Below are positions 1 to 64,000 of a stretch of DNA of 64,000 nt, piece after piece (the stretch's first letter is position 1; each line of letters starts with the position of its first letter). Origin of the DNA: Hyphomicrobiales bacterium (GTDB lineage Bacteria > Pseudomonadota > Alphaproteobacteria > Rhizobiales > Beijerinckiaceae); NCBI GenBank assembly GCA_028869185.1, contig JAGWTA010000004.1:111544-175543 (forward strand), written 5' to 3'. The notes under the pieces are model-generated. The model worked only from the letters and a program-made list of their open reading frames with translations. It was not told where the DNA came from and did no database searches. Made by a program: the position numbers and the translations under genes.

Positions 1-1374
1 GAACGACACGCAGCCATTCGACTGGCCGCTCGGCCCGAGCATGTAGGTGTGGGCGAGCAGGCCGGCGCGGCCGTGAATGGCGCCGGCGCCGCCGACCGGC
101 GTCAGACGCAGCGCGCGTACGCCGTGGAACAGGCGCTCGCGATAGGTGAGATTGTAGAGATGAGGCGGCGTCACGCCGCGCATGCGCAGACGCCGCGAGT
201 CTGGATCGTCCATATACTGGCCAAGGCCGGAATGGGCCTCCAGGCGCGTGCCGTCGGGCAGATAAACGGTGCGTGCGGAAATATCGTAGATCGCGGTGTA
301 ATTGTCCGGCGTCGAGGCGCGGCCGAAACCGCTGAACAGGCCGCCCGTCTGCGGCGCCGCATAGGCAAGACGCTGATTGTCGGCCGGTCCGGGCTGATCG
401 CCGCCGAACAGGCGGTCGAAGAAGGAGCGGTTTTCCGGCCGCTGCGTGCGCGCGATGCGCGTCATGCGGCGCTGTTCGCGGCGCATTTGCGCGCGCGTCA
501 TGCGGCGCGGCGCCTCGATGATCGGCTGCGGGTTCGCCATGGCGTTGGCGCCTTCGGGCGATTGCATCGAAATCGGCGCCTGCGAACGCGCGGGCGCGGC
601 GACGGCGACCTGCGCCGGGCGCGGCTCGATTTTCGGCGGCGCGACGGGCTCGACCTTGCGCTCGACTTTCGGCTCCGGTCGCGCTTCGGCGATTTTTGGT
701 TCCGGCCGCGGGGCGACCGCTTCAACAGGTTTCGGCGCTTCCGATTTCGTCGCTTCGACAGGGCGGGGCGGCGGGGCGGGCGTAAATGCAGGCTCTGCTT
801 CAAGCGGCTTCGGCGCTTTCACATCGCTTTCGGCGGGTTTGTTCGCAAGGCCCGCCGCGCGCAGCGGGCGCACGGGCGAAAGATCGAGTGGACGCGCGAT
901 CGGCTGCGGCGTTTCTGCTTGCGGCGGCTCGCTTTGCGCAGGCGCGGCGTCGAGCTGCGCCATTTCGCGCGGCGCAGCGTCCAGTTCGCTCGGCCGTTCG
1001 GGCGGCAGCGGCGCCGGAGCGTCCACGCGCGCCTGCGCAACGCGCGCAGCGCGCGGCGTGAAGGAATGGAAATCCTGCGCCATCGGCGCAACGCGGCCGA
1101 AGGTTCCCGCGCGCGCACCGCCCATATAATTGGGATCGAGCACAGAGGGTCCGTCGACAAGAGCGGCGGCGCGGACCGACGCGGGCAGGGCCGCTTGCGC
1201 CGGCGGCGCGTCGGTCGGCGTTGCGCCGAACATGCCGCGGTCGTCGCTCGTCGCGAGCTTGCCGTAGAGGGTGGAGGCGCCTGCGACGCCGCAGGCCAGG
1301 ATGGCGACGCTGGCGAGCCAGTGACGCGCGCGCGCAGAAGGACGCGCGGAAGGGGACGACTGAACAAACGCCAT
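1..1374 (-). CDS. DUF2778 (Tlde1-like) domain protein, 3' end outside window
   Basis: This gene reads leftward and runs off base 1, so only 458 codons are visible. The ATG at 1374 opens a frame with a short basic N-terminus and one hydrophobic segment (about residues 18-40), which implies an exported or inner-membrane-anchored protein. A long Pro/Ala/Glu/Lys-rich linker follows. The visible C-terminal part (from about residue 420) contains GPSGQSNGC, the hallmark of the DUF2778/Tlde1 family, with its likely catalytic Cys at about residue 455. Family knowledge points to L,D-transpeptidase-type chemistry on peptidoglycan; the physiological role here is inferred. A long frame on the opposite strand is a GC-skewed shadow. 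Confidence 0.8.
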   Translation of the reverse strand, partial: MAFVQSSPSARPSARARHWLASVAILACGVAGASTLYGKLATSDDRGMFGATPTDAPPAQAALPASVRAAALVDGPSVLDPNYMGGARAGTFGRVAPMAQDFHSFTPRAARVAQARVDAPAPLPPERPSELDAAPREMAQLDAAPAQSEPPQAETPQPIARPLDLSPVRPLRAAGLANKPAESDVKAPKPLEAEPAFTPAPPPRPVEATKSEAPKPVEAVAPRPEPKIAEARPEPKVERKVEPVAPPKIEPRPAQVAVAAPARSQAPISMQSPEGANAMANPQPIIEAPRRMTRAQMRREQRRMTRIARTQRPENRSFFDRLFGGDQPGPADNQRLAYAAPQTGGLFSGFGRASTPDNYTAIYDISARTVYLPDGTRLEAHSGLGQYMDDPDSRRLRMRGVTPPHLYNLTYRERLFHGVRALRLTPVGGAGAIHGRAGLLAHTYMLGPSGQSNGCVSF

Positions 1375-1551
1375 ACGCTAACAGCCACTTGCACGACCGT
1401 CCGGACGCGGACGGATACTTCATCGGCCGAGTTAAGCGTGATTTTAGTTAAATGCCTCTTAAAGCAGGCGGAATGAACCGGTCGCGCAAACGTTTCTAAA
1501 CCTTGTCCGGCAACGGGCCTTAAACGCTCGCCGGGTAACAATGGCGGATTG

Positions 1552-2805
1552 ATGGAGCCATTTGTGTCGTCCGCCCCACTCACCATTGTCATTGTCGTCG
1601 ATCATGCGTCCGTTACGGGCGGCCAGGCGAAAGTCGCTTTCGACAGCGCGGTTGGCCTGAAGGCCGCCGGGCATCGGCCGATCGTTTTCGCAGCGGCCGG
1701 TCCCGTCGATCCCAAATACGCGCAAAGCGACATCGAGATCGTTTGTCTCGATCAGGCCGATCTGCTCGGCGCCTCGTCCAAGGCGGCGGGCGCGTTGCAG
1801 GGCGTCTGGAACGCAAGGGCCGCGCAGGCGCTCGGCGTTTTGTTGAAAGGCCTGCCCAAAGCCTCCACCATCGTGCATGTGCACGGCTGGGCCAAAGCTG
1901 TTTCGCCCTCCATCGCCGTGCCGATCCGCGAGTCCGGCCTGCCGGCCGTCTACACGTTCCACGAGTTTTTTCTCTATTGCCCCAACGGCGGCTTTTACAA
2001 TTACCAGAAGAACGAGGTTTGCCACCTGCGCGCGATGTCGGCCGATTGCCTGACGACGAATTGCGACAGCGTGTCTTATGCGCGCAAGGTATGGCGGTCC
2101 GCGCGGCTTGGTTTCGCGCATGGCCCGATGGGTTTCCCCCGCGTCTTCTCCGATTTCATTCGCATCTCGAAAGTGCAGGCCGGGGTGCTCGCGCCTTACC
2201 TGCCGAAGGATGCGCGTTTGCATCTGGTTTCCAATCCCATCGAGGCCGAAGACCTCGGCCCGAAGGAAGACGCCGCCAGCGGGGACATCGCGTTTGTCGC
2301 GCGCATCTCGCCGGAGAAGGGGCCGTTTCTGTTTGCAGAAGCCGCGCGCATTGCGGGCGTGCAGGCCGTCTTCGTGGGCGACGGGCCAGCCGCAGCGCAA
2401 TTGAAGGCGCGCTATCCCGAGGCGCGCATTCTGGGCTGGCAGCCGGCCGACGCTGCGCGCGCCGCCTTGCGCAAGGCGCGCGCGCTGGTCTTTCCCTCGC
2501 TCTGGTACGAGGGCCAGCCGCTGACCGTGCTGGAGGCCAAGGCCGCCGGCACGCCGGTCATCGTCTCGGACGTTTGCGCCGGGCGCGAGTCCATCGAGAA
2601 CGGCAAGCAGGGCCTCTGGTTCAAGAGCAACGACGCGCAGGATCTCGCGCGCGCGCTCATGCGCATGAAGGACGACGACACGGTGCGCGCCATGTCGCGC
2701 GAAGCTTACGCGGACTACTGGCGCGACCCGCCGACGCTCGACCGCCACGTGCAACGAATCCTGACGATCTATCGCGGCATGATCGAGCGTCGCGAGGCGG
2801 CGTGA
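1552..2805 (+). CDS. Glycosyltransferase family 4 (GT-B fold)
   Basis: 417-residue protein that probably transfers a sugar from a nucleotide-sugar donor during surface polysaccharide synthesis. The N-terminal half has the Gly-rich acceptor-side loop (GGQAKVAFDSAVGLKAAGH, near residue 20). The C-terminal half has the donor-binding EX7E motif of GT4 enzymes, with Glu at about 320 and 328 (EGQPLTVLEAKAAG). Length and domain order are normal. I chose the ATG at 1552; a TTG one codon upstream is possible. It stands alone and is divergent from the DUF2778 gene. The substrate cannot be deduced. Confidence 0.85.
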   Translation: MEPFVSSAPLTIVIVVDHASVTGGQAKVAFDSAVGLKAAGHRPIVFAAAGPVDPKYAQSDIEIVCLDQADLLGASSKAAGALQGVWNARAAQALGVLLKGLPKASTIVHVHGWAKAVSPSIAVPIRESGLPAVYTFHEFFLYCPNGGFYNYQKNEVCHLRAMSADCLTTNCDSVSYARKVWRSARLGFAHGPMGFPRVFSDFIRISKVQAGVLAPYLPKDARLHLVSNPIEAEDLGPKEDAASGDIAFVARISPEKGPFLFAEAARIAGVQAVFVGDGPAAAQLKARYPEARILGWQPADAARAALRKARALVFPSLWYEGQPLTVLEAKAAGTPVIVSDVCAGRESIENGKQGLWFKSNDAQDLARALMRMKDDDTVRAMSREAYADYWRDPPTLDRHVQRILTIYRGMIERREAA

Positions 2806-2810
2806 ATCAG

Positions 2811-2831
2811 TCGCCCGTTAACGGGCGATTT
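2811..2831 (+). terminator. Short hairpin after the glycosyltransferase gene
   Basis: Perfect palindrome TCGCCCGTTAACGGGCGA six bases after the stop codon, giving a 7-bp GC-rich stem with a TTAA loop followed by TTT. The U-run is short, so this is only a moderate intrinsic terminator candidate. Confidence 0.45.
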
Positions 2832-2856
2832 AGCATAACGCGCGCATGCTGCTGGC

Positions 2857-3018
2857 ATGGGCAAACAGCAGAGGACACAAGCCGCATTGCTCCGCTCGGC
2901 GGAAGCGGCGGGCTATGCGACAGCGTCGGACGAGATGGAAACCATCGCGCCGCTGCGTCTGACCCTGCGCGTGCGCCTGCGCGCAGCGCTGGCGCGCTGG
3001 AAAGCGCGCGGGCGCTGA
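2857..3018 (+). CDS. Small hypothetical protein (53 aa)
   Basis: ATG to TGA frame of 53 codons between the glycosyltransferase and the glnA terminator. The product starts MGKQQRTQAALLRSAEAAGY and ends in an Arg/Ala-rich, very basic helix. No ribosome binding site stands out and no family is recognised. It may be a genuine small basic protein or a chance frame in GC-rich DNA. Confidence 0.3.
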   Translation: MGKQQRTQAALLRSAEAAGYATASDEMETIAPLRLTLRVRLRAALARWKARGR

Positions 3019-3054
3019 GGGCCTGGGGCGCAGACAACACAAGACGCATACGAC

Positions 3055-3084
3055 AAAAAAGGGCGGCCTTGCGGGCCGCCCTTT
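3055..3084 (-). terminator. Intrinsic terminator of glnA
   Basis: On the minus strand this forms the 8-bp stem GGGCGGCC/GGCCGCCC with a 5-base loop followed by a run of T (read here as AAAAAA at 3055-3060). It lies 25 bases beyond the glnA stop codon and is a textbook rho-independent terminator. Confidence 0.8.
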
Positions 3085-3108
3085 GTTCTTGGAATGCGAT
3101 CTTTGAGA

Positions 3109-4518
3109 TCAGCAGGAATAGTACATGTCGAATTCCACCGGGTGCGGCGTCATTTCGAAGCGCATCACTTCCTGCATCTTCAGGTCGATCCAGCTTTCGA
3201 TGAAGTCGTCGGTGAACACGCCGCCGGCCTTCAGGAAGTTGCGATCCTTGTCGAGGTTCGCCAGCGCTTCGCGCAGCGAGCCGCAAACGGTGGGGATCTT
3301 CTTGAGTTCCTTCGGCGGCAGATCGTACAGGTCCTTGTCCATCGCCGGGCCCGGATCGATCTTGTTGGCGATGCCGTCGAGACCGGCCATGAGCATGGCG
3401 GCGAAGGCGAGATACGGGTTCGCCGTCGGATCGGGGAAGCGAACCTCGACGCGCTTGGCCTTCGGGTTGGACGTATAGGGGATGCGGCAGGACGCCGAAC
3501 GGTTGCGCGCCGAATAGGCGAGCAGCACGGGCGCTTCATAGCCCGGGACGAGACGCTTGTAGGAGTTCGTCGACGGGTTGGTGAAGGCGTTCAGCGCCTT
3601 GGCGTGCTTGATGATGCCGCCGATGTACCACAGGCACTCTTGGCTGAGGTCGGCGTATTTGTTGCCCGCAAACACCGGCTTGCCAGCCTTCCAGATCGAC
3701 TGGTGGACATGCATGCCCGAACCGTTGTCGCCGAAGATGGGCTTGGGCATGAACGTAGCCGTCTTGCCGTAGCTCTGCGCGACCTGATGGATGCAATATT
3801 TGTAGATCTGCATCTGGTCGGCGATGGCGACGAGCGTGTCGAACTTCATGCCGAGTTCGTGCTGCGCGGAAGCAACTTCGTGATGGTGCTTCTCGACCTG
3901 CACGCCCATCTGCTGCATGGCGCCGAGCATTTCGGAGCGCATGTCCTGCGCCGAATCCATCGGCGGGACGGGGAAGTAGCCGCCCTTGGTGCGGATGCGG
4001 TGGCCAAGGTTGCCGCCCTCATACGCGGTATCCATGTTCGAGGGCAGTTCGATCGAGTCGAGCACGAAGCCCGTGTTGTACGGGTCCGCCTTGAAGCGCA
4101 CGTCGTCGAACACGAAGAATTCGGCTTCCGGACCGAAATAGGCGGTGTCGCCGACGCCCTGCGTCTTCATATGCGCCATCGCCTTCTTGGCGATGCCGCG
4201 CGGGTCGCGCGAATAGGGCTCGCCGGTCGAGGGCTCGAGAACGTCGCAAACGATCGACATCGTCGGCGCGGCGAAGAACGGGTCCATCGTCGCCGAGGTC
4301 GGATCGGGCATCAGCGTCATGTCGGATTCGTTGATCGCCTTCCAGCCGGCGATCGACGAGCCGTCGAACATCGTGCCTTCCGAGAACATGTCTTCGTCGA
4401 CCAGCGACTGGTCGAAGGTCACATGCTGCCACTTGCCGCGCGGGTCGGTGAAGCGCAGATCGACATATTTTACGTCGTTGTCCTTGATCGCCTTGAGGAC
4501 TTCCTTGGCGGTCTTCAT
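3109..4518 (-). CDS. glnA: Glutamine synthetase, type I
   Basis: 469-residue GSI enzyme making glutamine from glutamate, ammonia and ATP; a cytoplasmic dodecamer in this family. The start at 4518 ([20 protein letters not shown]) gives the normal family length and has a GAGG-type ribosome binding site; longer upstream readings have no homology. The C-terminal KDLYDLPP segment carries the Tyr (about residue 398) that GlnE adenylylates in the GSI-beta class, so covalent control is expected. It lies 43 bp downstream of glnB in the same orientation, forming the usual alphaproteobacterial glnB-glnA operon, and ends in a strong terminator. Confidence 0.97.
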
Positions 4519-4561
4519 GTTTTGCCTCGCTTGTGCTGGTGGCTTGTTGAAGGTGTTGGAA

Positions 4562-4957
<396 letters not shown>

Positions 4958-5102
4958 TTAGCACCCGGCGCAGGAGTGCGCCAAGGCGCTACAAGGTCGC
5001 AAACGCCTAGTTTCGCGTCAATAATCACAGGAAGGCGCCACAAAAATAGGCGACAGGGGCGGGCCGGCAGGCTGCACCCACGCGCAGCCTGCCGTTCATG
5101 CG

Positions 5103-5474
5103 TTATTCCACCGGCGTCAGAATGTCCGTCAGGACGGGCGATGTATGTTCGACCATCACCACGGCGCCGACGCCCGGGCCCAGCTCCTGCAGCGAAGCGA
5201 CGGCCCCGTTTGCGAAGCGGACGGCATCTTTGTAGGCGCCGCCGTCGCGTCTTGCGAAGACGACCTCCGTCTCCGGCGCGACGCCGAATTTGGCGCACAG
5301 CGAAGGCGGCAGGTGGTCGAGCGCAAGGCGCATGTCGTATTGCATGCAAATTGCGCAGCTTTTGTCGCCCGGCGCTGCGAAGCCGATGCTGCCGCTGGAA
5401 AAGCGCGTCGTTTCGTAACGCTCGTCGGCGCGCGCGGGCCGCGATGCGTAGGTTTCAAGCGAATAGTCGCACAT
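5103..5474 (-). CDS. Conserved hypothetical protein, MCDYSL type
   Basis: 123-residue soluble protein beginning MCDYSLETYASRPA, an N-terminus I associate with a small conserved family in Hyphomicrobiales. It contains a C-x-x-C pair (SCAICMQ, near residue 40) that could bind metal or be redox-active. The rest has alternating hydrophobic strands, consistent with a small beta-rich fold. A GGAGAGAC ribosome binding site precedes the ATG at 5474. Function unknown. Confidence 0.7.
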   Translation of the reverse strand: MCDYSLETYASRPARADERYETTRFSSGSIGFAAPGDKSCAICMQYDMRLALDHLPPSLCAKFGVAPETEVVFARRDGGAYKDAVRFANGAVASLQELGPGVGAVVMVEHTSPVLTDILTPVE

Positions 5475-5678
5475 GTGTCTCTCCGTTTTCCATGTGTGGG
5501 TGGACCCGGGAGGACGGCGATACGGGGCTGCCGGCGCGGCGGATCTGGGAGAGAAAGGCGGAAACGCCTTGTGAGCCGGCCCGCGCTGCGATTTGCGAGT
5601 GCAATCGCTCCAACGCCAAAGTTCACACAGTCAACATGGCGAAGTTGCGCCGGTGGCGCGGCGATTTAAGGTCGGAAC

Positions 5679-6185
5679 ATGTCGATCGCCTTCCGCGCCG
5701 TTCTGGGAGACATTACGCGCCTCGATGTGGACGCCATCGTCAACGCCGCCAATGAGAGCCTGCTGGGCGGAGGCGGGGTCGACGGCGCGATCCATCGGGC
5801 GGCGGGGCCGGCATTGCTCGCTGCGTGCCGCGCGCTCGGCGGTTGCCCGACCGGCGAGGCCCGGATAACGCCCGGCTTCGCCCTCCCGGCGCGTTTCGTC
5901 ATTCATACGGTCGGCCCCGTCTGGCGCGGCGGCGCGGCGGGCGAGGCGGCGCTGCTTGGAAACTGCTATCGCAGCAGCCTGCGCCTCGCGATCGCCCATG
6001 AACTCGGCGCGCTGGCCTTTCCTGCAATTTCAACCGGCGTCTATCGCTATCCGGCGGATGCGGCGGCGCGCATCGCCGTCGAGACAACGCGCGTCGAAGC
6101 GCGCGCGCCGCTGCGCGAAATCATCTTCTGCTGCTTTTCCGAGCGCGATCTTGCGCTCTACCGCGCGCTGGGCGTTGCTGGTTAG
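5679..6185 (+). CDS. Macrodomain protein, O-acetyl-ADP-ribose deacetylase type (YmdB-like)
   Basis: 168 residues forming a single macrodomain. The ADP-ribose-binding loop [20 protein letters not shown] is at about residues 20-39 and the second phosphate loop [10 protein letters not shown] is near residue 114. These are the conserved features of the MacroD/YmdB class, which hydrolyses O-acetyl-ADP-ribose and mono-ADP-ribosyl groups. Length is normal for a stand-alone domain. The gene is monocistronic; its 3' end overlaps the convergent sseA gene by 4 bp. Confidence 0.88.
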
Positions 6186-7036
6186 GCTGCGCCCTGCGCC
6201 GCAGGGCAATCGGGACGCGCGCCCCATTCGGACCAGGAGCCGTCATAGACCGGCGCCGTGCGGCCCGCCGCCGTCTCCAGTGCGAGCGACAGGATCGCCG
6301 CCGAGACGCCCGAGCCGCAGGTGGTGACGATCGGTTTGGCCAGATCCACGCCCGCGCTCTGGAACAGGGCGGCGAGTTCGTCCCTCGATTTCAGCTTGCC
6401 CTGCGCAACGACATCGGTCCAGGGCAGGTTCTTGGCGCCCGGCATATGGCCCGACTTCAGGCCGGGGCGCGGTTCGGGCGCATCGCCGCGAAAACGGTCG
6501 GCGGCGCGCGCATCGACGACCTGCGCCGCGCCGGCGAGCGCCTGTTTCACATCGGCAAGGTCGGCGATCATGCCGTGATCGAGCCGCGCCGTGAAATGAC
6601 GCGGCTGTCGCCGCGTCTCGCCGTCTTCCAGCGCATGTCCGGCCGCCGTCCAGGCAGGCAGGCCGCCTTCGAGCACGTAGACATCGCGCGCGCCGAAGGC
6701 CCGCAGCGTCCACCAGACGCGCGGCGCCGAGAACAACCCATAGGAATCGTAGACGACAACGCGCATGCCGTCGCCAAGCCCCATCTTGCGCATCGCGGAT
6801 GCAAAGGCGACCGGGGAAGGGAGCATATGCGGCAGGGCGCTGGACTTGTCCGAAATCTCGTCGATGTCGAAGAACACAGCCCCGGGAATATGCCCTGCGC
6901 GATATTCGGCGCGCGCATCGCGGCCGAGCGTCGGCAAATGCCAGCTCGCATCGATCAGATAGAGATCGGGCGCGCGCAGATGCTCCTTCAGCCAGTCCAC
7001 AGTCACGAAATGGGCGTGGGCGGCGTTCTGGCTCAT
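6182..7036 (-). CDS. sseA: 3-mercaptopyruvate sulfurtransferase
   Basis: 284-residue tandem rhodanese enzyme transferring sulfur from 3-mercaptopyruvate to thiol or cyanide acceptors. The N-terminal inactive rhodanese domain has the LIDASWHLP and [17 protein letters not shown] signatures. The C-terminal domain carries the active-site loop CGSGVSA, which identifies mercaptopyruvate rather than thiosulfate specificity. The ATG at 7036 follows AGGAGAATCGCCGC and gives the usual family length. It converges on the macrodomain gene with a 4-bp overlap. Confidence 0.92.
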
Positions 7037-7218
7037 GCGGCGATTCTCCTGTGCGCGACGCTTGTTTCTGCCACGCCCTGCGCTGTTTTCCAACGCAGGC
7101 TAAAGGCGCAGGACGACATCACGGCGACGAGAGGCGGCGGGCATGGTTGCGCCAAACTGCCCGACGTTTAAGCATTCGCGCACTGATTCCATTTTCAGGG
7201 GCGCAGGCGGGGGACGGT

Positions 7219-8280
7219 TTGCTTCGCAATCGGCAGATTGATGGTTGGCGCGGTTTGAGCGCGTCATTCGTCGTGCTCGGCCACACGCTCCTCTTTCACT
7301 ACGCTGACGAATTGCAGCGCGTCGCCCCGTTCCGCGACGTTCTGAAGGGCGGACAGACGGCCGTCGGCGATCTTGTTTTCAACATCGCCATCCGCATCGC
7401 GACGCGGCTGCCGGAAATCGGCGTGAATATCTTTTTCGTCATCAGCGGCTATCTCATCACCAGCCTTCTGCTGGAAGAGGAGCGCACGCGCGGCGTTGTC
7501 AGCATCAAGGCGTTTTACGTCCGCCGCATGTTTCGCATCCTGCCCGCCTTCTGGGTCTATCTGCTGACGATCTTCGCGCTGCGCACGGCCGGCGTTCTCG
7601 AGGCGCCGGCCGGCGCTTTCGTCCGCTCGGCTTTCTTCATGTGCAATATACCGGACGCCTGCGACGCCTGGTTTCTCGCGCATACGTGGAGCCTGAGTTT
7701 CGAGGAGCAGTTCTATCTTGTCTGGCCCTTCGCTTTCGTTGCGCTCGGCGCCAGGCGCGGTCACGGGCTCGTCGCATTGCTGCTGGCGCTGACGCTGGCG
7801 AGTTTCTGGTTCAGGGCGGCGACGTCCTTCGCGCTCATCGCCTGCGGCGCGCTCTATGCGGTTTCCGCGCGCGCCAGAGCCTGGGTCGCCGTTCCGGTTG
7901 CGTGGCACGGCGTGCCTGTTGCGGCCTTGCTGCTGGTCGCTGCGCCATTCTTCGCTTCCGCGCCCGCCATTCTCATGGCTCTCGATGTCGCGCGTCCCGT
8001 ATTGACGTCGATCCTGTTTTTCGGATCGCTCGCGGGCGTCGGTCCGTTTGTGTCGGCGCTCAATTCGACGCTCGCGGCAAGGCTCGGCCTTGCTTCCTAC
8101 AGCATCTATCTCTGGCAGCAGATTTCGACCGGCGACCCCAAGCTGTTTCACGGCGGCGCGCCGCCCATCGTGATTTTCGTAGCGCCGGCGCTGGCGTCCT
8201 ATTTCCTGATCGAAAAGCCGTTCATCCGTATTGGCCACCGCCTGTCGGCGCGCATTCTCGCGCGGACGCCGCCACGCTGA
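7219..8280 (+). CDS. Acyltransferase 3 family membrane protein (OafA/YrhL type)
   Basis: About 353-residue multi-pass inner-membrane protein of the acyltransferase-3 family, which O-acylates surface polysaccharides or glycans. The N-terminal motif RQIDGWRGLSASFVVLGH matches the first membrane helix with its conserved His. Roughly ten hydrophobic segments follow, then a final SYSIYLWQQ segment typical of the last helices. No ATG exists at the right place; the TTG at 7219 after GCGGGGGACGG gives the normal family start, so the start is an inference. A longer upstream frame is open but without homology. Confidence 0.82.
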   Translation: MLRNRQIDGWRGLSASFVVLGHTLLFHYADELQRVAPFRDVLKGGQTAVGDLVFNIAIRIATRLPEIGVNIFFVISGYLITSLLLEEERTRGVVSIKAFYVRRMFRILPAFWVYLLTIFALRTAGVLEAPAGAFVRSAFFMCNIPDACDAWFLAHTWSLSFEEQFYLVWPFAFVALGARRGHGLVALLLALTLASFWFRAATSFALIACGALYAVSARARAWVAVPVAWHGVPVAALLLVAAPFFASAPAILMALDVARPVLTSILFFGSLAGVGPFVSALNSTLAARLGLASYSIYLWQQISTGDPKLFHGGAPPIVIFVAPALASYFLIEKPFIRIGHRLSARILARTPPR

Positions 8281-8283
8281 AAC

Positions 8284-9300
8284 TCAGACAAACGGCGCGG
8301 CGGTCGCGCTTTTGCGCTCCATCCACGGCGGAACAGGCAACCCTTTCTCGCGCAGGAATGCCGGATTGAACATTTTAGCCGCATAGCGCGCGCCGCCGTC
8401 GCAAAGCACGGTCACGACCGTGGAGCCTGCAGGCAGGTCGCGCGCCATGCGCATGGCGCCGGCGACATTGACGCCCGAAGAGCCGCCGAGCAGAAGCCCC
8501 TCGTGTTCGGCGAGATCGAAAACGACGCGCAGCGCCTCGTCGTCGGAAATCTGATAGGCGCGATCGACGACGACGCCTTCGAGATTTTGCGTGATGCGGC
8601 CTTGCCCGATGCCCTCCGTGATCGAACCGCCGGAGGCTTTCAGCGCGCCGTGCGCGTAATATTCGTAAAGCGCCGAACCCATGGGATCGGCGATGCCGAT
8701 CTGGATGGCGGGGTTGTGCGCTTTCAGCGCCAGCGAAACGCCGCCCAGCGTGCCGCCCGATCCCACGGCGCAGATGAAGCCGTCGACCTGCCCGCCGGTC
8801 TGCGCGTAAATCTCGGGGCCGGTCGTCGTGCGATGCCCTTCGCGATTGGCGACATTGTCGAACTGGTTGGCCCAGAAGCCGCCAGGCGTTTCCTGTGCGA
8901 GCCGTCCGGAGAGTTTCACGTAATTGTTGGGATTGGCGTAAGGCGCGGCGGGAACCTCGACGAGTTCGGCGCCCTGCATGCGCAGCATGTCCTTCTTTTC
9001 CGCGCTCTGGGTTTGCGGAATGACGATCACGGTCTTGTAGCCAAGCGCAGCGCCCACCAGCGTCAGCCCGATGCCGGTGTTGCCGGCCGTGCCTTCAACA
9101 ATGACGCCGCCCGGCTTGAGCAGGCCGCGCGCCTCGCCGTCGCGCACGATGGCGAGCGCGGCGCGATCCTTCACCGAGCCGCCCGGATTCATGAATTCGG
9201 CCTTGCCGAGAATGCGTCGCCCGGTCGCGCGGGAAGGGCCGCGCAATTCGATGAGGGGCGTATTGCCGATGGCGGCAAGAACGGAAGGGTCGATCGTCAT
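8284..9300 (-). CDS. cysK: Cysteine synthase-family PLP enzyme (O-acetylserine sulfhydrylase)
   Basis: 338-residue fold-type II PLP enzyme that joins sulfide to O-acetylserine. The lysine loop (EFMNPGGSVKDRAA) carries the PLP Lys at about residue 43. The asparagine loop EGTAGNTGIGL and the phosphate-binding GSGGT loop (AVGSGGTLGG) are present. The C-terminus has the LLLGGSSG block. The start at 9300 (MTIDPSVLAAIGNTPL) is preferred over a TTG three codons upstream. The sequence is somewhat longer than classic CysK, so a CysM or cystathionine-synthase-like variant specificity remains possible. Confidence 0.85.
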   Translation of the reverse strand: MTIDPSVLAAIGNTPLIELRGPSRATGRRILGKAEFMNPGGSVKDRAALAIVRDGEARGLLKPGGVIVEGTAGNTGIGLTLVGAALGYKTVIVIPQTQSAEKKDMLRMQGAELVEVPAAPYANPNNYVKLSGRLAQETPGGFWANQFDNVANREGHRTTTGPEIYAQTGGQVDGFICAVGSGGTLGGVSLALKAHNPAIQIGIADPMGSALYEYYAHGALKASGGSITEGIGQGRITQNLEGVVVDRAYQISDDEALRVVFDLAEHEGLLLGGSSGVNVAGAMRMARDLPAGSTVVTVLCDGGARYAAKMFNPAFLREKGLPVPPWMERKSATAAPFV

Positions 9301-9336
9301 GCCCGGCAAACTAGCGGCGGGCGCTGGCGAAGCAAA

Positions 9337-9366
9337 CGAAAAAGCGGCGGATCGCTCCGCCGCTTT
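9337..9366 (-). terminator. Intrinsic terminator of the M15 peptidase gene
   Basis: 10-bp perfect stem AAAGCGGCGG/CCGCCGCTTT with a 6-base loop, extended by A/T pairs. On the minus strand it ends in a T-run, 28 bases past the stop codon of the 9394-9861 gene. Confidence 0.75.
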
Positions 9367-9393
9367 CTCCGATTGCGTCAGGTCAGGCGCTGC

Positions 9394-9861
9394 TCAGCGC
9401 TGGGCGAGCCGCGTGACGCGGTGGCGACCGTAATGTCCGCCCGCCGCCACATAATGGCGGCCGCGCTGATAGGCGACATATTTGCCGTGGCCGCGGTCGC
9501 CGATGTCGACATGCACGAGGCCGCGATGTTCGGCGATGACGCCGCCGACCGCAGGATCGCGCCGAAGATGCGCCATAGCCGAAGACTGGCTGGCGCGCAG
9601 CGGGCGAAAGTCGATCGCCATGCCGCGAAAGTGAAACGAGTTGCGCACATGGCGCCCGTTGCAGCCCGCCGTGATTTCCAGCGGACCGATGTTGTTGGCG
9701 AGACGATGAATCACGCCCATCAGCTTTGGCTTTACGCAGGCGACGCGCGCCTGAGGCTGGTAGCAGAGATTGCCGGAACAATGATGCTCGCCGGCAAAGG
9801 CATTTTGCGCGCTCAGGACAAGGCCCAGAGACACGCCCGCAATAGCGAGAGTTTTATGCAA
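9394..9861 (-). CDS. Secreted peptidase M15-like protein (D,D-carboxypeptidase/endopeptidase fold)
   Basis: 155-residue precursor with a clear signal peptide (cleavage near AQNAFA-GE, residue 23-24). The mature part has zinc-ligand motifs of the M15/DUF882 group: His77 and Asp84 in SFHFRGMAIDF, and His117 in GLVHVDI. This predicts a periplasmic enzyme trimming peptidoglycan stem peptides. The C-terminus is basic and Gly/His-rich, possibly for wall binding. The gene stands alone with its own terminator. A related but longer phage gene lies at 36844-37401. Confidence 0.78.
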   Translation of the reverse strand: MHKTLAIAGVSLGLVLSAQNAFAGEHHCSGNLCYQPQARVACVKPKLMGVIHRLANNIGPLEITAGCNGRHVRNSFHFRGMAIDFRPLRASQSSAMAHLRRDPAVGGVIAEHRGLVHVDIGDRGHGKYVAYQRGRHYVAAGGHYGRHRVTRLAQR

Positions 9862-10341
9862 ATGGATGCACTCCGTTAGTGCCGCGGGCGCAGCTTTTAG
9901 TTTGAAAAAAAGGCGGGAATGTGTGTCAATATTTGAAATAATCGTAAGTAGAGGTTACTTTTTGCGCGAACGAATCTATTACATGACAATTTTGTAATGA
10001 AGTAAGCTTCGTTATGCGCTCAATGGCGCAAGATTGCCTGAAACTGACCAAACAGGGGGCCGCCGGCGCGTCAACGCGCGGCGCGTGGAGTGCGTTTCCC
10101 TGACTTTCTTGGATTAGGCGCGGGGAGGTGAGGGCTTCGCCCATCAGCGCTCCGAAACAGAGCGCCTGCGCCATCGCCGTTTGCGCCATGAGCGGGCTGT
10201 GGCGGCGGCTGGCTCCCCTTCGTCACTCGATATCGAACCATGTGCCTTGCGCCGAGCGCTGATTTCCGGCGCATTTTGGAGAATGTTTGCGAGCTTGGCC
10301 TTGCGGCATAAGCGCCTCATCTGAGAGTGTTTAGATATCAG
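9862..10341. other. Intergenic region containing the probable left junction of the integrative element
   Basis: About 480 bases without a convincing gene. The stretch around 9900-10020 is clearly AT-richer than its surroundings. Two short leftward frames here have no recognisable homology, codon pattern or ribosome binding site. No tRNA gene is present, in keeping with a serine rather than tyrosine recombinase. The exact left attachment site cannot be placed from one sequence. Confidence 0.5.
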
Positions 10342-10370
10342 TTGACATTCGCGCGCGAATCGAGTGTAAA
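10342..10370 (+). promoter_or_regulatory. Strong sigma-70 type promoter with internal operator for the XRE gene
   Basis: TTGACA (10342-10347), a 17-bp spacer and TGTAAA (10365-10370). The perfect 14-bp palindrome ATTCGCGCGCGAAT (10347-10360) sits between the two boxes, the expected place for a repressor to block polymerase. The XRE product encoded 34 bp downstream is the natural candidate. Confidence 0.7.
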
Positions 10371-10403
10371 GTGCCTCATAAACAGGTAACGGGAGAGACC
10401 GGC

Positions 10404-10751
10404 ATGTCAGGGGAGAAGTTCGGCGCGTTCATCCGGGCGCGGCGTGAGGCCAAGGAGATCGGCTTGCGCGAGATGGCGAAAATGATCGGCGTGAGCCCGA
10501 CCTACGTTTCGAAGGTCGAGCGCGACGAGTTCCCGCCGCCTGCCGAAGACAAGATTCGCCTGATTGCCGGGGTGATCGGTTGCGACGTTGACGAACTTCT
10601 GGCGCGGGCGGGCAAGGTCGCCTCGGACTTGTCTGACATCATCAAGCGCAACCCGGTCGAAGTCGCAGCGCTGCTGCGGACGACCAAGGGCCTTTCGGCG
10701 GATGAACTCGCCCGGCTGGCCCGCGAGGCGCAGAAGACAAAGGACAAGTGA
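10404..10751 (+). CDS. XRE-family transcriptional regulator
   Basis: 115-residue DNA-binding protein with an N-terminal Cro/C1-type helix-turn-helix (about residues 6-60; GLREMAKMIGVSPTYVSKVE) and a short helical C-terminal tail for dimerisation. I place the start at the ATG at 10404, after GGGAGAGACC. The GTG at 10371 would lie on the transcription start of the promoter at 10342-10370. Its neighbour is an ImmA/IrrE-type protease, the classic repressor/anti-repressor pairing of integrative elements, so it probably keeps the element quiescent. Confidence 0.85.
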   Translation: MSGEKFGAFIRARREAKEIGLREMAKMIGVSPTYVSKVERDEFPPPAEDKIRLIAGVIGCDVDELLARAGKVASDLSDIIKRNPVEVAALLRTTKGLSADELARLAREAQKTKDK

Positions 10752-10803
10752 ACGCCTGAACAGCGGTTGGTTTTGAAGCAATGCAGATAAGGATGAAAGC
10801 ACG

Positions 10804-11580
10804 ATGGGATTGAAAGTTCCCTTTATGTCGGATGAGGCGATCGAAAGGGACGCGGAAGCGCTTCTTGCCGACTACGCGCGGGAACGCGGGGTGCCGATCG
10901 AAGCACCGATCCCGATTGAAGACATCATCGAGAAGCACTTGAAGATCGGCGTCGAGTTCGACGATACGCACCGGCTGTTCGGCGTGCCACGTTCCGGCAT
11001 CGGCTTCGATCCCGATATTCTCGGCGCAATCTTCTTCGATCAGAAACGCATCGTGATCGACGAAAGCCTCGATCCCGAAACCAATCCCGCCAAGGAAGGG
11101 CGCTATCGCTTCACTCTCGCCCACGAAGGCGGCGGGCACTGGCGCTTGCATCGCCATCTGTTCGGCAAAGACCCGGCGCAGACATCGCTTCTTGAACCGA
11201 ATGCCGCGCCGAGCGTCGTTTGCCGAACCAGTCAGGCAAAGGAGCGGATCGAGTTTCAGGCCGATCTGTATGCTTCCTGCCTGCTAATGCCGCGCAAACT
11301 GGTGTTCGCCGCCTGGGATGAGGCGTTCCCCGACCGCAAGCAGCGGGTGCTTCAGCCTGCGACGCCGATCGACCATCCCTTCGTCGAAATCGCCCGCTTC
11401 GAGTGCCGCATTCCCGGTGCCGAGTTCACGGAAACCGACGATCAGGCTTTGGACAGTTTCGCCAAGCCGTTCGCCGAGAAGTTTCTCGTTTCGCCGATCG
11501 CCATGCGCATTCGCCTCGAAAGGCTCGGGCTCCTGCACCGGATGGTGCCATTGCAGCGCCTACTCACCGACCGCACGTAA
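10804..11580 (+). CDS. ImmA/IrrE-family metallo-endopeptidase (DUF955)
   Basis: 258-residue protein with the DUF955 zinc-protease core. The motif around residue 103 reads LAHEGGGHWRLHRH. In ICEBs1-like systems such proteases cleave the element repressor after DNA damage, so the XRE protein 52 bp upstream is the likely substrate. Compared with the usual HEXXH (HELGHWxLH), the motif here is HEGGGH, with one extra residue. The fold around it (IVIDESLDP before, QADLYASCLLMP after) is intact, so I call it functional but variant. Confidence 0.85.
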   Translation: MGLKVPFMSDEAIERDAEALLADYARERGVPIEAPIPIEDIIEKHLKIGVEFDDTHRLFGVPRSGIGFDPDILGAIFFDQKRIVIDESLDPETNPAKEGRYRFTLAHEGGGHWRLHRHLFGKDPAQTSLLEPNAAPSVVCRTSQAKERIEFQADLYASCLLMPRKLVFAAWDEAFPDRKQRVLQPATPIDHPFVEIARFECRIPGAEFTETDDQALDSFAKPFAEKFLVSPIAMRIRLERLGLLHRMVPLQRLLTDRT

Positions 11581-11606
11581 ACCCCTTTTTTTGAGGAGAT
11601 CGTCAA

Positions 11607-11876
11607 GTGTCAACTGAACGAAGGCAAACCTCGAAACAGGAGCGGGAGCCCACCGCTTTCGAGACGCGCGACTTCTATCTCGCCTGCTTCCTGCGCTGCT
11701 CGGGCTACGAACTTCAGGGGCTTCGCTCGGAAGGGCCGCGCAAGGTCTTCGTGTTTCGGGATCGCGCCTCGCGGCGCGATGACGTGATGGCCTTCTACGG
11801 CGACGCGACCAGCGTTCGCCCTTTGGCTTTCGCCGCCACCATCAAGGACATGAAAGGACTGCTCCACAATGGCTGA
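11607..11876 (+). CDS. DUF5659-like small protein
   Basis: 89 residues. The core (TRDFYLACFLRCSGYELQGL, then a basic VFVFRD strand, then an alpha-helical end) resembles DUF5659, a small family common in mobile elements. The start is GTG at 11607, 8 bases after GAGGAG. It overlaps the next gene by 8 bp, indicating translational coupling. Function unknown. Confidence 0.65.
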   Translation: MSTERRQTSKQEREPTAFETRDFYLACFLRCSGYELQGLRSEGPRKVFVFRDRASRRDDVMAFYGDATSVRPLAFAATIKDMKGLLHNG

Positions 11877-12093
11877 ACCGCAAGACAAACCGCCATTCCA
11901 GCGCGCCAAGAGCGGGCAGGTCCGCGAAGCCCTCGACCGGCTCGAAGGGCTTGTCGTCGATGGCCTGAAGCACGGCTTCTTCGATTACTCGATCGCCTGC
12001 GAAGTCACCAACGGCGGCAAGCGGCAACTCGTGATCCGCGCTGGCAAAAGCCACAAGTTCACGATCCTCGAACATGAGGTGCCGCTGCTGTAG
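11869..12093 (+). CDS. Hypothetical protein (74 aa)
   Basis: Soluble 74-residue protein, mixed charge, starting MAEPQDKPPFQRAKSGQVRE. It has a helix near residues 18-35 followed by a beta-hairpin-like end (KRQLVIRAGKSHKFTILEHE). It is coupled by overlap to the DUF5659-like gene. No family recognised; the size suits a small regulatory or inhibitor protein. Confidence 0.6.
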   Translation: MAEPQDKPPFQRAKSGQVREALDRLEGLVVDGLKHGFFDYSIACEVTNGGKRQLVIRAGKSHKFTILEHEVPLL

Positions 12094-12224
12094 CGACGCC
12101 AAGCGGCGATCCCTGAGACGGGGACGTCAGACGATGCAAATCTCTTTGGGCACAACGTCATCGGTGGGAATCCGAGACCGGAGGCCAGGAGCACGGAGCG
12201 GCGGAACCGCCCGTGAGGCTTTCG

Positions 12225-12467
12225 ATGAAACGTCTCGACGCTGCCAACGACAATGATCTGAAGCGCCAGATCGCCCGCACCCGCGACATCTGGCAACCGC
12301 GCATGGGCCGCGACCTCAACGACGAGGACGCGCGGCAAATCCTTCATTCCGTCACCGGCTTCTTCGGCGTCCTGGCCGAATGGCGACGCGCCGAATTGCT
12401 CGCCGCCGCGAATGATTGCGCCGCGCCGGTCGAACCGAACGATGGCGAGGTGCGCCATGACCGCTGA
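12225..12467 (+). CDS. Hypothetical protein (80 aa) preceding primase
   Basis: 80-residue, charged, helical protein (MKRLDAANDNDLKRQIARTR). The ATG at 12225 is preceded by GTGAGG; a GTG at 12213 in the same frame is less likely. It overlaps the primase gene by 11 bp, so it is probably translated with the replication module. No domain recognised. Confidence 0.6.
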   Translation: MKRLDAANDNDLKRQIARTRDIWQPRMGRDLNDEDARQILHSVTGFFGVLAEWRRAELLAAANDCAAPVEPNDGEVRHDR

Positions 12468-13353
12468 AGCCATCGCCAAGGCCCTTGGAGGGCACCGGGC
12501 GGGCGCAACATGGATGGCGCGCTGCCCGGCCCATGACGATTCAAGCCCGAGCCTTGCGATCAGCGCGGGATCGAACGGCAAAGTGCTGGTGCGCTGCCAT
12601 GCCGGTTGCGACCAGCGCGACGTGATCGCCGCCCTCATCGAGCGCGGCTTGTGGGACGCGACCGGCAAATGCCCTGGCGGCATTGCCCGAAAGCACCGGA
12701 AGGCCCTTGAGCGCGAACCCGATCCTGATACCAAAGCGCGCACCAAGGTGGCGCTTGCCATCTGGCGGGCGTCGCAAGACATTGCGGGCTCGCTCGGCGA
12801 AACCTATTTGCGATCGCGCGGGCTCGCGCTTTCGTCGCGCCCGAGTTTGCGTTTCCATCCTGGCCTGAAGCACGCGTCGGGCGGCGTCTGGCCTGCCATG
12901 GTGGCGCTGGTGGTGCATGGTGAGACCGGCGAAGCCCTTGCCGTTCATCGCACTTTTCTTGCCCGCAACGGTCACGGAAAAGCGCCGGTCGATCCGCCGA
13001 AGATGATGCTCGGGCCTTGTCGCGGCGGCGTGGTTCGCCTGGGCGAACCCGGCGACGTGCTGATGGTCGGCGAAGGGATCGAGACTTGTCTTGCCGCCAT
13101 GCAAGCCAGCGGCAGACCGGCATGGGCGGCGCTTTCTACCTCGGGCCTTCGCTCGCTCGATCTGCCACGCGACGTTGGCGACGTGATCGTGCTCGCCGAT
13201 GGTGATGCGCCAGGCGAAGCGGCGGCGCAGCACTGCGCCCGGCGATTGCAACGCGAAGGGCGAAGCGTTCGGATCGCCCGCCCGCCAAGCGGCATGGATT
13301 TCAACGATCTGCTCAAGGCCCGCAACCTCGCTTCATCGGAGGGCGCGCAATGA
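12457..13353 (+). CDS. Toprim-domain primase with CHC2-like zinc motif
   Basis: 298-residue protein. The N-terminus has a CPAH...CHAGC zinc-binding pattern (about residues 24-52) like the CHC2 finger of DnaG-type primases. The middle is a linker, and the C-terminal half is a Toprim domain with the acidic VGEGIETCL motif (about residue 204) and VLADGDAPG (about 245). It would synthesise primers for replication of the excised element. The ATG at 12457 follows GGCGAGG, and the 3' end overlaps the helicase/ATPase gene by 4 bp (ATGA). Confidence 0.85.
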   Translation: MTAEAIAKALGGHRAGATWMARCPAHDDSSPSLAISAGSNGKVLVRCHAGCDQRDVIAALIERGLWDATGKCPGGIARKHRKALEREPDPDTKARTKVALAIWRASQDIAGSLGETYLRSRGLALSSRPSLRFHPGLKHASGGVWPAMVALVVHGETGEALAVHRTFLARNGHGKAPVDPPKMMLGPCRGGVVRLGEPGDVLMVGEGIETCLAAMQASGRPAWAALSTSGLRSLDLPRDVGDVIVLADGDAPGEAAAQHCARRLQREGRSVRIARPPSGMDFNDLLKARNLASSEGAQ

Positions 13354-15305
13354 GCACCGAATCCATGCCTGAACCGGAAAGCCTGATCCTCGATGCCATC
13401 GAGGCTGCCGAGGCGATCCCCGATCCGCTGGTCGGGATCGTCGAGCAGACCGCAACCAATCCGGGCGCGCCCTTCATGCCGGAAGCCCTGGAAGCGCTCG
13501 CGGCGCTTAAGCAGGACAACCGCGCCGCTTTCGAGGCGCTGCGCTCGCAACTCAAGAAGGCCGGGTGCCGGGTGACGGCGCTCGATGACGCCATCGCCGA
13601 GGAGAACGGCGATCAAGGCGGGCGCGGGCCGACGCAAGCCGACATCCTGATCGACCTCGCCCAATCCGTCGCCCTGTTCCACGCACCGGATGGCAGCGGC
13701 TATGCCGACCTCGACATCAACGGCCATCGCGAAACCTGGCCGATCCGCGCCAAGGGCTTTCGGCGCTGGCTGGCGCGGCGTTTCTTCGAGGAGACGGGCG
13801 GCGCTCCAAGTTCGGAAGCGCTGCAATCGGCGCTGAACGTCATCGAGGCCAAGGCGCATTTCGATGCGCCCGAACGGCAGGTGCATATCCGCGTCGGGGG
13901 GCGCGACGGGCGGCTCTATCTCGACCTCGGCGACGAGGCATGGCGCGCCATCGAGATCGACGCCACCGGCTGGCGCATCGTTGACAATCCGCCTGTTCGT
14001 TTCCGGCGTGCATCCGGCATGAAGGCGATGCCGATTCCGTTGAGCGGCGGCTCGATCGAAACCTTGCGCTCATTCCTCAATGTGCAGACCGACGCCGATT
14101 TCGTGCTGGTGGTCGCCTGGGCGCTGGCGTGCCTTCGCAATCGCGGTCCCTATCCGGTGATCGTTCTGTCGGGCGAGCAGGGTTCGGCGAAATCGACCTT
14201 CTCGGCGATCCTGCGGGCGCTGCTTGATCCGAACACCGCGCCATTGCGGGCCTTGCCGCGCGAGGATCGCGATCTGTTCATCGCCGCCAGCAACGGCCAT
14301 GTGCTGGCCTTCGACAACGTGTCGGGCCTTCCCGCCTGGATATCGGACACGCTTTGCCGCCTCGCCACGGGCGGCGGATTCGCGGTGCGCCAACTCTATT
14401 CCGATCAGGATGAAGTTCTGTTCGACGCCGCGCGCCCGGTGATCCTCAACGGGATCGAGGACATCGTCACAAGGCCCGATCTGGCCGATCGCGCCGTGTT
14501 CCTCACGCTGGAACCGATCCCCGAGGAGCGCCGCCGCCCGGAGCAGGACTTGTGGGCGGCGTTTGAGGCCGAACGTCCGCGCCTCCTCGGCGTTTTGCTC
14601 GACGCGGTGGCGAAGGGCCTCGCTGAATTGCCGCGCACGAAGCTCGACAAGTTGCCGCGCATGGCGGACTTCGCCTTGTGGGCGACGGCTTGCGAAACCG
14701 CGCTCTGGCCTTCGGGCACGTTCTGGTCGGCCTATTGCGGCAACCGCGACGAGGCGGTGGATGGCGTGATCGACGCCGATCCGATCGCCGCTGCCGTGCG
14801 GGCCTTGATGCAAGCGCGGACGGAGTGGACGGGAACCGCCTCAGACCTTCTGGGTGCCCTTGCCGAAATGGCGGGCGAGCGTGTCGCCAAGTCGAAGACA
14901 TGGCCCGATAGCCCTCGGGCGCTGGCGGGCCGCTTGCGCCGGGCGGCGACTTTCCTGCGCAAGGTCGGCATCGACATCGGCTTCGAGCGCGAAGGGCGGG
15001 CTCGGACACGGATAATCCGCATCACCACGATCGGGCAACCTGCCGTGCCAGAAAGCCAGGGGCCAAGACCGTCCGCATCGTCCGCGCCGTCCGCCGAACC
15101 GAGTAAGCCCAATATCCGCAACGGCTTCGCAAGCCGAGACCTGCGGACGGTCGGCGATCCAGCGGACGGTTCAAGGGGCGAAACCGCTGCAACCATCCGC
15201 GCCAACCCTTTGAAATCCAACACTGAGACCGATGCGGACGGTGCGGACGATATTCACCCGCCCCAATCCGCGCCGGAAAAAACGGGATGGAGGGCGCGGC
15301 TATGA
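13350..15305 (+). CDS. Replicative helicase-like ATPase
   Basis: 651-residue protein translated from an ATGA overlap with the primase. The central region has a Walker A motif (LSGEQGSAKSTF, about residues 274-285) and a Walker B-like LAFDNVSGLP (about residue 320), matching the D5/DUF927-type ATPases that pair with primases in plasmids and satellites. The C-terminal about 100 residues are Pro/Ser/Ala-rich and probably disordered. With the preceding primase it forms the self-replication module. Confidence 0.75.
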   Translation: MSTESMPEPESLILDAIEAAEAIPDPLVGIVEQTATNPGAPFMPEALEALAALKQDNRAAFEALRSQLKKAGCRVTALDDAIAEENGDQGGRGPTQADILIDLAQSVALFHAPDGSGYADLDINGHRETWPIRAKGFRRWLARRFFEETGGAPSSEALQSALNVIEAKAHFDAPERQVHIRVGGRDGRLYLDLGDEAWRAIEIDATGWRIVDNPPVRFRRASGMKAMPIPLSGGSIETLRSFLNVQTDADFVLVVAWALACLRNRGPYPVIVLSGEQGSAKSTFSAILRALLDPNTAPLRALPREDRDLFIAASNGHVLAFDNVSGLPAWISDTLCRLATGGGFAVRQLYSDQDEVLFDAARPVILNGIEDIVTRPDLADRAVFLTLEPIPEERRRPEQDLWAAFEAERPRLLGVLLDAVAKGLAELPRTKLDKLPRMADFALWATACETALWPSGTFWSAYCGNRDEAVDGVIDADPIAAAVRALMQARTEWTGTASDLLGALAEMAGERVAKSKTWPDSPRALAGRLRRAATFLRKVGIDIGFEREGRARTRIIRITTIGQPAVPESQGPRPSASSAPSAEPSKPNIRNGFASRDLRTVGDPADGSRGETAATIRANPLKSNTETDADGADDIHPPQSAPEKTGWRARL

Positions 15306-15817
15306 GCGCCGTTCATGCCCTGAAGCTCGCACGGGCGGCTGGCGTTCGGATCGGGATCGACGGCGATGCCCTCACGCTTGATGCCGAGGTCGCGCCGCCG
15401 TCCGCCGTGCTGGACCTTCTCGCGTTATACAAGGCGCAGGTGATCGCGCTGCTGCGCCCTGGCTGCGACGGCTGGTCGGGCGAGGACTGGCGCGCCTACT
15501 TCGATGAACGGGCGGGCATTGCCGAGTTCGACGGAGGCTTGCCACGCGATCAGGCCGAGGCCCGCGCCTTCGCCTGTTGCGTCGCCGAATGGCTCAACCG
15601 CAACCCGGTGCGCTCGCCGCCCGGTCGCTGCCATGGCTGCGGCGAAGCCGAACACGGTCATGACCCGCTGCTTCCCTTCGGTACGGAACCGACCGGCCAT
15701 GCCTGGCTGCATTCGCGGTGCTGGCCCGCCTGGCCCGCCTGGAACGCCTGCCGGAAGGCTGACGCTATCGCCGCCCTTTCAACCTTCGAGATTGACGAAA
15801 CGAGGACTTCGCCATGA
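15302..15817 (+). CDS. TubC-N-like / zinc-finger hypothetical protein
   Basis: 171 residues. The first 55 (LKLARAAGVRIGIDGDALTL...LDLLALYKAQVIALL) resemble the small TubC N-terminal docking fold that recurs in proteins beside mobile-element primases. The C-terminal half has CHGCGEAEHGH...HSRCW, a plausible zinc site. The ATG at 15302 overlaps the preceding gene by 4 bp. Role unknown; co-transcription suggests an accessory to replication. Confidence 0.6.
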   Translation: MSAVHALKLARAAGVRIGIDGDALTLDAEVAPPSAVLDLLALYKAQVIALLRPGCDGWSGEDWRAYFDERAGIAEFDGGLPRDQAEARAFACCVAEWLNRNPVRSPPGRCHGCGEAEHGHDPLLPFGTEPTGHAWLHSRCWPAWPAWNACRKADAIAALSTFEIDETRTSP

Positions 15818-16503
15818 CAGCCAAGAAACCCGCCAACACGCCGACTACCGTGGTTGCCGACGATCCCGACGATCGCAAGGGGCGGCTAAAAAGCATTGGC
15901 GGATCGCAGTCGGATCACTGGAACAACACGCTCGCCAATCAGGCGGTGCAAGCCTTGTGGATGAAGAACTCAAGCGCCGAGGAACGCGACAAGCAACTAA
16001 GCGCGACCGTCGCGGCGCTGATGGGCATCGCGCCCAAGGACGAACTCGAAGGCATGATGGCCGCGCAACTGGTCGCTGCCCACAACGCCGCGATGGAATG
16101 CTACCGGCGCGCCATGATCGGCGAACAATCCTTCGAGGGGCGGCGCGAGAACCTCACCCAAGCCAACAAGCTTTCCCGCACCTATGCGGCGCTGGTCGAA
16201 GCCCTCAACCGCCATCGCGGCAAGGGCCAGCAGAAAGTCACCGTCGAACACGTGCACGTCCATGCGGGCGGGCAAGCGGTGGTCGGCATGGTCGCCGCAC
16301 CCGGCCAGCCGGGGGGTGGGGACGCCAACGAAATCAAGGAACAACCCCATGCAAAGCAAACCGCCCGACAAATTACCAATGCACCTGAGCCCACGATGCC
16401 ATGCCCGGACCCGCAACGGGACGCCCTGCCAATCCCCCGCGATGGCGAACGGGCGCTGCCGGATGCACGGTGGCAAGGCCAAGGGCGCGCCGAAGGGCAA
16501 TAG
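15814..16503 (+). CDS. Hypothetical protein of the mobile-element core
   Basis: 229-residue protein. Residues 20-150 are helical and well formed (SIGGSQSDHWNNTLANQAVQ, then a conserved-looking VEHVHVHAGGQAVVG at about 144-158). The last 50 residues are Pro/Arg-rich, low in structure, and overlap the next gene by 155 bp in another frame, so this tail is probably under weak selection. It starts at an ATGA overlap with the gene before. No assigned function. Confidence 0.6.
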   Translation: MTAKKPANTPTTVVADDPDDRKGRLKSIGGSQSDHWNNTLANQAVQALWMKNSSAEERDKQLSATVAALMGIAPKDELEGMMAAQLVAAHNAAMECYRRAMIGEQSFEGRRENLTQANKLSRTYAALVEALNRHRGKGQQKVTVEHVHVHAGGQAVVGMVAAPGQPGGGDANEIKEQPHAKQTARQITNAPEPTMPCPDPQRDALPIPRDGERALPDARWQGQGRAEGQ

Positions 16504-16618
16504 CCACGCCTTCAAGCATGGCCGATACACCGCCGAACACATCGCGGAACGCCGCAACTTCGCGGACCTGTTGCGCGAGATGAAGGGCTTCATCGACGAA
16601 CTGGACGGCAAGCAGTGA
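16349..16618 (+). CDS. HGGxSTG-type small zinc protein
   Basis: 89 residues with the pattern CHARTRNGTPC...GRCRMHGG (about residues 13-40) followed by GNSHAFKHGRYT, the signature of the HGGxSTG-type proteins often found in phages and islands. The usual STG is replaced here by KAKGA. Three Cys and one His probably bind a metal. The ATG at 16349 lies inside the preceding gene, a 155-bp overlap in another frame. Function unknown. Confidence 0.65.
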   Translation: MQSKPPDKLPMHLSPRCHARTRNGTPCQSPAMANGRCRMHGGKAKGAPKGNSHAFKHGRYTAEHIAERRNFADLLREMKGFIDELDGKQ

Positions 16619-16716
16619 TGCGTCACGGCTTCCGACATGAGGCCCGCGCGGCTAGGTTCTTCCTGGCGCTTGGCGTATGCGGGCGGCGGAAGCGCGGGCT
16701 TTCGCCAGCGGCAGAC

Positions 16717-16753
16717 GTGCGAACCCGGTTCGCACCTGGGTTCGCGGGTTCGC
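16717..16753. promoter_or_regulatory. Inverted and direct GGTTCGC repeats upstream of hsdR
   Basis: Perfect inverted repeat GTGCGAAC-CCG-GTTCGCAC (16717-16735), followed by two further direct copies of GGTTCGC (16739-16745, 16747-16753). The cluster ends 73 bp before the hsdR ATG and is a good candidate operator for timing restriction expression. No dedicated C protein is visible; the element's XRE protein could act here. Confidence 0.45.
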
Positions 16754-16826
16754 ACCCGGTGCAATCTGGCGGGAACCGTGGCAATACTGCTTTTTGTCTT
16801 AACAGTTGTAGGATTCGCCTTGCGCG

Positions 16827-19259
16827 ATGGATAAACGAAGCCTCACCGAACGCGATATCTGCACGAAGTTCATTCTGCCCGCCGTTAAGCGCGCGGGCTG
16901 GGACGAGATGTTGCAGGTGCGCGAGGAGGTCTATTTCACCAAGGGCCGGATCATCGTGCGCGGCAAGCTGGTGACGCGCGGCAAGGCCAAGAAGGCCGAC
17001 TTCGTTCTCTACTATAAGCCCAATATCCCGATCGCGCTGATCGAGGCGAAGGACAACAACCACTCGGTCGGCGACGGAATGCAGCAGGGCCTGGACTACG
17101 CCGCGACGCTGGATATCCCCTTCGTGTTCTCCTCGAACGGCGACGGCTTCGTGTTCCACGACCGCACCGGTCAGAGCGCCACGATCGAAACCAATCTTGG
17201 CCTCGACGCCTTTCCGTCGCCCGCCGATTTGTGGGCGCGCTATTGCGCCTGGAAGGGCCTCGATGCGCAAGCCGAACAGATCGTGCTTCAGGACTATTTC
17301 GACGACGGCAGCGGCAAGGCCCCACGCTATTATCAGGTGAACGCCGTCAACGCGGCAATCGAAGCCATCGCCAAAGGCCGCGACCGGGTTTTGCTGGTCA
17401 TGGCGACCGGCACCGGTAAGACCTACACCGCCTTTCAGATCATCTGGCGCTTGTGGAAAGCGGGCCGCAAGAAGCGCATCCTGTTCCTCGCCGATCGCAA
17501 CGTGCTGATCGACCAGACGATGGTGAACGATTTCCGCCCCTTCGGCGCGGCGATGGCGAAGCTATCGACCAACGCCAAGACGATCGAGCGGCAGGACGGC
17601 ACCACGGTTGACCTAACGCTGGCGCTCGACAACAAGCGTCGCATCGACACCGCCTTCGAAATCTATCTCGGGCTCTATCAGGCGATCACCGGGCCGGAAG
17701 ATCGGCAGAAGCTCTATCGAGAGTTCTCGCCCGGATTCTTCGATCTGATTGTGATCGACGAGTGCCATCGCGGCAGCGCCGCCGAGGATTCGGCCTGGCG
17801 CGAAATCCTCGAATATTTCTCCAGCGCCACGCAGATCGGCCTCACCGCCACGCCGAAGGAAACAGAATACGTCTCCAACACCGATTACTTCGGCGCGCCG
17901 GTTTTCACCTATTCGCTGAAGCAGGGCATCAGCGACGGCTTCCTCGCGCCCTACAAAGTCATCAAGGTTCATATCGACCGCGACGTGGAAGGCTATCGGC
18001 CCGAGAAGGGCCAGCGTGACCGCGACGGCGAGGAGGTCGAAGACCGCATCTACAACACCAAGGACTTCGACCGGACCCTTGTACTCGATGACCGCACGAA
18101 GCTCACGGCGAAGAAGGTCACCGAGTTCCTGAAGGAAAGCGGCGACCGCTTCCAGAAGGCCATCGTCTTCTGCGTTGATGAGGAACACGCGGCGCGGATG
18201 CGGCAGGCGCTCATCAACGAGAACGCCGATCTGGTCGCGGAAAACGCCCGCTACGTCATGCGCATCACCGGCAGCGACAAGGAAGGCCAGGATCAGCTTG
18301 GCAACTTCATCGACCCGGAATCGAAATATCCCGTTCTGGTCACGACCTCGCGGCTCCTTTCAACCGGCGTTGATGCGCAGACCTGCCGCCTGATCGCGCT
18401 CGACCGGCATGTGGGCTCGATGACCGAGTTCAAGCAGATCGTCGGGCGCGGCACCCGCGTTCACGAGGACACCAAGAAGTTCTATTTCACGCTGATCGAC
18501 TTTCGCGGCGCGACGGCGCACTTCGCCGACCCGGATTTCGACGGCGATCCGGTGCAGATTAACGAACCGGGCGAGGGCGATCCGATCACGCCGCCCGACG
18601 ATGCGCCACCGGGAGAAAACACGCCGCCCGCACCCGGCGGAGATGAAACCGTGGTGGATCAGCCGGGCTTGCCGTTCCCGCCCGGCGATCCTATCCGCAA
18701 GATTTATGTCGATGGCGTCGGCGCGCGGATCGTCGCCGAGCGCGTGGAATATCTCGACGCCAACGGCAAGCTGGTGACCGAGAGCTTGCGCGACTTTACC
18801 AAGACGGCGTTGAAAAAGCGCTTCGCCAGCCTCGACGATTTCCTCAAGCGCTGGAAAGCGACGGAACGCAAACAGGCGATCATCGAGGAACTGGAAGCCG
18901 AGGGTCTGGCGCTCGACGCCATCGCAGACGAACTCGGCAAGAACCTCGATCCGTTCGATCTGATCTGCCACGTCGCCTTCGACAAGAAGCCGCTCACCCG
19001 CCGCGAGCGGGCGGAGAACGTCAAGAAGCGCGACGTGTTCACGAAGTATGGGCCGCAAGCCCGCGCCGTGCTCGATGCGCTTCTGGAAAAGTATCGCGAC
19101 GAGGGCGTTCTCAATCTCGACGACACCAACGTGCTGCGCATCGCGCCTTTCAGCGGCATGGGAAGCGTCGTTCAACTCATCAAGGCGTTCGGCGGCAAGG
19201 AGGGCTTCGAGAAAGCCGTTCATGAATTGCAGGACGCGATCTATCAGGAAACCGCGTAA
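16827..19259 (+). CDS. hsdR: Type I restriction endonuclease, R subunit
   Basis: 810 residues. The N-terminus has the PD-(D/E)xK nuclease core ([20 protein letters not shown], Glu/Lys at about 73-75). Superfamily-2 helicase motifs follow: Walker A ATGTGKT near 193, DECH near 310, and LTATP after it. Then come a disordered Pro-rich linker (about 590-625) and a C-terminal helical part that docks on the methylase. Length and style fit the EcoAI-like (IB) class. It translocates DNA and cuts when sites are unmethylated. It lies 3 bp before hsdM. Confidence 0.95.
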
Positions 19260-19262
19260 GAA

Positions 19263-20717
19263 ATGTCCGTCCGCACCCTCGTTAAATCCATCCAAGACAT
19301 CATGCGCCAGGATTCCGGCGTCGATGGCGATGCGCAGCGCATCAGCCAATTGTGCTGGATGTTCTTCCTCAAGATCATCGACGATCAGGATCAGGAGCTT
19401 GAACTCACCCGCAACGGCTATGTCCCGCCGATCCCGCCGAAGTTTCAATGGCGCAACTGGGCGGCGGACCCGGAGGGCATCACGGGCGAGGCGCTGCTCG
19501 CCTTCGTCAACGGCGAATTGTTCCCGACGCTGAAGGGCTTGGCCCTCACCGGCAAGCCCGGCGACCGGCGCAAGATCGTGCGCGACGTGTTCGAGGACGC
19601 CTACAACTACATGAAATCCGGCCAATTGATGCGGCAGGTGCTCAACAAGATCAACGGCGTCGATTTCAACACGCTGGCCGACCGCCAGCACTTCGGCGAG
19701 ATTTACGAGCAATTGCTCAACGATCTGCAATCGGCGGGCAATGCGGGCGAGTATTACACGCCGCGCGCCGTCACCGCCTTCGTGGTGGACCGGATCGACC
19801 CGTATCCGGGCGAAACCCTGTTCGATCCCGCCTGCGGCACGGGCGGTTTTCTCACCTGCGCCATCCGCCACATGGAGAAGACCCACATCCGCACGCCCAA
19901 GCAGCGCGAGGCGATGCAGGCGGGCTTGCGCGCGGTGGAGAAGAAGCCGCTGCCGCACATGCTCTGCGTGACCAACATGCTGCTGCACGGTGTGGAGGAT
20001 GCGGGCTTCGTGCGCCATGACAACACGCTGGCCCGCCCGCTGATTTCATGGGGCAAGGATGAGCGCGTCGATATCGTGCTGACCAACCCTCCTTTCGGCG
20101 GCAAGGAGGAAGACGGCGTCGAGAACAACTTCCCCACCTTCCGCACCAAGGAAACGGCGGATTTGTTCCTCGCCCTCATCGTGCGACTGTTGAAGGATGG
20201 CGGGCGCGCCGCCGTGGTGCTGCCCGATGGCACGCTGTTCGGCGAGGGCGTCAAGACCCGGCTGAAAGAGCATCTGATGGAGGCATGCAACCTCCACACC
20301 ATCGTCCGCCTGCCGAACTCGGTGTTCAAGCCCTATGCCTCCATCGGCACGAACCTTTTGTTCTTCGAGAAGGGCACACCGACGAAGGATATCTGGTTCT
20401 ACGAGCATCGGGTGCCCGAGCGCCAGAAGGCCTATTCGATGACCAAGCCGATCCGGCTGGAGCATTTCCAGTCCTGCATCGACTGGTGGGGCGGCAAAGA
20501 GCGGAAGGGCCGCGAGGAGACGCCGCAGGCCTGGAAGGTGAGCGCCGAGGACATCAAGGCGCGCGGCTACAATCTCGACATCAAGAACCCGCACGCCGTG
20601 GCGGATGACCACGGCGACCCGGAAACGCTGCTGGAAGACCTCGCCCGCGCCGAGGCCGAGACGACGGGCTTGCGTGACCAGTTGAAGGCGATCCTTGCCG
20701 AGGCGCTGGCCCGATGA
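19263..20717 (+). CDS. hsdM: Type I DNA methyltransferase, M subunit
   Basis: 484-residue N6-adenine methyltransferase. AdoMet motif I is DPACGTGGFL (about residue 188) and catalytic motif IV is NPPFGG (about residue 275). An N-terminal helical HsdM domain (about 1-130) and a C-terminal helical segment contact HsdS. It starts 3 bp after hsdR and overlaps hsdS by 4 bp (ATGA), so modification and specificity subunits are translationally coupled, protecting the host as the operon is expressed. Confidence 0.95.
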   Translation: MSVRTLVKSIQDIMRQDSGVDGDAQRISQLCWMFFLKIIDDQDQELELTRNGYVPPIPPKFQWRNWAADPEGITGEALLAFVNGELFPTLKGLALTGKPGDRRKIVRDVFEDAYNYMKSGQLMRQVLNKINGVDFNTLADRQHFGEIYEQLLNDLQSAGNAGEYYTPRAVTAFVVDRIDPYPGETLFDPACGTGGFLTCAIRHMEKTHIRTPKQREAMQAGLRAVEKKPLPHMLCVTNMLLHGVEDAGFVRHDNTLARPLISWGKDERVDIVLTNPPFGGKEEDGVENNFPTFRTKETADLFLALIVRLLKDGGRAAVVLPDGTLFGEGVKTRLKEHLMEACNLHTIVRLPNSVFKPYASIGTNLLFFEKGTPTKDIWFYEHRVPERQKAYSMTKPIRLEHFQSCIDWWGGKERKGREETPQAWKVSAEDIKARGYNLDIKNPHAVADDHGDPETLLEDLARAEAETTGLRDQLKAILAEALAR

Positions 20718-22417
20718 ACGCTGAGCGCCTGTTGCAGCACTATGAGCGGATCGCCGACGCGCCGGACGCGATTGCCCGGTTGCGCCGCTTCATTCTCGAT
20801 CTGGCCGTGCGCGGCAAACTCGTTCCGCAAGACCCGAACGACGAACCGGCGTCGGAATTGCTGAAGCGGATCGCGAAGGAAAAGGTGCGGCTGGTGAAGG
20901 CGGGGGAGATTAGGACGCCGAAGGCGATCGCCGTGCAATCCGAAGCACCGTTTCCGATCCCGTCGAATTGGCGCTGGTCGCAGCTTGCCGAAATCGGGGT
21001 GCTAAGCCCGCGCAATGAAGCGCCCGATACGCTCGAAGCGTCCTTCGTGCCGATGCCGATGATCGCCGCCGAGTATGGCGTCGCGAACCAGCACGAAGTC
21101 CGCTCTTGGGGCGAGATCAGGAAGGGCTACACGCATTTTGCCGAAGGCGACGTGGGCCTCGCGAAGATCACGCCGTGCTTCGAGAACGGCAAATCAGCCG
21201 TGTTCCGAAACCTGACTGGCGGGATCGGCGCAGGCACGACCGAGTTGCATATCGTCCGCCCGCTATTCGTCGAACAGGACTTCATTCTGTTGTTTCTCAA
21301 GAGCCCGCATTTCATCGAAACCGGCATCCCGAAGATGACCGGCACGGCAGGCCAGAAGCGTGTGCCGACCGAGTATTTCGCGCATTCGCCCTTTCCCCTC
21401 CCACCGCTTGCCGAGCAGCATCGCATCGTCGCCAAGGTCGATGAATTGATGGGCCTGTGCGACCGGCTGGAGGCGGCGCGGGCGGGCCGCGAGGCGGTGC
21501 GCGACCGGCTGGCGGCGGCGAGCCTCGCCCGCCTCAACGCGCCTGATGCCGAAACATTTCAGGCCGATGCCCGATTCGCCCTCGACGCGCTGCCCGGCCT
21601 CACCACGCGCCCCGATCAGATCAAGCGCCTGCGCCAGACCATCCTCAACCTCGCCGTGCGCGGCAAGCTCGTGCCGCAAGACCCGAACGACGAACCGGCG
21701 TCGGAACTGCTGAAGCGGATCGCGAAGGAGAAGGCGCGGCTGGTGAAGGCGGGGGAGTTCAGGAAGCCGAAGGCCCTTCCCGAAGTCGAGGAACCGCCGT
21801 TCGACTTGCCGCAGAATTGGCGCTGGACGCCGATCCGCGAAGTCACGAGCGATCGAGGTCAGGAAATCCCGCAATCGACCTTCACCTACATTGACGTGAC
21901 GGCCATCGACAAAGAGGCGGGCGTCGTCGCTGATCCGAAAGTGTTGGAAGCAAGCGAGGCCCCAAGCCGGGCGCGCAAGATCACTCGGAAGGGCGATGTG
22001 ATCTACTCGTGCGTTCGGCCATACCTGCTGAATGTCGCCGTCATAGAAACCGATTTCGATCCACCACCGATTGCGAGCACCGCCTTCGCGATCCTCAACG
22101 GGCACGGCCTCGTGATGCCGCGCTTTATATGGATCGTGCTTCGAAGCCCTTTCATGGTGGCGTGCGTCGAGGAGAACCAGCGCGGGCAAGCCTATCCGGC
22201 GATCAACGACGCGGACTTCGCCGTTTTGCCCTTTCCTCTCCCACCGCTCGCCGAACAGCACCGCCTCGTCGCCAAGGTCGATGAATTGATGGGCCTGTGC
22301 GACCGGCTGGAGGCGAGCCTCAACGCCGCCGCCGCCACCCGCCGCCGCCTGCTCGAAGCCCTCCTCGCCGAAGCCTTCGCACCGGTGGACGCTCGCGAAT
22401 TGGAGGCGACGGAATGA
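20714..22417 (+). CDS. hsdS: Type I specificity subunit
   Basis: 567 residues with two target-recognition domains (about 75-230 and 360-515), each followed by a conserved coiled-coil segment ending in AEQHRxVAKVDELMGLCDRLE. The N-terminal and central conserved blocks (RGKLVPQDPNDEPASELLKR) are almost identical copies, as expected of the two-fold HsdS architecture. The two domains set the bipartite recognition sequence, which cannot be predicted here. Near-identical DNA repeats inside the gene could allow domain shuffling. Confidence 0.94.
   Translation: MNAERLLQHYERIADAPDAIARLRRFILDLAVRGKLVPQDPNDEPASELLKRIAKEKVRLVKAGEIRTPKAIAVQSEAPFPIPSNWRWSQLAEIGVLSPRNEAPDTLEASFVPMPMIAAEYGVANQHEVRSWGEIRKGYTHFAEGDVGLAKITPCFENGKSAVFRNLTGGIGAGTTELHIVRPLFVEQDFILLFLKSPHFIETGIPKMTGTAGQKRVPTEYFAHSPFPLPPLAEQHRIVAKVDELMGLCDRLEAARAGREAVRDRLAAASLARLNAPDAETFQADARFALDALPGLTTRPDQIKRLRQTILNLAVRGKLVPQDPNDEPASELLKRIAKEKARLVKAGEFRKPKALPEVEEPPFDLPQNWRWTPIREVTSDRGQEIPQSTFTYIDVTAIDKEAGVVADPKVLEASEAPSRARKITRKGDVIYSCVRPYLLNVAVIETDFDPPPIASTAFAILNGHGLVMPRFIWIVLRSPFMVACVEENQRGQAYPAINDADFAVLPFPLPPLAEQHRLVAKVDELMGLCDRLEASLNAAAATRRRLLEALLAEAFAPVDARELEATE
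20801..20925 (+). repeat. hsdS internal repeat A, copy 1 (copy 2 at 21650-21774)
   Basis: About 125 bp encoding the RGKLVPQDPNDEPASELL block, present again 849 bp downstream with only scattered differences. It marks the first conserved region before each recognition domain. Confidence 0.85.
21388..21476 (+). repeat. hsdS internal repeat B, copy 1 (copy 2 at 22228-22316)
   Basis: About 89 bp encoding PFPLPPLAEQHR...DELMGLCDRLEA, repeated 840 bp downstream almost unchanged. It follows each recognition domain and forms the paired coiled-coil. Confidence 0.85.
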
Positions 22418-23133
22418 CCGGGCCGCGCCTTTTCAACGTCTATTGCGATGAAAGCTGCCATCTGGAGCACGATGGCGTTCCCGTCATGGCCTGGGGTGCG
22501 ATAACTTGCCCGGAGGGCGAGGTGCGCGCCGTGGCCGAGGCGATCCGGTCGCTCAAAGCCGCGCACGGCCTCAAACCCGCTTTCGAGGCGAAATGGACCA
22601 AGGTTTCGCCGGCCAAGGCCGCGTTCTATCTGGCGCTAATCGACCTATTCCTCGCCGATGATCGCTTGCGCTTTCGCGGGCTCGTGGTGCCCGACAAGGC
22701 GCGGCTCGATCACGCCCGCTTCGACCAGAGCCACGACGATTGGTATTACAAGATGTATTTCACGATGCTGCGCCCGATCTTCTGCGCGCCGCATCGCTAT
22801 CGCATTTATCTCGACGTGAAGGACACGCGCGGCGGGCCGAAATCCCGCAAGCTGCACGATGTGCTCGCCAACAGCCTGCTCGATTTCGACCGCCAGACGG
22901 TCGACCGCGTGCAACAGGTGCGCAGCCACGAAAGCGAATTGTTGCAGATCACCGATCTTCTGATCGGCGCGCTCACCTATGCCAACCGTGGCCTCGCCAC
23001 GAGCCCGGCCAAAGCCGCGATCCTCGAACGGCTTCGCGCCAGCCTCGGGCAACAGGCGCTTTCCCGCACCTCCACCTTCGCCGCCACCAAGTTCAACATT
23101 CTGGTGTGGCGGGCGCAGGAGGCGGCTGGATGA
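22414..23133 (+). CDS. DUF3800 domain protein
   Basis: 239 residues beginning with the DUF3800 signature FNVYCDESCHLE (acidic residues near 12-13), a later acidic YLDVKDTRGG strand (about 131) and the C-terminal LLQITDLLIGALTYANRG block. DUF3800 has an RNase H-like fold with candidate catalytic acids. The start overlaps the hsdS stop by 4 bp, so it is part of the R-M operon and probably an accessory nuclease-like defence factor; that role is inferred from context. Confidence 0.8.
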   Translation: MTGPRLFNVYCDESCHLEHDGVPVMAWGAITCPEGEVRAVAEAIRSLKAAHGLKPAFEAKWTKVSPAKAAFYLALIDLFLADDRLRFRGLVVPDKARLDHARFDQSHDDWYYKMYFTMLRPIFCAPHRYRIYLDVKDTRGGPKSRKLHDVLANSLLDFDRQTVDRVQQVRSHESELLQITDLLIGALTYANRGLATSPAKAAILERLRASLGQQALSRTSTFAATKFNILVWRAQEAAG

Positions 23134-23606
23134 ACCCGCCCGATCTGGTGCCGTTCACTGCCTTCGGCGGCGATTGGCCTGCCTATGAAACCGAACTCCA
23201 CCGAATCTTCATCGCCGAGATTGCGCGCGGCGGAATCGTGTTCGACGGGTTTCGGGTGAACTGCCGCCGCCTGCCGGAAACAGCGGGCAAGTGGGCGTCG
23301 TTCTGGCATCTGGTGCAGGAAGGCCGCGTCGAGGATGACCGCTTGCCCGATCTGCGCCGATGCGAGCGCATCCGCTGGGTGCGCTGGGTGATCGAGAATG
23401 CAGCGGCGCACGCCGAGATCGACATCTGGCAGAACACGCGCGGCACCGAGGTCAACACGCTGCTGTGGTTTCGCGAGGAATATCTGGTGGTTCTCGGCCA
23501 GCGCCCGGGCTATTGGTTGCTGCGCACGGCCTATTGCACAGACAAGCGCGGGCGGATGGCCCAATTGCGCAAAGAGCGGGATGCATTCCGGCGCGCGAAC
23601 CCCTAA
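23130..23606 (+). CDS. Possible PBECR-type nuclease-like protein of the R-M operon
   Basis: 158 residues, coupled by a 4-bp overlap to the DUF3800 gene. The C-terminal strand pattern (EYLVVLGQRPGYWLLRTAYC, about 117-136) resembles the barnase/EndoU/RelE-like PBECR fold seen in phage-linked toxins. The preceding helix is rich in Arg and Trp (RCERIRWVRWVIENA). The family call is by pattern only. It ends the R-M operon; a GC-rich inverted repeat without T-run lies just after it. Confidence 0.5.
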   Translation: MNPPDLVPFTAFGGDWPAYETELHRIFIAEIARGGIVFDGFRVNCRRLPETAGKWASFWHLVQEGRVEDDRLPDLRRCERIRWVRWVIENAAAHAEIDIWQNTRGTEVNTLLWFREEYLVVLGQRPGYWLLRTAYCTDKRGRMAQLRKERDAFRRANP

Positions 23607-23845
23607 AAACGCTGAAGCCGCCCAAGCGAACCGGGGCGGCCTCGAATGCTCGTCCTACACATGGCAGGTGAGACGATGCCTATATGCTTTTTGCAGGGCC
23701 GAAAGTCAAGAAAATTCAGATCGGCGAGGATGGCGCGCACGATAGAAGAGCGCATAAATCCATTCAATAACAATAGCTTAAATGCTCTGGTTCTGCGCGG
23801 TGGCTTGCTCGCCATGGGCAGGGATGCATCTTGCAATCACACTTC

Positions 23846-23863
23846 GTTTAGATTACACTAAAC
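23846..23863. promoter_or_regulatory. Operator-like dyad before the recombinase gene
   Basis: GTTTAG-N6-CTAAAC inverted repeat ending 3 bases before the recombinase ATG (23867). It lies in an AT-rich leader that includes TTGCAA upstream. Its position suggests control of recombinase translation or transcription, possibly autoregulatory. Confidence 0.45.
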
Positions 23864-23866
23864 ATC

Positions 23867-25417
23867 ATGAGAAAAGCGCCCAAGCCCGCACCCGCCGCCG
23901 ATCCCGCCCGCAAGCAGGCGGTGATTTACGCCCGCGTCTCCTCCAAGGAGCAGGAGAAGGAAGGCTTCTCGATCCCGGCGCAATTGAAGCTCTTGAAGGA
24001 ATATGCGGCGACGAACGGCTTCGCGGTGGCGCAAGAATATGTGGACGTTGAAACCGCCAAGCAGACAGGCCGCACCGCCTTCGGCGAGATGGTAGCCTAT
24101 CTCAAGGCGCATCCCGCCATCCGCGTGATGCTGGTCGAAAAGACCGACCGGCTCTATCGCAACCTCAAGGATTGGGTGACGGTCGATGAACTCGACGTCG
24201 AAATGCACTTCGCGAAAGAAGGCGTGGTGCTCTCGCGCGAGTCGCGATCGTCGGAAAAGTTCATGCACGGCATCAAGGTGCTGATGGCGAAGAATTACAT
24301 CGACAACCTGTCGGAAGAAACGCGCAAGGGCATGACCGAGAAGGCGGCGCAGGGATTCTGGCCTTCGAACGCGCCGCTCGGCTATCGCAACGTGACGCGC
24401 GAGGATGGCCGCAAGATCATCGTGCCCGACGAGGCGACCGCGCCGATCATCGCTAAGATGTTCGAATGGTATGCATGGGGCGACCTCTCCACGCAGGAAG
24501 TGACGAAGAAGGCGCGGGCGGCGGGCCTCGTGTTCAAGAAGACGGGCGCTCGCATCCCGAGAAGCACCGTCGCTGCGATCCTGCGCAACCGCATCTACAC
24601 CGGGCGCTTCGATTGGGACGGCAAGACCTATCAGGGCCGCTACGAGGCCATCGTGCCGACCGAGCTATGGGAACGGGTCCAGGACGTAATGGACGGGCGC
24701 AATGCGCGCGGCGCGAAGAAGGGCAGGCGGGATTTCGCCTTCTCCGGCCTGATCGCCTGCCACGCCTGCGGCTGCGCCGTGGTCGGCGAGATCAAGAAAG
24801 AGCGCTACGTCTATTACCATTGCACCGGCTATGCCGATAAGTGCCAGGGTAAGCCCGCCGACTGCCGCCGCAAATACGTTCGCGAGGAAGTGCTTGAAGC
24901 GCAGTTCACCGAACTGCTCGGGCGGTTGCGGTTCGATGACGAGGTGCTGGAATGGGTGCGCGATGCGCTGCACGCCAGCCACGCCGACGAGCGCCGCGAG
25001 CATGACGAAGCGATCAAGCGGCATCAGGCGGAATACAAGCGCCTCGATGACCGCATTCACGCGATGTATGTCGATAAGCTCGACGGGCTGGTCGATACCG
25101 CCTTCTTCGAAAGAATGTCGAACCAGTGGCGCGAGGAGCAGAACCGCTGCCAACGCGAGATCGAACGGCATCAAAACGCCGACAAATCCTATCTCTCCGA
25201 GGGAGTCGCGCTGCTCGAACTCGCGCGGGACGCCCAAAGGCTGTTCGCGAAGCAGGAACCGCGCGAAAAGCGCCGCCTGCTCAACTTTCTACTATCGAAC
25301 TGCACTTGGGAGAATGGGCAGGTGGTCGCCACGTTCCGCCAACCCTTTGACATGCTTGCGGAAACGATTGCCGGGACCCGAAACGAAAACGCGCCCGGAG
25401 GCTGTAGGGGGACGTGA
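23867..25417 (+). CDS. Large serine recombinase (integrase)
   Basis: 516 residues. The resolvase catalytic domain (about 15-155) has the YARVSSKEQ motif with nucleophile Ser25 and the Arg-bearing EKTDRLYRNLKD block. A recombinase domain (about 180-290) and a zinc beta-ribbon with CHACGC...C...C (about 303-340) follow, then a long coiled coil (about 380-470). These proteins catalyse directional integration and, with a directionality factor, excision. It is the last gene of the element, and no excisionase is recognised nearby. The end of the protein looks non-conserved, as when the attachment site overlaps the gene's 3' end. Confidence 0.92.
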   Translation: MRKAPKPAPAADPARKQAVIYARVSSKEQEKEGFSIPAQLKLLKEYAATNGFAVAQEYVDVETAKQTGRTAFGEMVAYLKAHPAIRVMLVEKTDRLYRNLKDWVTVDELDVEMHFAKEGVVLSRESRSSEKFMHGIKVLMAKNYIDNLSEETRKGMTEKAAQGFWPSNAPLGYRNVTREDGRKIIVPDEATAPIIAKMFEWYAWGDLSTQEVTKKARAAGLVFKKTGARIPRSTVAAILRNRIYTGRFDWDGKTYQGRYEAIVPTELWERVQDVMDGRNARGAKKGRRDFAFSGLIACHACGCAVVGEIKKERYVYYHCTGYADKCQGKPADCRRKYVREEVLEAQFTELLGRLRFDDEVLEWVRDALHASHADERREHDEAIKRHQAEYKRLDDRIHAMYVDKLDGLVDTAFFERMSNQWREEQNRCQREIERHQNADKSYLSEGVALLELARDAQRLFAKQEPREKRRLLNFLLSNCTWENGQVVATFRQPFDMLAETIAGTRNENAPGGCRGT

Positions 25418-25555
25418 TCTTTGGCAGTGGCGCTGGAAGGGCTTAGACAGGCGCTAGGCTGTTGAAGTGGCGCGAGTTTGGGCGTTTCTGCCTATCGTGG
25501 CGGGTTTGGCCGTCCGTGGCCGTTTATAGGCCGCGATGGACGCGATCTTTGGCAG
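25411..25555 (+). repeat. 17-bp near-perfect direct repeat flanking a 111-bp spacer
   Basis: GACGTGATCTTTGGCAG (25411-25427) and GACGCGATCTTTGGCAG (25539-25555) differ at one base. The first copy spans the recombinase stop codon. This could be an attachment-site remnant at the right junction. Confidence 0.55.
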
Positions 25556-25764
25556 CGCGGCGGCGCCAGCGGCCAAAGGCGAACATCAACGGCCAGTTGG
25601 GTTTTTGGGCGCCGCCTCGACACACGCGCGTCAATGTTAGCGCTCGTAGGTTTGCTGACTGGTCCAGCTTGGCGCTATTCACCGTCAATCCTGTATAATT
25701 GATTGTTTTTAGACAAGAAATATCACGCGGAAGGCGCGGTAGGTTTGACGGCAGGTTTGACGGG
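25418..25764. other. Gene-free junction between the two mobile elements
   Basis: About 347 bases with no credible gene. It holds the second copy of the 17-bp repeat (25539-25555), then AGGTTTG-containing repeats (from 25646) and an AT-rich TGTATAATTGATTG at 25692, which resembles a Mu-type terminal start. The serine-element right end and the Mu-like left end must both lie here. Confidence 0.6.
25646..25764. repeat. Repeats at probable Mu-like left end
   Basis: GTAGGTTTG at 25646-25654 and again at 25739-25747. The second is part of a tandem 12-bp repeat, AGGTTTGACGGC (25741-25752) and AGGTTTGACGGG (25753-25764). Short repeats in and around a leftmost gene-free stretch are what transposase-binding sites of Mu-like phages look like. 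The precise terminus (a TG dinucleotide, perhaps 25692) is unproven. Confidence 0.4.
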
Positions 25765-26025
25765 TCAGCCGCGTTTTCTGGCGCGATCCCAAGCCGCTGT
25801 CAGGCGTGGCTTGCCAGCCACCAGTAGCAATAGAGGCGTCAGGATTATGACCCTAAAGCCCCAAGCAGCTACCCCTGCCGCTATAGCCATCGCGCCATAA
25901 TGCGGAGAGTGAAACATCGCGATCAGCAAACCGACCATTATCAACAGCGGCGGCAGTCCTTTAAACACCACAAAGAGCGCTTCCGAAGCTGTAAATTCAG
26001 GCTTTTTAGAAGAAACATCGCTCAT
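25765..26025 (-). CDS. Small membrane protein next to the repressor
   Basis: 86 residues with two hydrophobic segments (about 25-42 and 46-66) and a basic C-terminus. It lies 12 bp downstream of the repressor on the same strand, so it is probably expressed in the lysogen. Position and topology suggest a superinfection-exclusion or lysogenic-conversion role, but this is inference. Confidence 0.65.
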   Translation of the reverse strand: MSDVSSKKPEFTASEALFVVFKGLPPLLIMVGLLIAMFHSPHYGAMAIAAGVAAWGFRVIILTPLLLLVAGKPRLTAAWDRARKRG

Positions 26026-26037
26026 AATCGCCCCCGT

Positions 26038-26688
26038 TTACAGTAATCGTTCGGTCCACTTCACCCGGCCATATATACGAACGGGATCGCCTTCGGGAAA
26101 GGCCGCTGGCGCGATTTCAGGGTTGTCAGAGATGATCTGCCATCCGGCGCCAGGCGTCATTCTGACGCGCTTCACGAACATATCGTCGCCGATTGAGAAG
26201 AAGAAAATCCGGTTATCGACGAACTGGCGCTGGCTGGCGTCGATCACGATCAGGCCGCCGTCCCTGATCGTCGGCTCCATCGAGGTTCCGTCGGCGTAGG
26301 CCGCGCGGGCATTTTCTGGGCGTAGCCCGATCTGTGCGAGCGTGGCGCGCGAAAATGGAATGCGGCCGATCGAATAATCGGTGGCCAATGTTCCAGGGCC
26401 GGCCGAGGGGCGGATATCGATCAGGCTGATCATGGCGGTTTCCGGCGGAGGAGCGCCGGCTGGTTCGCGGCCCGTCGCAAGCCATTCGACCGACCGCTTA
26501 CCGGCATTCGCAATCGCGATTAAAGTTTCAACGCCGGGGTCTCCGCCTTGCAATATGCGATTAAGGCCTGACTGGGAAATGCCGGCTCTCGCGGCAAACG
26601 CTGACTGCGTCTCTTCGCCAATTAGCTGAAATATCCGCTTCTGCAGCGGCGCCAGCTCCTTTTCGACGATCTTCGACGGTCTCGCCAC
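26038..26688 (-). CDS. Phage repressor, XRE HTH plus S24 (LexA-like) peptidase
   Basis: 216 residues. The N-terminal HTH is at about 25-70 (FAARAGISQSGLNRILQGG). The C-terminal S24 domain has Ser136 in GTSMEPTIRDGG and Lys173 in MFVKRVR, the catalytic dyad for self-cleavage after RecA activation. Unlike the Mu c repressor, this is a LexA/lambda-CI type switch, so induction by DNA damage is expected. It is divergent from the early operon, with the operator region between. Confidence 0.92.
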   Translation of the reverse strand: MARPSKIVEKELAPLQKRIFQLIGEETQSAFAARAGISQSGLNRILQGGDPGVETLIAIANAGKRSVEWLATGREPAGAPPPETAMISLIDIRPSAGPGTLATDYSIGRIPFSRATLAQIGLRPENARAAYADGTSMEPTIRDGGLIVIDASQRQFVDNRIFFFSIGDDMFVKRVRMTPGAGWQIISDNPEIAPAAFPEGDPVRIYGRVKWTERLL

Positions 26689-26700
26689 GAGTTATCCTCA

Positions 26701-26763
26701 AACGTGATTTTTTTGTTGACTTAAACGCGATAGCGATTATTTAATCGCATACGTGATTTTTTT
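26701..26763. promoter_or_regulatory. Early promoter and operator cluster of the prophage
   Basis: Rightward promoter TTGACT (26716-26721), 16-bp spacer, TATTTA (26738-26743). The palindrome GCGATTA-TT-TAATCGC (26733-26748) covers the -10 box. A 13-bp direct repeat ACGTGATTTTTTT flanks it (26702-26714, 26751-26763), and a related half-site AACGCGATA lies at 26724-26732. This is the expected binding region of the S24 repressor and of Ner. Confidence 0.7.
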
Positions 26764-26769
26764 AGCCCG

Positions 26770-26792
26770 AAAAAACGGCCTTGCCGGGCCGT
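26770..26792 (-). terminator. Leftward intrinsic terminator between Ner and operator
   Basis: Stem ACGGCC/GGCCGT with a 6-base loop. On the minus strand it is followed by TTTTTT. It would stop antisense transcription leaving the ner region before it reaches the repressor gene. Confidence 0.5.
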
Positions 26793-26807
26793 CCAATCGA
26801 GAGACCG

Positions 26808-27101
26808 ATGCGACGCTGGGACCGATACGCAATCCGCGCCGAACTCAACCGCCGAGGCGTCACCCTGACAGCGCTCGCCCTGCGCTATGGGCTTGAGCCG
26901 TCCGCCTGCCGGACGGCGCTGCTGCGCCCGAACGCGCGGGGCGAGGCGGCGATCGCCAAAACGATCGGCGTTCCCGCCGCCACGCTCTGGCCCGACCGCT
27001 ACCGTCAGAATCCCTCGACCGGCACATTTTCTAACGCGTATCTGCGCCGGCGCGCTAGCCAAAAGTTGCATGCGGCTCCTGACCACGGAGCCGCCCGGTG
27101 A
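26808..27101 (+). CDS. Ner-like DNA-binding protein
   Basis: 97 residues with the Nlp/Ner HTH (RYAIRAELNRRGVTLTALAL, and GLEPSACRTALLRP as recognition part). In Mu, Ner represses early and repressor promoters. The ATG at 26808 follows GAGAGACC, and the gene is the first of the rightward early operon. A downstream TGA overlaps a GTG starting the next small frame. Confidence 0.85.
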   Translation: MRRWDRYAIRAELNRRGVTLTALALRYGLEPSACRTALLRPNARGEAAIAKTIGVPAATLWPDRYRQNPSTGTFSNAYLRRRASQKLHAAPDHGAAR

Positions 27102-27190
27102 GCCCGTTTCCGTCAGTTTTCGCGCCGGCCGCTGACCGGCTTTCCAGCTCCGTCGAGCGCCGCGTTCGCACACGCGGGGCCGCCGGCTGA
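27098..27190 (+). CDS. Possible 30-aa translationally coupled peptide
   Basis: GTG to TGA frame whose start overlaps the ner stop (GTGA) and whose stop overlaps the next ATG (TGATG). This exact tiling on both sides suggests it is translated, if only to carry ribosomes across. The product is Ser/Arg/Ala-rich and unlike anything I recognise. Confidence 0.35.
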   Translation: MSPFPSVFAPAADRLSSSVERRVRTRGAAG

Positions 27191-27648
27191 TGGTCCGACA
27201 GAAGCGCGACAACCAAACACTCGATCTTCTCGCATGGGAGCCGCCGCAGGTGCGCGTCGGCTATGAGGCCCATGAGACGCGCGGCGGATCGCTCGACGCC
27301 ACGATCGCCCGCGCGATCGCGCTGGCGCTCAACCGCTGCGAACGCAAGCGCGAGCAGATCGCCGAAGACATGTCGGCCGAACTCGGACGGCGCGTCACGA
27401 AGGACATGCTCGATGCATGGGCATCGCTGGCGCGGACGAGCAACCGCATTCCGCTCGATGCTTTCGCCGCGCTTGTGCGCGCGAGCGGGCAGCACGAGCT
27501 GCTCGGATTGATCCCGGAGATGTTCGGCTTTGCGGTCGTTCCCGCCCGCTACGCCGAAATCATCGAACTGCACCTGATCGAGGACAAGAAGGCCGAACTG
27601 GAACGCCGCGCCGCCGCGCTGGCCGCGCGCGTGAAGGGAGGCCGGTGA
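27190..27648 (+). CDS. Mu-like early protein preceding transposase
   Basis: 152 residues, helical, with a central segment (REQIAEDMSAELGRRVTKDM) that looks like an HTH, so DNA binding is plausible. Proteins of this kind sit just upstream of the A transposase in Mu-like phages of alphaproteobacteria. It is coupled to transposase by TGATG overlap. Precise role unknown. Confidence 0.65.
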   Translation: MVRQKRDNQTLDLLAWEPPQVRVGYEAHETRGGSLDATIARAIALALNRCERKREQIAEDMSAELGRRVTKDMLDAWASLARTSNRIPLDAFAALVRASGQHELLGLIPEMFGFAVVPARYAEIIELHLIEDKKAELERRAAALAARVKGGR

Positions 27649-29771
27649 TGAAACGCTGGTTTTCCGCGCGTGATCTCGCGAATTTGAAACTTCCGGGCTT
27701 GCCGACAGCGATCGAGAACCTGTCGCGTGTCATCACAAAAACGCGTGCGATGTCACCCGGATTAATCCGTCCTATCATCGCCAGCGGCGGCGGCTATGAA
27801 ATCGCCTTTGACGCGCTCCCCAAGGCCGCGCGCGCCGAGCTGGAAAAGCGCGACGCGCTTGCGCGCCTGCCAGCGCCCACGTCGCGTCAGACGCCAGCCG
27901 TCGCCGAGACACATCTGACGCAGCGCCAGCGCGACATCATGAGCGCCCGCCGAGCCGTCTGTCTGGAAATCGACCGCCTTGCCATTGTCTGCGGTTGCGG
28001 CGTTGCTGGCGCTGTCAAGGCGCTGCTGGCGGACCATCGCGCAGGCCTGCTCGCTCCTGAAGTCGCAAGCGCTGTGCGCACTGCGAACGAAAAGGGGCGG
28101 TCCCTCTCCGAACGGTCGCTCTACCGCTGGCTGAAGGCGCGCGAAGACGGGGGAGCGGCGATGGCGCCCCGCCGATCGCGTCAGATTGCCGACGCGCCGG
28201 ATTGGCTGGACGTATTCCTCTCATTTTACGCCCGGCCGCAAAAGCCGGACGTTTCACAGGCCTATGCTGCGTGGCTGAAAAGCCTGCCGGCCGGAACGCC
28301 GGCGCCGTCCTACGCTGCCGTTCGCCGCGCGCTCTCCAAGCTTTCGCATCTCGAACGCGCGCACGGTCGCGAAGGAAAACTGGCGCTGCGGGCGCGGCAG
28401 GCCTATGTCGTTCGCGACTTCGCCGATCTGGCTCCGACGACGATCTATGTCGCTGATGGCACGACGTTCGACGCCGAAGTCGAACATCCGATCCACGGGC
28501 GTCCATTCAAGCCAGAGATCACGATCATCACCGATGTGGCGACACGCCGCGCTGTCGGCTGGTCAGCCGGGCTCGCCGAAAGTCAGCTCACGGTTTCAGA
28601 TGCGCTGGCGCGCGCGGCCGAGCAAGGCATTCCCGCGCTGTTCTACACCGATCGCGGCTCTGGCTATCGCAACTTCGCAAACGACGATCAGCTCGTCGGC
28701 CTGTTCCGCCGGCTCGGGACAACGCCGATGCGCGCGTTGCCTTACAATTCGCAGGCAAAAGGCGTCATCGAGAACTTCCAGCGGCGCTGGATCGCTGTCG
28801 CCAAGCAGTTCCCGACCTACACCTACAAGGACATGGACAAGGAGGCGAAACAGATCGCCTTCAAGGAAACCCGTCGGGAACTCGCCTTTATCGGTCGTTC
28901 GCGGCTGTTGCCGACATGGGCCGAATTTATTGCGGCTATCGAGACAGCCGTCACCGATTACAACGACAAGCCGCACCGGTCTTTGCCCCATTACCGCGAT
29001 CCGCTCACCGGATCGAAACGGCGCATGACGCCGAACGAATTGTGGGCGCAAAAAGTCGCCGCCGGCGCCGAACTCATCATTCCCGGCGAGGACGAGCGCG
29101 CCGATCTTTTCCGTCCCTACGAGGTGCGCCGCGTCCGCCGCTGCATGATCGAACTCGGCACCAACAGCTATTTCTCAACCCAGCTCGATCCCTTCCACGG
29201 ACAGGACGTCATGGTCGGCTACGACGTGCGCGACGCGGCGCAGGTCTGGATACGCCGGATCGACATGCACCAGGGCGAGCGCCAGCCGGGAGCGCTTGTT
29301 TGCATCGCTCAATTCGAGGGCAACAAGACGCGCTACATTCCGGTCTCTGCCGAGCAGGCCGCGCTGGAGAAGCGCGCCGCCGGCCAGCGCCGCCGCCTTG
29401 CCGACAAGCTCGACCGCGTCGAGGCGCAGCTGCGCCCGGCGCAAATTCTGACGCTGCAACCTGTAGCGCAAACCCTTCTCGCCGCGTCCTCCCCCCTTGT
29501 CGACGGCGAGATCGCGGACGGCCCGGAGCTGCTTGAGCAGGTGTCGCGTGAAAGCGCGCCGGAGCCGTCCGCACCTGAGGGCGGGCGTCCGAACTTTTCG
29601 GATGATCTGGAATTCGCGCGTTGGCTCATCGACCACCCGGCCGATGCGACAGCGACGGATCGTGAGCTTGTTGTCGAGTTGCTCACGGGGGCCGCGTCAC
29701 AAAAACGGCTCCAGCTGCACGGTGTTGATCTCGATCGTCTGCGAACGATTGCGATCTCTGAAGCCGCGTAG
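27648..29771 (+). CDS. Mu A-like DDE transposase
   Basis: 707 residues. The N-terminal winged-helix DNA-binding start (KRWFSARDLANLKLPGLP) matches the Mu A class. The catalytic rve/DDE core carries Asp270 (VADGTTFD), Asp335 (FYTDRGSGYRN) and Glu375 (KGVIENFQRRW). A C-terminal beta-barrel and tail follow for B interaction. It integrates and replicates the phage by transposition. The ATG at 27648 gives a start in keeping with Mu A; a longer upstream frame is an overlap with the previous gene. Confidence 0.95.
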   Translation: MKRWFSARDLANLKLPGLPTAIENLSRVITKTRAMSPGLIRPIIASGGGYEIAFDALPKAARAELEKRDALARLPAPTSRQTPAVAETHLTQRQRDIMSARRAVCLEIDRLAIVCGCGVAGAVKALLADHRAGLLAPEVASAVRTANEKGRSLSERSLYRWLKAREDGGAAMAPRRSRQIADAPDWLDVFLSFYARPQKPDVSQAYAAWLKSLPAGTPAPSYAAVRRALSKLSHLERAHGREGKLALRARQAYVVRDFADLAPTTIYVADGTTFDAEVEHPIHGRPFKPEITIITDVATRRAVGWSAGLAESQLTVSDALARAAEQGIPALFYTDRGSGYRNFANDDQLVGLFRRLGTTPMRALPYNSQAKGVIENFQRRWIAVAKQFPTYTYKDMDKEAKQIAFKETRRELAFIGRSRLLPTWAEFIAAIETAVTDYNDKPHRSLPHYRDPLTGSKRRMTPNELWAQKVAAGAELIIPGEDERADLFRPYEVRRVRRCMIELGTNSYFSTQLDPFHGQDVMVGYDVRDAAQVWIRRIDMHQGERQPGALVCIAQFEGNKTRYIPVSAEQAALEKRAAGQRRRLADKLDRVEAQLRPAQILTLQPVAQTLLAASSPLVDGEIADGPELLEQVSRESAPEPSAPEGGRPNFSDDLEFARWLIDHPADATATDRELVVELLTGAASQKRLQLHGVDLDRLRTIAISEAA

Positions 29772-29805
29772 CCGGAGCCATCACTTCGAACAGGACAGTT
29801 CTACC

Positions 29806-30576
29806 ATGAAAAAACATTTTGTCGAAACTGCAAACGTCACGCGCCTCTATGACGCGCTTGCCGCGCTGGAGCGACGCGGCGCGGACGAATGCAATCTGAT
29901 GGTGGTCGACGGCGAGCCGGGCCTTGGCAAAACCACGACGCTCGAATGGTGGGCCGCACAGAACAATCTGATCTTCCTGCGCGCTCTCAAAGAGTGGACG
30001 CCGGGCTGGTTTCTTGACGATCTGCTGGCGACGATGCGGATCGCCGCGCCACATTCCTTCAAGAACCGCTATCACCGCGCGCTTGAGGGGCTGGTGACGC
30101 GTCAGACACAGGCCGCGCTGGCCAAGCGCATCTTCGCGGTCGTTATCGACGAGGCCGATCATATCTCGCGCAACGGCCGGATCATCGAGACGATCCGCGA
30201 CTTTTCGGACAACTCGACCGTCGTCTTCGTGCTCGTCGGCATGGGAAAAATCAGGGACAATCTGACGGCGTTCCCGCAGGTCGCCTCCCGCATCACGCGC
30301 TATGTGCGGTTCGAGCCAGCCTCGAAAAAAGACGTGCGCGCGCTGTTCGACGGCCTCTGCGAAGTTCCCGTGGCCGACGACGTCCTCGAATTCGTGCGGG
30401 CTGCGACAGGCGGCTATTCCCGAGAGATCAAGGAGGCGATCGCCGTCATCGAGCGGCATGGCAAACGCGCCAACGCGTCGGCCGACAAGCCCGTGCGTCT
30501 CAAAGACCTCGACGGTCAGGTGCTGATCTACGACCGGCGCACCGGCAATGAAATCCGCGTGCGGGGAGGCGTGTGA
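29806..30576 (+). CDS. Mu B-like AAA ATPase (target DNA capture)
   Basis: 256 residues. Walker A is GEPGLGKTT at about 36 and Walker B VVIDEADH at about 112-119, followed by a sensor-1-like VLVGMGK. This is the AAA+ core of the Mu B family, which polymerises on DNA to provide target immunity and delivers target to transposase. It is 34 bp downstream of transposase. The N-terminal HTH of Mu B is missing, as in many shorter relatives. Confidence 0.9.
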   Translation: MKKHFVETANVTRLYDALAALERRGADECNLMVVDGEPGLGKTTTLEWWAAQNNLIFLRALKEWTPGWFLDDLLATMRIAAPHSFKNRYHRALEGLVTRQTQAALAKRIFAVVIDEADHISRNGRIIETIRDFSDNSTVVFVLVGMGKIRDNLTAFPQVASRITRYVRFEPASKKDVRALFDGLCEVPVADDVLEFVRAATGGYSREIKEAIAVIERHGKRANASADKPVRLKDLDGQVLIYDRRTGNEIRVRGGV

Positions 30577-31151
30577 TGGCGACACAGATCGACATTCTGC
30601 GCACCATCGGGGAGCAATGCCTGACGACGGCAGAATTGGGCGCGGCGCTCAACGCCAGACACAACAAGGTCGCGACCGTCACTGGGACCATGGTGCTGCA
30701 CGGCCTGCTGGAGCGCATCGAGCGCGGTTGCTTCCAGCTGACGCGCGCGGGCAAAGAGCATCTCGCCAGCGGCCAGCGTATCAAGTCCGGGCCGAAGAAG
30801 CCGTTCACAGGCCATGTTGCGCCCAACATGGCGACCATGCGCCAGCGCGCCTGGTCGGCGATGCGCGTCAAGAAAACCTTCACGGCTGCTGATATTTTCC
30901 AGCTGGCGGTGCGGCCGACGGACAAGAGCCCGGACGCCAATCTCGGCAAGTTCATCCGGGCGCTCGTCAAATACGGCGTGTTGGCCGAGACGGGCCGGCG
31001 CGCCTTCGACGGTGAAGCGCCAACATCAAACGGACGCAAGGTCTATCTGCTCGTCAAAGACCTTGGCGAGATCGCGCCGCGCCCATCGTATCGGAAGAAT
31101 GGCTTCATCGGCCTCGTCGACATGAACATCGACAAGGGGCGCAAACTATGA
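30576..31151 (+). CDS. Phage early protein with winged-helix-like repeats
   Basis: 191 residues. Two segments (about 6-60 and 85-150) look like winged helices (TTAELGAALNARHNKVATVT and KTFTAADIFQLAVRP). The start overlaps the B stop (TGATG). It is probably a DNA-binding early regulator; the family was not identified. Confidence 0.6.
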   Translation: MATQIDILRTIGEQCLTTAELGAALNARHNKVATVTGTMVLHGLLERIERGCFQLTRAGKEHLASGQRIKSGPKKPFTGHVAPNMATMRQRAWSAMRVKKTFTAADIFQLAVRPTDKSPDANLGKFIRALVKYGVLAETGRRAFDGEAPTSNGRKVYLLVKDLGEIAPRPSYRKNGFIGLVDMNIDKGRKL

Positions 31152-31516
31152 GTGCGCCGCAATACGAGCAGCTCGACGGGCAGGCCTTGCAGATGCTGCA
31201 AGCCGAGGTGCGCAAGACGTCGATCAAGGTGGCGGCGGAGAAGCTCGGCTATTCGCGTCCAAGCGTGTCGATGGCGCTGGCCGGGAAATACATCGGCAGC
31301 GTCAGAAAAATTCGCGCGCGGATTTTCGAAATTTTCGCCGAGCGCGTCGATTGCCCGTTCGTCGGCGACATCGCGCCAGCTGAATGCAAGGACTACCGCG
31401 AGCGGCCGATCCCCTCGGCGCCGCGCAGCGCCATAGCGCATTGGCGGGCCTGCCGCCACTGCGCCTTCAACCCCGACAATCTCATCAAGAAAACACCGGA
31501 GGCGGCCGATGCGTGA
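31148..31516 (+). CDS. HTH-containing early protein
   Basis: 122 residues. A LacI-like HTH near residues 23-46 (TSIKVAAEKLGYSRPSVSMAL) is followed by a C-terminal CxxC (ACRHCAFN) and a further Cys pair, possibly metal-binding. It overlaps both neighbours. Similar regulators occur in Mu-like early operons. Confidence 0.7.
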   Translation: MSAPQYEQLDGQALQMLQAEVRKTSIKVAAEKLGYSRPSVSMALAGKYIGSVRKIRARIFEIFAERVDCPFVGDIAPAECKDYRERPIPSAPRSAIAHWRACRHCAFNPDNLIKKTPEAADA

Positions 31517-31865
31517 CCACAGCAAACCCTTATCGCAGCACGTCGAAGAAATGCTCGCGATTTTCATTGAGCACAAAGGACCGATGACGCTCTCGCCGTC
31601 GACTGTCGAGGCGATGGCCTTTTGGCTCGAAAACTGCGCCGCGTCAGTTCGCGATCTGGAGCGACGCGCCGGGGCCGCCGATGCGATCCGCGCGACGGCG
31701 GACAGCGTGCAGCAAGAAGCCGATCGCATCGCGCTCATCAATGCGATCTTCCGGGGCCAGCGGGACGGCAAGGTCGCGTTCCTGCGGCCGCGCGGCCGCA
31801 GCGAAGAGGATATCGCCGCCGCCATTATCGAAGGCGCAGTTTCGTTCGGGGGAGAGCCGGCATGA
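31509..31865 (+). CDS. Hypothetical phage protein (118 aa)
   Basis: Predominantly helical, acidic protein, starting MRDHSKPLSQHVEEMLAIFI. It overlaps the previous gene by 8 bp and the next by 4 bp, consistent with one early operon. No domain recognised. Confidence 0.6.
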   Translation: MRDHSKPLSQHVEEMLAIFIEHKGPMTLSPSTVEAMAFWLENCAASVRDLERRAGAADAIRATADSVQQEADRIALINAIFRGQRDGKVAFLRPRGRSEEDIAAAIIEGAVSFGGEPA

Positions 31866-32494
31866 ACCATCCCATTCCCTCGCTCGAATTGATCCTGCAG
31901 CGCACGGCCGAAGCCTTTGGCGTGACCGTGCATGAGATGCGCGGCTATGGCGAAACCGCGCATCGCGCGCGCGCAGCCTATGCCAGCCTCGCTCGGTCGA
32001 TCGCGGGCGCCTCCAGTCTGGCGATCGCCATGAAGCTTGGACGCGAGCCGCGCTGGACGGATGATCTTTGCCGCAACGCGGAAGCAATAAGGGCGGCGCA
32101 TCCCGAATTCACGGCGCAGCTCGTCGAACTCGAAATCGAACTGCTCGCCGAATGCGGCGTCGCCGATCAGCTGGAATATCAATTGCCGGTTGACATCGAT
32201 CCGCACGATATCGCGCGGCGGGTTCTGAATGATCCGCGCGGCGTGGCCGGTGGCCTTGGAACTGCGCATGTCACGGCGCTCGCCGCAGCCTTTCAGACGC
32301 TCGCCGCCGAACGCAGGCGCTCCGAAGAGCCGCCAGCGCCTGTTGCAACCGTCAGAATGTTCCGCGCCTTCGTGGCGGCGGAACAGGCGCTCGGCGCAGC
32401 GCTCTACACGGTGGGCGAAAAACATGCGCGCCAACGGCGCGACAAGGCGTTTGCCGATCTTTGCAAATCTCTAGAGGTGTCCAATGCAGCCTGA
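31862..32494 (+). CDS. Phage protein with DnaA C-terminal-like N-terminus
   Basis: 210 residues. The first 80 (ILQRTAEAFGVTVHEMRG, an Arg/Ala helix, then SLAIAMKLGREPRWTD) follow the helix pattern of DnaA domain IV, suggesting binding to DnaA-box-like DNA. The rest is helical and unassigned. Such proteins could recruit or block host replication initiation; this is a weak pattern-based call. Confidence 0.45.
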   Translation: MNHPIPSLELILQRTAEAFGVTVHEMRGYGETAHRARAAYASLARSIAGASSLAIAMKLGREPRWTDDLCRNAEAIRAAHPEFTAQLVELEIELLAECGVADQLEYQLPVDIDPHDIARRVLNDPRGVAGGLGTAHVTALAAAFQTLAAERRRSEEPPAPVATVRMFRAFVAAEQALGAALYTVGEKHARQRRDKAFADLCKSLEVSNAA

Positions 32495-33161
32495 AATTCA
32501 GCCCGTCCTCGGCGGCGCGCTCAAGAGCGTGACCTTCAATCCCGTGATCGATGTCGCGGGCAAGCCCTATATGCGCGACGCGCGCGGCGCGCTCGTGCCG
32601 CTTGAAGCCGTCAAGCCCATGGACCTCTGTATCGACGAGACCGTGCGCAAGATCGTCGATTTCGCCCGCGAACTCTCGGCGCAGATCGCGCGCTTCAAGG
32701 GCCACACGTTCGACGATATCGGATCGCTACAGGCGCTGGTCGAGCAGGAATATGGCGCTCGCGTCGGGCGTGGTCAGAAGGGCAATCTGACGCTGACGAG
32801 CTTCGACGGACTGCTCAAGGTGCAGGTGCAGGTTCAGGACCAGCTCGACTTCGGGCCGGAACTGCAGGCGGCCAAAAAGCTGGTCGACGAATGCCTGAAT
32901 GAATGGGCGGCCGACAGCCGCGCGGAAATCCGTGCGCTCGTGACGCGCGCTTTTCAGGTCGACAAGGAAGGTCGGATCAATCGCGCGGAGATATTCATGC
33001 TCCTGCGCGTCGCAATCGAGGACGCCCGCTGGCGGCGCGCGATGGAAGCTGTGCGCGACAGCATCCGTATTCTCGGCTCGAAAACCTATGTGCGCTTTGC
33101 CGAACGCGATGCGGCCGACGCGCCGTGGCGTTCAATCACCATCGATCTTGCTGCAGCGTGA
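32484..33161 (+). CDS. DUF3164 family protein
   Basis: 225 residues matching the Mu-like DUF3164 family in layout. It has a short N-terminal strand region with DARGALVPLEAVKP, a long helix (VRKIVDFARELSAQIARFKG), a YGARVGRGQKGNLTLTSFDG beta section, and a terminal helical domain ending in YVRFAERD. Found in early regions of Mu-like phages; molecular function unknown. Confidence 0.85.
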   Translation: MQPEIQPVLGGALKSVTFNPVIDVAGKPYMRDARGALVPLEAVKPMDLCIDETVRKIVDFARELSAQIARFKGHTFDDIGSLQALVEQEYGARVGRGQKGNLTLTSFDGLLKVQVQVQDQLDFGPELQAAKKLVDECLNEWAADSRAEIRALVTRAFQVDKEGRINRAEIFMLLRVAIEDARWRRAMEAVRDSIRILGSKTYVRFAERDAADAPWRSITIDLAAA

Positions 33162-33173
33162 AGGGAGGGCAAG

Positions 33174-33404
33174 ATGGCTTACATGAGCATTTACGCCAGC
33201 ATCGGCAGCGACGAGGTCGCGTCGAATTGCGAGGCAAGCCCCGATTTCTTTGCCGATCTGGTTGGCGAGTTGGCGGCAGCGGGCGCTCATAGCGACGGCT
33301 GGGTTTCTGATGTGTGCGATTTGCTGTCGAACGACGGCAAGAGCCTGCTGAAGAAGCTGGTCCAGGCGCTCGATGACGACGGCGCCAAAACGGCGGAGGC
33401 GTGA
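33174..33404 (+). CDS. Small phage protein, paralogue 1
   Basis: 76 residues (MAYMSIYASIGSDEVASNCE). It shares pattern with the next gene: short N-terminal strand, helix, an Asp/Trp turn, and a final LLKKLVQAL helix. RBS GGGAGGGC precedes the ATG. Role unknown. Confidence 0.55.
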   Translation: MAYMSIYASIGSDEVASNCEASPDFFADLVGELAAAGAHSDGWVSDVCDLLSNDGKSLLKKLVQALDDDGAKTAEA

Positions 33405-33407
33405 CCC

Positions 33408-33620
33408 ATGCCTTACACCGTCTCGGCCTACGCCAGCGAACAGGACATAGCAGAGGAATGCCACCGCCAGCCCGGCCTGCTTGCGGCGGTTCTCAATCTC
33501 ACGGCTGCGCTCGATGAGCGCGAAGGCGACTGGCTCGCGCGCGTTGCCGTTGAGCTTTCGCCGTATGGCCGCGCATTGCTCGCGCGGCTCGCGGAAACCG
33601 CGAAGGAGAATGCCCCATGA
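33408..33620 (+). CDS. Small phage protein, paralogue 2
   Basis: 70 residues, aligned to the preceding protein through YASEQDIAEEC/YASIGSDEVASNC, the DGW/GDW turn, and the SxxGxxLLxxL terminal helix. Tandem duplication followed by divergence is the simplest explanation. It is coupled to the next gene by ATGA. Confidence 0.55.
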   Translation: MPYTVSAYASEQDIAEECHRQPGLLAAVLNLTAALDEREGDWLARVAVELSPYGRALLARLAETAKENAP

Positions 33621-33970
33621 GAACGGTGTTTTTCGCCTTTGCAATCTGGAGCGCCGCCCTGGGGGGGTATGTCTCTGCTCTTGACCCGTCATGGATCGCG
33701 CAAACGCTCGCCGCGTTGATGATCGCGTTCGCAGCGTTCCTCATCGCCGGGCGCGACTATATGGCCTATCTCCAAGTCCGGAGCGTGTATGCGCGGGTCG
33801 GGATGGAGCTGGCGATCTGCGAGCGCATGTTCGCGGCCTACGGCCTTACGCATGAGAGGCAAGGCTACAAGCAGCTGGCTATCGCGGCCTTTGACCGCTC
33901 GGATCAGTGCCGCGATGCACTGATCGCCGTCGGCTATCCCGTCATCACCGACGATGGAGAGCGGCCGTGA
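33617..33970 (+). CDS. Membrane-anchored phage protein
   Basis: 117 residues with two N-terminal membrane helices (about 3-19 and 27-44) and a cytoplasmic helical tail containing a CER...C pattern. It may act at the membrane during infection (exclusion or lysis timing); no family recognised. Confidence 0.55.
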   Translation: MRTVFFAFAIWSAALGGYVSALDPSWIAQTLAALMIAFAAFLIAGRDYMAYLQVRSVYARVGMELAICERMFAAYGLTHERQGYKQLAIAAFDRSDQCRDALIAVGYPVITDDGERP

Positions 33971-34152
33971 GCAAGCCACGCAACCGCATGCCGGACCGCT
34001 ACACCGTTCGCATCGCCGGCGCGCTTTATACCGTCGAAGTGTGTGGCTTCGATCGTGACAAGGCCAGGGTGCGCATCGTTTCGGCCGGCGCATCCGCCGG
34101 AACCGATCATGTTGTCCCGATCGCCGATCTGAAGAAAGCGCGCCGGGCATGA
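33967..34152 (+). CDS. Small basic beta-rich protein (61 aa)
   Basis: Starts at GTG 33967 overlapping the previous stop (GTGA). It has alternating strands (YTVRIAGALYTVEVCGF, KARVRIVSAG) and a Lys/Arg tail. Stop and next ATG overlap. Unknown function. Confidence 0.55.
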   Translation: MSKPRNRMPDRYTVRIAGALYTVEVCGFDRDKARVRIVSAGASAGTDHVVPIADLKKARRA

Positions 34153-34274
34153 TCCGCCCGTCGCACCCCGGCGTTTTTCTTTTTGCCGCCGTCATGGCGA
34201 TCGGCGCGCTGTTCAACCGCCGCGCCGATCTCGCCGCCGCCTTCGTGTTTATCGCCGTCCTCTATCTCGACTGA
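34149..34274 (+). CDS. 41-aa single-pass membrane peptide
   Basis: ATG at 34149 overlaps the previous stop (ATGA). The product has one or two hydrophobic stretches (VFLFAAVMAIGAL, AAAFVFIAVLYL). Operon tiling and clear hydrophobicity support expression despite the size. Confidence 0.55.
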   Translation: MIRPSHPGVFLFAAVMAIGALFNRRADLAAAFVFIAVLYLD

Positions 34275-34288
34275 AAAGGAGCAATCAC

Positions 34289-34921
34289 ATGACGACCGCC
34301 ATCCAGAACCGGATCATCCACGGACTGCGCCGCCAGATCCCCGATTTCGACGACGAGGCCTATCGCGGTGTCCTGCGCGAGCGGTTTTCTGTCGCCTCGT
34401 CTTCCGAACTGTCGGATCGTCGCGCCGAAGACCTCGTGACCTTCCTGCGCGGCCTGACCGGCAGCGGATCGGTCCAGCGCACACGCTCCAATACGGCATC
34501 CGGCAAATATGCGCCCTTGCTGCGCGCCCTCTGGATTGCTCTGTGGAACCTTGGCGAGGTGCGCTCGCCCGACGACGCCGCGCTGATCGCTTTTGCGCAG
34601 CGTCAGACAGGGCTCGCGCATACGCAGTTTCTGACGGACTGGGCGGACGCGCGTCGCGTAGTCGAGGCGCTGAAAGACTGGTGCGCGCGCGCCGGCGTCG
34701 AATGGCCGGAGGATACGCGCGAGGTGCTGGACCGAAAGGCGGCCATCGTGCGCGCACAGGTCGCGATCATCCGCCGTCAGACGCCGTCCTTCGACGCCGA
34801 AATGTATGGCGCGCTGGCCGGTCTCCCGCCTCGGTTCGATCATTACGGCGAGAAGCACTTCGACAGGCTGTCGGCCAAGCTCGGGCTGATGGTGCGCGCG
34901 GCGAAAACGGTGCGGACATGA
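34289..34921 (+). CDS. gemA: GemA regulatory protein (DUF1018, Mu gp16)
   Basis: 210 residues. The C-terminal part (LRALWIALWNLGEVRSPDDAALIAF...QTGL near 75-110) is the DUF1018 signature of GemA-like proteins of Mu. In Mu, GemA influences host gene expression and DNA topology. RBS AAAGGAG precedes the ATG. It overlaps the ParB-like gene by 4 bp. Confidence 0.88.
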   Translation: MTTAIQNRIIHGLRRQIPDFDDEAYRGVLRERFSVASSSELSDRRAEDLVTFLRGLTGSGSVQRTRSNTASGKYAPLLRALWIALWNLGEVRSPDDAALIAFAQRQTGLAHTQFLTDWADARRVVEALKDWCARAGVEWPEDTREVLDRKAAIVRAQVAIIRRQTPSFDAEMYGALAGLPPRFDHYGEKHFDRLSAKLGLMVRAAKTVRT

Positions 34922-35736
34922 CGACGCACAAAATCACACCATTGAAGCTGCCGGTCGCCCGTGCGGACGTCAACTCCGCGCCGCCTGTCGTTGATACAGT
35001 GGCGCCCGGCGATCTTCAGGTAGACGAACGTTATCAACGAAGCCTGTCTCGTGCGTCGCTTCGGTTGATCGAGAAAGTTGTTGCAGGATGGGATTGGCGG
35101 CGTTTCAAGCCGCCAGTCGTCGTCAAGACAAGTGACGGCTATCACGTTATCGATGGTCAACACACTGCGATCGCGGCGGTGACGCATGGAGGCATACCGA
35201 AAATTCCGGTGCTGGTGATCGCGGCCGAAAGCATCGAAGACCGGGCTAAAGCGTTTGTTGGACACAATCGCGACCGCGTAAACGTCACACCCCATCAGAT
35301 TTTTCACGCTGCAATTGCGGCTGGCGACGAAGAAGCGCTGACGATCCAGCAGGTGTGCGAGCGCGCTGGCGTCCGCGTCCTTCGCGCGCAGCCAAATCAT
35401 TCGTTTGAGCCGGGCGATACACTCGCGATCTCGACGCTTCGCAGCCTCGTCAACAAGCGTCATGCGCTTGGCGCCCGGCAGGTCTTACAAGTTCTGGCCG
35501 ATGCAAAATGTGCCCCGATCACGCCGGACCTGATCAAGGCGGTCGACGAGCTGCTGTTTGCTTCACATTACAAAGGATCGATCAAGTCCGAAGATTTGTC
35601 GACAATCATTCGAGCTGGTGGGTTTGAAACCGAGACGAAGCAGCTTGCCGCCGCCAAGTCTCTTCCGTTCTGGCGCGCACTCGTCATCGTTCTTTCGAAC
35701 AGGAGGCCTAGGCGTGGATATCGCAGCACGGCTTGA
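34918..35736 (+). CDS. ParB/sulfiredoxin-like N-terminal domain protein
   Basis: 272 residues. A ParB-N/Srx-like domain (about 20-100) includes VDERYQRSLS and the nucleotide-binding HVIDGQHTAIAA box. The rest is a helical region. Such phage ParB-like proteins bind DNA or CTP; here it follows gemA in the early/middle operon. Sequence after 35000 is noticeably less GC-rich than neighbours. Its last 23 bp overlap the next gene. Confidence 0.7.
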   Translation: MTTHKITPLKLPVARADVNSAPPVVDTVAPGDLQVDERYQRSLSRASLRLIEKVVAGWDWRRFKPPVVVKTSDGYHVIDGQHTAIAAVTHGGIPKIPVLVIAAESIEDRAKAFVGHNRDRVNVTPHQIFHAAIAAGDEEALTIQQVCERAGVRVLRAQPNHSFEPGDTLAISTLRSLVNKRHALGARQVLQVLADAKCAPITPDLIKAVDELLFASHYKGSIKSEDLSTIIRAGGFETETKQLAAAKSLPFWRALVIVLSNRRPRRGYRSTA

Positions 35737-36085
35737 AGTCGTCGAAAACGAAAACGAGATACTGCGCGAGCGCATCCGACAGCTTGAGCACGCCCTTTTC
35801 ACGAGTGAGATCAGCATTCCTTTCGAATGGAAACTGACGGCGTCGGAATATCGGGTTTTCGCCTTCCTACTGACGAAGCAAGTTGCAACCAAGGAAGCTC
35901 TCATGTCGGCGATGTACACCTTTCGACCGGACAGCGAAGAACCAGACGCAAAGATTATTGATGTGTTTATTTGCAAGATGCGGAAAAAGTTGAAGCCGTT
36001 CGACGTCGAAATTAGGACGCATTGGGGCTCGGGATATTCGGTCGACGACGCTACCCGGGCGAAATTCGGAAAGCGGAGCAGCTGA
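35714..36085 (+). CDS. CtrA/OmpR-type winged-helix protein lacking a receiver domain
   Basis: 123 residues from GTG at 35714, preceded by a perfect AGGAGG at 35701. An N-terminal coiled coil (LEVVENENEILRERIRQLEH) replaces a receiver domain. A trans_reg_C winged helix follows: WKLTASEYRVFAFLL, then EPDAKIIDVFICKMRKKL, then WGSGYSVDD. The KIIDVFICK(L/M)RKKL block is that of CtrA, the alphaproteobacterial cell-cycle master regulator. It may therefore bind CtrA-like sites without phosphorylation control. Confidence 0.8.
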   Translation: MDIAARLEVVENENEILRERIRQLEHALFTSEISIPFEWKLTASEYRVFAFLLTKQVATKEALMSAMYTFRPDSEEPDAKIIDVFICKMRKKLKPFDVEIRTHWGSGYSVDDATRAKFGKRSS

Positions 36086-36086
36086 C

Positions 36087-36416
36087 ATGCCGACCGTCGA
36101 CGAACTCGGGATGCAGGAGCTGAAACGGCTTGCGGCGCTCCATTCGCCGGCGGAACAGGCGCGCGCGGCGGCGGAGGTGGCGCGCGAGCGCGCCGCTTTC
36201 GCCAAAGCTGACTACGACAGGACGATGCGCGCAGCGCTTGAGGCCGCGCGCGCGTCAAAATCCTTGATGAACACGCCCGACTTCAGGGCCGCCTTTGACC
36301 AGGCGAACCAGTTGCTCCGCGTTGCGCGCCATTGCGAGGCGATGTGGACACGGCGGGAGGCCAAAGCGCAGCGGCTGGAACGCGCCGCGCGACGGTTGGC
36401 GGAGACTGCCGCGTGA
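36087..36416 (+). CDS. Helical hypothetical protein (109 aa)
   Basis: Ala/Arg/Glu-rich, almost entirely helical protein with probable coiled coil (about 20-55 and 80-107). It is coupled to Mor by GTGA overlap. No family recognised. Confidence 0.55.
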   Translation: MPTVDELGMQELKRLAALHSPAEQARAAAEVARERAAFAKADYDRTMRAALEAARASKSLMNTPDFRAAFDQANQLLRVARHCEAMWTRREAKAQRLERAARRLAETAA

Positions 36417-36784
36417 CCGATTTTTTCACGACCGTTTGCGAGCATTGCGGGCAAGATGTCGCTCGTGCGCTCATCGATAATTTCGGCGGCATGCGGCTGT
36501 ATGTGCCGATGCAATGGAGCGCCGATCATGCGCTGAACACCATGGGAGAAGCCGCCGCGCGCAAGCTGATCGAACATTTTTCGGGCGAAAAAATTGACGT
36601 GCCGCGCTTTCTTGGGTTTCGCGCGGCTGGTCGACGGCGTGCGCGGCTTGTGCGCCGGCTGGCCAAGCAGGGCTTGACCAAGAACGAGATAGCGCGGCAA
36701 GCCGATTGCACGGCCCGGTGGGTTTCCAAAATCGTCGCGGACGAAGATAGTCCCAAAGACCCGCGACAGGGCGATCTGTTCTAG
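36413..36784 (+). CDS. mor: Mor-family middle/late transcription activator
   Basis: 123 residues from GTG 36413. The N-terminal dimer part has LIDNFGGMRLYVP, the Mor/C family signature. The C-terminal HTH (GLTKNEIARQADCTARWVSKIV) is at about 87-108. In Mu, Mor and its relative C activate middle and late promoters by binding dyads. No separate C gene is seen, so this protein probably drives late transcription directly. Confidence 0.88.
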   Translation: MTDFFTTVCEHCGQDVARALIDNFGGMRLYVPMQWSADHALNTMGEAAARKLIEHFSGEKIDVPRFLGFRAAGRRRARLVRRLAKQGLTKNEIARQADCTARWVSKIVADEDSPKDPRQGDLF

Positions 36785-36794
36785 GTCGGCGCCC

Positions 36795-36807
36795 GGGAAC
36801 AGTTCCC
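36795..36807. promoter_or_regulatory. Late dyad 1: GGGAAC-A-GTTCCC before the lysis genes
   Basis: Perfect 6-1-6 inverted repeat 10 bp after the mor stop and 37 bp before the first lysis gene. The same dyad recurs at 46847 and 58459. Position matches Mu Plys. Confidence 0.65.
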
Positions 36808-36843
36808 TCCGTATTTTTCAGCAGAAGCGGAAATGGTCGGCGC

Positions 36844-37401
36844 ATGAAAGCGTCGATCATGTTTCGAGCCGTTGCGGTTGCGATCTGCGCCGCTGCACTC
36901 TGGCTGCTCTCGGCGACGGACGCCGTCGCCGATGAAAGCGCCGCGCTGTTTTTTGTGCAGCAGCAGGCGAAGACTGCGCCTCTCCATCGTCAGGCGCATC
37001 CGCATGTCTTCCATCGTCATCGCATGGCGCCTGCCCATGCGCCCGCCGGCGCGCGCGGGGTCTCGCTCGCGGGCGTCTATGCGCCGCTCGCCGCGAAGGG
37101 GCGCGAGCTGTCGGCGCGCTGCGGCTCTGTCGTCATTTCCGGCGTGCGAAAAACGTTCGTTGCGGGAACGCGGCGCCGTTCGGAACACTGGAGCGGTCAC
37201 GCAATCGATGTGACGCGAAACCCGCGCTGCATCTACGCGCGGCTGCGCGGCTGGCCCGGCGGCTATTCGACGGACTACGGCCGCGTCCACCATGTCCATA
37301 TTTCGCTTGGCGGCCATGAAGACGGAAAGCGCTTTGCTTACCGCCATATTCCGCGCCGTTTCGCCCATCGCCCTCACCGCCACCGTCTCGCGAGGCTCTG
37401 A
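36844..37401 (+). CDS. Secreted M15-like peptidase of the lysis cassette
   Basis: 185 residues with a signal peptide (to about ADAVA, residue 29). The C-terminal half has M15-like ligands: His115 and Asp122 in SEHWSGHAID, and His152 in VHHVHIS. Related to the host gene at 9394-9861 in these motifs but longer. It may degrade stem peptides as a signal-exported lysis enzyme. Confidence 0.75.
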   Translation: MKASIMFRAVAVAICAAALWLLSATDAVADESAALFFVQQQAKTAPLHRQAHPHVFHRHRMAPAHAPAGARGVSLAGVYAPLAAKGRELSARCGSVVISGVRKTFVAGTRRRSEHWSGHAIDVTRNPRCIYARLRGWPGGYSTDYGRVHHVHISLGGHEDGKRFAYRHIPRRFAHRPHRHRLARL

Positions 37402-37404
37402 CGC

Positions 37405-38040
37405 ATGTTCACGATCAAGAAAGGCGTGCTCTTCGACGCCGAGGTGAAGGTTCCCCAAAAGCCATCGCCCAACCATGGCGGCGCGCTCAAGGCCTCGCTG
37501 CTCGTGATGCATTACACGGGCTCGCCCTCGTTCGACGGCGCGGTGCGCACGCTCACAGATCGCAAGGCCGCGCAGCGGGTTTCGGCGCATGTCGTCATCG
37601 GCCGCGATGGAGCGATTGCGCAGCTTGTGCCGTTCGAGACGATCGCATGGCACGCAGGCGCGTCGAGCTGGAAGGGCCGTTCGGGCTGCAATGATTTTGC
37701 GATCGGCATCGAGATGGTCAATTCGGGCCTGCTCGGGAAGCTGGCGACGGGCGAATATTACGACCGCCTGACGCACAAGAAGGTGCCGGCCGCCGACGTC
37801 GCGATCGCCGAACACAAGAATGGCGGCGGCATGCAGCCGTGGGAGGTTTTTCCGCCGGCGCAGATCGAGGCGGCGATCGGCGTCGCCCAGGCGATCTGCA
37901 AGACCTACGGTATCCGCGATATTGCGGGCCACGACGATATCGCTCCCCGACGCAAGATCGATCCGGGTCCAGCCTTCCCCATGCATTCGTTCATCGGCCG
38001 CGTGCTCGGCCGGCGCGACGACGAACCGCTCGTCGCCTGA
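37405..38040 (+). CDS. N-acetylmuramoyl-L-alanine amidase (endolysin)
   Basis: 211-residue Amidase_2/AmpD-like enzyme cutting the MurNAc-L-Ala bond. Zinc ligands are His36 (VMHYTGS), His176 and Asp186 (GHDDIAPRRKIDPG), with Lys184 between. No signal peptide, so it needs a holin; the likely holin is at 38737. The M15-like gene lies 4 bp upstream. Confidence 0.9.
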   Translation: MFTIKKGVLFDAEVKVPQKPSPNHGGALKASLLVMHYTGSPSFDGAVRTLTDRKAAQRVSAHVVIGRDGAIAQLVPFETIAWHAGASSWKGRSGCNDFAIGIEMVNSGLLGKLATGEYYDRLTHKKVPAADVAIAEHKNGGGMQPWEVFPPAQIEAAIGVAQAICKTYGIRDIAGHDDIAPRRKIDPGPAFPMHSFIGRVLGRRDDEPLVA

Positions 38041-38114
38041 CGGTTCCGCGCCGGGGCGGTCAAATCCCGAGCATCGCGCCGGCGATTTCCGGCACATGAC
38101 AGAGCGAGAAAACG

Positions 38115-38420
38115 ATGTCCGCACTTGAAACGTTGCAGGCGGCCGAAGCCGCAATCAAGAAGGCCGCCGGCGACGCCGCCGCCAAGATCGCCGCGCTCGC
38201 CGCGCAGGTTCTGAACGCGCATTCGAACGACGACACCGCCGCTGTCGAAAAAATCGCCGCCGATCTGAATGCCACGGCCGCCGCTCTCGAAGCCGTCGCC
38301 AATCCTGCGCCCGTCTCCGACGCCGCCCAGGCTGCGTCCGCCGCTACGGCGAGCGATCCGGCGCCGGCTCCGTCCGCGACCGATCCGGCGCCTGCACAGG
38401 GCGACCAGCCGAAGGCCTGA
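38115..38420 (+). CDS. Ala/Pro-rich helical phage protein
   Basis: 101 residues: a helical N-terminal half (LQAAEAAIKKAAGDAAAKIA) and a disordered Ala/Pro/Ser/Asp tail. RBS GAGAAAACG. Low complexity prevents assignment; possibly a structural or lysis-associated protein. Confidence 0.5.
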   Translation: MSALETLQAAEAAIKKAAGDAAAKIAALAAQVLNAHSNDDTAAVEKIAADLNATAAALEAVANPAPVSDAAQAASAATASDPAPAPSATDPAPAQGDQPKA

Positions 38421-38497
38421 CGGCCCGATTGAACTGACTGACAACGCGGGGCCGTCTCTCTCGACGGTCTCGCGTCTCGTCAAAGCGAGGCGAAAAA

Positions 38498-38725
38498 ATG
38501 ACGGCGATCGACAGCGCGTCCGACGCGCGCATCACAAACAGCGTCATGCGGCACGAATACCGCATTCTCACCGACGATGAGAAAGAGCGGATGCGTCAGA
38601 TCAAGGATCAGGGCGCAGCGTTTCTGACGTTGCTCGGACAATGCGGCGCGTCGCGCGAATTGTCGATCGCCGCCACGAAAATGGAAGAGGCCGTCATGTG
38701 GGCGGTCAAGCACGTCACGAAATAG
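38498..38725 (+). CDS. Acb2/Tad1-family anti-defence protein
   Basis: 75 residues. The whole protein follows the Acb2/Tad1 hairpin family pattern: RHEYRILTDDEKERMRQIKD, then GAAFLTLL, then SRELSIAATKMEEAVMWAVK. Characterised members sequester cyclic oligonucleotides (CBASS) or ADP-ribose-derived signals (Thoeris). It sits among lysis genes, a common place for morons. Which signal this one binds is unknown. Confidence 0.8.
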   Translation: MTAIDSASDARITNSVMRHEYRILTDDEKERMRQIKDQGAAFLTLLGQCGASRELSIAATKMEEAVMWAVKHVTK

Positions 38726-38736
38726 GAGTTTCAAAA

Positions 38737-38937
38737 ATGGAAAAGGTTCTGGCCGCCATCAACGGTAAAAAGACCTACATCGTCGCTGCCGTCATCGCGG
38801 CATGCGCCGGCGCCCAGGCGCTCGGTTACACGATCCCGGAATGGGCGTGGATGCTGTTCAACGCCGCCGGTCTCGGCGCTGTCCGCGACGCTGTTGCGAA
38901 GGCGGAGCCCGCCAACGCGCCGGGCGCAGCGAAATAA
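38737..38937 (+). CDS. Holin-like small membrane protein
   Basis: 66 residues with two hydrophobic segments (about 14-33 and 36-50) and a charged tail, immediately before the spanin genes. RBS AGGAG is 8 bases upstream. Position and topology fit a holin; no specific family assigned. Confidence 0.6.
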   Translation: MEKVLAAINGKKTYIVAAVIAACAGAQALGYTIPEWAWMLFNAAGLGAVRDAVAKAEPANAPGAAK

Positions 38938-39134
38938 TGTCGAAGCGGGTTCCTCGGCCTTTCGAGAGCTTGCTTGCGGAGGCAGCGGGAAAGCGCGCAG
39001 AAGTGCGCGTTAAACCCGAGCGCGACAAACAGACGGGCAATCTCGTTTTTGTCGCGCATCTGCACGGCGAAAAGGAAAAGACGCTCTATCTCGTCACCGG
39101 CGTCGTCGTCACGCCCGTCGATGACGTTTCATGA
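38937..39134 (+). CDS. Small basic protein (65 aa) in the lysis cassette
   Basis: Starts within the previous stop (TAATG) and ends in ATGA. N-terminus is basic (MSKRVPRPFESLLAEAAGKR), followed by beta-strands. Function unknown. Confidence 0.55.
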   Translation: MSKRVPRPFESLLAEAAGKRAEVRVKPERDKQTGNLVFVAHLHGEKEKTLYLVTGVVVTPVDDVS

Positions 39135-39150
39135 AAACATGAAAACATGA
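39131..39150 (+). other. Two tandem MKT mini-ORFs linking the previous gene to the inner spanin
   Basis: ATG at 39131, 39139 and 39147. The first two each read ATG AAA ACA TGA, and each stop overlaps the next start, so ribosomes could re-initiate in three steps down to the spanin ATG. No Shine-Dalgarno precedes the spanin start, supporting coupling. Confidence 0.6.
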
Positions 39151-39425
39151 AACTGCTCGAACTCATTCTTGCTGCTGTCGCCGGCCTGTTGTCCTACCTG
39201 ACGGGGCGACAGGCCGCCGCGCGTCAGAATGCCGACGAGATCGCCGGCGCCAAACAGGCCGAAAACGAAACACTCGCCGACACGGCGGAGATCGCAGATG
39301 CGCAGGCTCGCAATAGTTCTTCTTATGTTTCCACTCGCGATATTGCTGCCGGGTTGCGCGCAGACGCAGCCGCCGAGCGCGGCAGTGACAAGCCCGGCGC
39401 AAACGCCGGACCAAAGAAAGGCTGA
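39147..39425 (+). CDS. Inner-membrane spanin (Rz-like)
   Basis: 92 residues: N-terminal membrane anchor (LLELILAAVAGLLSYL), then a charged helical region. The outer spanin gene is nested in another frame inside it, the classic Rz/Rz1 arrangement. With its partner it fuses inner and outer membranes at lysis. Confidence 0.75.
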   Translation: MKLLELILAAVAGLLSYLTGRQAAARQNADEIAGAKQAENETLADTAEIADAQARNSSSYVSTRDIAAGLRADAAAERGSDKPGANAGPKKG

Positions 39426-39603
39426 TATCCGCATGAAGCTCGCTCCACGATGCGGCGCGCCGACGACATGGACGCCGGCGCAGAAAGATGCGGTGGCCGC
39501 CGTCATCGAGCGCAATGCGGATGATGCCGGTATGGCGTTGCTCGCCGGAGAGTGGCGGCGCGAGACCGACGCGATCCGCATCTGTCGCGGGGAGCAGCTC
39601 TGA
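39298..39603 (+). CDS. Outer-membrane spanin lipoprotein (Rz1-like)
   Basis: 101 residues from ATG 39298, inside the Rz-like gene by 128 bp. The N-terminus is a lipoprotein signal (RRLAIVLLMFPLAILLPGC) with lipobox LPGC, then a Pro/Gln-rich stretch. Longer than lambda Rz1, with a C-terminal region of unknown role. Ends in TGATG overlap with DUF2730. Confidence 0.75.
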   Translation: MRRLAIVLLMFPLAILLPGCAQTQPPSAAVTSPAQTPDQRKADIRMKLAPRCGAPTTWTPAQKDAVAAVIERNADDAGMALLAGEWRRETDAIRICRGEQL

Positions 39604-39977
39604 TGGAATACGGCAACATCGCGCAATGGGGCGCGCTCGTTCTGTCCATGGCCGCCATGTTGAATACGATGTTCAACAACCGTTCGAAGCGGAACGAGGA
39701 GGCTCTGGCCAAAATCAAGGCGGAGGCTGATTTGAAGGCGGTCGAGATTTTCAAGAAGGCCTCGCAAAACGCCGAACGTCTCGACCGGCACGAGCTGCGG
39801 CTGTCGTCGATGGAGGCTGATTTCCGGCACATGCCGTCGAAGGACGCGGTTCACAACCTGCAGCTCACCATGCGCGACCTGCAGGGGCAGATGGCCGTCG
39901 TCATCGAGCGCGTCGGTCCGATCAAGGCAATCTCCGAGCGCCTGCAAGACGTGCTTCTGGCGGAGCATACGAAATGA
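39603..39977 (+). CDS. DUF2730 family protein (Mu gp25-like)
   Basis: 124 residues: a membrane helix (WGALVLSMAAMLNTMF) followed by a long coiled coil. Matches the DUF2730 family in the Mu region before the small terminase gene. May be membrane-tethered; function unknown. Confidence 0.75.
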   Translation: MEYGNIAQWGALVLSMAAMLNTMFNNRSKRNEEALAKIKAEADLKAVEIFKKASQNAERLDRHELRLSSMEADFRHMPSKDAVHNLQLTMRDLQGQMAVVIERVGPIKAISERLQDVLLAEHTK

Positions 39978-40321
39978 ACATGCTGGAGGCCTACGAGCGC
40001 GACGCGCGGCAGGTGATCGTCAAAGCGCTCGCCGGCAGAGACGATCTGACGCTCAACACGACGATGCTCGATCATGCGCTGCGTCAGTTTGGCGTCAATG
40101 AGCCGCCCGAATGGATTTTTGACCAGCTCGCCTGGCTGGAGCGCATGGGCGTCGTGAGCGTGGCTGTCGCCAGCGCGTCGACGCGCGTGGCGACGCTCAC
40201 GGAAAAAGGCGTCAATCATGTGCTTGGAAAGCGCAAGATCGAGGGCATTGGTCGCCCCTCGCTCGCCTCGCTCGGCCTCGACCTGATTTCTCAAGGACTG
40301 AAACAGAAGATCGGGGAATGA
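39974..40321 (+). CDS. VpaChn25_0724-family protein (Mu gp26-like)
   Basis: 115 residues with a winged-helix-like core (RDDLTLNTTMLDHALRQFGV...LAWLERMGVV...ATLTEKGV). Positional match to Mu gp26, between DUF2730 and the small terminase. Probably DNA-binding and connected to packaging. Confidence 0.75.
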   Translation: MNMLEAYERDARQVIVKALAGRDDLTLNTTMLDHALRQFGVNEPPEWIFDQLAWLERMGVVSVAVASASTRVATLTEKGVNHVLGKRKIEGIGRPSLASLGLDLISQGLKQKIGE

Positions 40322-40322
40322 T

Positions 40323-40823
40323 ATGGCGCGCGATGCAGCCAAGCAGCGCGATCTGCGCAAGGCCTATGTGGTCGATGGCCTGACGTTGCCGGCTGCGGCG
40401 ATCACGGCGGGCGTTCCCGAGGGGACTGCGCGGCGCTGGAAGCGCGAAGCAGCCGACGACGGCGACGACTGGGATCGCGCGCGCGCCGCCGCGACGATGG
40501 CCGGTTCGGGGCGCGACGCCATTCTGACGGACGCCGTCGAAGGCTTCGTCATCCAGTTCAAGATGTCGATCGACAAGGTGACTGACGACGCCGATCTGGC
40601 GCCGGCGCAGCGCGTGCAGCTGCTCGCTTCGCTCGCCGACGCCTTCAACAAGGTGGTTGCGGCGGCCGGCCGCGTCTCACCGAAGATCTCCGAACTCGGC
40701 GTCGCGCTCGACGTGCTGAAGCGTTTTGGCGACTTCGTCGCCAAGAACCATCCTGACGCCGGTCCTGCGCTGCTGGAAGCGCTGGAGAGTTTCGGGGACA
40801 CATTGGCGGAGGTCTACAAATGA
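40323..40823 (+). CDS. DUF1804 protein, small terminase (Mu gp27-like)
   Basis: 166 residues with an N-terminal HTH (LRKAYVVDGLTLPAAAITAG, then PEGTARRWKRE) and a helical oligomerisation part. DUF1804 proteins are small terminase subunits of Mu-like phages that start packaging. Followed by a small membrane gene and a Cys-rich gene before TerL. Confidence 0.85.
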   Translation: MARDAAKQRDLRKAYVVDGLTLPAAAITAGVPEGTARRWKREAADDGDDWDRARAAATMAGSGRDAILTDAVEGFVIQFKMSIDKVTDDADLAPAQRVQLLASLADAFNKVVAAAGRVSPKISELGVALDVLKRFGDFVAKNHPDAGPALLEALESFGDTLAEVYK

Positions 40824-40978
40824 ATGGATCGATCGTCGCGGTTCTGACGTTTTCGGCGGGACTAGCTCTGTTTGGTTTGCTGTCGCCGGACGGTCGCATA
40901 TTTGTCCGTTTTGATACGATGGGCGCTCTTGTAATCACCTCGACGCTGCTCGGGTTCATCGCGCAGGCGGCATCGTGA
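40820..40978 (+). CDS. 52-aa two-helix membrane peptide
   Basis: ATG overlaps the DUF1804 stop, and its own TGA overlaps the next ATG. Two hydrophobic segments (IVAVLTFSAGLALFGLL and GALVITSTLLGFIAQ). Exact tiling supports translation. Role unknown. Confidence 0.6.
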   Translation: MNGSIVAVLTFSAGLALFGLLSPDGRIFVRFDTMGALVITSTLLGFIAQAAS

Positions 40979-41187
40979 TGGGCCATCGCACCACCGCGCG
41001 CGACATGCAGCGTTGCTATGGCTGTCTGTTCTGGGAGGAAAACCGCGCCTCCTATCACGGGTTCGGCTGGTGTCGCCGAACGCCGCCCGCCAAACGCATG
41101 AATGAGGTCGAGACGGAGCGCGATTACTGGTGCGCGGAATGGCGCGACCGCAATCTGCCGCCGCGCCAGCCGGACACGCCGGCATGA
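40978..41187 (+). CDS. Cys-rich small protein (zinc-binding candidate)
   Basis: 69 residues with four Cys: CYGCLFWEE, GWCRR and WCAEW, arranged like a compact zinc site with several Trp. Coupled by 4-bp overlap to TerL. No function known. Confidence 0.6.
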   Translation: MGHRTTARDMQRCYGCLFWEENRASYHGFGWCRRTPPAKRMNEVETERDYWCAEWRDRNLPPRQPDTPA

Positions 41188-42824
41188 GCAAACTCTCACC
41201 GACCGCGTTTCGCGATCAGGTCGCAGCCTTCACCGACACGCTGCGCCGGCGCATCGACGCGGAAGTTTCGGGTTTTCCGACCGATCCCAGGGCGCGCGCG
41301 GTGCGCGTGGCGAAGGTCAAAGACCCGGCGACGGGGTTTCGGTTCTTTTGCGAGACCTATTTCCCGCACTATCTGACGAAAGCGCCAAACCGCCTGCATC
41401 TGCATCTCTTCGCCGAGTTGCCCGCTATCGTCGAGCGCAAGCCCGGCGGGCGCGGGGCGCGCGAGATCAAGATCGCGCCGCGTGGCGCTGCAAAGTCGAC
41501 CATTGTCACACAGCTTTTCACGCTCTGGACAGCGATCCTGAAACTGCGGCGCTATGCGATCGTCGGCATGGACGTTTACGACCAGGCGGCGATCATGCTG
41601 GCGGCGATCAAGGTCGAGCTGGAGGAGAACCCGCGTCTCGCCCAGGACTTTCCCGACGCCGTCGGACAGGGCCGTCTCTGGCGCGAAGGCGAGATCGTCT
41701 TGCGCAACGGCGTGAAGATCGAGGCCGTCGGCTCGCGTCAGAAAGTGCGCGGGCGCCGCCATGGCCCATATCGTCCTGACCTGTTCATTCTCGACGATAT
41801 CGAAAACGACGAGAACGTGCGCTCGCCTGACTATCGCGACAAGCTCGAAGCATGGGTGCTGAAAGCTGTGCTGAAGTGCGGCCCGGCCGACGGATCGATG
41901 GACCTGATCATCGTCGGCACCTTGCTCATGCGCGACGCGGTGCTCGTGCGGCTCGCAAAGCGGCCGGGCTGGAATGTCGAAAAATTCGCGTCGATCGTCG
42001 AATGGCCAGACCGTATGGACCTTTGGGACGAATGGGAGGAATACCACCGCAACGCCAGCGAGGCGGCGTCGGATGCCTTCTATGCCGAGCATAAAGTCGA
42101 GATGGACGCCGGCGCCGTCGTCAACTGGCCCGAAGAACAGCCACTGCTGATGCTCATGAAGGAGCGCGCCGAAAGTCCGGCGGCGTTCAAATCGGAGCGT
42201 CAGAATGATCCGGTCTCGGAAACCGCGCCCTTCCAGAAATTCACTTACTGGGTGCGCGAAGAACCTGATCTCGTCAGGTTCGGCGCCATCGATCCATCGC
42301 TCGGCAAAAAATCGAAGCGCAACGATCCTTCCGCCATTATCGTCGGCGGCTATAATCGCCAGACCGGCGTCCTCGATATTCTGAAGGCCTCGATCCGCCG
42401 GCGGCTTCCGGACGTGATCTGCGAAGACACGATTGCGCTCCAGCGCGAATTCAACTGCGCCTTGTGGTTTTGCGAGGCCGTCCAGTTTCAGGAATTTCTC
42501 CGCACGGAAATCATGCGCCGCGCCGCCGTGCAGGGCGTTGCTCTTTCGGCTTTGCCTGTCACGCCCATCGTCGACAAGCGGTTGCGCATCGAGCGCCTGC
42601 AGCCGCCGGTCGCCTCCGGCCTCATCCGCTTCTGGCCGCATCAAAAACAGCTGATCGACCAGCTCGAACAGTTTCCCGATGGCGAACACGACGACGGTCC
42701 TGATTGTCTGGAAATGCTCTGGTCGGGCGCGCTGCAATATGCAGGCGTGGCGTTAGAGCCGGATGCGGTGCGCGGCGCGAATGTCGGCGTCTCCCGCGAC
42801 TTTTTCGGAGGCTATAGGCTGTGA
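41184..42824 (+). CDS. Large terminase subunit (Mu gp28-like)
   Basis: 546 residues. The ATPase half has a Walker A-like APRGAAKST (about 98) and Walker B LFILDDIE (about 201). The C-terminal nuclease half begins FGAIDPSLGKKSKRNDPSAI (about 365). It packages DNA into the prohead. Start ATG 41184 overlaps the preceding stop. Confidence 0.93.
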   Translation: MSKLSPTAFRDQVAAFTDTLRRRIDAEVSGFPTDPRARAVRVAKVKDPATGFRFFCETYFPHYLTKAPNRLHLHLFAELPAIVERKPGGRGAREIKIAPRGAAKSTIVTQLFTLWTAILKLRRYAIVGMDVYDQAAIMLAAIKVELEENPRLAQDFPDAVGQGRLWREGEIVLRNGVKIEAVGSRQKVRGRRHGPYRPDLFILDDIENDENVRSPDYRDKLEAWVLKAVLKCGPADGSMDLIIVGTLLMRDAVLVRLAKRPGWNVEKFASIVEWPDRMDLWDEWEEYHRNASEAASDAFYAEHKVEMDAGAVVNWPEEQPLLMLMKERAESPAAFKSERQNDPVSETAPFQKFTYWVREEPDLVRFGAIDPSLGKKSKRNDPSAIIVGGYNRQTGVLDILKASIRRRLPDVICEDTIALQREFNCALWFCEAVQFQEFLRTEIMRRAAVQGVALSALPVTPIVDKRLRIERLQPPVASGLIRFWPHQKQLIDQLEQFPDGEHDDGPDCLEMLWSGALQYAGVALEPDAVRGANVGVSRDFFGGYRL

Positions 42825-44392
42825 GCGACGACGCAAAAAACCTGCCGGCACTTTCGGATGAAACGCCGCCGTCGACGCCGCCGGCCGGCCTGATCGCCAA
42901 TCCGCGCAACGACATCACCATCCCGCTCTACAGCAAGGTGCTGCGCCCGCAGGATGAGACGCTGTTGCAACGGGGCGGCGGCAAGGGCATCGCACTCTAT
43001 CGCGAAGTGCTGAAGGATGGGCGCGCCTACACTGTGCTGCAGAAACGCAAGCGCAAGCTCGTGGCGCGCGAATGGATTATCGAGCCCGCCAGCCAGGCGC
43101 GCGTCGACCGCAAGGCCGCCAAGGTCTGCGAGGACCAGCTGCGCGCGCTCAACCTCGACGCCGTCACACTTGGCTTGCAGGATGCGACGCTGATGGGGTT
43201 TTCGATCGGCGAAGTCGAATGGGCGCGCGACGGCGCGGCGATCGCTGCCCGGCGCGTCGTCAATCACGACCAGCGGCGCTTCCTGTTTGGTCCCGATGGC
43301 GAACCGCGACTTCTGACGTGGGACGCGCTCGCCGAAGGCATCGAGCTGCCGCAGCGCAAGTTCATCGTGCATCGCTTCGAGGAGCTGTCGAGCGATCCCT
43401 ACGGCTGGGGTCTCGGGCGCATCCTGTTCTGGCATGTTCTGTTCAAACGCGAGGGCGTCGCCTTCTGGATGAAGGCTTTGGAGCGGTTCGCAACGCCTAT
43501 TCCCGTCGGCAAATATCCCATCGGCTCGATGCCGCAACAGCAACAGGCGCTGCTCGACGCCCTGTCGGGCGCCATTGTGTCGGGCGCCATCATCGCGCCG
43601 GCCGGGACCGATATCGCATTTGCGCAAGCCGCCGTTTCCGGCACGCTGACGCATGAGGACTGGTGCCGCTACTGGGACGAGCAGACGGCGGAAACGGTGT
43701 TGGGTCAGACGCTGTCCACCAATATCGGGCAAACCGGGTCGAAGGCGGCGGCCGACACGCACCAAAAGACGGAAGACGAGCTGATCGATGGCGACAGCGA
43801 TCTCGTCGGCGCAACGCTGCGCAACACGCTGCTCGACTGGATTTGCGCCTACAACGTGCCCGACGGCGCGCCGCCGATCATCAAATGGAAGCGACCGACC
43901 AATGTGAAGGAGGCGGAGGAAGCCGCCGGCCTCGCCGCCGATCGCCGCGCCAAAGACCTCGCCAATATCCAGCAGATGAAAACCATGGGCTGGGCTCCGG
44001 GCGAGGAGCAGGAACAGGTCGCCGAGATCATGGGCTACGAGGTCGTCGCTTGCGAACCGACGCCGTTGCCGCAGGCGCCACAAACGCCACAGGCCAATCA
44101 GGACAATTTCAATCAGCAGACGGCATTCGCGGAGGCGCGCGACGATGTCGCTGCCGATGCGCAAACGCTGGAGGACGCGGGACAGCCCGTGCTCGACGGG
44201 TGGGTCGGAAAGGTGCGTGCGGCGATCGACGATTTGCTGTCGACCGGTGGCCAGCTTTCCGACCTGCCGGCGCGGATGCTCCAGCTTTATCCCGGCCTCG
44301 GCACGAAGAAACTGGCGAAACTGATCGGCGACGCGACGGCCAATGCGGAGCTGCGCGGTCGCGCCGACGTGAACGACGAGGCGGGCAAATGA
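42821..44392 (+). CDS. Portal protein, DUF935 (Mu gp29-like)
   Basis: 523 residues with the DUF935 portal layout: N-terminal IANPRNDITIPLYSKVLRPQDE, the crown region with SIGEVEW, and the RRFLFGPDGEPRLLT block. Forms the dodecameric vertex through which DNA enters. Overlaps TerL and the F-like gene by 4 bp each. Confidence 0.92.
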   Translation: MSDDAKNLPALSDETPPSTPPAGLIANPRNDITIPLYSKVLRPQDETLLQRGGGKGIALYREVLKDGRAYTVLQKRKRKLVAREWIIEPASQARVDRKAAKVCEDQLRALNLDAVTLGLQDATLMGFSIGEVEWARDGAAIAARRVVNHDQRRFLFGPDGEPRLLTWDALAEGIELPQRKFIVHRFEELSSDPYGWGLGRILFWHVLFKREGVAFWMKALERFATPIPVGKYPIGSMPQQQQALLDALSGAIVSGAIIAPAGTDIAFAQAAVSGTLTHEDWCRYWDEQTAETVLGQTLSTNIGQTGSKAAADTHQKTEDELIDGDSDLVGATLRNTLLDWICAYNVPDGAPPIIKWKRPTNVKEAEEAAGLAADRRAKDLANIQQMKTMGWAPGEEQEQVAEIMGYEVVACEPTPLPQAPQTPQANQDNFNQQTAFAEARDDVAADAQTLEDAGQPVLDGWVGKVRAAIDDLLSTGGQLSDLPARMLQLYPGLGTKKLAKLIGDATANAELRGRADVNDEAGK

Positions 44393-45540
44393 AGTCGCTC
44401 GATGCACTCTTTGCCGAAAGCGACACATTCAACTCGCCGTTCAAGGATGCGATCGACTATCACCGTCAGAAAATCAACCTGCCGACGCGGACCTATCGCG
44501 ACATCGAGGGCCGCGCGCACGATCATGCATTCGTTGTCGCAGGCGCGACGAAGGACGATCTGCTCGCCGATCTGAACAAGGAAGTCGATAACGCGATCGC
44601 CAAGGGCGAGACGCTCGAAGAATTTTCCAAACGCTTCGACGAGATCGCGCTGAAGAATGGCTGGCTGCAGGACAAGAACGAAAAGGTCCGGGCATGGCGG
44701 GCGCGTGTCGTCTACGAGACGAATTTGCGCACGTCCTACCAGGCGGGGCGGCTCAAACAGATGCGCGATCCCGATGTGGTGAAGGTGCGTCCCTATTGGA
44801 AATACGTCCATGGCGACACGCGAACGCCGCTGCATCCGCGCCCGCTGCATCTGGCGTGGGACGGACTGATCCTGCGCGCCGACGATCCGTGGTGGGATAC
44901 GCATTACCCGCCGAACGGCTGGTTCTGCTCATGCGGCGTGCGCAACATGACCGAGCGCGAACTGAAGCGCGCGGGCAAGGATGCGCCGGACGAAGCGCCT
45001 GACTATGGATCGCGTAAGGTCGAGCAGCCGGGGACCGGCGAGATGGTCGACGTGCCGAACGGCGTCGATCCCGGTTGGGATCATGCGCCGGGCGCCGACT
45101 GGCTCGCGAGCGTCGCGCCGGCGCCCGATGCGCCGGTCATGGACGCAAAGCCGGTCGAGCCCGCAGAGGCCAAAGGCTTTCTCGATGCGCTGCGCAAATT
45201 CTTCGGCGCTGTCGCCGGCGGCGCCGATCATGCGGGCGAGCCGACATTTGCGCCGGTGGTGTTGCGCGATCCGCTCGATACGCCGATCGCAATCTCGCCA
45301 GCCATGTTCAAACTTGGCGGGCGCTGGATCGGCTCGCCCGATCTGACGCGCGCTTTGCCCGACATCGCGAAGGCGCTGACGGCGCCGGACGAGATCCGCA
45401 TCGCCTTTGCCGGCGATGGCCGGAAGGTGCCAACGCGCTATTATCTGCGCGACGGGATCGTCGTCGCCTGGTCGAAAGACGCCTGGTCGTTTGCGCGCGG
45501 CGCAGCGCCGGGAGAGACGCTCTGGACGCGGGAGGCGTAA
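44389..45540 (+). CDS. Mu F-like head morphogenesis protein fused to a PBECR nuclease-like domain
   Basis: 383 residues. Residues 1-240 are a Mu-F domain, with the hallmark HPRPLHLAWDGLILRADDPW, then HYPPNGWFCSCGVRN. After a Pro/Ala linker, residues 285-383 form a separate strand-rich domain (LPDIAKALTAPDEIRIAFAG ... YYLRDGIVVAWS) like PBECR (barnase/EndoU/RelE-like). The fusion suggests a nuclease packaged in the virion and delivered at infection. Confidence 0.8.
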   Translation: MKSLDALFAESDTFNSPFKDAIDYHRQKINLPTRTYRDIEGRAHDHAFVVAGATKDDLLADLNKEVDNAIAKGETLEEFSKRFDEIALKNGWLQDKNEKVRAWRARVVYETNLRTSYQAGRLKQMRDPDVVKVRPYWKYVHGDTRTPLHPRPLHLAWDGLILRADDPWWDTHYPPNGWFCSCGVRNMTERELKRAGKDAPDEAPDYGSRKVEQPGTGEMVDVPNGVDPGWDHAPGADWLASVAPAPDAPVMDAKPVEPAEAKGFLDALRKFFGAVAGGADHAGEPTFAPVVLRDPLDTPIAISPAMFKLGGRWIGSPDLTRALPDIAKALTAPDEIRIAFAGDGRKVPTRYYLRDGIVVAWSKDAWSFARGAAPGETLWTREA

Positions 45541-46095
45541 ATGGCCGCCGTCTATGTCGAGATCAAAATTCCGAACGATCCGAAGGGCGCGGGCGCGGCG
45601 ATCGCGCGGCTCGCCGAAAAGCTCGGCAATCCCGTCGGCTTGTTGAAAGCGATCGGCGAAGCCGAGCTGCAGGTGACACAGGACCGGTTCGCGTCGAAGA
45701 CTGCACCGGACGGAACGAGATGGGCTGACAATGCGCCGCTAACGCTGATGCTCGCAGGCGGCAAGGGCTCGATGCTGAAACGCTCGGGCGGACTCTACGG
45801 CTCGTTGAGCTACACCGTATCGGGCACGACATTGTCGCTCGGGCCGAACAAGGTCTATGCGGCCGTCCAGCAGTTCGGCGCGACGATCAAGTCGAAAACC
45901 GGCGGGCCTCTGCGCATCCCCGTGCCGGCCGGCACGATGATGGCGCAGGGCAAGGGGCCGTCACGGCGCACGAACGCGCCGGGCGCGATCTTCGTCATGT
46001 CGGTGACGATCCCGGCCCGGCCTTACATCGGCGTCGGGCCGGCCGATGAGCAGGCGATCATGGAGGCGGCGCAGGATTGGTTCGCCGCGCCCTGA
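45541..46095 (+). CDS. Virion morphogenesis protein (Mu gpG-like)
   Basis: 184 residues. The start (MAAVYVEIKIPNDPKGAGAA) and the FASKTAPDGTRWADNAPLTL segment match Mu gpG/phage virion morphogenesis (tail completion). Ends in RPYIGVGPADEQAIMEAAQ. It closes the packaging operon; the next gene has its own promoter. Confidence 0.88.
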   Translation: MAAVYVEIKIPNDPKGAGAAIARLAEKLGNPVGLLKAIGEAELQVTQDRFASKTAPDGTRWADNAPLTLMLAGGKGSMLKRSGGLYGSLSYTVSGTTLSLGPNKVYAAVQQFGATIKSKTGGPLRIPVPAGTMMAQGKGPSRRTNAPGAIFVMSVTIPARPYIGVGPADEQAIMEAAQDWFAAP

Positions 46096-46300
46096 CCATC
46101 CCCCCAAAAAACCCGCGTCAGAAATTGTCGGGGAACGTTTCAGGTAGCCTAGTAGCGGGCGGCGCCCTCATGCCGCGTTAGATGGCCGTTAGAATTGCAG
46201 CAATCGCCCTTCAGGGGGGCGGGAACACCCCGCATTCGCATCCGGCGCGGAACGGCGCGGTGGGGGTCGCTGCATGAAAAGGGCGGAAATTACACAAAAA

Positions 46301-46342
46301 CCGTGCATCCGTATTGACGGATACACGGTTTTCGTGCATATT
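46301..46342 (+). promoter_or_regulatory. Promoter with 28-bp operator for the moron HTH gene
   Basis: TTGACG (46314-46319), 17-bp spacer, CATATT (46337-46342). An imperfect palindrome CCGTGCATCCGT-ATTG-ACGGATACACGG (46301-46328, 11 of 12 pairs) covers the -35 box. Likely bound by the HTH protein encoded 200 bp downstream. Confidence 0.65.
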
Positions 46343-46385
46343 CGCATTTGTCAGGCAATTCCGCCTGACAAAACCGGAGGTCGAC

Positions 46386-46454
46386 ATGAGGTTTACCCTC
46401 AAAATCGAACTCCGCTGGTGGAAAGCGAAACTGACCCTTTCGCTCTCCGTCTAA
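46386..46454 (+). CDS. 22-aa leader peptide
   Basis: ATG at 46386 after a perfect GGAGG (46376-46380). The product is MRFTLKIELRWWKAKLTLSL plus two residues, an amphipathic basic peptide with two Trp. It lies between promoter and HTH gene, so it could be a regulatory uORF or a small membrane-active peptide. Confidence 0.5.
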   Translation: MRFTLKIELRWWKAKLTLSLSV

Positions 46455-46529
46455 CCGGCGGGGCCGGGGGGGAGAAATCTCCCCCGGTTCCCAGTCCGAA
46501 CAAAATACACCCGAAGGAGCGCGATTTCA

Positions 46530-46784
46530 ATGACGATCGGGGAATTCCGCGAACTGCGCCGCGCGCTCGGGCTGACCCAGAGCGGGATGGCCCGCCGCAT
46601 GGGACTGACATTGCGAACGCTGCAGGATATCGAAACCGGAAAGTCGCCGCTGCGAATGCGTCACGAGCTTCTGGCCGAGCGCGTCGCCTTCGAGATTGCG
46701 GTCCAAAACAAAGAGCCGATGCTGGCGCCGCAGAACATTCGTGCGATGGCGCTCGATCTGGCGAAGCTCATTCGCGGCGCATAG
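46530..46784 (+). CDS. XRE-family small regulator (moron)
   Basis: 84 residues. The HTH is at about 5-45 (REL...ALGLTQSGMARRMGLTLRTLQDIE). RBS GAAGGAG precedes. It has its own promoter/operator, so it is probably autoregulated and expressed apart from the late operon. Confidence 0.75.
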   Translation: MTIGEFRELRRALGLTQSGMARRMGLTLRTLQDIETGKSPLRMRHELLAERVAFEIAVQNKEPMLAPQNIRAMALDLAKLIRGA

Positions 46785-46846
46785 CCCGAATTTGATCTTG
46801 CCCGGCCGCTGTGGTTGCCTGCAGCGGCTGGCGCCAATCCCTTCAC

Positions 46847-46859
46847 GGGAACCGTTCCC
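46847..46859. promoter_or_regulatory. Late dyad 2: GGGAAC-C-GTTCCC before the protease gene
   Basis: Perfect inverted repeat 60 bp before the start of the protease/scaffold gene. Same dyad as at 36795 and 58459. Position matches Mu PI. Confidence 0.65.
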
Positions 46860-46918
46860 GCCATTCTGCGCAACGCGCCCGCCCATGTTCGCCGGACTTT
46901 CAGGTTCCGGCGAGGGTC

Positions 46919-48043
46919 ATGGCCAAGGCAGTCCGAAAAATCGAGGTGTTCCGTCCCGGCACGTTCCAGCCGATGGTTGGCGAACCGGTCACGTTGACGG
47001 CGGCCGATCTCAAGGCGATCGGCGCGGCATACGATCCCGCGCTCCATCCCGCGCCGGTTGTCGTCGGCCACCCGAAGACCGACGATCCCGCATTCGGCTG
47101 GGCCGCCTCGTTTTCGTTCGACGAAAATTCGCAGCGCCTGGTCTCGGCCGTGAACGATCTCGCACCCGAATTCGAGCAGGCCGTCGCTGATGGCCGCTAC
47201 AAGCGCATTTCGCTGTCGCTGTTTCGCCCGGGCGATAGCAACAACCCCAAGCCCGGCGTCTGGTATCCCAAGCACATCGGCTTTCTCGGCGGCGCCGCGC
47301 CGGCGGTCAGCGGGCTGAAGCCCGTCGCCTTCGCAGGCGAGGACGGCGTCACCATCGAATTCGGCGAACCGCGCCTGCGCGATGTCGCCAGCCTGTTCCG
47401 TCGCCTGCGCGAATATTTCATCGCCGAGAAAGGGCCGGAAACCGCCGACGCGCTTTTGCCGGACTGGACGATCCAGTGGATCGCCGACGGCGCGAACGCC
47501 GACGATGACGACGCGCTGTTCGCCGATCCCGCCAAACCCACCACCACGAAGGAAAAACCGATGTCGAAGCCGGATGACGCCGCCGCATTTGCGGCGCGCG
47601 AAGCCGAACTCGCCGCGCGCGAGAAGAAGGTCAAGGAAAGCGAGGCGAAGCTTCGTCGCGAAGAGCATGTCGCCTTCGCCGAGCAGCTCGTCGCAGAAGG
47701 CCGTCTGTTGCCAATCGCCAAGGGCAAGACGATCGAGCTGCTGGAGGCGGTCGCCGGCGCGCAGCTCGATCCGGTGTCCTTCGCCGAGGGCTCCGAGACC
47801 GTCAAGGACGCAGCGCCGATCGATGTCCTGAAGTCTCTTCTGAAGGCGCAGCCCAAGGGCGTGACCTTCGGCATGACGGAACTTCCCAAAGGCGACGGCG
47901 CCGTTGGCGTCAGTTTCGCTGCACCGGAGGGCTACAGCGTCGATGCCGATGGCGCTGATCTGCTGGCGCGCACGCGCGCCTATCAGGCCAAACATCCCGA
48001 CGTCGCATTCGCCGACGCCTACAAGGCCGTTGGCGGCCGCTAA
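46919..48043 (+). CDS. Head protease/scaffold protein (Mu gpI/gpZ-like)
   Basis: 374 residues. The N-terminal 210 residues are the Mu-I-type prohead protease domain (PVVVGHPKTDDPAFGWA, then YKRISLSLF, then HIGFLGGAAPAVSGL). The C-terminal 160 are a charged coiled-coil scaffold. An internal in-frame start (47561) can make the scaffold alone. I use ATG 46919, as a longer frame upstream is non-homologous. Confidence 0.88.
   Translation: MAKAVRKIEVFRPGTFQPMVGEPVTLTAADLKAIGAAYDPALHPAPVVVGHPKTDDPAFGWAASFSFDENSQRLVSAVNDLAPEFEQAVADGRYKRISLSLFRPGDSNNPKPGVWYPKHIGFLGGAAPAVSGLKPVAFAGEDGVTIEFGEPRLRDVASLFRRLREYFIAEKGPETADALLPDWTIQWIADGANADDDDALFADPAKPTTTKEKPMSKPDDAAAFAAREAELAAREKKVKESEAKLRREEHVAFAEQLVAEGRLLPIAKGKTIELLEAVAGAQLDPVSFAEGSETVKDAAPIDVLKSLLKAQPKGVTFGMTELPKGDGAVGVSFAAPEGYSVDADGADLLARTRAYQAKHPDVAFADAYKAVGGR
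47561..48043 (+). CDS. Nested scaffold protein (Mu gpZ-like), internal start
   Basis: In-frame ATG at 47561 after AAGGAAAAACCG gives a 160-residue protein (MSKPDDAAAFAAREAELAAR), exactly the scaffold part of the larger gene. Mu makes gpZ from within I in the same way. Confidence 0.65.
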   Translation: MSKPDDAAAFAAREAELAAREKKVKESEAKLRREEHVAFAEQLVAEGRLLPIAKGKTIELLEAVAGAQLDPVSFAEGSETVKDAAPIDVLKSLLKAQPKGVTFGMTELPKGDGAVGVSFAAPEGYSVDADGADLLARTRAYQAKHPDVAFADAYKAVGGR

Positions 48044-48054
48044 GGAGGATCATC

Positions 48055-48402
48055 ATGAGCTTTCCGCGTAAAGCGCTTCTCGTCGACACGCTGCATGCGA
48101 GCGCGCCCGTCGCCGCGTTTCATTTCGTCAAGATCGACGGGACGCAGGCCGGCGCCGGCGACCTCGTCTATGGCGTCGCCGAAACCGACGCGATCGCGGG
48201 CGACGATTACGCCGCCGCGCTGACGGGCTTCCTGTCGGTCGTTGCTGGCGCGCCGATCGCCAAGGGGCAGCGCGTCAAATCCGACGCCAACGGCTGCGCC
48301 ATTCCCGCCGCCGACAACGAAGCCGCTGTCGGCGTCGCGCGGTTCGCGGCTGTCGGTCCCGGCGTCGCCGTTTCCATCACGCGTCTGTCGCTGACGCAGT
48401 AA
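48055..48402 (+). CDS. Capsid decoration/cement-like protein (DUF2190-like)
   Basis: 115 residues, beta-rich, between scaffold and major capsid. The pattern (DLVYGVAETDAIAGDD...GQRVKSDANGCAIPA...AVGVARFA) resembles DUF2190 decoration proteins. RBS AAGGAGGATCATC. Confidence 0.75.
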   Translation: MSFPRKALLVDTLHASAPVAAFHFVKIDGTQAGAGDLVYGVAETDAIAGDDYAAALTGFLSVVAGAPIAKGQRVKSDANGCAIPAADNEAAVGVARFAAVGPGVAVSITRLSLTQ

Positions 48403-48416
48403 GCAGAGGTTTTTCC

Positions 48417-49406
48417 ATGGCTCCGACCAACATGAACACCCGTCAGGCCCGCGTCGTCGATCCTATCCTGACGACGCAGGTGCGCGGCTACACGAACGCG
48501 CAGTTCATCTTTCCCGAACTCTTCCCCTACGCCGATATTCCCGTGCGCGGCATGCGCGTGGTGCGGTTCGGCCAGGAAGCATTCCGCCGCGAAAGCACGC
48601 GACGGGCGCCCGGCGCCGATGTCGCCGCGATCACTGTCGGTTACGAAAGCGATCCGGTGACGCTCGCACAGGATGCGCTCGATGCGGTGGTTCCGCGCGA
48701 ATATTCGGAAGAGGCCGGAGCGGTTCCCGGCATCGACGTCGCGTCGATGGCGGTGCAACAGGTGCTCGACAAGGTCGATCTCGGCTACGAAATCGATTGT
48801 GCGAACCTCGCGCTCAATCCCGCCAACTACGCCGCCAAGGGCAAGACGGCGCTCGCGGGCGGCGATCTGTGGTCGAACCCGACCGCGAAAATTCTGACGC
48901 AGATGAAGGACTTCAAGTCCGATTTCGCCAAGCGCATCGGCCGCCAGCCGAACGTGCTTGTCATGGGTCTCGACGAAATCAACGCGCTCACCGAGAACGA
49001 CAACGTCAAGGAGCAGTTCAAGTATACGAGCGGCGATAGCATCACCGTCGACATGGTCGCGCGCTATCTGCAGCTCGACAAGATTGTCGTCGGCGAGGCA
49101 ATTCATCTGCCCGACGGCGCCGCTGATGGCGAAGGCGAACTCATCTGGAAGGGCGGCGCGCTGCTCGCCTATGTCAATCGCGGCGGCAGTCCGACGGCGA
49201 AAGTCGCTGCGTCGTCTTCCGCGACGGCGAGCTATCTGGCGCCCTCGTTCGGTTATTCCTACCGCCTGCGCGGCTATCCGATCGTCGAACAGCCCTATTG
49301 GAACCAGTCGCGCCGCTCGTGGCTCTACGGCGTGACGCAGGAACGTCAGGCTGTCGCCGCGATGCCCGACGCCGGTTTCCTCATCCAGAACCCGCTGGGA
49401 GTGTGA
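48417..49406 (+). CDS. Major capsid protein
   Basis: 329 residues, following protease/scaffold and decoration as expected. Features: PELFPYADIPVRGMRVVRFG near 40, the central YEIDCANLALNPANY, and the C-terminal YSYRLRGYPIVEQPYWNQSR. An HK97-type fold is expected for this group. The most abundant virion protein. Confidence 0.9.
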   Translation: MAPTNMNTRQARVVDPILTTQVRGYTNAQFIFPELFPYADIPVRGMRVVRFGQEAFRRESTRRAPGADVAAITVGYESDPVTLAQDALDAVVPREYSEEAGAVPGIDVASMAVQQVLDKVDLGYEIDCANLALNPANYAAKGKTALAGGDLWSNPTAKILTQMKDFKSDFAKRIGRQPNVLVMGLDEINALTENDNVKEQFKYTSGDSITVDMVARYLQLDKIVVGEAIHLPDGAADGEGELIWKGGALLAYVNRGGSPTAKVAASSSATASYLAPSFGYSYRLRGYPIVEQPYWNQSRRSWLYGVTQERQAVAAMPDAGFLIQNPLGV

Positions 49407-49408
49407 CG

Positions 49409-49606
49409 ATGGCGAGGAAACCGATGAGCGACGCTCCCAAGCAAAGCTACGTGGTGCTGGCCGCGCTGCGTCACGACGGCGTGAAGCTCGGCAAGGGCGA
49501 CACGACGGACATGACGGCCGACGATGCCGAGCCGCTGGTGCGCGCGGGCGTTCTCGCCGCCGCGCCGCCGAAGGCGTCGCCGCAGGAGCCGTCGCCGAAG
49601 AAATGA
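49409..49606 (+). CDS. Small protein downstream of capsid (65 aa)
   Basis: 65 residues (YVVLAALRHDGVKLGKGDTT...EPLVRAGVLA) with a Pro/Ser/Lys tail. Resembles short beta-rich proteins behind capsid genes in Mu-like phages. Starts 2 bp after the capsid stop. Confidence 0.65.
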   Translation: MARKPMSDAPKQSYVVLAALRHDGVKLGKGDTTDMTADDAEPLVRAGVLAAAPPKASPQEPSPKK

Positions 49607-49791
49607 GATGCCGCGCGAACGGCGGGCGCTGATCCGTTCTTCAACAGAGTTGAACGGGGAGCCCGCCTAGTAGGCCGCCGTGGGCGCTGCACGGACGACA
49701 AGCCGGAAAGACGGCCGGAGAGCTGAAAGGCTTCCAGAGGGGTGCGAGGCCTCTCACAGAATTTCCGCGTCAGAGACGCGCGCGAGGGACG
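49607..49791 (+). ncRNA. Structured intergenic segment (possible RNA element)
   Basis: 185 bases without a gene. A 47-nt imperfect hairpin has outer stem GGCGGGC (49621-49627)/GCCCGCC (49661-49667) and inner stem TTCAAC-AGA-GTTGAA (49640-49654). Further GC-rich inverted repeats follow up to 49760. Could be an mRNA processing or regulatory structure between capsid and gp36. Confidence 0.35.
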
Positions 49792-50262
49792 ATGTTTCTG
49801 ACGGTCGCCGAATTTGTTGATCGCGTCGGTCCGGTCGAGGCCGACAATGTCGCGGGCGATGGTCCGCGCACGGCGCGCCGTCTCGACGAGACGAAGATCT
49901 CCGGCGCGATCGCACAGGCTGGCGATCTCATCAACGGCTATATCCGCGCCCGCTATCCTGCGCCCATCGATCCCGTCCCGGAAATTCTCAAGGGCTTTGC
50001 CGTCGACATCGCGCTCTATCGGCTGCGGCTGAAGACCGGCGACATGTCCGGCGTCACCGAGCAGGTTAAGGCGCGCTACGACGACGCCATGCGCCAGCTG
50101 CGCGACATTCAGGCCGGGCGCCTGGCGATCGACGCCAACCAGCCGGGCGCAGCGAACAGGCCGGCTGAGGAAACGCCGGTTCTGGTCGCGGGCGAACCGT
50201 CGCGCGCCGGACGTGTGCTCGACGGCTATCTCGACGGCGCTGTCGATGGGAGGCGCTGGTGA
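49792..50262 (+). CDS. DUF1320 family protein (Mu gp36-like)
   Basis: 156 residues. The N-terminal MFLTVAEFVDRVGP and the following AIAQAGDLINGYIRARY and FAVDIALYRLR segments are DUF1320. Mu gp36 acts in head completion/connector. Overlaps gp37 by 4 bp. Confidence 0.88.
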   Translation: MFLTVAEFVDRVGPVEADNVAGDGPRTARRLDETKISGAIAQAGDLINGYIRARYPAPIDPVPEILKGFAVDIALYRLRLKTGDMSGVTEQVKARYDDAMRQLRDIQAGRLAIDANQPGAANRPAEETPVLVAGEPSRAGRVLDGYLDGAVDGRRW

Positions 50263-50768
50263 ACGCATTCTCGCCTGCCGTCACTGCGCGCCTCGCCGAC
50301 ATGCGCGCCCAGCGCACGGAAGACGATCTGCAATGGTCGGGCCGTTTCGTGCGCGAATGCGTCGGCGTCCTCAATCGCGAAGCGCCGCAGACGTTTCTGA
50401 TCGACGAAATGCCGGACAACATCCGCAAAGTCGACATCGGAACGCGCGACGGCGCGATCATCGTTCACTATCGCGGTTCCAAATATTCGGTCGGCGCGGG
50501 CCAGTCGCCGGTCATGGCGCAGCGCGTCTTCACCTTCGACGTGCACGTGCTGGCGCGCGGCATTCAAGGCCGCTCGGGTGCGCCCAATGTCGTCGATATC
50601 GTGCGCGTCATCTTGCAGAACCGGCAGATCGAGGGCGCGGGGCCGCTCGCACCGGTCGAAGATGGCTTCGCCAACGAAGAGGGCGGCGTCTGGGACTACG
50701 TGATTTCGTTTCGCGGCGAATTGCCGGCCGTCGGCCGCAACTATCCACATCGCTCGGAGAGAACCTGA
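50259..50768 (+). CDS. Gp37-like protein (Mu tail terminator/connector)
   Basis: 169 residues (MNAFSPAVTARLADM; VDIGTRDGAIIVHYRGSKYS; VFTFDVHVLARGIQ). Length and position match Mu gp37 (DUF1834-like). Coupled on both sides by overlapping start/stop. Confidence 0.8.
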   Translation: MNAFSPAVTARLADMRAQRTEDDLQWSGRFVRECVGVLNREAPQTFLIDEMPDNIRKVDIGTRDGAIIVHYRGSKYSVGAGQSPVMAQRVFTFDVHVLARGIQGRSGAPNVVDIVRVILQNRQIEGAGPLAPVEDGFANEEGGVWDYVISFRGELPAVGRNYPHRSERT

Positions 50769-51070
50769 TGAAATACATCTATCGCGGCCCGCTTCATGCG
50801 GCGGAGATCATGCCGGTGGCAAAGGCGGAGACAGGCGACACGAAGGCGGAGACAGGCGACACGAAGCCGCTGAAGCCGCTGTTCTCCGGAATACTCGCCG
50901 ATGGCGTCGCGCTCGATCTGCCGGCCGATCATCCGCAGGTCGCCAACTGGCTGGCGCGCGGCTGGCTGAAAATCGACGACACGAAACCGCAACCGGCGGC
51001 GCAACAGGGTGCGGCGCCATCGCAACCCAACCCGCAACCGACGCCGGCGCCGGCCGCGCCCACCGCCTAA
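50768..51070 (+). CDS. Small protein before sheath (Mu gp38-like), with internal repeat
   Basis: 100 residues. Contains an exact AETGDTK duplication from a 21-bp tandem repeat (50822-50842, 50843-50863). C-terminus is Pro/Gln/Ala-rich. Function unknown; positional match to Mu gp38. Confidence 0.65.
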   Translation: MKYIYRGPLHAAEIMPVAKAETGDTKAETGDTKPLKPLFSGILADGVALDLPADHPQVANWLARGWLKIDDTKPQPAAQQGAAPSQPNPQPTPAPAAPTA

Positions 51071-51089
51071 CCGCAAAGGAGACGCCCGC

Positions 51090-52388
51090 ATGGCTGGCGA
51101 GAATTATCATCACGGTCCTGAAATCGTCGAAAGCTTCGTCGGCTCGCAATCCGTCGTGGATGTGAAGGCGGCGACGTGCTTCCTCGAAGGCACGGCGCCG
51201 ATCCAGAACCTCTACGATACGCCCGAGAAGCGCGCGGCCTTCATCAATCAGCCGATCATCATCCGCACGCCGGCCGATGCGGTTGCGGCATTCGGTCCGG
51301 CCTCGGTCGCCGCAGGCTATTCGATCCCCGAAGCGCTTCAGGCCTTCTTCAACAAGGACCAGGCGGGCAAGGGCGTCGGCACAATCGTCGTGAACAACGT
51401 CTTCGATCCTGACCGGCACATAAATGCACAGGGCAAGCCCGATCCGACGCAGGTGACGGCGGCCGATCTCGTCGGCGATTACGACGCCGCTGGCCGCCCG
51501 ACCGGCATGAACGTCGCTTATTCGTGCTTCAACAAGTTCGGATTTTTTCCCCGCCGTATCATCGCGCCGCGCTTCACGGGGTTGCTCGGTTTGCGTCAGA
51601 AAATGCTGACCGTCGCCAACGACGTGAAGGGGCATGCGATCTACGATCTGCCGCCGGGCATGAAGAAGCAGGACGCGCTGACCGCGCGCGGCGTCGGCGG
51701 CGATTTCAACGTGGCGTCGGAGCGCGCTGTGCTCTGCTATCCGCAGGTTCTCGCGCTCGATCCCGTCACCGGTGGTCAGTCGCTCCAGCCCTACAGCCAG
51801 CATTTTGCCGGCGTCTGGAACACGGCGGTCTCGCAGATCGGCCCGAACCGCTCGCCCTCGAACCTCTCCATGCCGGATGTCTCCGGCACGGAAACCGACA
51901 TTTTCTTCATGCCGGGTTCCTACGCCTCCGACACGGACATGCTGAACGAAGTCGGCATTGCGACGACGATGACCTACTACGGCGCCGGCATCAACACGTG
52001 GGGCGCATCGAGCGCGGCCTGGCCGACGGTCAAGAACCAGACAGCGTGGCTGCATGGACGCGCGGTCTGCGACGTGATCGAGGATGCGATCCTGTTCTAT
52101 GCCATGCCCTATATCGACCAGATGGCCTCGCCGTCGATCGTCGACATGGTCGAGGAGCGCGTGCGCGCCTATCTGCATACGAAGGAGCCGGGCGGCGACA
52201 GCTGGCTTTACGGCTCGAATTTCACATTCGACCGCACGCGCAACACGGCCGAGCAGATCGCGAACGAGGGCCGCGTCTATTACAGCTACTCCTTCGCGAT
52301 CATGGGCATCATGCACCGGATCACGATCGAAGCCTCCATCGATCTCACCTTCGTCTCGACGGCCCTCGGGCTCGTCGCGGCTGCTTAA
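51090..52388 (+). CDS. Contractile tail sheath protein
   Basis: 432 residues. The domain order is sheath-like: N-terminal GPEIVESFVGSQSVVDVKAA, a variable insert, and a C-terminal core with VCDVIEDAILFY and SFAIMGIMHRITIEASIDL. Forms the contractile outer tube. RBS AAAGGAGA. Confidence 0.93.
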   Translation: MAGENYHHGPEIVESFVGSQSVVDVKAATCFLEGTAPIQNLYDTPEKRAAFINQPIIIRTPADAVAAFGPASVAAGYSIPEALQAFFNKDQAGKGVGTIVVNNVFDPDRHINAQGKPDPTQVTAADLVGDYDAAGRPTGMNVAYSCFNKFGFFPRRIIAPRFTGLLGLRQKMLTVANDVKGHAIYDLPPGMKKQDALTARGVGGDFNVASERAVLCYPQVLALDPVTGGQSLQPYSQHFAGVWNTAVSQIGPNRSPSNLSMPDVSGTETDIFFMPGSYASDTDMLNEVGIATTMTYYGAGINTWGASSAAWPTVKNQTAWLHGRAVCDVIEDAILFYAMPYIDQMASPSIVDMVEERVRAYLHTKEPGGDSWLYGSNFTFDRTRNTAEQIANEGRVYYSYSFAIMGIMHRITIEASIDLTFVSTALGLVAAA

Positions 52389-52402
52389 AGGAGCGCGCCG
52401 CC

Positions 52403-52918
52403 ATGTCCGTCAAAATCGGCCAATGCACCAACGCCGACGTTTATCTCAACGGCGACAACCTCGTCGGTCGCTTCAAGGATTTCCAGCTGCCCGATCTCGA
52501 ATACAAGGAGGTCACGCACGAGACGCTGGGTCAGATCGCAGTCCTGTCGATGCCTGGGCGGCCGCTGCAGGCGCTGAAGGGCAAGGGCACGATCGATTTC
52601 CTTGATCGCGATCTCTATCCGCAGCTGCTCAATCCGACAGTGACGCTGCCGTTTGCGCTGCATTCCTATGTCGATGTGTTCAACACCGGCGGCGTCGATG
52701 TCGCCAACTCATACCGCATCGTCACCAACGTCACGATGTCCATCCGCAAGGTCGGCGGCAAACCGTTCAAGCTCGGCGATGCTTTCGAGGGCGAATTCGA
52801 ATATGTCGCGCAGCGGTTCACGCAAGGCGTTCCCGGCGCCAAGACGCCGATCGTCGAGGTCGACGTGATCAATCAGGTTCATCGCATCCTCGGCCAGGAC
52901 GTCTGGCCGAAATTCTGA
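52403..52918 (+). CDS. Tail tube protein
   Basis: 171 residues. The FII-type tube pattern (LNGDNLVGRFKDFQLPDLEY, PLQALKGKGTIDFLDRDLYP) fits Mu gpM/P2 FII. Its TGA (52916-52918) is followed directly by the tRNA gene. Strong RBS AAAGGAG. Confidence 0.93.
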   Translation: MSVKIGQCTNADVYLNGDNLVGRFKDFQLPDLEYKEVTHETLGQIAVLSMPGRPLQALKGKGTIDFLDRDLYPQLLNPTVTLPFALHSYVDVFNTGGVDVANSYRIVTNVTMSIRKVGGKPFKLGDAFEGEFEYVAQRFTQGVPGAKTPIVEVDVINQVHRILGQDVWPKF

Positions 52919-52992
52919 CGCGGGGTAGAGCAGTCCGGCAGCTCGTCAGGCTCATAACCTGAAGGTCGCGGGTTCAAATCCCGCCCCCGCTT
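52919..52992 (+). tRNA. Initiator-type tRNA-fMet(CAT), phage-borne
   Basis: Complete cloverleaf. Acceptor 52919-52925/52985-52991 has C1 opposite T72 (mismatch); the D stem GAGC/GCTC includes A11-T24. Anticodon CAT is at 52953-52955 in a TCAGG/CCTGA stem with loop CTCATAA. T stem GCGGG/CCCGC has loop TTCAAAT. C1 mismatch and A11-T24 are initiator signatures. CCA is not encoded (CCG follows). It begins on the base after the tail-tube stop. Confidence 0.9.
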
Positions 52993-53107
52993 CCGCTCGG
53001 GCGCGTTCAGCGAAAAGACGCTGCCTGTTTGCCGGTCGCAAGGCCGGTCCCGTCGCGGGGGATTTGCATTCCCCGCGACACCTTCCCCCTTTCAGGAGCA
53101 AATCGTC

Positions 53108-53524
53108 ATGGACACAGCAACGCAAACGCAGGATCAAACGGCAACCGATATCGCCGCCAACCTTCAGGCCGCCGGCGCAAAAGCCGGAACCGTCAAGGAG
53201 CGCCTCGCCCAATACAAGGCGGACAGCAGCGGCACGGATACGTTTACGCTCGATGAAACCGGCGTCGTCGTCACACTTCCCAAATTCAAGCCTTATTCGG
53301 CGTGGGTGATGGCGCAGCGTCTTGGCGGCAAGGATCAGGAGCGTGTGCAGGAATATTACATCATCGCGCTCTGCCGTTTCGACGACGAGAAGCTGACGGC
53401 GGACGATTACCGCGATCTCATCCCCGCGCCTGACCATTTGCAGATTGTCGGCGCTGTCTTCAGCGGGGCAAAGGACAAGGCCAAAGCCGCCGCCGCGCCG
53501 GCCGGAGACGCCGAGGGAAAGTAA
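53108..53524 (+). CDS. Tail assembly chaperone (Mu gp41-like, G product)
   Basis: 138 residues, small and acidic/helical, between tube and tape measure. Ends with GAG GGA AAG TAA; the heptamer GGGAAAG at 53515-53521 permits -1 slippage into the next frame. Assists tape-measure folding and tail length setting. Confidence 0.85.
   Translation: MDTATQTQDQTATDIAANLQAAGAKAGTVKERLAQYKADSSGTDTFTLDETGVVVTLPKFKPYSAWVMAQRLGGKDQERVQEYYIIALCRFDDEKLTADDYRDLIPAPDHLQIVGAVFSGAKDKAKAAAAPAGDAEGK
53515..53521 (+). promoter_or_regulatory. -1 ribosomal frameshift slippery site GGGAAAG
   Basis: X XXY YYZ heptamer in the proper phase (G GGA AAG) directly before the TAA stop. After slippage the next codons are GTA ATG CCT, joining the 53524-53682 frame. 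Identical to the lambda G-T slippery sequence. Confidence 0.8.
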
Positions 53525-53682
53525 TGCCTGGCCCGCAAGACCATGTGCATATGATCCGGCGTGGCTGGCGCCACGCCGATCTCATGCGCATGGAACTTGA
53601 CGAGGCCGCATTCTGGCTCGGTCAGCAGATCGAATACGACAAGGCCGTCGCGCAAGCGATCAAGGACGCGCAGCGCTCATGA
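53524..53682 (+). CDS. T-part of the tail chaperone (52 aa, frameshift extension)
   Basis: 52 codons in the -1 frame to the gene before. An ATG exists at 53524, but the slippery site suggests it is mainly made as a fused GT-type protein of about 191 residues. Sequence: HMIRRGWRHADLMRMELDEA, then AFWLGQQIEYDKAV. Overlaps the tape measure start by 4 bp. Confidence 0.75.
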   Translation: MPGPQDHVHMIRRGWRHADLMRMELDEAAFWLGQQIEYDKAVAQAIKDAQRS

Positions 53683-56267
53683 CCGACATGAATTTCAAAC
53701 TCGTTCTTGAGCTGGTCGACAAGGCCTCGAGCGCGCTCCAGAAGGTCACGGGCGCACAGGAAAAGCTCAACGCCAACACGAAGGCCGCGAACGCCGCCAA
53801 TCAGAAGACGGCGGTGCAGATCGCGCATGAGATGCGCAAGCAGGCCGAGGCGACACAGAAGGCTGCTGATGCACAAAAAGCGCTGGAGAGCGCGGCCAAG
53901 GCGGCGGGTTCTGCAAGCGCTGATGCGGCCTCCGACGCGGCCCGCGCGACGGAGAAGGCCACGGGCGCATTGCAACGGCTGCGCAGCGCCAGCGCAGCAG
54001 CCGGTCATGCGCTTTCGTCGGCTTTTCACAAGGCGGCGCAGGCTGCAACGTCATCGGGCCACATCATCGCGCGCGCCGGCTCTGTCGCCGGCAAGGGGTT
54101 CGCCCAGGGCGTCAGCCACGCGATCAAGCAGGAAATGCCGAATATCCTGCGCCATATCTGGGGCGGAATGACGGGCGGGCCAATGGCGCTGATGTCGAGC
54201 CCGCGCGGGCAGGCCTTCCGCGCACGGGCTCGACAGGCGTTGTCGACGGGCGTGACGCAGGGCTCGGCGCTGGCGCGCGCGGCCGGCGCCATGGCCTATT
54301 CGAACGTGCAGGGCGCGATCCATCTGGACGAACAATTGCGGCCCGACATGGGCGTAGAGGGCGCCCGGCGCATGCGCGCGGCGGCGGATCGCTATCTTCT
54401 GGCGTCGCCGTTCAGCCGCGACGATATCCGGTCGACATTGCCGGCCGCCGCGCGGATGCAGCTCATGCCGGGCTCGCGCGAATGGAATGCGCTGATGGAC
54501 GCGGCGGCGGCGACGAAACAGACGCCGGCGCAGGCGATCGAAGCATGGGAGGCGGCGAAGAAGGGCGACTATTCCGGCATGGAAGCCTTCGGCATCAAGG
54601 CTAAGACCGACGACAACGATAAGGCGCGCTCGCTCATGTATAACGCCAATGGCGCGGCACAGAATGTCGCGGTCAATGGCGACGCCCAGGGTGCGATCAT
54701 CGACGCGCTGGAAGCGCGGTTCAAGGGCGCAGGCGATCGCTCCAGCATGACGATCGACGGCGCAATCATGCGCGGCAAGAATGCATGGGACGCATTCATC
54801 GGCCGGGTGATGGACAGCGGGCCGTATGATTTTGTGCTTGGCAAGCTGAACGAGATTTTCGATGAGCTGAAAAAGGCGACCGGCGCAACGGAGGGCGGGC
54901 TCGCGGAAAATATCGGGAAGCAACTGACTGAAGTTTTGAAGGGTGGCTATGATCTCGCTCGCGATATCACTGTTGCGCTCAAAGCTTTAAAGGACGTGCT
55001 GGAACCGGTCGCACAAGCAGTTGGTGGCTGGAAAATCGCTTTTGAAGGATTGATTGCGCTCCGCGTCCTAGGGTGGATGCAGGCCATTTTGGCGCCACTG
55101 TCATTTCTAACGACAGCCTTCACAATCAACACAGCCGCGATTAGCGCGGCGACCGCCGCTGCGTGGCGATATGCCGCCGCGCTCGCTGCAAACCCAGTGA
55201 CATGGATCGTTGCAGGCCTTCTCGCTCTCGCAGCGGCCGTCTATCTCGTCTACAAAAACTGGGACACGATCGGGCCGGCGATCGCACGCGCGTGGGAGGC
55301 GATCAAGGCCGCTGTCAGCGCCGGAATTTCCGCCGTCGGCGCCATGATTTCGGCCGCATGGGACGGCGTCACAGGCGCGATCTCGGCCGCGTGGACCGCG
55401 ATCAAGACCGCAGTCTCGACCGGAATTTCCGCCGTCGTCGACGTCATCGCAGGCTTTGGCGGCAAAGCCCTGGCCGCCATCAAGGCGGCGTTTGAGCCTG
55501 TCGTCGGCTGGTTCGATAGCGCCGTCGGTAAAATCAAAGACATCTGGAAGGGTGTTTCCGATCTGGCGGGCAAGGCCGCCTCCTATATCGGTATTGGCTC
55601 GGATGATCCAAACGCGAAACTGATTTCTGACGCGGGGCGCGCCTCGGAGGCCACCGCGTTGCTGAACGACCTGCAAACGAAGATGGCCGAGGTGCGCAAT
55701 GCCGTCGCCAATTTCGACGTCGCCGGGCCGCTGACCGCAGCGATCGGCGCGGCGCGCGTGTCGATCGCCAGCATCTCCTTCTACAACGAAGGCGTTGCAA
55801 TGATGAAGACGCTTGCGGACGGTATTGCCGCCGGCGCAGCTCATGCGGTTTCCGCCGTGGCGCGCGTGACGCAGCAGATGCGCGATTATCTGCCGCATTC
55901 GCCTGCCAAAGTCGGTCCGCTCTCGGATCTCGACGAAGTTCGGTTTTCCGAGACGCTCGCGACAGCGATCCGGCCGGAGCCGGCGATCGCCGCCGTCCGC
56001 GCGGTGGCGGCCGGCATGGCTGGCGCCATGTCGCCGCGCATCGGTGTATTGGCGGCGCAGGCCGAAGGCGGCGGCGGCCTTGTCGCTGGCGGCGCAGGCG
56101 CGCCGGCCGGGGGCGCGACGCATCTCAATTTTGCGCCCGTCATCCACGCGGCTGGCGGCGACGCTCGTTCGATCATCGAGCACCTGCGACCGCTCGCCTA
56201 CGAACTGGCGCAGATGGTGGCGCGCGAGCAGCGTCAGAGCGCACGGCTCAATTTTCAGGAGGCGTAA
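53679..56267 (+). CDS. Tail tape measure protein
   Basis: 862 residues, the longest tail gene. Begins with a long Ala/Lys coiled coil (about 15-120); hydrophobic helices at about 445-490 and 495-525 form the membrane-active part; the C-terminus includes QQMRDYLPHSPAKVGPLSDL, a common tape-measure segment. Length sets the tail length. Confidence 0.92.
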   Translation: MTDMNFKLVLELVDKASSALQKVTGAQEKLNANTKAANAANQKTAVQIAHEMRKQAEATQKAADAQKALESAAKAAGSASADAASDAARATEKATGALQRLRSASAAAGHALSSAFHKAAQAATSSGHIIARAGSVAGKGFAQGVSHAIKQEMPNILRHIWGGMTGGPMALMSSPRGQAFRARARQALSTGVTQGSALARAAGAMAYSNVQGAIHLDEQLRPDMGVEGARRMRAAADRYLLASPFSRDDIRSTLPAAARMQLMPGSREWNALMDAAAATKQTPAQAIEAWEAAKKGDYSGMEAFGIKAKTDDNDKARSLMYNANGAAQNVAVNGDAQGAIIDALEARFKGAGDRSSMTIDGAIMRGKNAWDAFIGRVMDSGPYDFVLGKLNEIFDELKKATGATEGGLAENIGKQLTEVLKGGYDLARDITVALKALKDVLEPVAQAVGGWKIAFEGLIALRVLGWMQAILAPLSFLTTAFTINTAAISAATAAAWRYAAALAANPVTWIVAGLLALAAAVYLVYKNWDTIGPAIARAWEAIKAAVSAGISAVGAMISAAWDGVTGAISAAWTAIKTAVSTGISAVVDVIAGFGGKALAAIKAAFEPVVGWFDSAVGKIKDIWKGVSDLAGKAASYIGIGSDDPNAKLISDAGRASEATALLNDLQTKMAEVRNAVANFDVAGPLTAAIGAARVSIASISFYNEGVAMMKTLADGIAAGAAHAVSAVARVTQQMRDYLPHSPAKVGPLSDLDEVRFSETLATAIRPEPAIAAVRAVAAGMAGAMSPRIGVLAAQAEGGGGLVAGGAGAPAGGATHLNFAPVIHAAGGDARSIIEHLRPLAYELAQMVAREQRQSARLNFQEA

Positions 56268-56744
56268 ATGTTCGCGTGGCTTGGCTCTATCCAGATCGGC
56301 ATTTCATCCTTCACCGGGCCAACCGGCGCCGACGAGAAAACGAAATCCACCTTCGCCCGGCTGGCTGTCGCCTCGGGCAAACCCGTTGTTCAGGACATCG
56401 GCGACGAACTGGCCGTGAAGAAGCTGACGTTCTTTTTCGACGACAGTTTCTGCACGCCGAAGGACGAAATCGCCAAACTCGAACAGGCGCGCACCAGTCG
56501 CGCAGCGATGCCCTTCGCCTATGGCGATGGAACCTATACTGGCGCGCATTATGTCGTCGAGGAAATCGACGTGAAGATCAAGAAAACATCGCCCTCGGGA
56601 ACGCTGTTGCGGATCGAGGCCGATCTGCAACTACTCGAAATCCCGACGCCCGATCTTGCGGCTATGAATGCGGCGCTGGCGCGTCAGAGCGCGCAGGCGC
56701 TGTCTACAAACATCAGTCTTAACGTGCTGGCGCAGACGGGATGA
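56268..56744 (+). CDS. Tail protein, P2 gpU-like
   Basis: 158 residues; starts MFAWLGSIQIGISSFTGPTG right after the tape measure stop. P2-gpU layout with C-terminal helix (LAAMNAALARQSAQAL). Completes the tail tube end. Confidence 0.82.
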   Translation: MFAWLGSIQIGISSFTGPTGADEKTKSTFARLAVASGKPVVQDIGDELAVKKLTFFFDDSFCTPKDEIAKLEQARTSRAAMPFAYGDGTYTGAHYVVEEIDVKIKKTSPSGTLLRIEADLQLLEIPTPDLAAMNAALARQSAQALSTNISLNVLAQTG

Positions 56745-56977
56745 CCACCTTCGTTTCCTATACGACGAAGCCCGGAGACCGCTGGGATTTGATCGCCTAT
56801 CGCATGTATGGCGACGCCACGCGCTACGGTCCGATCGTTGACGCAAACCGTGCATTTTACGTGCGCGATCCGCTCGTCTCCATTCTCGCCGTTCTCCCGC
56901 CGGGTCTGACGCTGAAAATTCCCGTGCTCGATCCGCCGGCCGCCGCGAACGGCCCGCCGTGGAGGGCGCAGCCATGA
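56741..56977 (+). CDS. Tail protein X, LysM-like (P2 gpX)
   Basis: 78 residues with a LysM-type core (YTTKPGDRWDLIAYRMYGDA, then DANRAF, then LPPGLTLKIP). Order U-X-D is as in P2. May bind peptidoglycan or the hub. Confidence 0.88.
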   Translation: MTTFVSYTTKPGDRWDLIAYRMYGDATRYGPIVDANRAFYVRDPLVSILAVLPPGLTLKIPVLDPPAAANGPPWRAQP

Positions 56978-57978
56978 TCGACGGGCAAAAGCCGATCGCC
57001 CGGCTCATCTACCAGGGCAAGGACATATGGGGCGCCATCGAGGCCGACGTGATCTCGTTGACCTTCACCGACAATCTCGAAGCCAAAGCGGACGAAATCC
57101 AGCTCGAACTGAAGAACGAAAGTGGCAAGTGGCTCGACGCGTGGTTCCCGGAGCTGAACGACAAGCTGCAAGGGTTTCTCGGCTATCGCGGCGGCAAGAT
57201 GCTCGATATGGGCACATTCTTTCTCGATCAGCCGAACGCCCATGGATCGCGGCAGGGCGATCTCTTCACGCTGCGCGGGCAATCGAAGCCGGTCGATAAA
57301 TCGCTGAAGACGAAGAAGACGACGCCTTACGAAAACCAGTCGCACAAACAGGTCGCGCAAAAGGTCTTGTCGGACGCCGGATTGAATATGATTGGCGAGC
57401 CTCCACAGCTTTCCTTTGCGCGCATCACACAGCGGCGCGAGTTCGATCTGGAGTTTCTGGCGCGCATGGCGTCGGACTACGGTTGCTTTTTTGCAATCAA
57501 AGGCGGCAACGCGATCTACGCCAATCGCGATGATCTGATCGCACAATCGCCGGTCCGGCAGATCGTCAAAGGCTCGCGCGACATCATGACCTACAGCCTG
57601 AAACACGAAGCCGACAAGACCTATTCAAAGGCGAAAGCATCCTACTTCGACGGAAACGCCAAGAAGAATATCGAGGTGGAAGTCGAAGACAAGGAGATCA
57701 AGACCGGCGACAAGCTCCGCGTCGATGATCGCGTCGAAAGCGAAGGCCACGCGCGCAAGCTGGCGGCTTCGAAGCTCCAGAAGTCGAACATGAACGCGTG
57801 GACCGGCAGTTTCGAACTGGTTGGCGATCCATCCTGTCAGGCCGGGCAGACGGTTTCCCTGTCGGGTTTTGGTCGATGGGACCGCAAATACATCATCAAG
57901 TCTGCGCGGCATCATTTGGCGCGCGGCGGCTATTCGACGGCGATAGAGGTGGCGGATGCGCGGAAATCAGCAGCATAG
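56974..57978 (+). CDS. Baseplate hub protein, P2 gpD-like
   Basis: 334 residues. Hub domain with FDLEFLARMASDYGCFFAIK near 160 and the C-terminal RKLAASKLQKSNMNAWTGSF block, as in P2 gpD/Mu gp44. Overlaps gpV by 23 bp. Confidence 0.88.
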   Translation: MIDGQKPIARLIYQGKDIWGAIEADVISLTFTDNLEAKADEIQLELKNESGKWLDAWFPELNDKLQGFLGYRGGKMLDMGTFFLDQPNAHGSRQGDLFTLRGQSKPVDKSLKTKKTTPYENQSHKQVAQKVLSDAGLNMIGEPPQLSFARITQRREFDLEFLARMASDYGCFFAIKGGNAIYANRDDLIAQSPVRQIVKGSRDIMTYSLKHEADKTYSKAKASYFDGNAKKNIEVEVEDKEIKTGDKLRVDDRVESEGHARKLAASKLQKSNMNAWTGSFELVGDPSCQAGQTVSLSGFGRWDRKYIIKSARHHLARGGYSTAIEVADARKSAA

Positions 57979-58432
57979 CGCCCAGTTCAAAAGCGGTCTT
58001 GTAACGCTGCTCGACCCGAAGAAGCGGCGCGTGCGCGTCCGGTTCGAGGACGAGGATGGCGTGCAAAGCTTCTGGCTGCGCTGCATCTCGCGCGGCTCGC
58101 TTGGGATGAGGCAGACGCACATGCCAGCCGTCGGGGAGCAGGTCGCCTGTCTCATCGACTGGCGCGGCGAGGATGGCGTGATCATCGGCTCCGTTTATTC
58201 CGACGCCGATGCGTCGCCGACGACGGCGGCCGAGGTCGATCACGTCACCTATTCGGACGGGACCGTGCATGAGCATGATCCCGTCGCACGCGTCAATCGA
58301 CAGCTCATGCCAGGGGGCACCAAGGTTCTGGGCGTCGGCGGGGGACGGTTGATGTTCAAGGACGGGGCCATCGTTTCGTCCGTGCCGATTGTGTTGGGCC
58401 AAGTGCCCGATCCGCCGACGAGGGCGGGATGA
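57956..58432 (+). CDS. Baseplate assembly protein V (spike)
   Basis: 158 residues: OB-fold (KSGLVTLLDPKKRRVRVRFE, then LPW-like FWLRCI, then GEQVACLI...GVIIGSVYSD) and a C-terminal beta-helix-like segment. The membrane-piercing spike of the contractile tail. Confidence 0.9.
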   Translation: MRGNQQHSAQFKSGLVTLLDPKKRRVRVRFEDEDGVQSFWLRCISRGSLGMRQTHMPAVGEQVACLIDWRGEDGVIIGSVYSDADASPTTAAEVDHVTYSDGTVHEHDPVARVNRQLMPGGTKVLGVGGGRLMFKDGAIVSSVPIVLGQVPDPPTRAG

Positions 58433-58500
58433 TCGCGCGCGCACGAGAAGAAGCGCACGGGAACGGTTCCCGTGAAAACGGCAAGCGGCAAGAGGGATAG
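58429..58500 (+). CDS. Possible 23-aa peptide
   Basis: ATGA overlap with gpV and stop at 58500. It spans the dyad at 58456-58474, so it may be only a leader or a chance frame. The product is basic and Arg/Glu-rich. Confidence 0.25.
   Translation: MIARAREEAHGNGSRENGKRQEG
58456..58474. promoter_or_regulatory. Late dyad 3: CACGGGAAC-G-GTTCCCGTG before gpW
   Basis: 9-1-9 perfect inverted repeat 32 bp before the gpW start. Its core is the same as at 36795 and 46847. Position is near that of Mu PP. Confidence 0.65.
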
Positions 58501-58506
58501 TCGCCC

Positions 58507-58884
58507 ATGCTCGACTGGACCACGATTGGCTATCTGCATTGGCAGCCGGCGTTCGGCGCGCTCGGCGACGTTGTCGTCGGCCATGCTGATGTCGAACAAT
58601 CTATTCGCGCGATCATACGAACCGAAAAGGGCACAGTGCCGCTTGAGCCGGAAAAATGCTGCCGCCTCATGCCGTGGGTCGATCAACCCGAAGCGATCGC
58701 CAAGCCAAACCTGATCCGCGAATTGTGGGACGCCATCGCCACCTACGAGCCCCGCGTCGTGTTGCAGTCGATCGGTGCGACATGGATCGCGGACGGACAC
58801 TGGCTGTTTTCGATTGCTCTGCATCTGGCGGCCGACGTCGAAAAGAAGATCGTCAGAATTGAGGTGCCTTATGGCGCGTTCTGA
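58507..58884 (+). CDS. Baseplate wedge protein, gpW/gp25-like
   Basis: 125 residues with the gp25 pattern: DVEQSIRAIIRTEKGTVPLE, then LIRELWDAIATYEPRV, then IRIEVPY. Part of the contractile baseplate wedge. Overlaps gpJ by 14 bp. Confidence 0.9.
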   Translation: MLDWTTIGYLHWQPAFGALGDVVVGHADVEQSIRAIIRTEKGTVPLEPEKCCRLMPWVDQPEAIAKPNLIRELWDAIATYEPRVVLQSIGATWIADGHWLFSIALHLAADVEKKIVRIEVPYGAF

Positions 58885-60025
58885 CGCTGCTGGCCCCTAT
58901 AATCTCGACGCGCTGCGCGCCATCGCGGCGCCGGAACTCTTTCAGCGCGATCCCGGAGCGCTCAAAGACCAGCTCGTCACATGGTTTGAGGCGACGACGC
59001 AGCGAAAGCTCTATCCCATGCAGGTCGAGATGCTGCTGATCGACATGGTCGCCTATCTCTGGTCACTCTCGAACACTGATGCTCAATTCGCGCATGTCCA
59101 GCGCTATGCGACGCTCGCGGACATGCCGTGGTTGCAGCATCTCGGCGCACAGCCCGGCGTAGAGACGCCGCCGCTCCCGGCTGCCGCCGCCGTAACGGCG
59201 CTGACATTCACAATGGCCGCGCCCGCCGCCGTCGATACGATCATCCCGGCCGGGACGCGCGCGAGCGCGGGTTCCGACGCGACGATCTTTGTGACAAACG
59301 CCGGCCTGGTCATCGCCGCCGGCGCGATGCAAGGATCGGTTGCCGCGACGGCACAGACTGCGGGCGCCGGCGCGAACGGATTGAAGGCCGGCATGGTGAG
59401 CGCCTTGCTCGATCCCGTCGCCGGCGTCGCCACCGTCTCGAACGCCTCCGTCACCGGCGGCGGCGCCGACGCCGAGACGCCCGACGCCTATCGCCTCCGG
59501 CTCTGCAACGCGCTCGAAAAGACCGCCATCGCCGGTCAACGCATGGGCTATGTCGAACATGCGATGGCGGTTTCGGCAGCCATCATCGATTGTGCTGCGA
59601 TCCGACCGCAGCCCTGCTTCATCGATCTTTATCCACTGACTGAAAACGGCGCGGCGACGCCCGCGCTTCGCGACGCCATCAAGGCGCAGATCGATGCGCT
59701 GCAGGAAAACGAACTGTTGCCGATGGGCGACCTTGTCACCGTGCGCGCGGTCGAGGATGTGCGGCGGCCCTTGCAGATGCAGATCGTGATTGCGACGGCC
59801 GATGCGCAGATCGCGGCTGCCGCGCGCGCGGCCGCCGCCGCCGTTGTCGAGCCGTGGGGCCAACAGCTCGGGCCGCGTATCGTGCCGGAGGCCGTGCGTG
59901 AGGCCGTCATGTCGATTTCTGGCGTAGTGAACGTGGAAACGCCGGGTTTTGCCTTCGAACAGCTCACACCCTCGCAGCGCGCCGTCGTCGACGTCTATCC
60001 GCCAATCGTGACGGTGGCGATATGA
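58871..60025 (+). CDS. Baseplate protein J
   Basis: 384 residues; typical J organisation with GANGLKAGMVSALLDPVAGV (about 172) and ETPDAYRLRLCNALEK (about 204). Wedge component together with W and I. Start ATG 58871. Confidence 0.92.
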   Translation: MARSDAAGPYNLDALRAIAAPELFQRDPGALKDQLVTWFEATTQRKLYPMQVEMLLIDMVAYLWSLSNTDAQFAHVQRYATLADMPWLQHLGAQPGVETPPLPAAAAVTALTFTMAAPAAVDTIIPAGTRASAGSDATIFVTNAGLVIAAGAMQGSVAATAQTAGAGANGLKAGMVSALLDPVAGVATVSNASVTGGGADAETPDAYRLRLCNALEKTAIAGQRMGYVEHAMAVSAAIIDCAAIRPQPCFIDLYPLTENGAATPALRDAIKAQIDALQENELLPMGDLVTVRAVEDVRRPLQMQIVIATADAQIAAAARAAAAAVVEPWGQQLGPRIVPEAVREAVMSISGVVNVETPGFAFEQLTPSQRAVVDVYPPIVTVAI

Positions 60026-60591
60026 GCGACCTGCGCGTCCTTCCGGCCGCCACAGGCGACCTTCGCGGGCAAGCGATCCTCGACACAGTCGGCAAGGTTA
60101 TTGCGTCGGCCGACTGGAAGGCGGGACTGGCGCTGACGCTGGCCGATATTCCGACCGCGATGTTGCCGCACGCTGTGCGTTCGCTTGCCGTGCAGAACTA
60201 CGTCGATCCGACGATGAAAGAAAAATACGTCCGCGCCGTGATCGACAACGCCCTCGCGATCAAGGTTCAGGAAGGCACGATCAAGGGCGTTCGCTTCGCG
60301 CTGTCGCTGCTTGGCATGACCGTCGAATGGACGCAGTGGCACAAGATGACGCCTGTCGGCGCGCCGGGGACGCATAAGGTCGTTGTGCGCATCAACGAGT
60401 TGCTGTTCGACGGCGAGCCGCTCCTGTCCGAGCGATCGCAGCGCCATGCGGCGCAGGTCGTTGAAACCGTCAAGAGGCATTCGCAGGATCTGGCGTTCTC
60501 GATCGCCGCCGATCTGACGTCCGACCTGTCCATCGGCACGATGGCCGCCGCGCCCGCTCAATGGGCCTATTTCGAGGCTGTCGCCGCATGA
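60022..60591 (+). CDS. Tail protein I (P2 gpI-like)
   Basis: 189 residues. N-terminal region (LPHAVRSLAVQNYVDPTMKE, then VRAVIDNALAIKVQEGTIKG) matches the gpI domain that attaches fibres to the baseplate. Coupled to J and fibre gene by 4-bp overlaps. Confidence 0.88.
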   Translation: MSDLRVLPAATGDLRGQAILDTVGKVIASADWKAGLALTLADIPTAMLPHAVRSLAVQNYVDPTMKEKYVRAVIDNALAIKVQEGTIKGVRFALSLLGMTVEWTQWHKMTPVGAPGTHKVVVRINELLFDGEPLLSERSQRHAAQVVETVKRHSQDLAFSIAADLTSDLSIGTMAAAPAQWAYFEAVAA

Positions 60592-61214
60592 GCCTGTCCG
60601 CCCTCTCGTTCAAGACAACACAGGCCGGTCTTGCCGCCATCCAGCAACCGCCGACCGGCATCGTCGCGCCCTTTGCATTTCTCGCCGTCGGATCAGGACC
60701 AGGCTACGAGCCGACCGGCGCCGAAGTCGCATTGAAGGCCGAGTTCATGCGCGTTCCGCTCGGTTCTGGCCAGAAGCTGACGCCGACGCAAATGTCATTC
60801 GCCGCCACGCTCGATGGAGCCAATGTCGGCTGGATCGCCGAAATCGGCCTGTTCCTGCAGGACGGGACGTTGTGGGCGCTCTGGTCGCAAGACCCGGCCG
60901 TGCAACATGGCGTCGACGTCAATGGCGCCCCCGCGATGGGCGCGCCGCTGGGCTACAAGGCGTTCGGCATCCCCTACACGATCACTTCGATCATCGAGAC
61001 GCGAACATTCTCGCTCGACGCGCTGCCGGTCGTGGTCAATGGCGCGCCGATGACGGTCAACATCAACCGCGTCGAAGAGCATCTGTCCGATCTTCTGGCG
61101 CTCGTTGTCGACCGCGCGCGCGTTGTCCGCAAGCTCGAAGCTGCGCGGCGCGCCGACGAAGCCAAGATTTACTCTCTCATGCGCCGCGTGAGCAAACTCG
61201 AAGGGAAAGTCTGA
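60588..61214 (+). CDS. Tail fibre N-terminal-like protein (DUF3751)
   Basis: 208 residues. The segment PFAFLAVGSGPGYEPTGAEV and the following AEIGLFLQDGTLWALWS are the DUF3751 baseplate-proximal fibre domain. C-terminal coiled coil (DRARVVRKLEAARRADEAKI). Start ATG overlaps the gpI stop. Confidence 0.82.
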   Translation: MSLSALSFKTTQAGLAAIQQPPTGIVAPFAFLAVGSGPGYEPTGAEVALKAEFMRVPLGSGQKLTPTQMSFAATLDGANVGWIAEIGLFLQDGTLWALWSQDPAVQHGVDVNGAPAMGAPLGYKAFGIPYTITSIIETRTFSLDALPVVVNGAPMTVNINRVEEHLSDLLALVVDRARVVRKLEAARRADEAKIYSLMRRVSKLEGKV

Positions 61215-61912
61215 TGTCCGCTGAAAGCGACGCGCTCGCCGCAGCGACCGCACAGGTTCTGGCGCTGTTGCAGGAAATCCAGAAGTCGAATGCGCGTGTT
61301 ATCCACGCAGCCGACACCGGCGGCGCCGACGCTACGGTCATCCATCCGGTTCCGGCGATCGACGCATGGAGCGACGATCTCGTTTTGATCGTCGATATTG
61401 CCGCAACCAATGCGACGGCGCATCCAACGATACAGGCGTCGAACCTGCCGCCGATCCCCTATGTCTGGCCATCGGGCGCAGCGGTCGCGGCTGGCGATAT
61501 CACCGGGGCCGTGATCCTGAAGGTCCAGAACGGGCCGGCCGGCTATCAGGCGGAAATCGTGGCTGGCGGCGCGCGGGCGCAGGCGGCGGCGGGTCAAGGC
61601 GGCGCGGCGTCGTTTCCCTTTCTCGTTTGGCGCGGCGGCATCGCAGCATCGTCGGGCGTGGCTGGCATCGTGCAAATCCAGTCGTGGAAATATCAGGTGA
61701 CATTCACCGATACGACGAAGAACTACGCCATCGTCGGTGGCCTGATCACGACGGCGACCGGGCCTTATTTTGAAGGCATGGGCGGCTGGCTTAGCGAAGT
61801 CGAACAGAGCGCCCGGCAGAAGGGCGTGGCGACCTTCGTCACATGGGGCCTTTCGGGCGGCACGCCGGCCGCGTCGACATCCGATTTTGTTTTCATCGCC
61901 GTGCCCTACTGA
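61214..61912 (+). CDS. Fibre-associated hypothetical protein (232 aa)
   Basis: N-terminal helix then beta-rich region (IQSWKYQVTFTDTTKNYAIV, GPYFEGMGGWL). Placed in the fibre operon; possibly a distal fibre or receptor-binding piece. No family recognised. Confidence 0.6.
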   Translation: MSAESDALAAATAQVLALLQEIQKSNARVIHAADTGGADATVIHPVPAIDAWSDDLVLIVDIAATNATAHPTIQASNLPPIPYVWPSGAAVAAGDITGAVILKVQNGPAGYQAEIVAGGARAQAAAGQGGAASFPFLVWRGGIAASSGVAGIVQIQSWKYQVTFTDTTKNYAIVGGLITTATGPYFEGMGGWLSEVEQSARQKGVATFVTWGLSGGTPAASTSDFVFIAVPY

Positions 61913-61924
61913 ACGGAGAAACCC

Positions 61925-62371
61925 ATGTTTGCCAAAGCAACGCGCGCGGACGGATCAACCGCCAATGTCGTCGGCGCGCCCTCCATGGCTGCCGCTGACC
62001 TCGAAGCGCTGGCGAAGAAGCTCGTTCCTGACGCCACCGCTATCGTCGTCGTCGATGGCGCCATTCCTGTCGATGTCCGGATCGTGGTCGCCGAGCAGTG
62101 CGCGGGGCGTATCGCGGCGGCGCTGAAAGGCAAGGACGGCTCGATGATGCGTGAGGCGATCTATTTGCAAAGCGTCGTTGCCGGCGGCGGCGCCTTGTCG
62201 GACGCGCAGAAGGCGGAAGCGACGATGTTTGCGACCATCAACGCCTGGGAAAGCGCAATGATTGAAAAGCGCGAAGCCCTGATCGCAGCAGGCGATGCGG
62301 CGGCGGCCATGGTCGATGCGACGTGGCCGGCGCCGCCCGACGGCCTCGGCGCATTCCTGATCGGGTTCTGA
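61925..62371 (+). CDS. Fibre-region hypothetical protein (148 aa)
   Basis: Ala-rich protein with a C-terminal helix followed by PPDGLGAFLIGF. Begins after a GGAGAAACCC RBS. Possible fibre assembly helper by position only. Confidence 0.55.
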   Translation: MFAKATRADGSTANVVGAPSMAAADLEALAKKLVPDATAIVVVDGAIPVDVRIVVAEQCAGRIAAALKGKDGSMMREAIYLQSVVAGGGALSDAQKAEATMFATINAWESAMIEKREALIAAGDAAAAMVDATWPAPPDGLGAFLIGF

Positions 62372-62372
62372 C

Positions 62373-62750
62373 GTGTCGATCGCCGCGCTCCCGCAACTGC
62401 CACAGCTCACATTCCAGATCGTCAAGAATGGCGATTTCAGGGACGCGCTGCAGTTCGTGCAGGATGCGACGGCGAACCCGGCTGCGCCCATCGATCTGAC
62501 AGGGATCGCCTTCGCGTGCACGCTGCGCGACGGCGCTGGCGAACCCGCAATCGCCATGACGAGCGCCGACCTCCTCGTTGTCGACGGCCCAAATGGCGTG
62601 CTGGCGTTTGCCGTTCCGCTGGCGCGATTGAAAGACATTCCGGCCGGATCGCTCTCCGGCGATATTGTCGCCACCGCAAACGGCATGACAATCAATCTTT
62701 GTAAGGATAATGGGCCGCTCACGTTCATTGTCCGGGACGGGCTCACGTGA
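62373..62750 (+). CDS. Fibre-region protein, BppU-N-like fold candidate
   Basis: 125 residues from GTG 62373. Beta-rich (LTFQIVKNGDFRDALQFVQD, IDLTGIAFACTLRDGAGEPA, LSGDIVA). Pattern resembles small N-terminal baseplate-binding domains. Weak call. Confidence 0.5.
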   Translation: MSIAALPQLPQLTFQIVKNGDFRDALQFVQDATANPAAPIDLTGIAFACTLRDGAGEPAIAMTSADLLVVDGPNGVLAFAVPLARLKDIPAGSLSGDIVATANGMTINLCKDNGPLTFIVRDGLT

Positions 62751-64000
62751 GCGCCGTCAGAAAGATCGCGGGCGCGCAGCGGGCGGTTCTCGTTGCGCGA
62801 AGCGGGGTCGCCGTCGCAACAACGCTCCGCGATGCGACGCGGATTGCCGGCGCGAAGGTCATTCCGCTGTCCGGGAAACGCGGCGTTCTGCAAATCGAGA
62901 ATGCGCCTGCGCCAGCGGTGGATAGCCTCGATACCGTCAGAAACACACTGCTCGCATCGATCGACAAGGCTCAATCTGACGCGGCGGCGGCAATCGACCA
63001 GGCGCGCGCCGATCTTGCAGCCGCCTCGCAACGGCTTGTCCAAACGGCGGCGGATGAAACGGCCGCACAATTTACGACTGTTCAGGACCGGCTGGCGGTT
63101 GTCGCCGCCACTGCAATCGCTGCATCCATGGCGGCGCAAAAGGTCTTCGACGCGCGCGATGCGGCCGATGCGGCGAGCTTTACATCGTCGATCATTGGCG
63201 CGATGAAACTGCGCGCGCTCGATCAGAAGGCGTCGATTGCTGCGGCTGCAGCGGCGCAAGCTTCGCAACAAGCGATTGACGTTCAGAAGGCGCTCTATTC
63301 GACACAATCGGTCATCGAAGCTCATCTTGGCCGCAACGACGCGCTGATCTCACAGGTCGCAACGACCGTGGCGACCAACGCGGGCGCGGCGGCTTCGAAG
63401 AGCGATGTTGTGTCGGCCGTCTCGGCCTCGGCGGCCGATGCGGCGGCGGCGGCCGACTTCGTCGCGGCGCTCCAGACGGGCGCGCAGGTCAAGGCGGCGA
63501 AAGTTGGAGCGGCCTCGGCGCTCGCCGGCGTCCAGCAAACGCAAAGCGCCGTCACGGGGCTGACGCAGGCGCTCTCGTCGCTGTCGTCGACGGTCTATGC
63601 GCAGCTCGGCGCGAACTACGCGGCATGGCAACAGCAGGTGGCGGCGCAGGCGACCGTGAACCAGTCGACGGCGACGACGCTCCAGCAACTCACGGCCAAT
63701 TATGCTGCGCTCGGTCAGACGCAGACGCAACAGGGCGCGGCGATCGCGGGCCTTCAAACGACCCTGGCGACCAATGCGGGCGCAGCGGCTTCGAAGAGCG
63801 ATGCGGTGTCGGCCGTGTCGGCCTCGGCGGCCGATGCGGCTGCGGCGGCCGACTTCGTCGCGGCGTTTCAGTCGGGCGCGCAGGTCAAGGCGGCGAAAGT
63901 TGGAGCGGCCTCGGCGCTCGCCGGCGTCCAGCAAACGCAAAGCGCCGTCACGGGGCTGACGCAGGCGCTCTCGTCGCTGTCGTCGACGGTCTATGCGCAG
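62747..64000 (+). CDS. Long repetitive tail fibre protein, 3' end outside window
   Basis: Starts at GTG 62747 (overlapping the previous stop) and stays open for 418 codons to base 64000. After a small N-terminal domain the sequence is Ala/Gln/Ser-rich helical, with an in-frame repeat of 132 codons (63361 and 63757). Probably a trimeric side or central fibre. Confidence 0.8.
   Translation, partial: MSAVRKIAGAQRAVLVARSGVAVATTLRDATRIAGAKVIPLSGKRGVLQIENAPAPAVDSLDTVRNTLLASIDKAQSDAAAAIDQARADLAAASQRLVQTAADETAAQFTTVQDRLAVVAATAIAASMAAQKVFDARDAADAASFTSSIIGAMKLRALDQKASIAAAAAAQASQQAIDVQKALYSTQSVIEAHLGRNDALISQVATTVATNAGAAASKSDVVSAVSASAADAAAAADFVAALQTGAQVKAAKVGAASALAGVQQTQSAVTGLTQALSSLSSTVYAQLGANYAAWQQQVAAQATVNQSTATTLQQLTANYAALGQTQTQQGAAIAGLQTTLATNAGAAASKSDAVSAVSASAADAAAAADFVAAFQSGAQVKAAKVGAASALAGVQQTQSAVTGLTQALSSLSSTVYAQ
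63361..63604 (+). repeat. 244-bp fibre repeat, copy 1 (copy 2 at 63757-64000, offset 396)
   Basis: Encodes ATTVATNAGAAASKSD ... SSLSSTVYAQ; copy 2 has a few base changes and reaches the window edge, so more copies may follow. Confidence 0.9.

Follow-up and report, generated by a model that had tools for sequence, protein, structure and literature searches.

An initiator-type tRNA gene abutting the tail-tube stop codon in a Mu-like prophage of a Hyphomicrobiales bacterium

The stretch of DNA analysed here, called the window in the following, is 64,000 nucleotides long and comes from a Hyphomicrobiales bacterium. It contains a prophage with a tRNA gene inside its tail module, and the relevant features are the following:

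27417–29771, + strand: MuA-type transposase (Mu transposase C-terminal domain, PF09299, E 1.4e-14)
42821–44392, + strand: Mu-type portal protein (Portal_Mu, PF06074, E 3.9e-86)
51009–52388, + strand: tail sheath gene (phrog_23, E 1.6e-51)
52403–52918, + strand: tail tube gene (PF04985, precomputed), with its stop codon TGA (52916–52918) abutting base 1 of the tRNA
52919–52995, + strand: initiator-type tRNA(fMet,CAT) gene (ARAGORN, Rfam, fold and sequence reading)
53052–53079, + strand: GC-rich hairpin of 12 bp between the tRNA and the next ORF
53108–53524, + strand: next ORF, 138 aa, a tail assembly chaperone from its position only
53679–56267, + strand: tape measure gene (phrog_28, E 2.2e-21)

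With its MuA-type transposase and Mu-type portal protein the prophage is Mu-like, and the contractile-tail set of sheath, tube and tape measure completes the setting that had been proposed in an earlier reading of the sequence alone (below, the sequence-only reading). A phage virion morphogenesis protein was also matched in the same prophage, and the ORF behind the transposase, where a MuB-type ATPase would be expected, gives an AAA ATPase match (AAA_22), with TniB scoring 22.2 bits, just below its threshold of 22.4. The tube family is labelled 'head closure' in PHROG. The gene after the tRNA had been called a tail assembly chaperone, and its position indeed fits; the name has, however, no family support, as PHROG and Pfam searches with this ORF ended without a family match.

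The tRNA gene fills a gap of 189 nt, the sole large one in the tail module, where the remaining junctions are at most 74 nt, given the gene choices used. It starts directly after the tube stop codon and on the strand of the late operon, as had been described earlier. No match to a sigma-70-type promoter was found within 52300–53700, and the one terminator-like match, at 53048–53060, is at chance level (0.8 expected). The segment 53045–53085, on the other side of the tRNA from the tube gene, has a calculated stability of −24.3 kcal/mol (z −4.38), which none of 200 shuffled sequences equals, and the hairpin within it is a candidate processing or stability element. The tube gene's final codons (52890–52910 of the window) also form a hairpin, of 8 bp and ending 8 nt before the tRNA; it could shield a tube mRNA with its 3' end at the stop codon.

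The sequence-only reading had proposed that the tRNA gene be scored with Aragorn and a covariance model, and both recover it. ARAGORN calls a tRNA-Met with anticodon cat at 52919–52994 on the + strand, the sole tRNA in the 64-kb window, while Rfam RF00005 matches 52919–52992 with 62.2 bits (E 4.3e-11; gathering score 29), and the cloverleaf is also the minimum-energy RNA fold of the gene. A11–U24 in the D stem is a feature of bacterial initiator tRNAs, and it is present here as A11–T24 in the stem GAGC/GCTC. The missing Watson–Crick pair at 1:72, a further trait of these tRNAs (PMC8576571), is seen as C1 against T72. The cloverleaf, the CAT anticodon, the unpaired C1 and T72 and the A11–T24 pair are thus all as first described. 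The body of the tRNA up to position 73 covers 52919–52992, with C1 at 52919, C71 at 52990, T72 at 52991 and T73 at 52992. The last three bases of the span first given (52993–52995) read CCG where CCA is expected, such that A76 is not encoded. An encoded CCA is dispensable where a CCA-adding enzyme acts.

For the comparison with chromosomal initiators, 41 genomes were searched, namely that of the window and those of 40 relatives, and 31 of them, own included, gave matches. From relatives in the same order, 29 loci (L005–L033) were fetched, 24 of which are readable full-length initiators; the other five are three fragments or partly N and two tRNA-Pro matches. The base-by-base comparison covers 23 initiators, and L019, which the comparison filter missed, was read separately. 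The anticodon stem of the phage tRNA is AGG/CCT, and the form with three G–C pairs known from E. coli is absent both here and in these 24 chromosomal initiators. The sequence-only reading had taken this as a departure from the norm. The same stem is, however, found in 24 of the 24 readable chromosomal initiators, and it is therefore the norm of the lineage rather than an oddity. In fact, the whole anticodon arm of the phage tRNA matches base for base the arm of all 24, with a same-genus genome among them, and judged by such comparisons the phage tRNA is a host-type initiator.

Between 7 and 11 of 77 positions differ from the 23 chromosomal initiators, 7 being the value for the nearest. The differences always include G9A, a D-loop T changed to C, one T-stem pair, A72T and the final position of CCA. 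The T-stem pair is altered on both sides with pairing retained, and A72T leaves 1:72 unpaired. The chromosomal initiators of the order encode A72 and CCA where the phage copy encodes T72 and CCG. T73 was found in only one of the 24 chromosomal initiators (L022:1504–1577, same family, behind LSU and 5S rRNA); an initiator behind LSU and 5S is seen at three of the four chromosomal loci checked. Within the assembly, CCA is encoded in all 37 distinct complete cellular tRNAs (the inventory has 38 rows, with one Pro gene twice, and one further tRNA is cut by a contig end). The phage tRNA is therefore alone in needing A76 to be added, if it is matured.

The host's own initiator gene was not found in this assembly, and neither were 16S and the Ile-GAT, Ala-TGC, Asn, Cys and Trp tRNAs. 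The absence of the initiator was set aside as a meaningful result, as 16S and other tRNAs are missing too, three of the four chromosomal loci checked have the initiator behind LSU and 5S, and stretches of rRNA operons can be masked, with 5000 N in the rRNA operon of a closed relative. The absence thus says nothing about the copy number of the host initiator.

Relatives of the phage were searched for through the tail. The tube protein alone as query gave no relatives in viral or genome contigs. An alignment as query gave 16 viral loci and none in genome contigs, 10 loci besides the own one among 397 genomes of the order, and 2, again besides the own one, among 397 genomes of the family; the sheath and narrower alignments returned mostly the same contigs again. 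Four viral contigs have a tube that is at least 50% identical (L034, L035, L036 and L037). In L034, with a tube 71% identical, a tRNA-Met is located 8 nt behind the tube stop codon. It derives from fMet, as its local score against the host fMet is 210, a value reached by none of 500 shuffled sequences. This copy is degenerate: it scores 41.9 bits, its anticodon loop has T37 and C38, its D stem has G11–C24, and its acceptor stem is irregular, with one base missing in the Rfam alignment. The function may therefore be decaying in this lineage. No tRNA is present at the tube in L035, L036 and L037, and none adjoins the tube in the more distant loci, of which L039 has just 69 bases behind the tube. 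A decayed tRNA suspected by eye in L036 was rejected, since shuffled sequences did as well against the host fMet in 232 of 500 cases, and against the phage tRNA in 94 of 500.

When the window and L034 are compared, 57 of 77 positions of the tRNA are identical, against 41 of 66 fourfold-degenerate sites of the tube gene, and the rest of the spacer is unalignable (69 of 300 shuffles are as good). As the tRNAs are alike and the spacer is not, the sequences point to either of two histories: the tRNA element has been retained longer than the sequence around it, or an initiator gene was inserted at this place on two occasions.

Initiator tRNAs of this kind were also considered outside the close relatives, with two motif scans of viral contigs in which matches were selected by the sequence of the anticodon arm. 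Among the matches listed, 181 of the 194 CAT tRNAs with a readable T loop have the initiator anticodon arm; 53 of these are lone, with no second tRNA in the fetched stretch, and at least 1 kb from its ends (48 distinct), 67 are nearer an end and 61 stand beside other tRNAs. Predicted viral contigs may contain chromosomal DNA, which may account for some of the 53. Among the matches listed, 1:72 is unpaired in 46 of the 53 lone initiators, with nine base combinations, and in 41 of the 48 distinct ones, where it is never G–C; the corresponding numbers are 57 of 67 for those nearer an end and 34 of 61 for those beside other tRNAs, the latter pairing 1:72 more often (27/61). The avoidance of pairing is borderline, with 7 paired where permutation gives 11.2 on average (P 0.056, for the 48 distinct ones among the matches listed). 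With the same scope of matches listed, the lone initiators have A73 in 51 of 53 cases, T73 in one, and an encoded CCA in 34.

The neighbours were scanned at 27 loci, comprising 26 of the 48 distinct ones and L118, which had been dropped earlier by the T-loop filter; the loci were chosen for long neighbouring ORFs, and one or a few ORFs were scanned at each. Among the matches listed, a same-strand head or packaging gene is located within about 380 nt at 9 of these 27 loci (L087, L113, L118, L125, L149, L154, L238, L255 and L257; for L154 the gap was measured from its terminase ORF). The gene beside the tRNA is, for example, a crAss-like capsid gene in L118 and a Mu F-type head gene in L149. As the choice of loci was not random, 9 of 27 is to be read as recurrence and not as a frequency. 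The other 18 have integrases (L290, L293), Ro60-type proteins (L170, L332) or antiterminators (L140, L301), and the rest of them have other functions, families of unknown function or no match, apart from L249, where a terminase is found on the opposite strand and which was consequently not counted as a structural adjacency.

Some of these neighbourhoods deserve a comment in their own right. The Ro60-type RNA-binding genes, L170:3015–4847 and L332:4858–6639 (−), lie 71 and 108 nt from lone initiator tRNAs; their assignment is based on phrog_850, and for L332 also on Pfam TROVE and vWA_Ro60. The antiterminator matches are L301:1270–1890 (−), which is weak and Q-like, and L140:1654–2346 (−), and lone initiator tRNAs come after both. 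In L149, a portal (3531–5411) with a C-terminal match to the anti-CBASS protein Acb1 (PF23474, E 5e-29) is located upstream of the Mu F-like gene and the initiator tRNA.

Initiator matches were also obtained in 296 phage records, including 128 Mycobacterium and 38 Caulobacter phages, and eight named records were opened. In four of the eight, a virion or packaging gene stands beside the fMet match: the fMet gene is behind the large terminase in Elanor and QDWS359 (both Mesyanzhinovviridae) and in PaMx74 (Pamexvirus), and behind the major tail protein in Nocardia phage NTR1. These phages are unrelated to the present one, and the likeness is the initiator tRNA behind a virion or packaging gene. 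Only QDWS359 of the four has the tRNA-fMet annotated, followed there by a tRNA-Ile. The initiator tRNAs are unannotated in the public records of the other three, L061 (Elanor), L197 (PaMx74) and L063 (NTR1). As to the remaining records, in Pan5 the fMet gene is in a recombination region with a tRNA-Cys, in CN1A it is beside a tRNA-Trp, and CRP-212 gives merely a 37-base match. Pseudomonas phage Y6 (L196, OQ572408.1) was dropped as a phage case: tRNA-Leu, tRNA-Met, nusA and infB stand there in a row, and with the fMet gene beside nusA and infB the stretch looks bacterial rather than phage.

In mitochondrial polycistronic transcripts, a tRNA adjoins the stop codon and its excision ends the mRNA. 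The present junction is alike in that a same-strand tRNA abuts a stop codon, which is here read from the sequence alone. Among phages, single tRNA-fMet genes are described in Sinorhizobium prophages, namely in 4 of the 15 phiLM21-like prophages that have one tRNA (PMC12429752) and in prophage NV1.1.1 (PMC10460002). The likeness consists of one initiator tRNA in a temperate phage of probably the same order, whereas the phiLM21-like prophages have tyrosine integrases and tRNA integration sites (PMC12429752). The first of these sources also treats tRNA-dependent lysogeny, in which integration disrupts a host tRNA gene and the tRNA of the phage takes its place (PMC12429752). Such lysogeny calls for a site-specific integrase and insertion into the matching tRNA gene; the present prophage carries a MuA-type transposase. 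tRNA(fMet) genes within tRNA arrays are described for phage T5 and cyanophages (PMC4810235) and for an Erwinia jumbo phage (PMC7760394). These are phage-borne initiator tRNAs too, whereas the present one is single, belongs to a Mu-like structural operon and abuts a stop codon. The E. coli metY-rimP-nusA-infB operon (PMC6511841) is similar in that an initiator tRNA is co-transcribed with protein genes and followed by a processing region, but metY is chromosomal and heads its operon, while here the tRNA is internal and behind a structural gene. Among the top-ranked matches in the PMC open-licence literature, none describes a phage structural operon with an initiator tRNA gene in it. What is known are thus phage initiator tRNAs in arrays or single ones in Sinorhizobium prophages, and what appears to be new is such a gene within a structural operon and immediately behind a stop codon.

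The usual explanations for phage tRNAs are codon usage and escape from anticodon nucleases. Initiator tRNA is not known to read internal codons, and with an anticodon arm equal to the chromosomal one, a lone initiator fits neither of these explanations.

The reading towards which we lean, if not strongly, is that the host-type initiator tRNA is cut from the late transcript, as seems likely, and enlarges the fMet-tRNA pool during the synthesis of the virion proteins. Of the two roles suggested in the sequence-only reading, topping up initiator tRNA and cutting the late mRNA, the former would thus be the better fit. From its position and sequence, the tRNA would be transcribed along with the late operon. 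RNase P would then cut between the A of the tube stop codon and C1, 3' nucleases would trim the trailer to ...UCC, and A76 would be supplied by the CCA-adding enzyme. After charging by MetRS and formylation by the formyltransferase, the mature tRNA would be used for initiation and add to the fMet-tRNA pool as the virion proteins are made. Because the stop codon and the tRNA abut, the RNase P cut, if made, would fall exactly behind the tube stop. Cleavage of the late mRNA by tRNA processing would thus be a geometric consequence if RNase P acts, with the side effect that tube mRNAs would end at their stop codon and be split from the downstream tail mRNA, as in mitochondrial punctuation.

The intact initiator signature and the covariance score argue for this supply of initiator tRNA, as do the compensated T-stem pair, the unchanged anticodon arm and the still unpaired 1:72. 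The 189-nt gap, the tRNA in L034 with its similarity beyond that of the spacer, the T73 of the chromosomal L022, the mostly unpaired 1:72 of the lone viral initiators among the matches listed and the head and packaging neighbours elsewhere also favour it. What weighs most against a fully functional initiator is that the L034 copy is degenerate and that the 3' end is altered here; the unencoded A76, the rare T73, the presence of a tRNA in only L034 of the four close relatives and the borderline avoidance of pairing at 1:72 likewise speak against it.

The main rival is that the tRNA shape is kept mainly as a cut site for RNase P and 3' nucleases, which would divide the tube mRNA from the downstream tail mRNA and set the stoichiometry of the two, with the tRNA itself as a by-product. 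RNase P reads the acceptor stem, the T arm and the CC at positions 74–75. The copies in the window and in L034 both retain the features it reads and have lost different initiator features, namely the 3' end here and the anticodon loop and D stem in L034. This, together with the zero nucleotides between stop codon and tRNA and the strong hairpin after the tRNA, speaks for such a role. There is also the case of the E. coli metY-nusA-infB operon, where RNase III cleavage frees the initiator tRNA and starts the decay of the downstream mRNA (PMC6511841). However, any tRNA would do for this purpose, yet an initiator was chosen and its anticodon arm is identical to the chromosomal one, and the relatives L035–L037 manage without a tRNA. 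We consider the rival unlikely, keeping in mind that supply and cutting are not mutually exclusive.

Next comes the option that a host initiator gene was acquired by chance and is a functionless, decaying passenger. The missing A76, the rare T73, the degenerate copy in L034 and the other relatives without a tRNA speak for it. On the other hand, the T-stem change is compensated and the cloverleaf is intact, similarity of the tRNA is retained where the remaining spacer no longer aligns, and comparable initiator genes stand repeatedly next to structural genes in unrelated phages; a mere passenger is improbable.

Finally, an extra initiator that refills or bypasses the pool attacked by toxins cutting or blocking tRNA(fMet), for example of the VapC or AtaT types, is very unlikely. 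It has a precedent in the VapC of Bosea, an alphaproteobacterium with a single initiator gene, which cuts tRNA(fMet) (PMC8522696), and a counter-defence role of phage tRNAs is proposed in PMC10264068, but the same paper has phages generally avoiding tRNA-fMet where tRNA-fMet is the target. Moreover, the anticodon arm, which is the VapC cut site, is the same as in the chromosomal initiators; the phage tRNA would therefore be just as VapC-sensitive, and counter-defence by an altered arm is unlikely. No match to the PIN domain (PF01850) was found in this assembly either, while the same search was positive in 10 of 14 control genomes.

Returning to the supply of initiator tRNA, the cases in other phages allow a wider version, which we put forward tentatively and with some doubt: unrelated phages may have repeatedly placed a single initiator tRNA in their virion-assembly operons, such that the late mRNA would co-make its own starter tRNA, and in the Mu-like case this tRNA would also end the tube mRNA at its stop codon. 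For a Mu-like phage there may be a second reason to alter the initiator pool, by analogy with Mu itself: the transpositional replication of Mu in vitro depends on IF2, the factor to which initiator tRNA binds (PMC3334882).

If the tRNA works, what phages would increase is the capacity of the ribosome itself to initiate, coupled to transcription of the late genes, and the junction of zero nucleotides between stop codon and tRNA would parallel, in a bacterial virus, the tRNA punctuation of mitochondria. If the wider version is true as well, it would amount to a general feed-forward switch on translation initiation.
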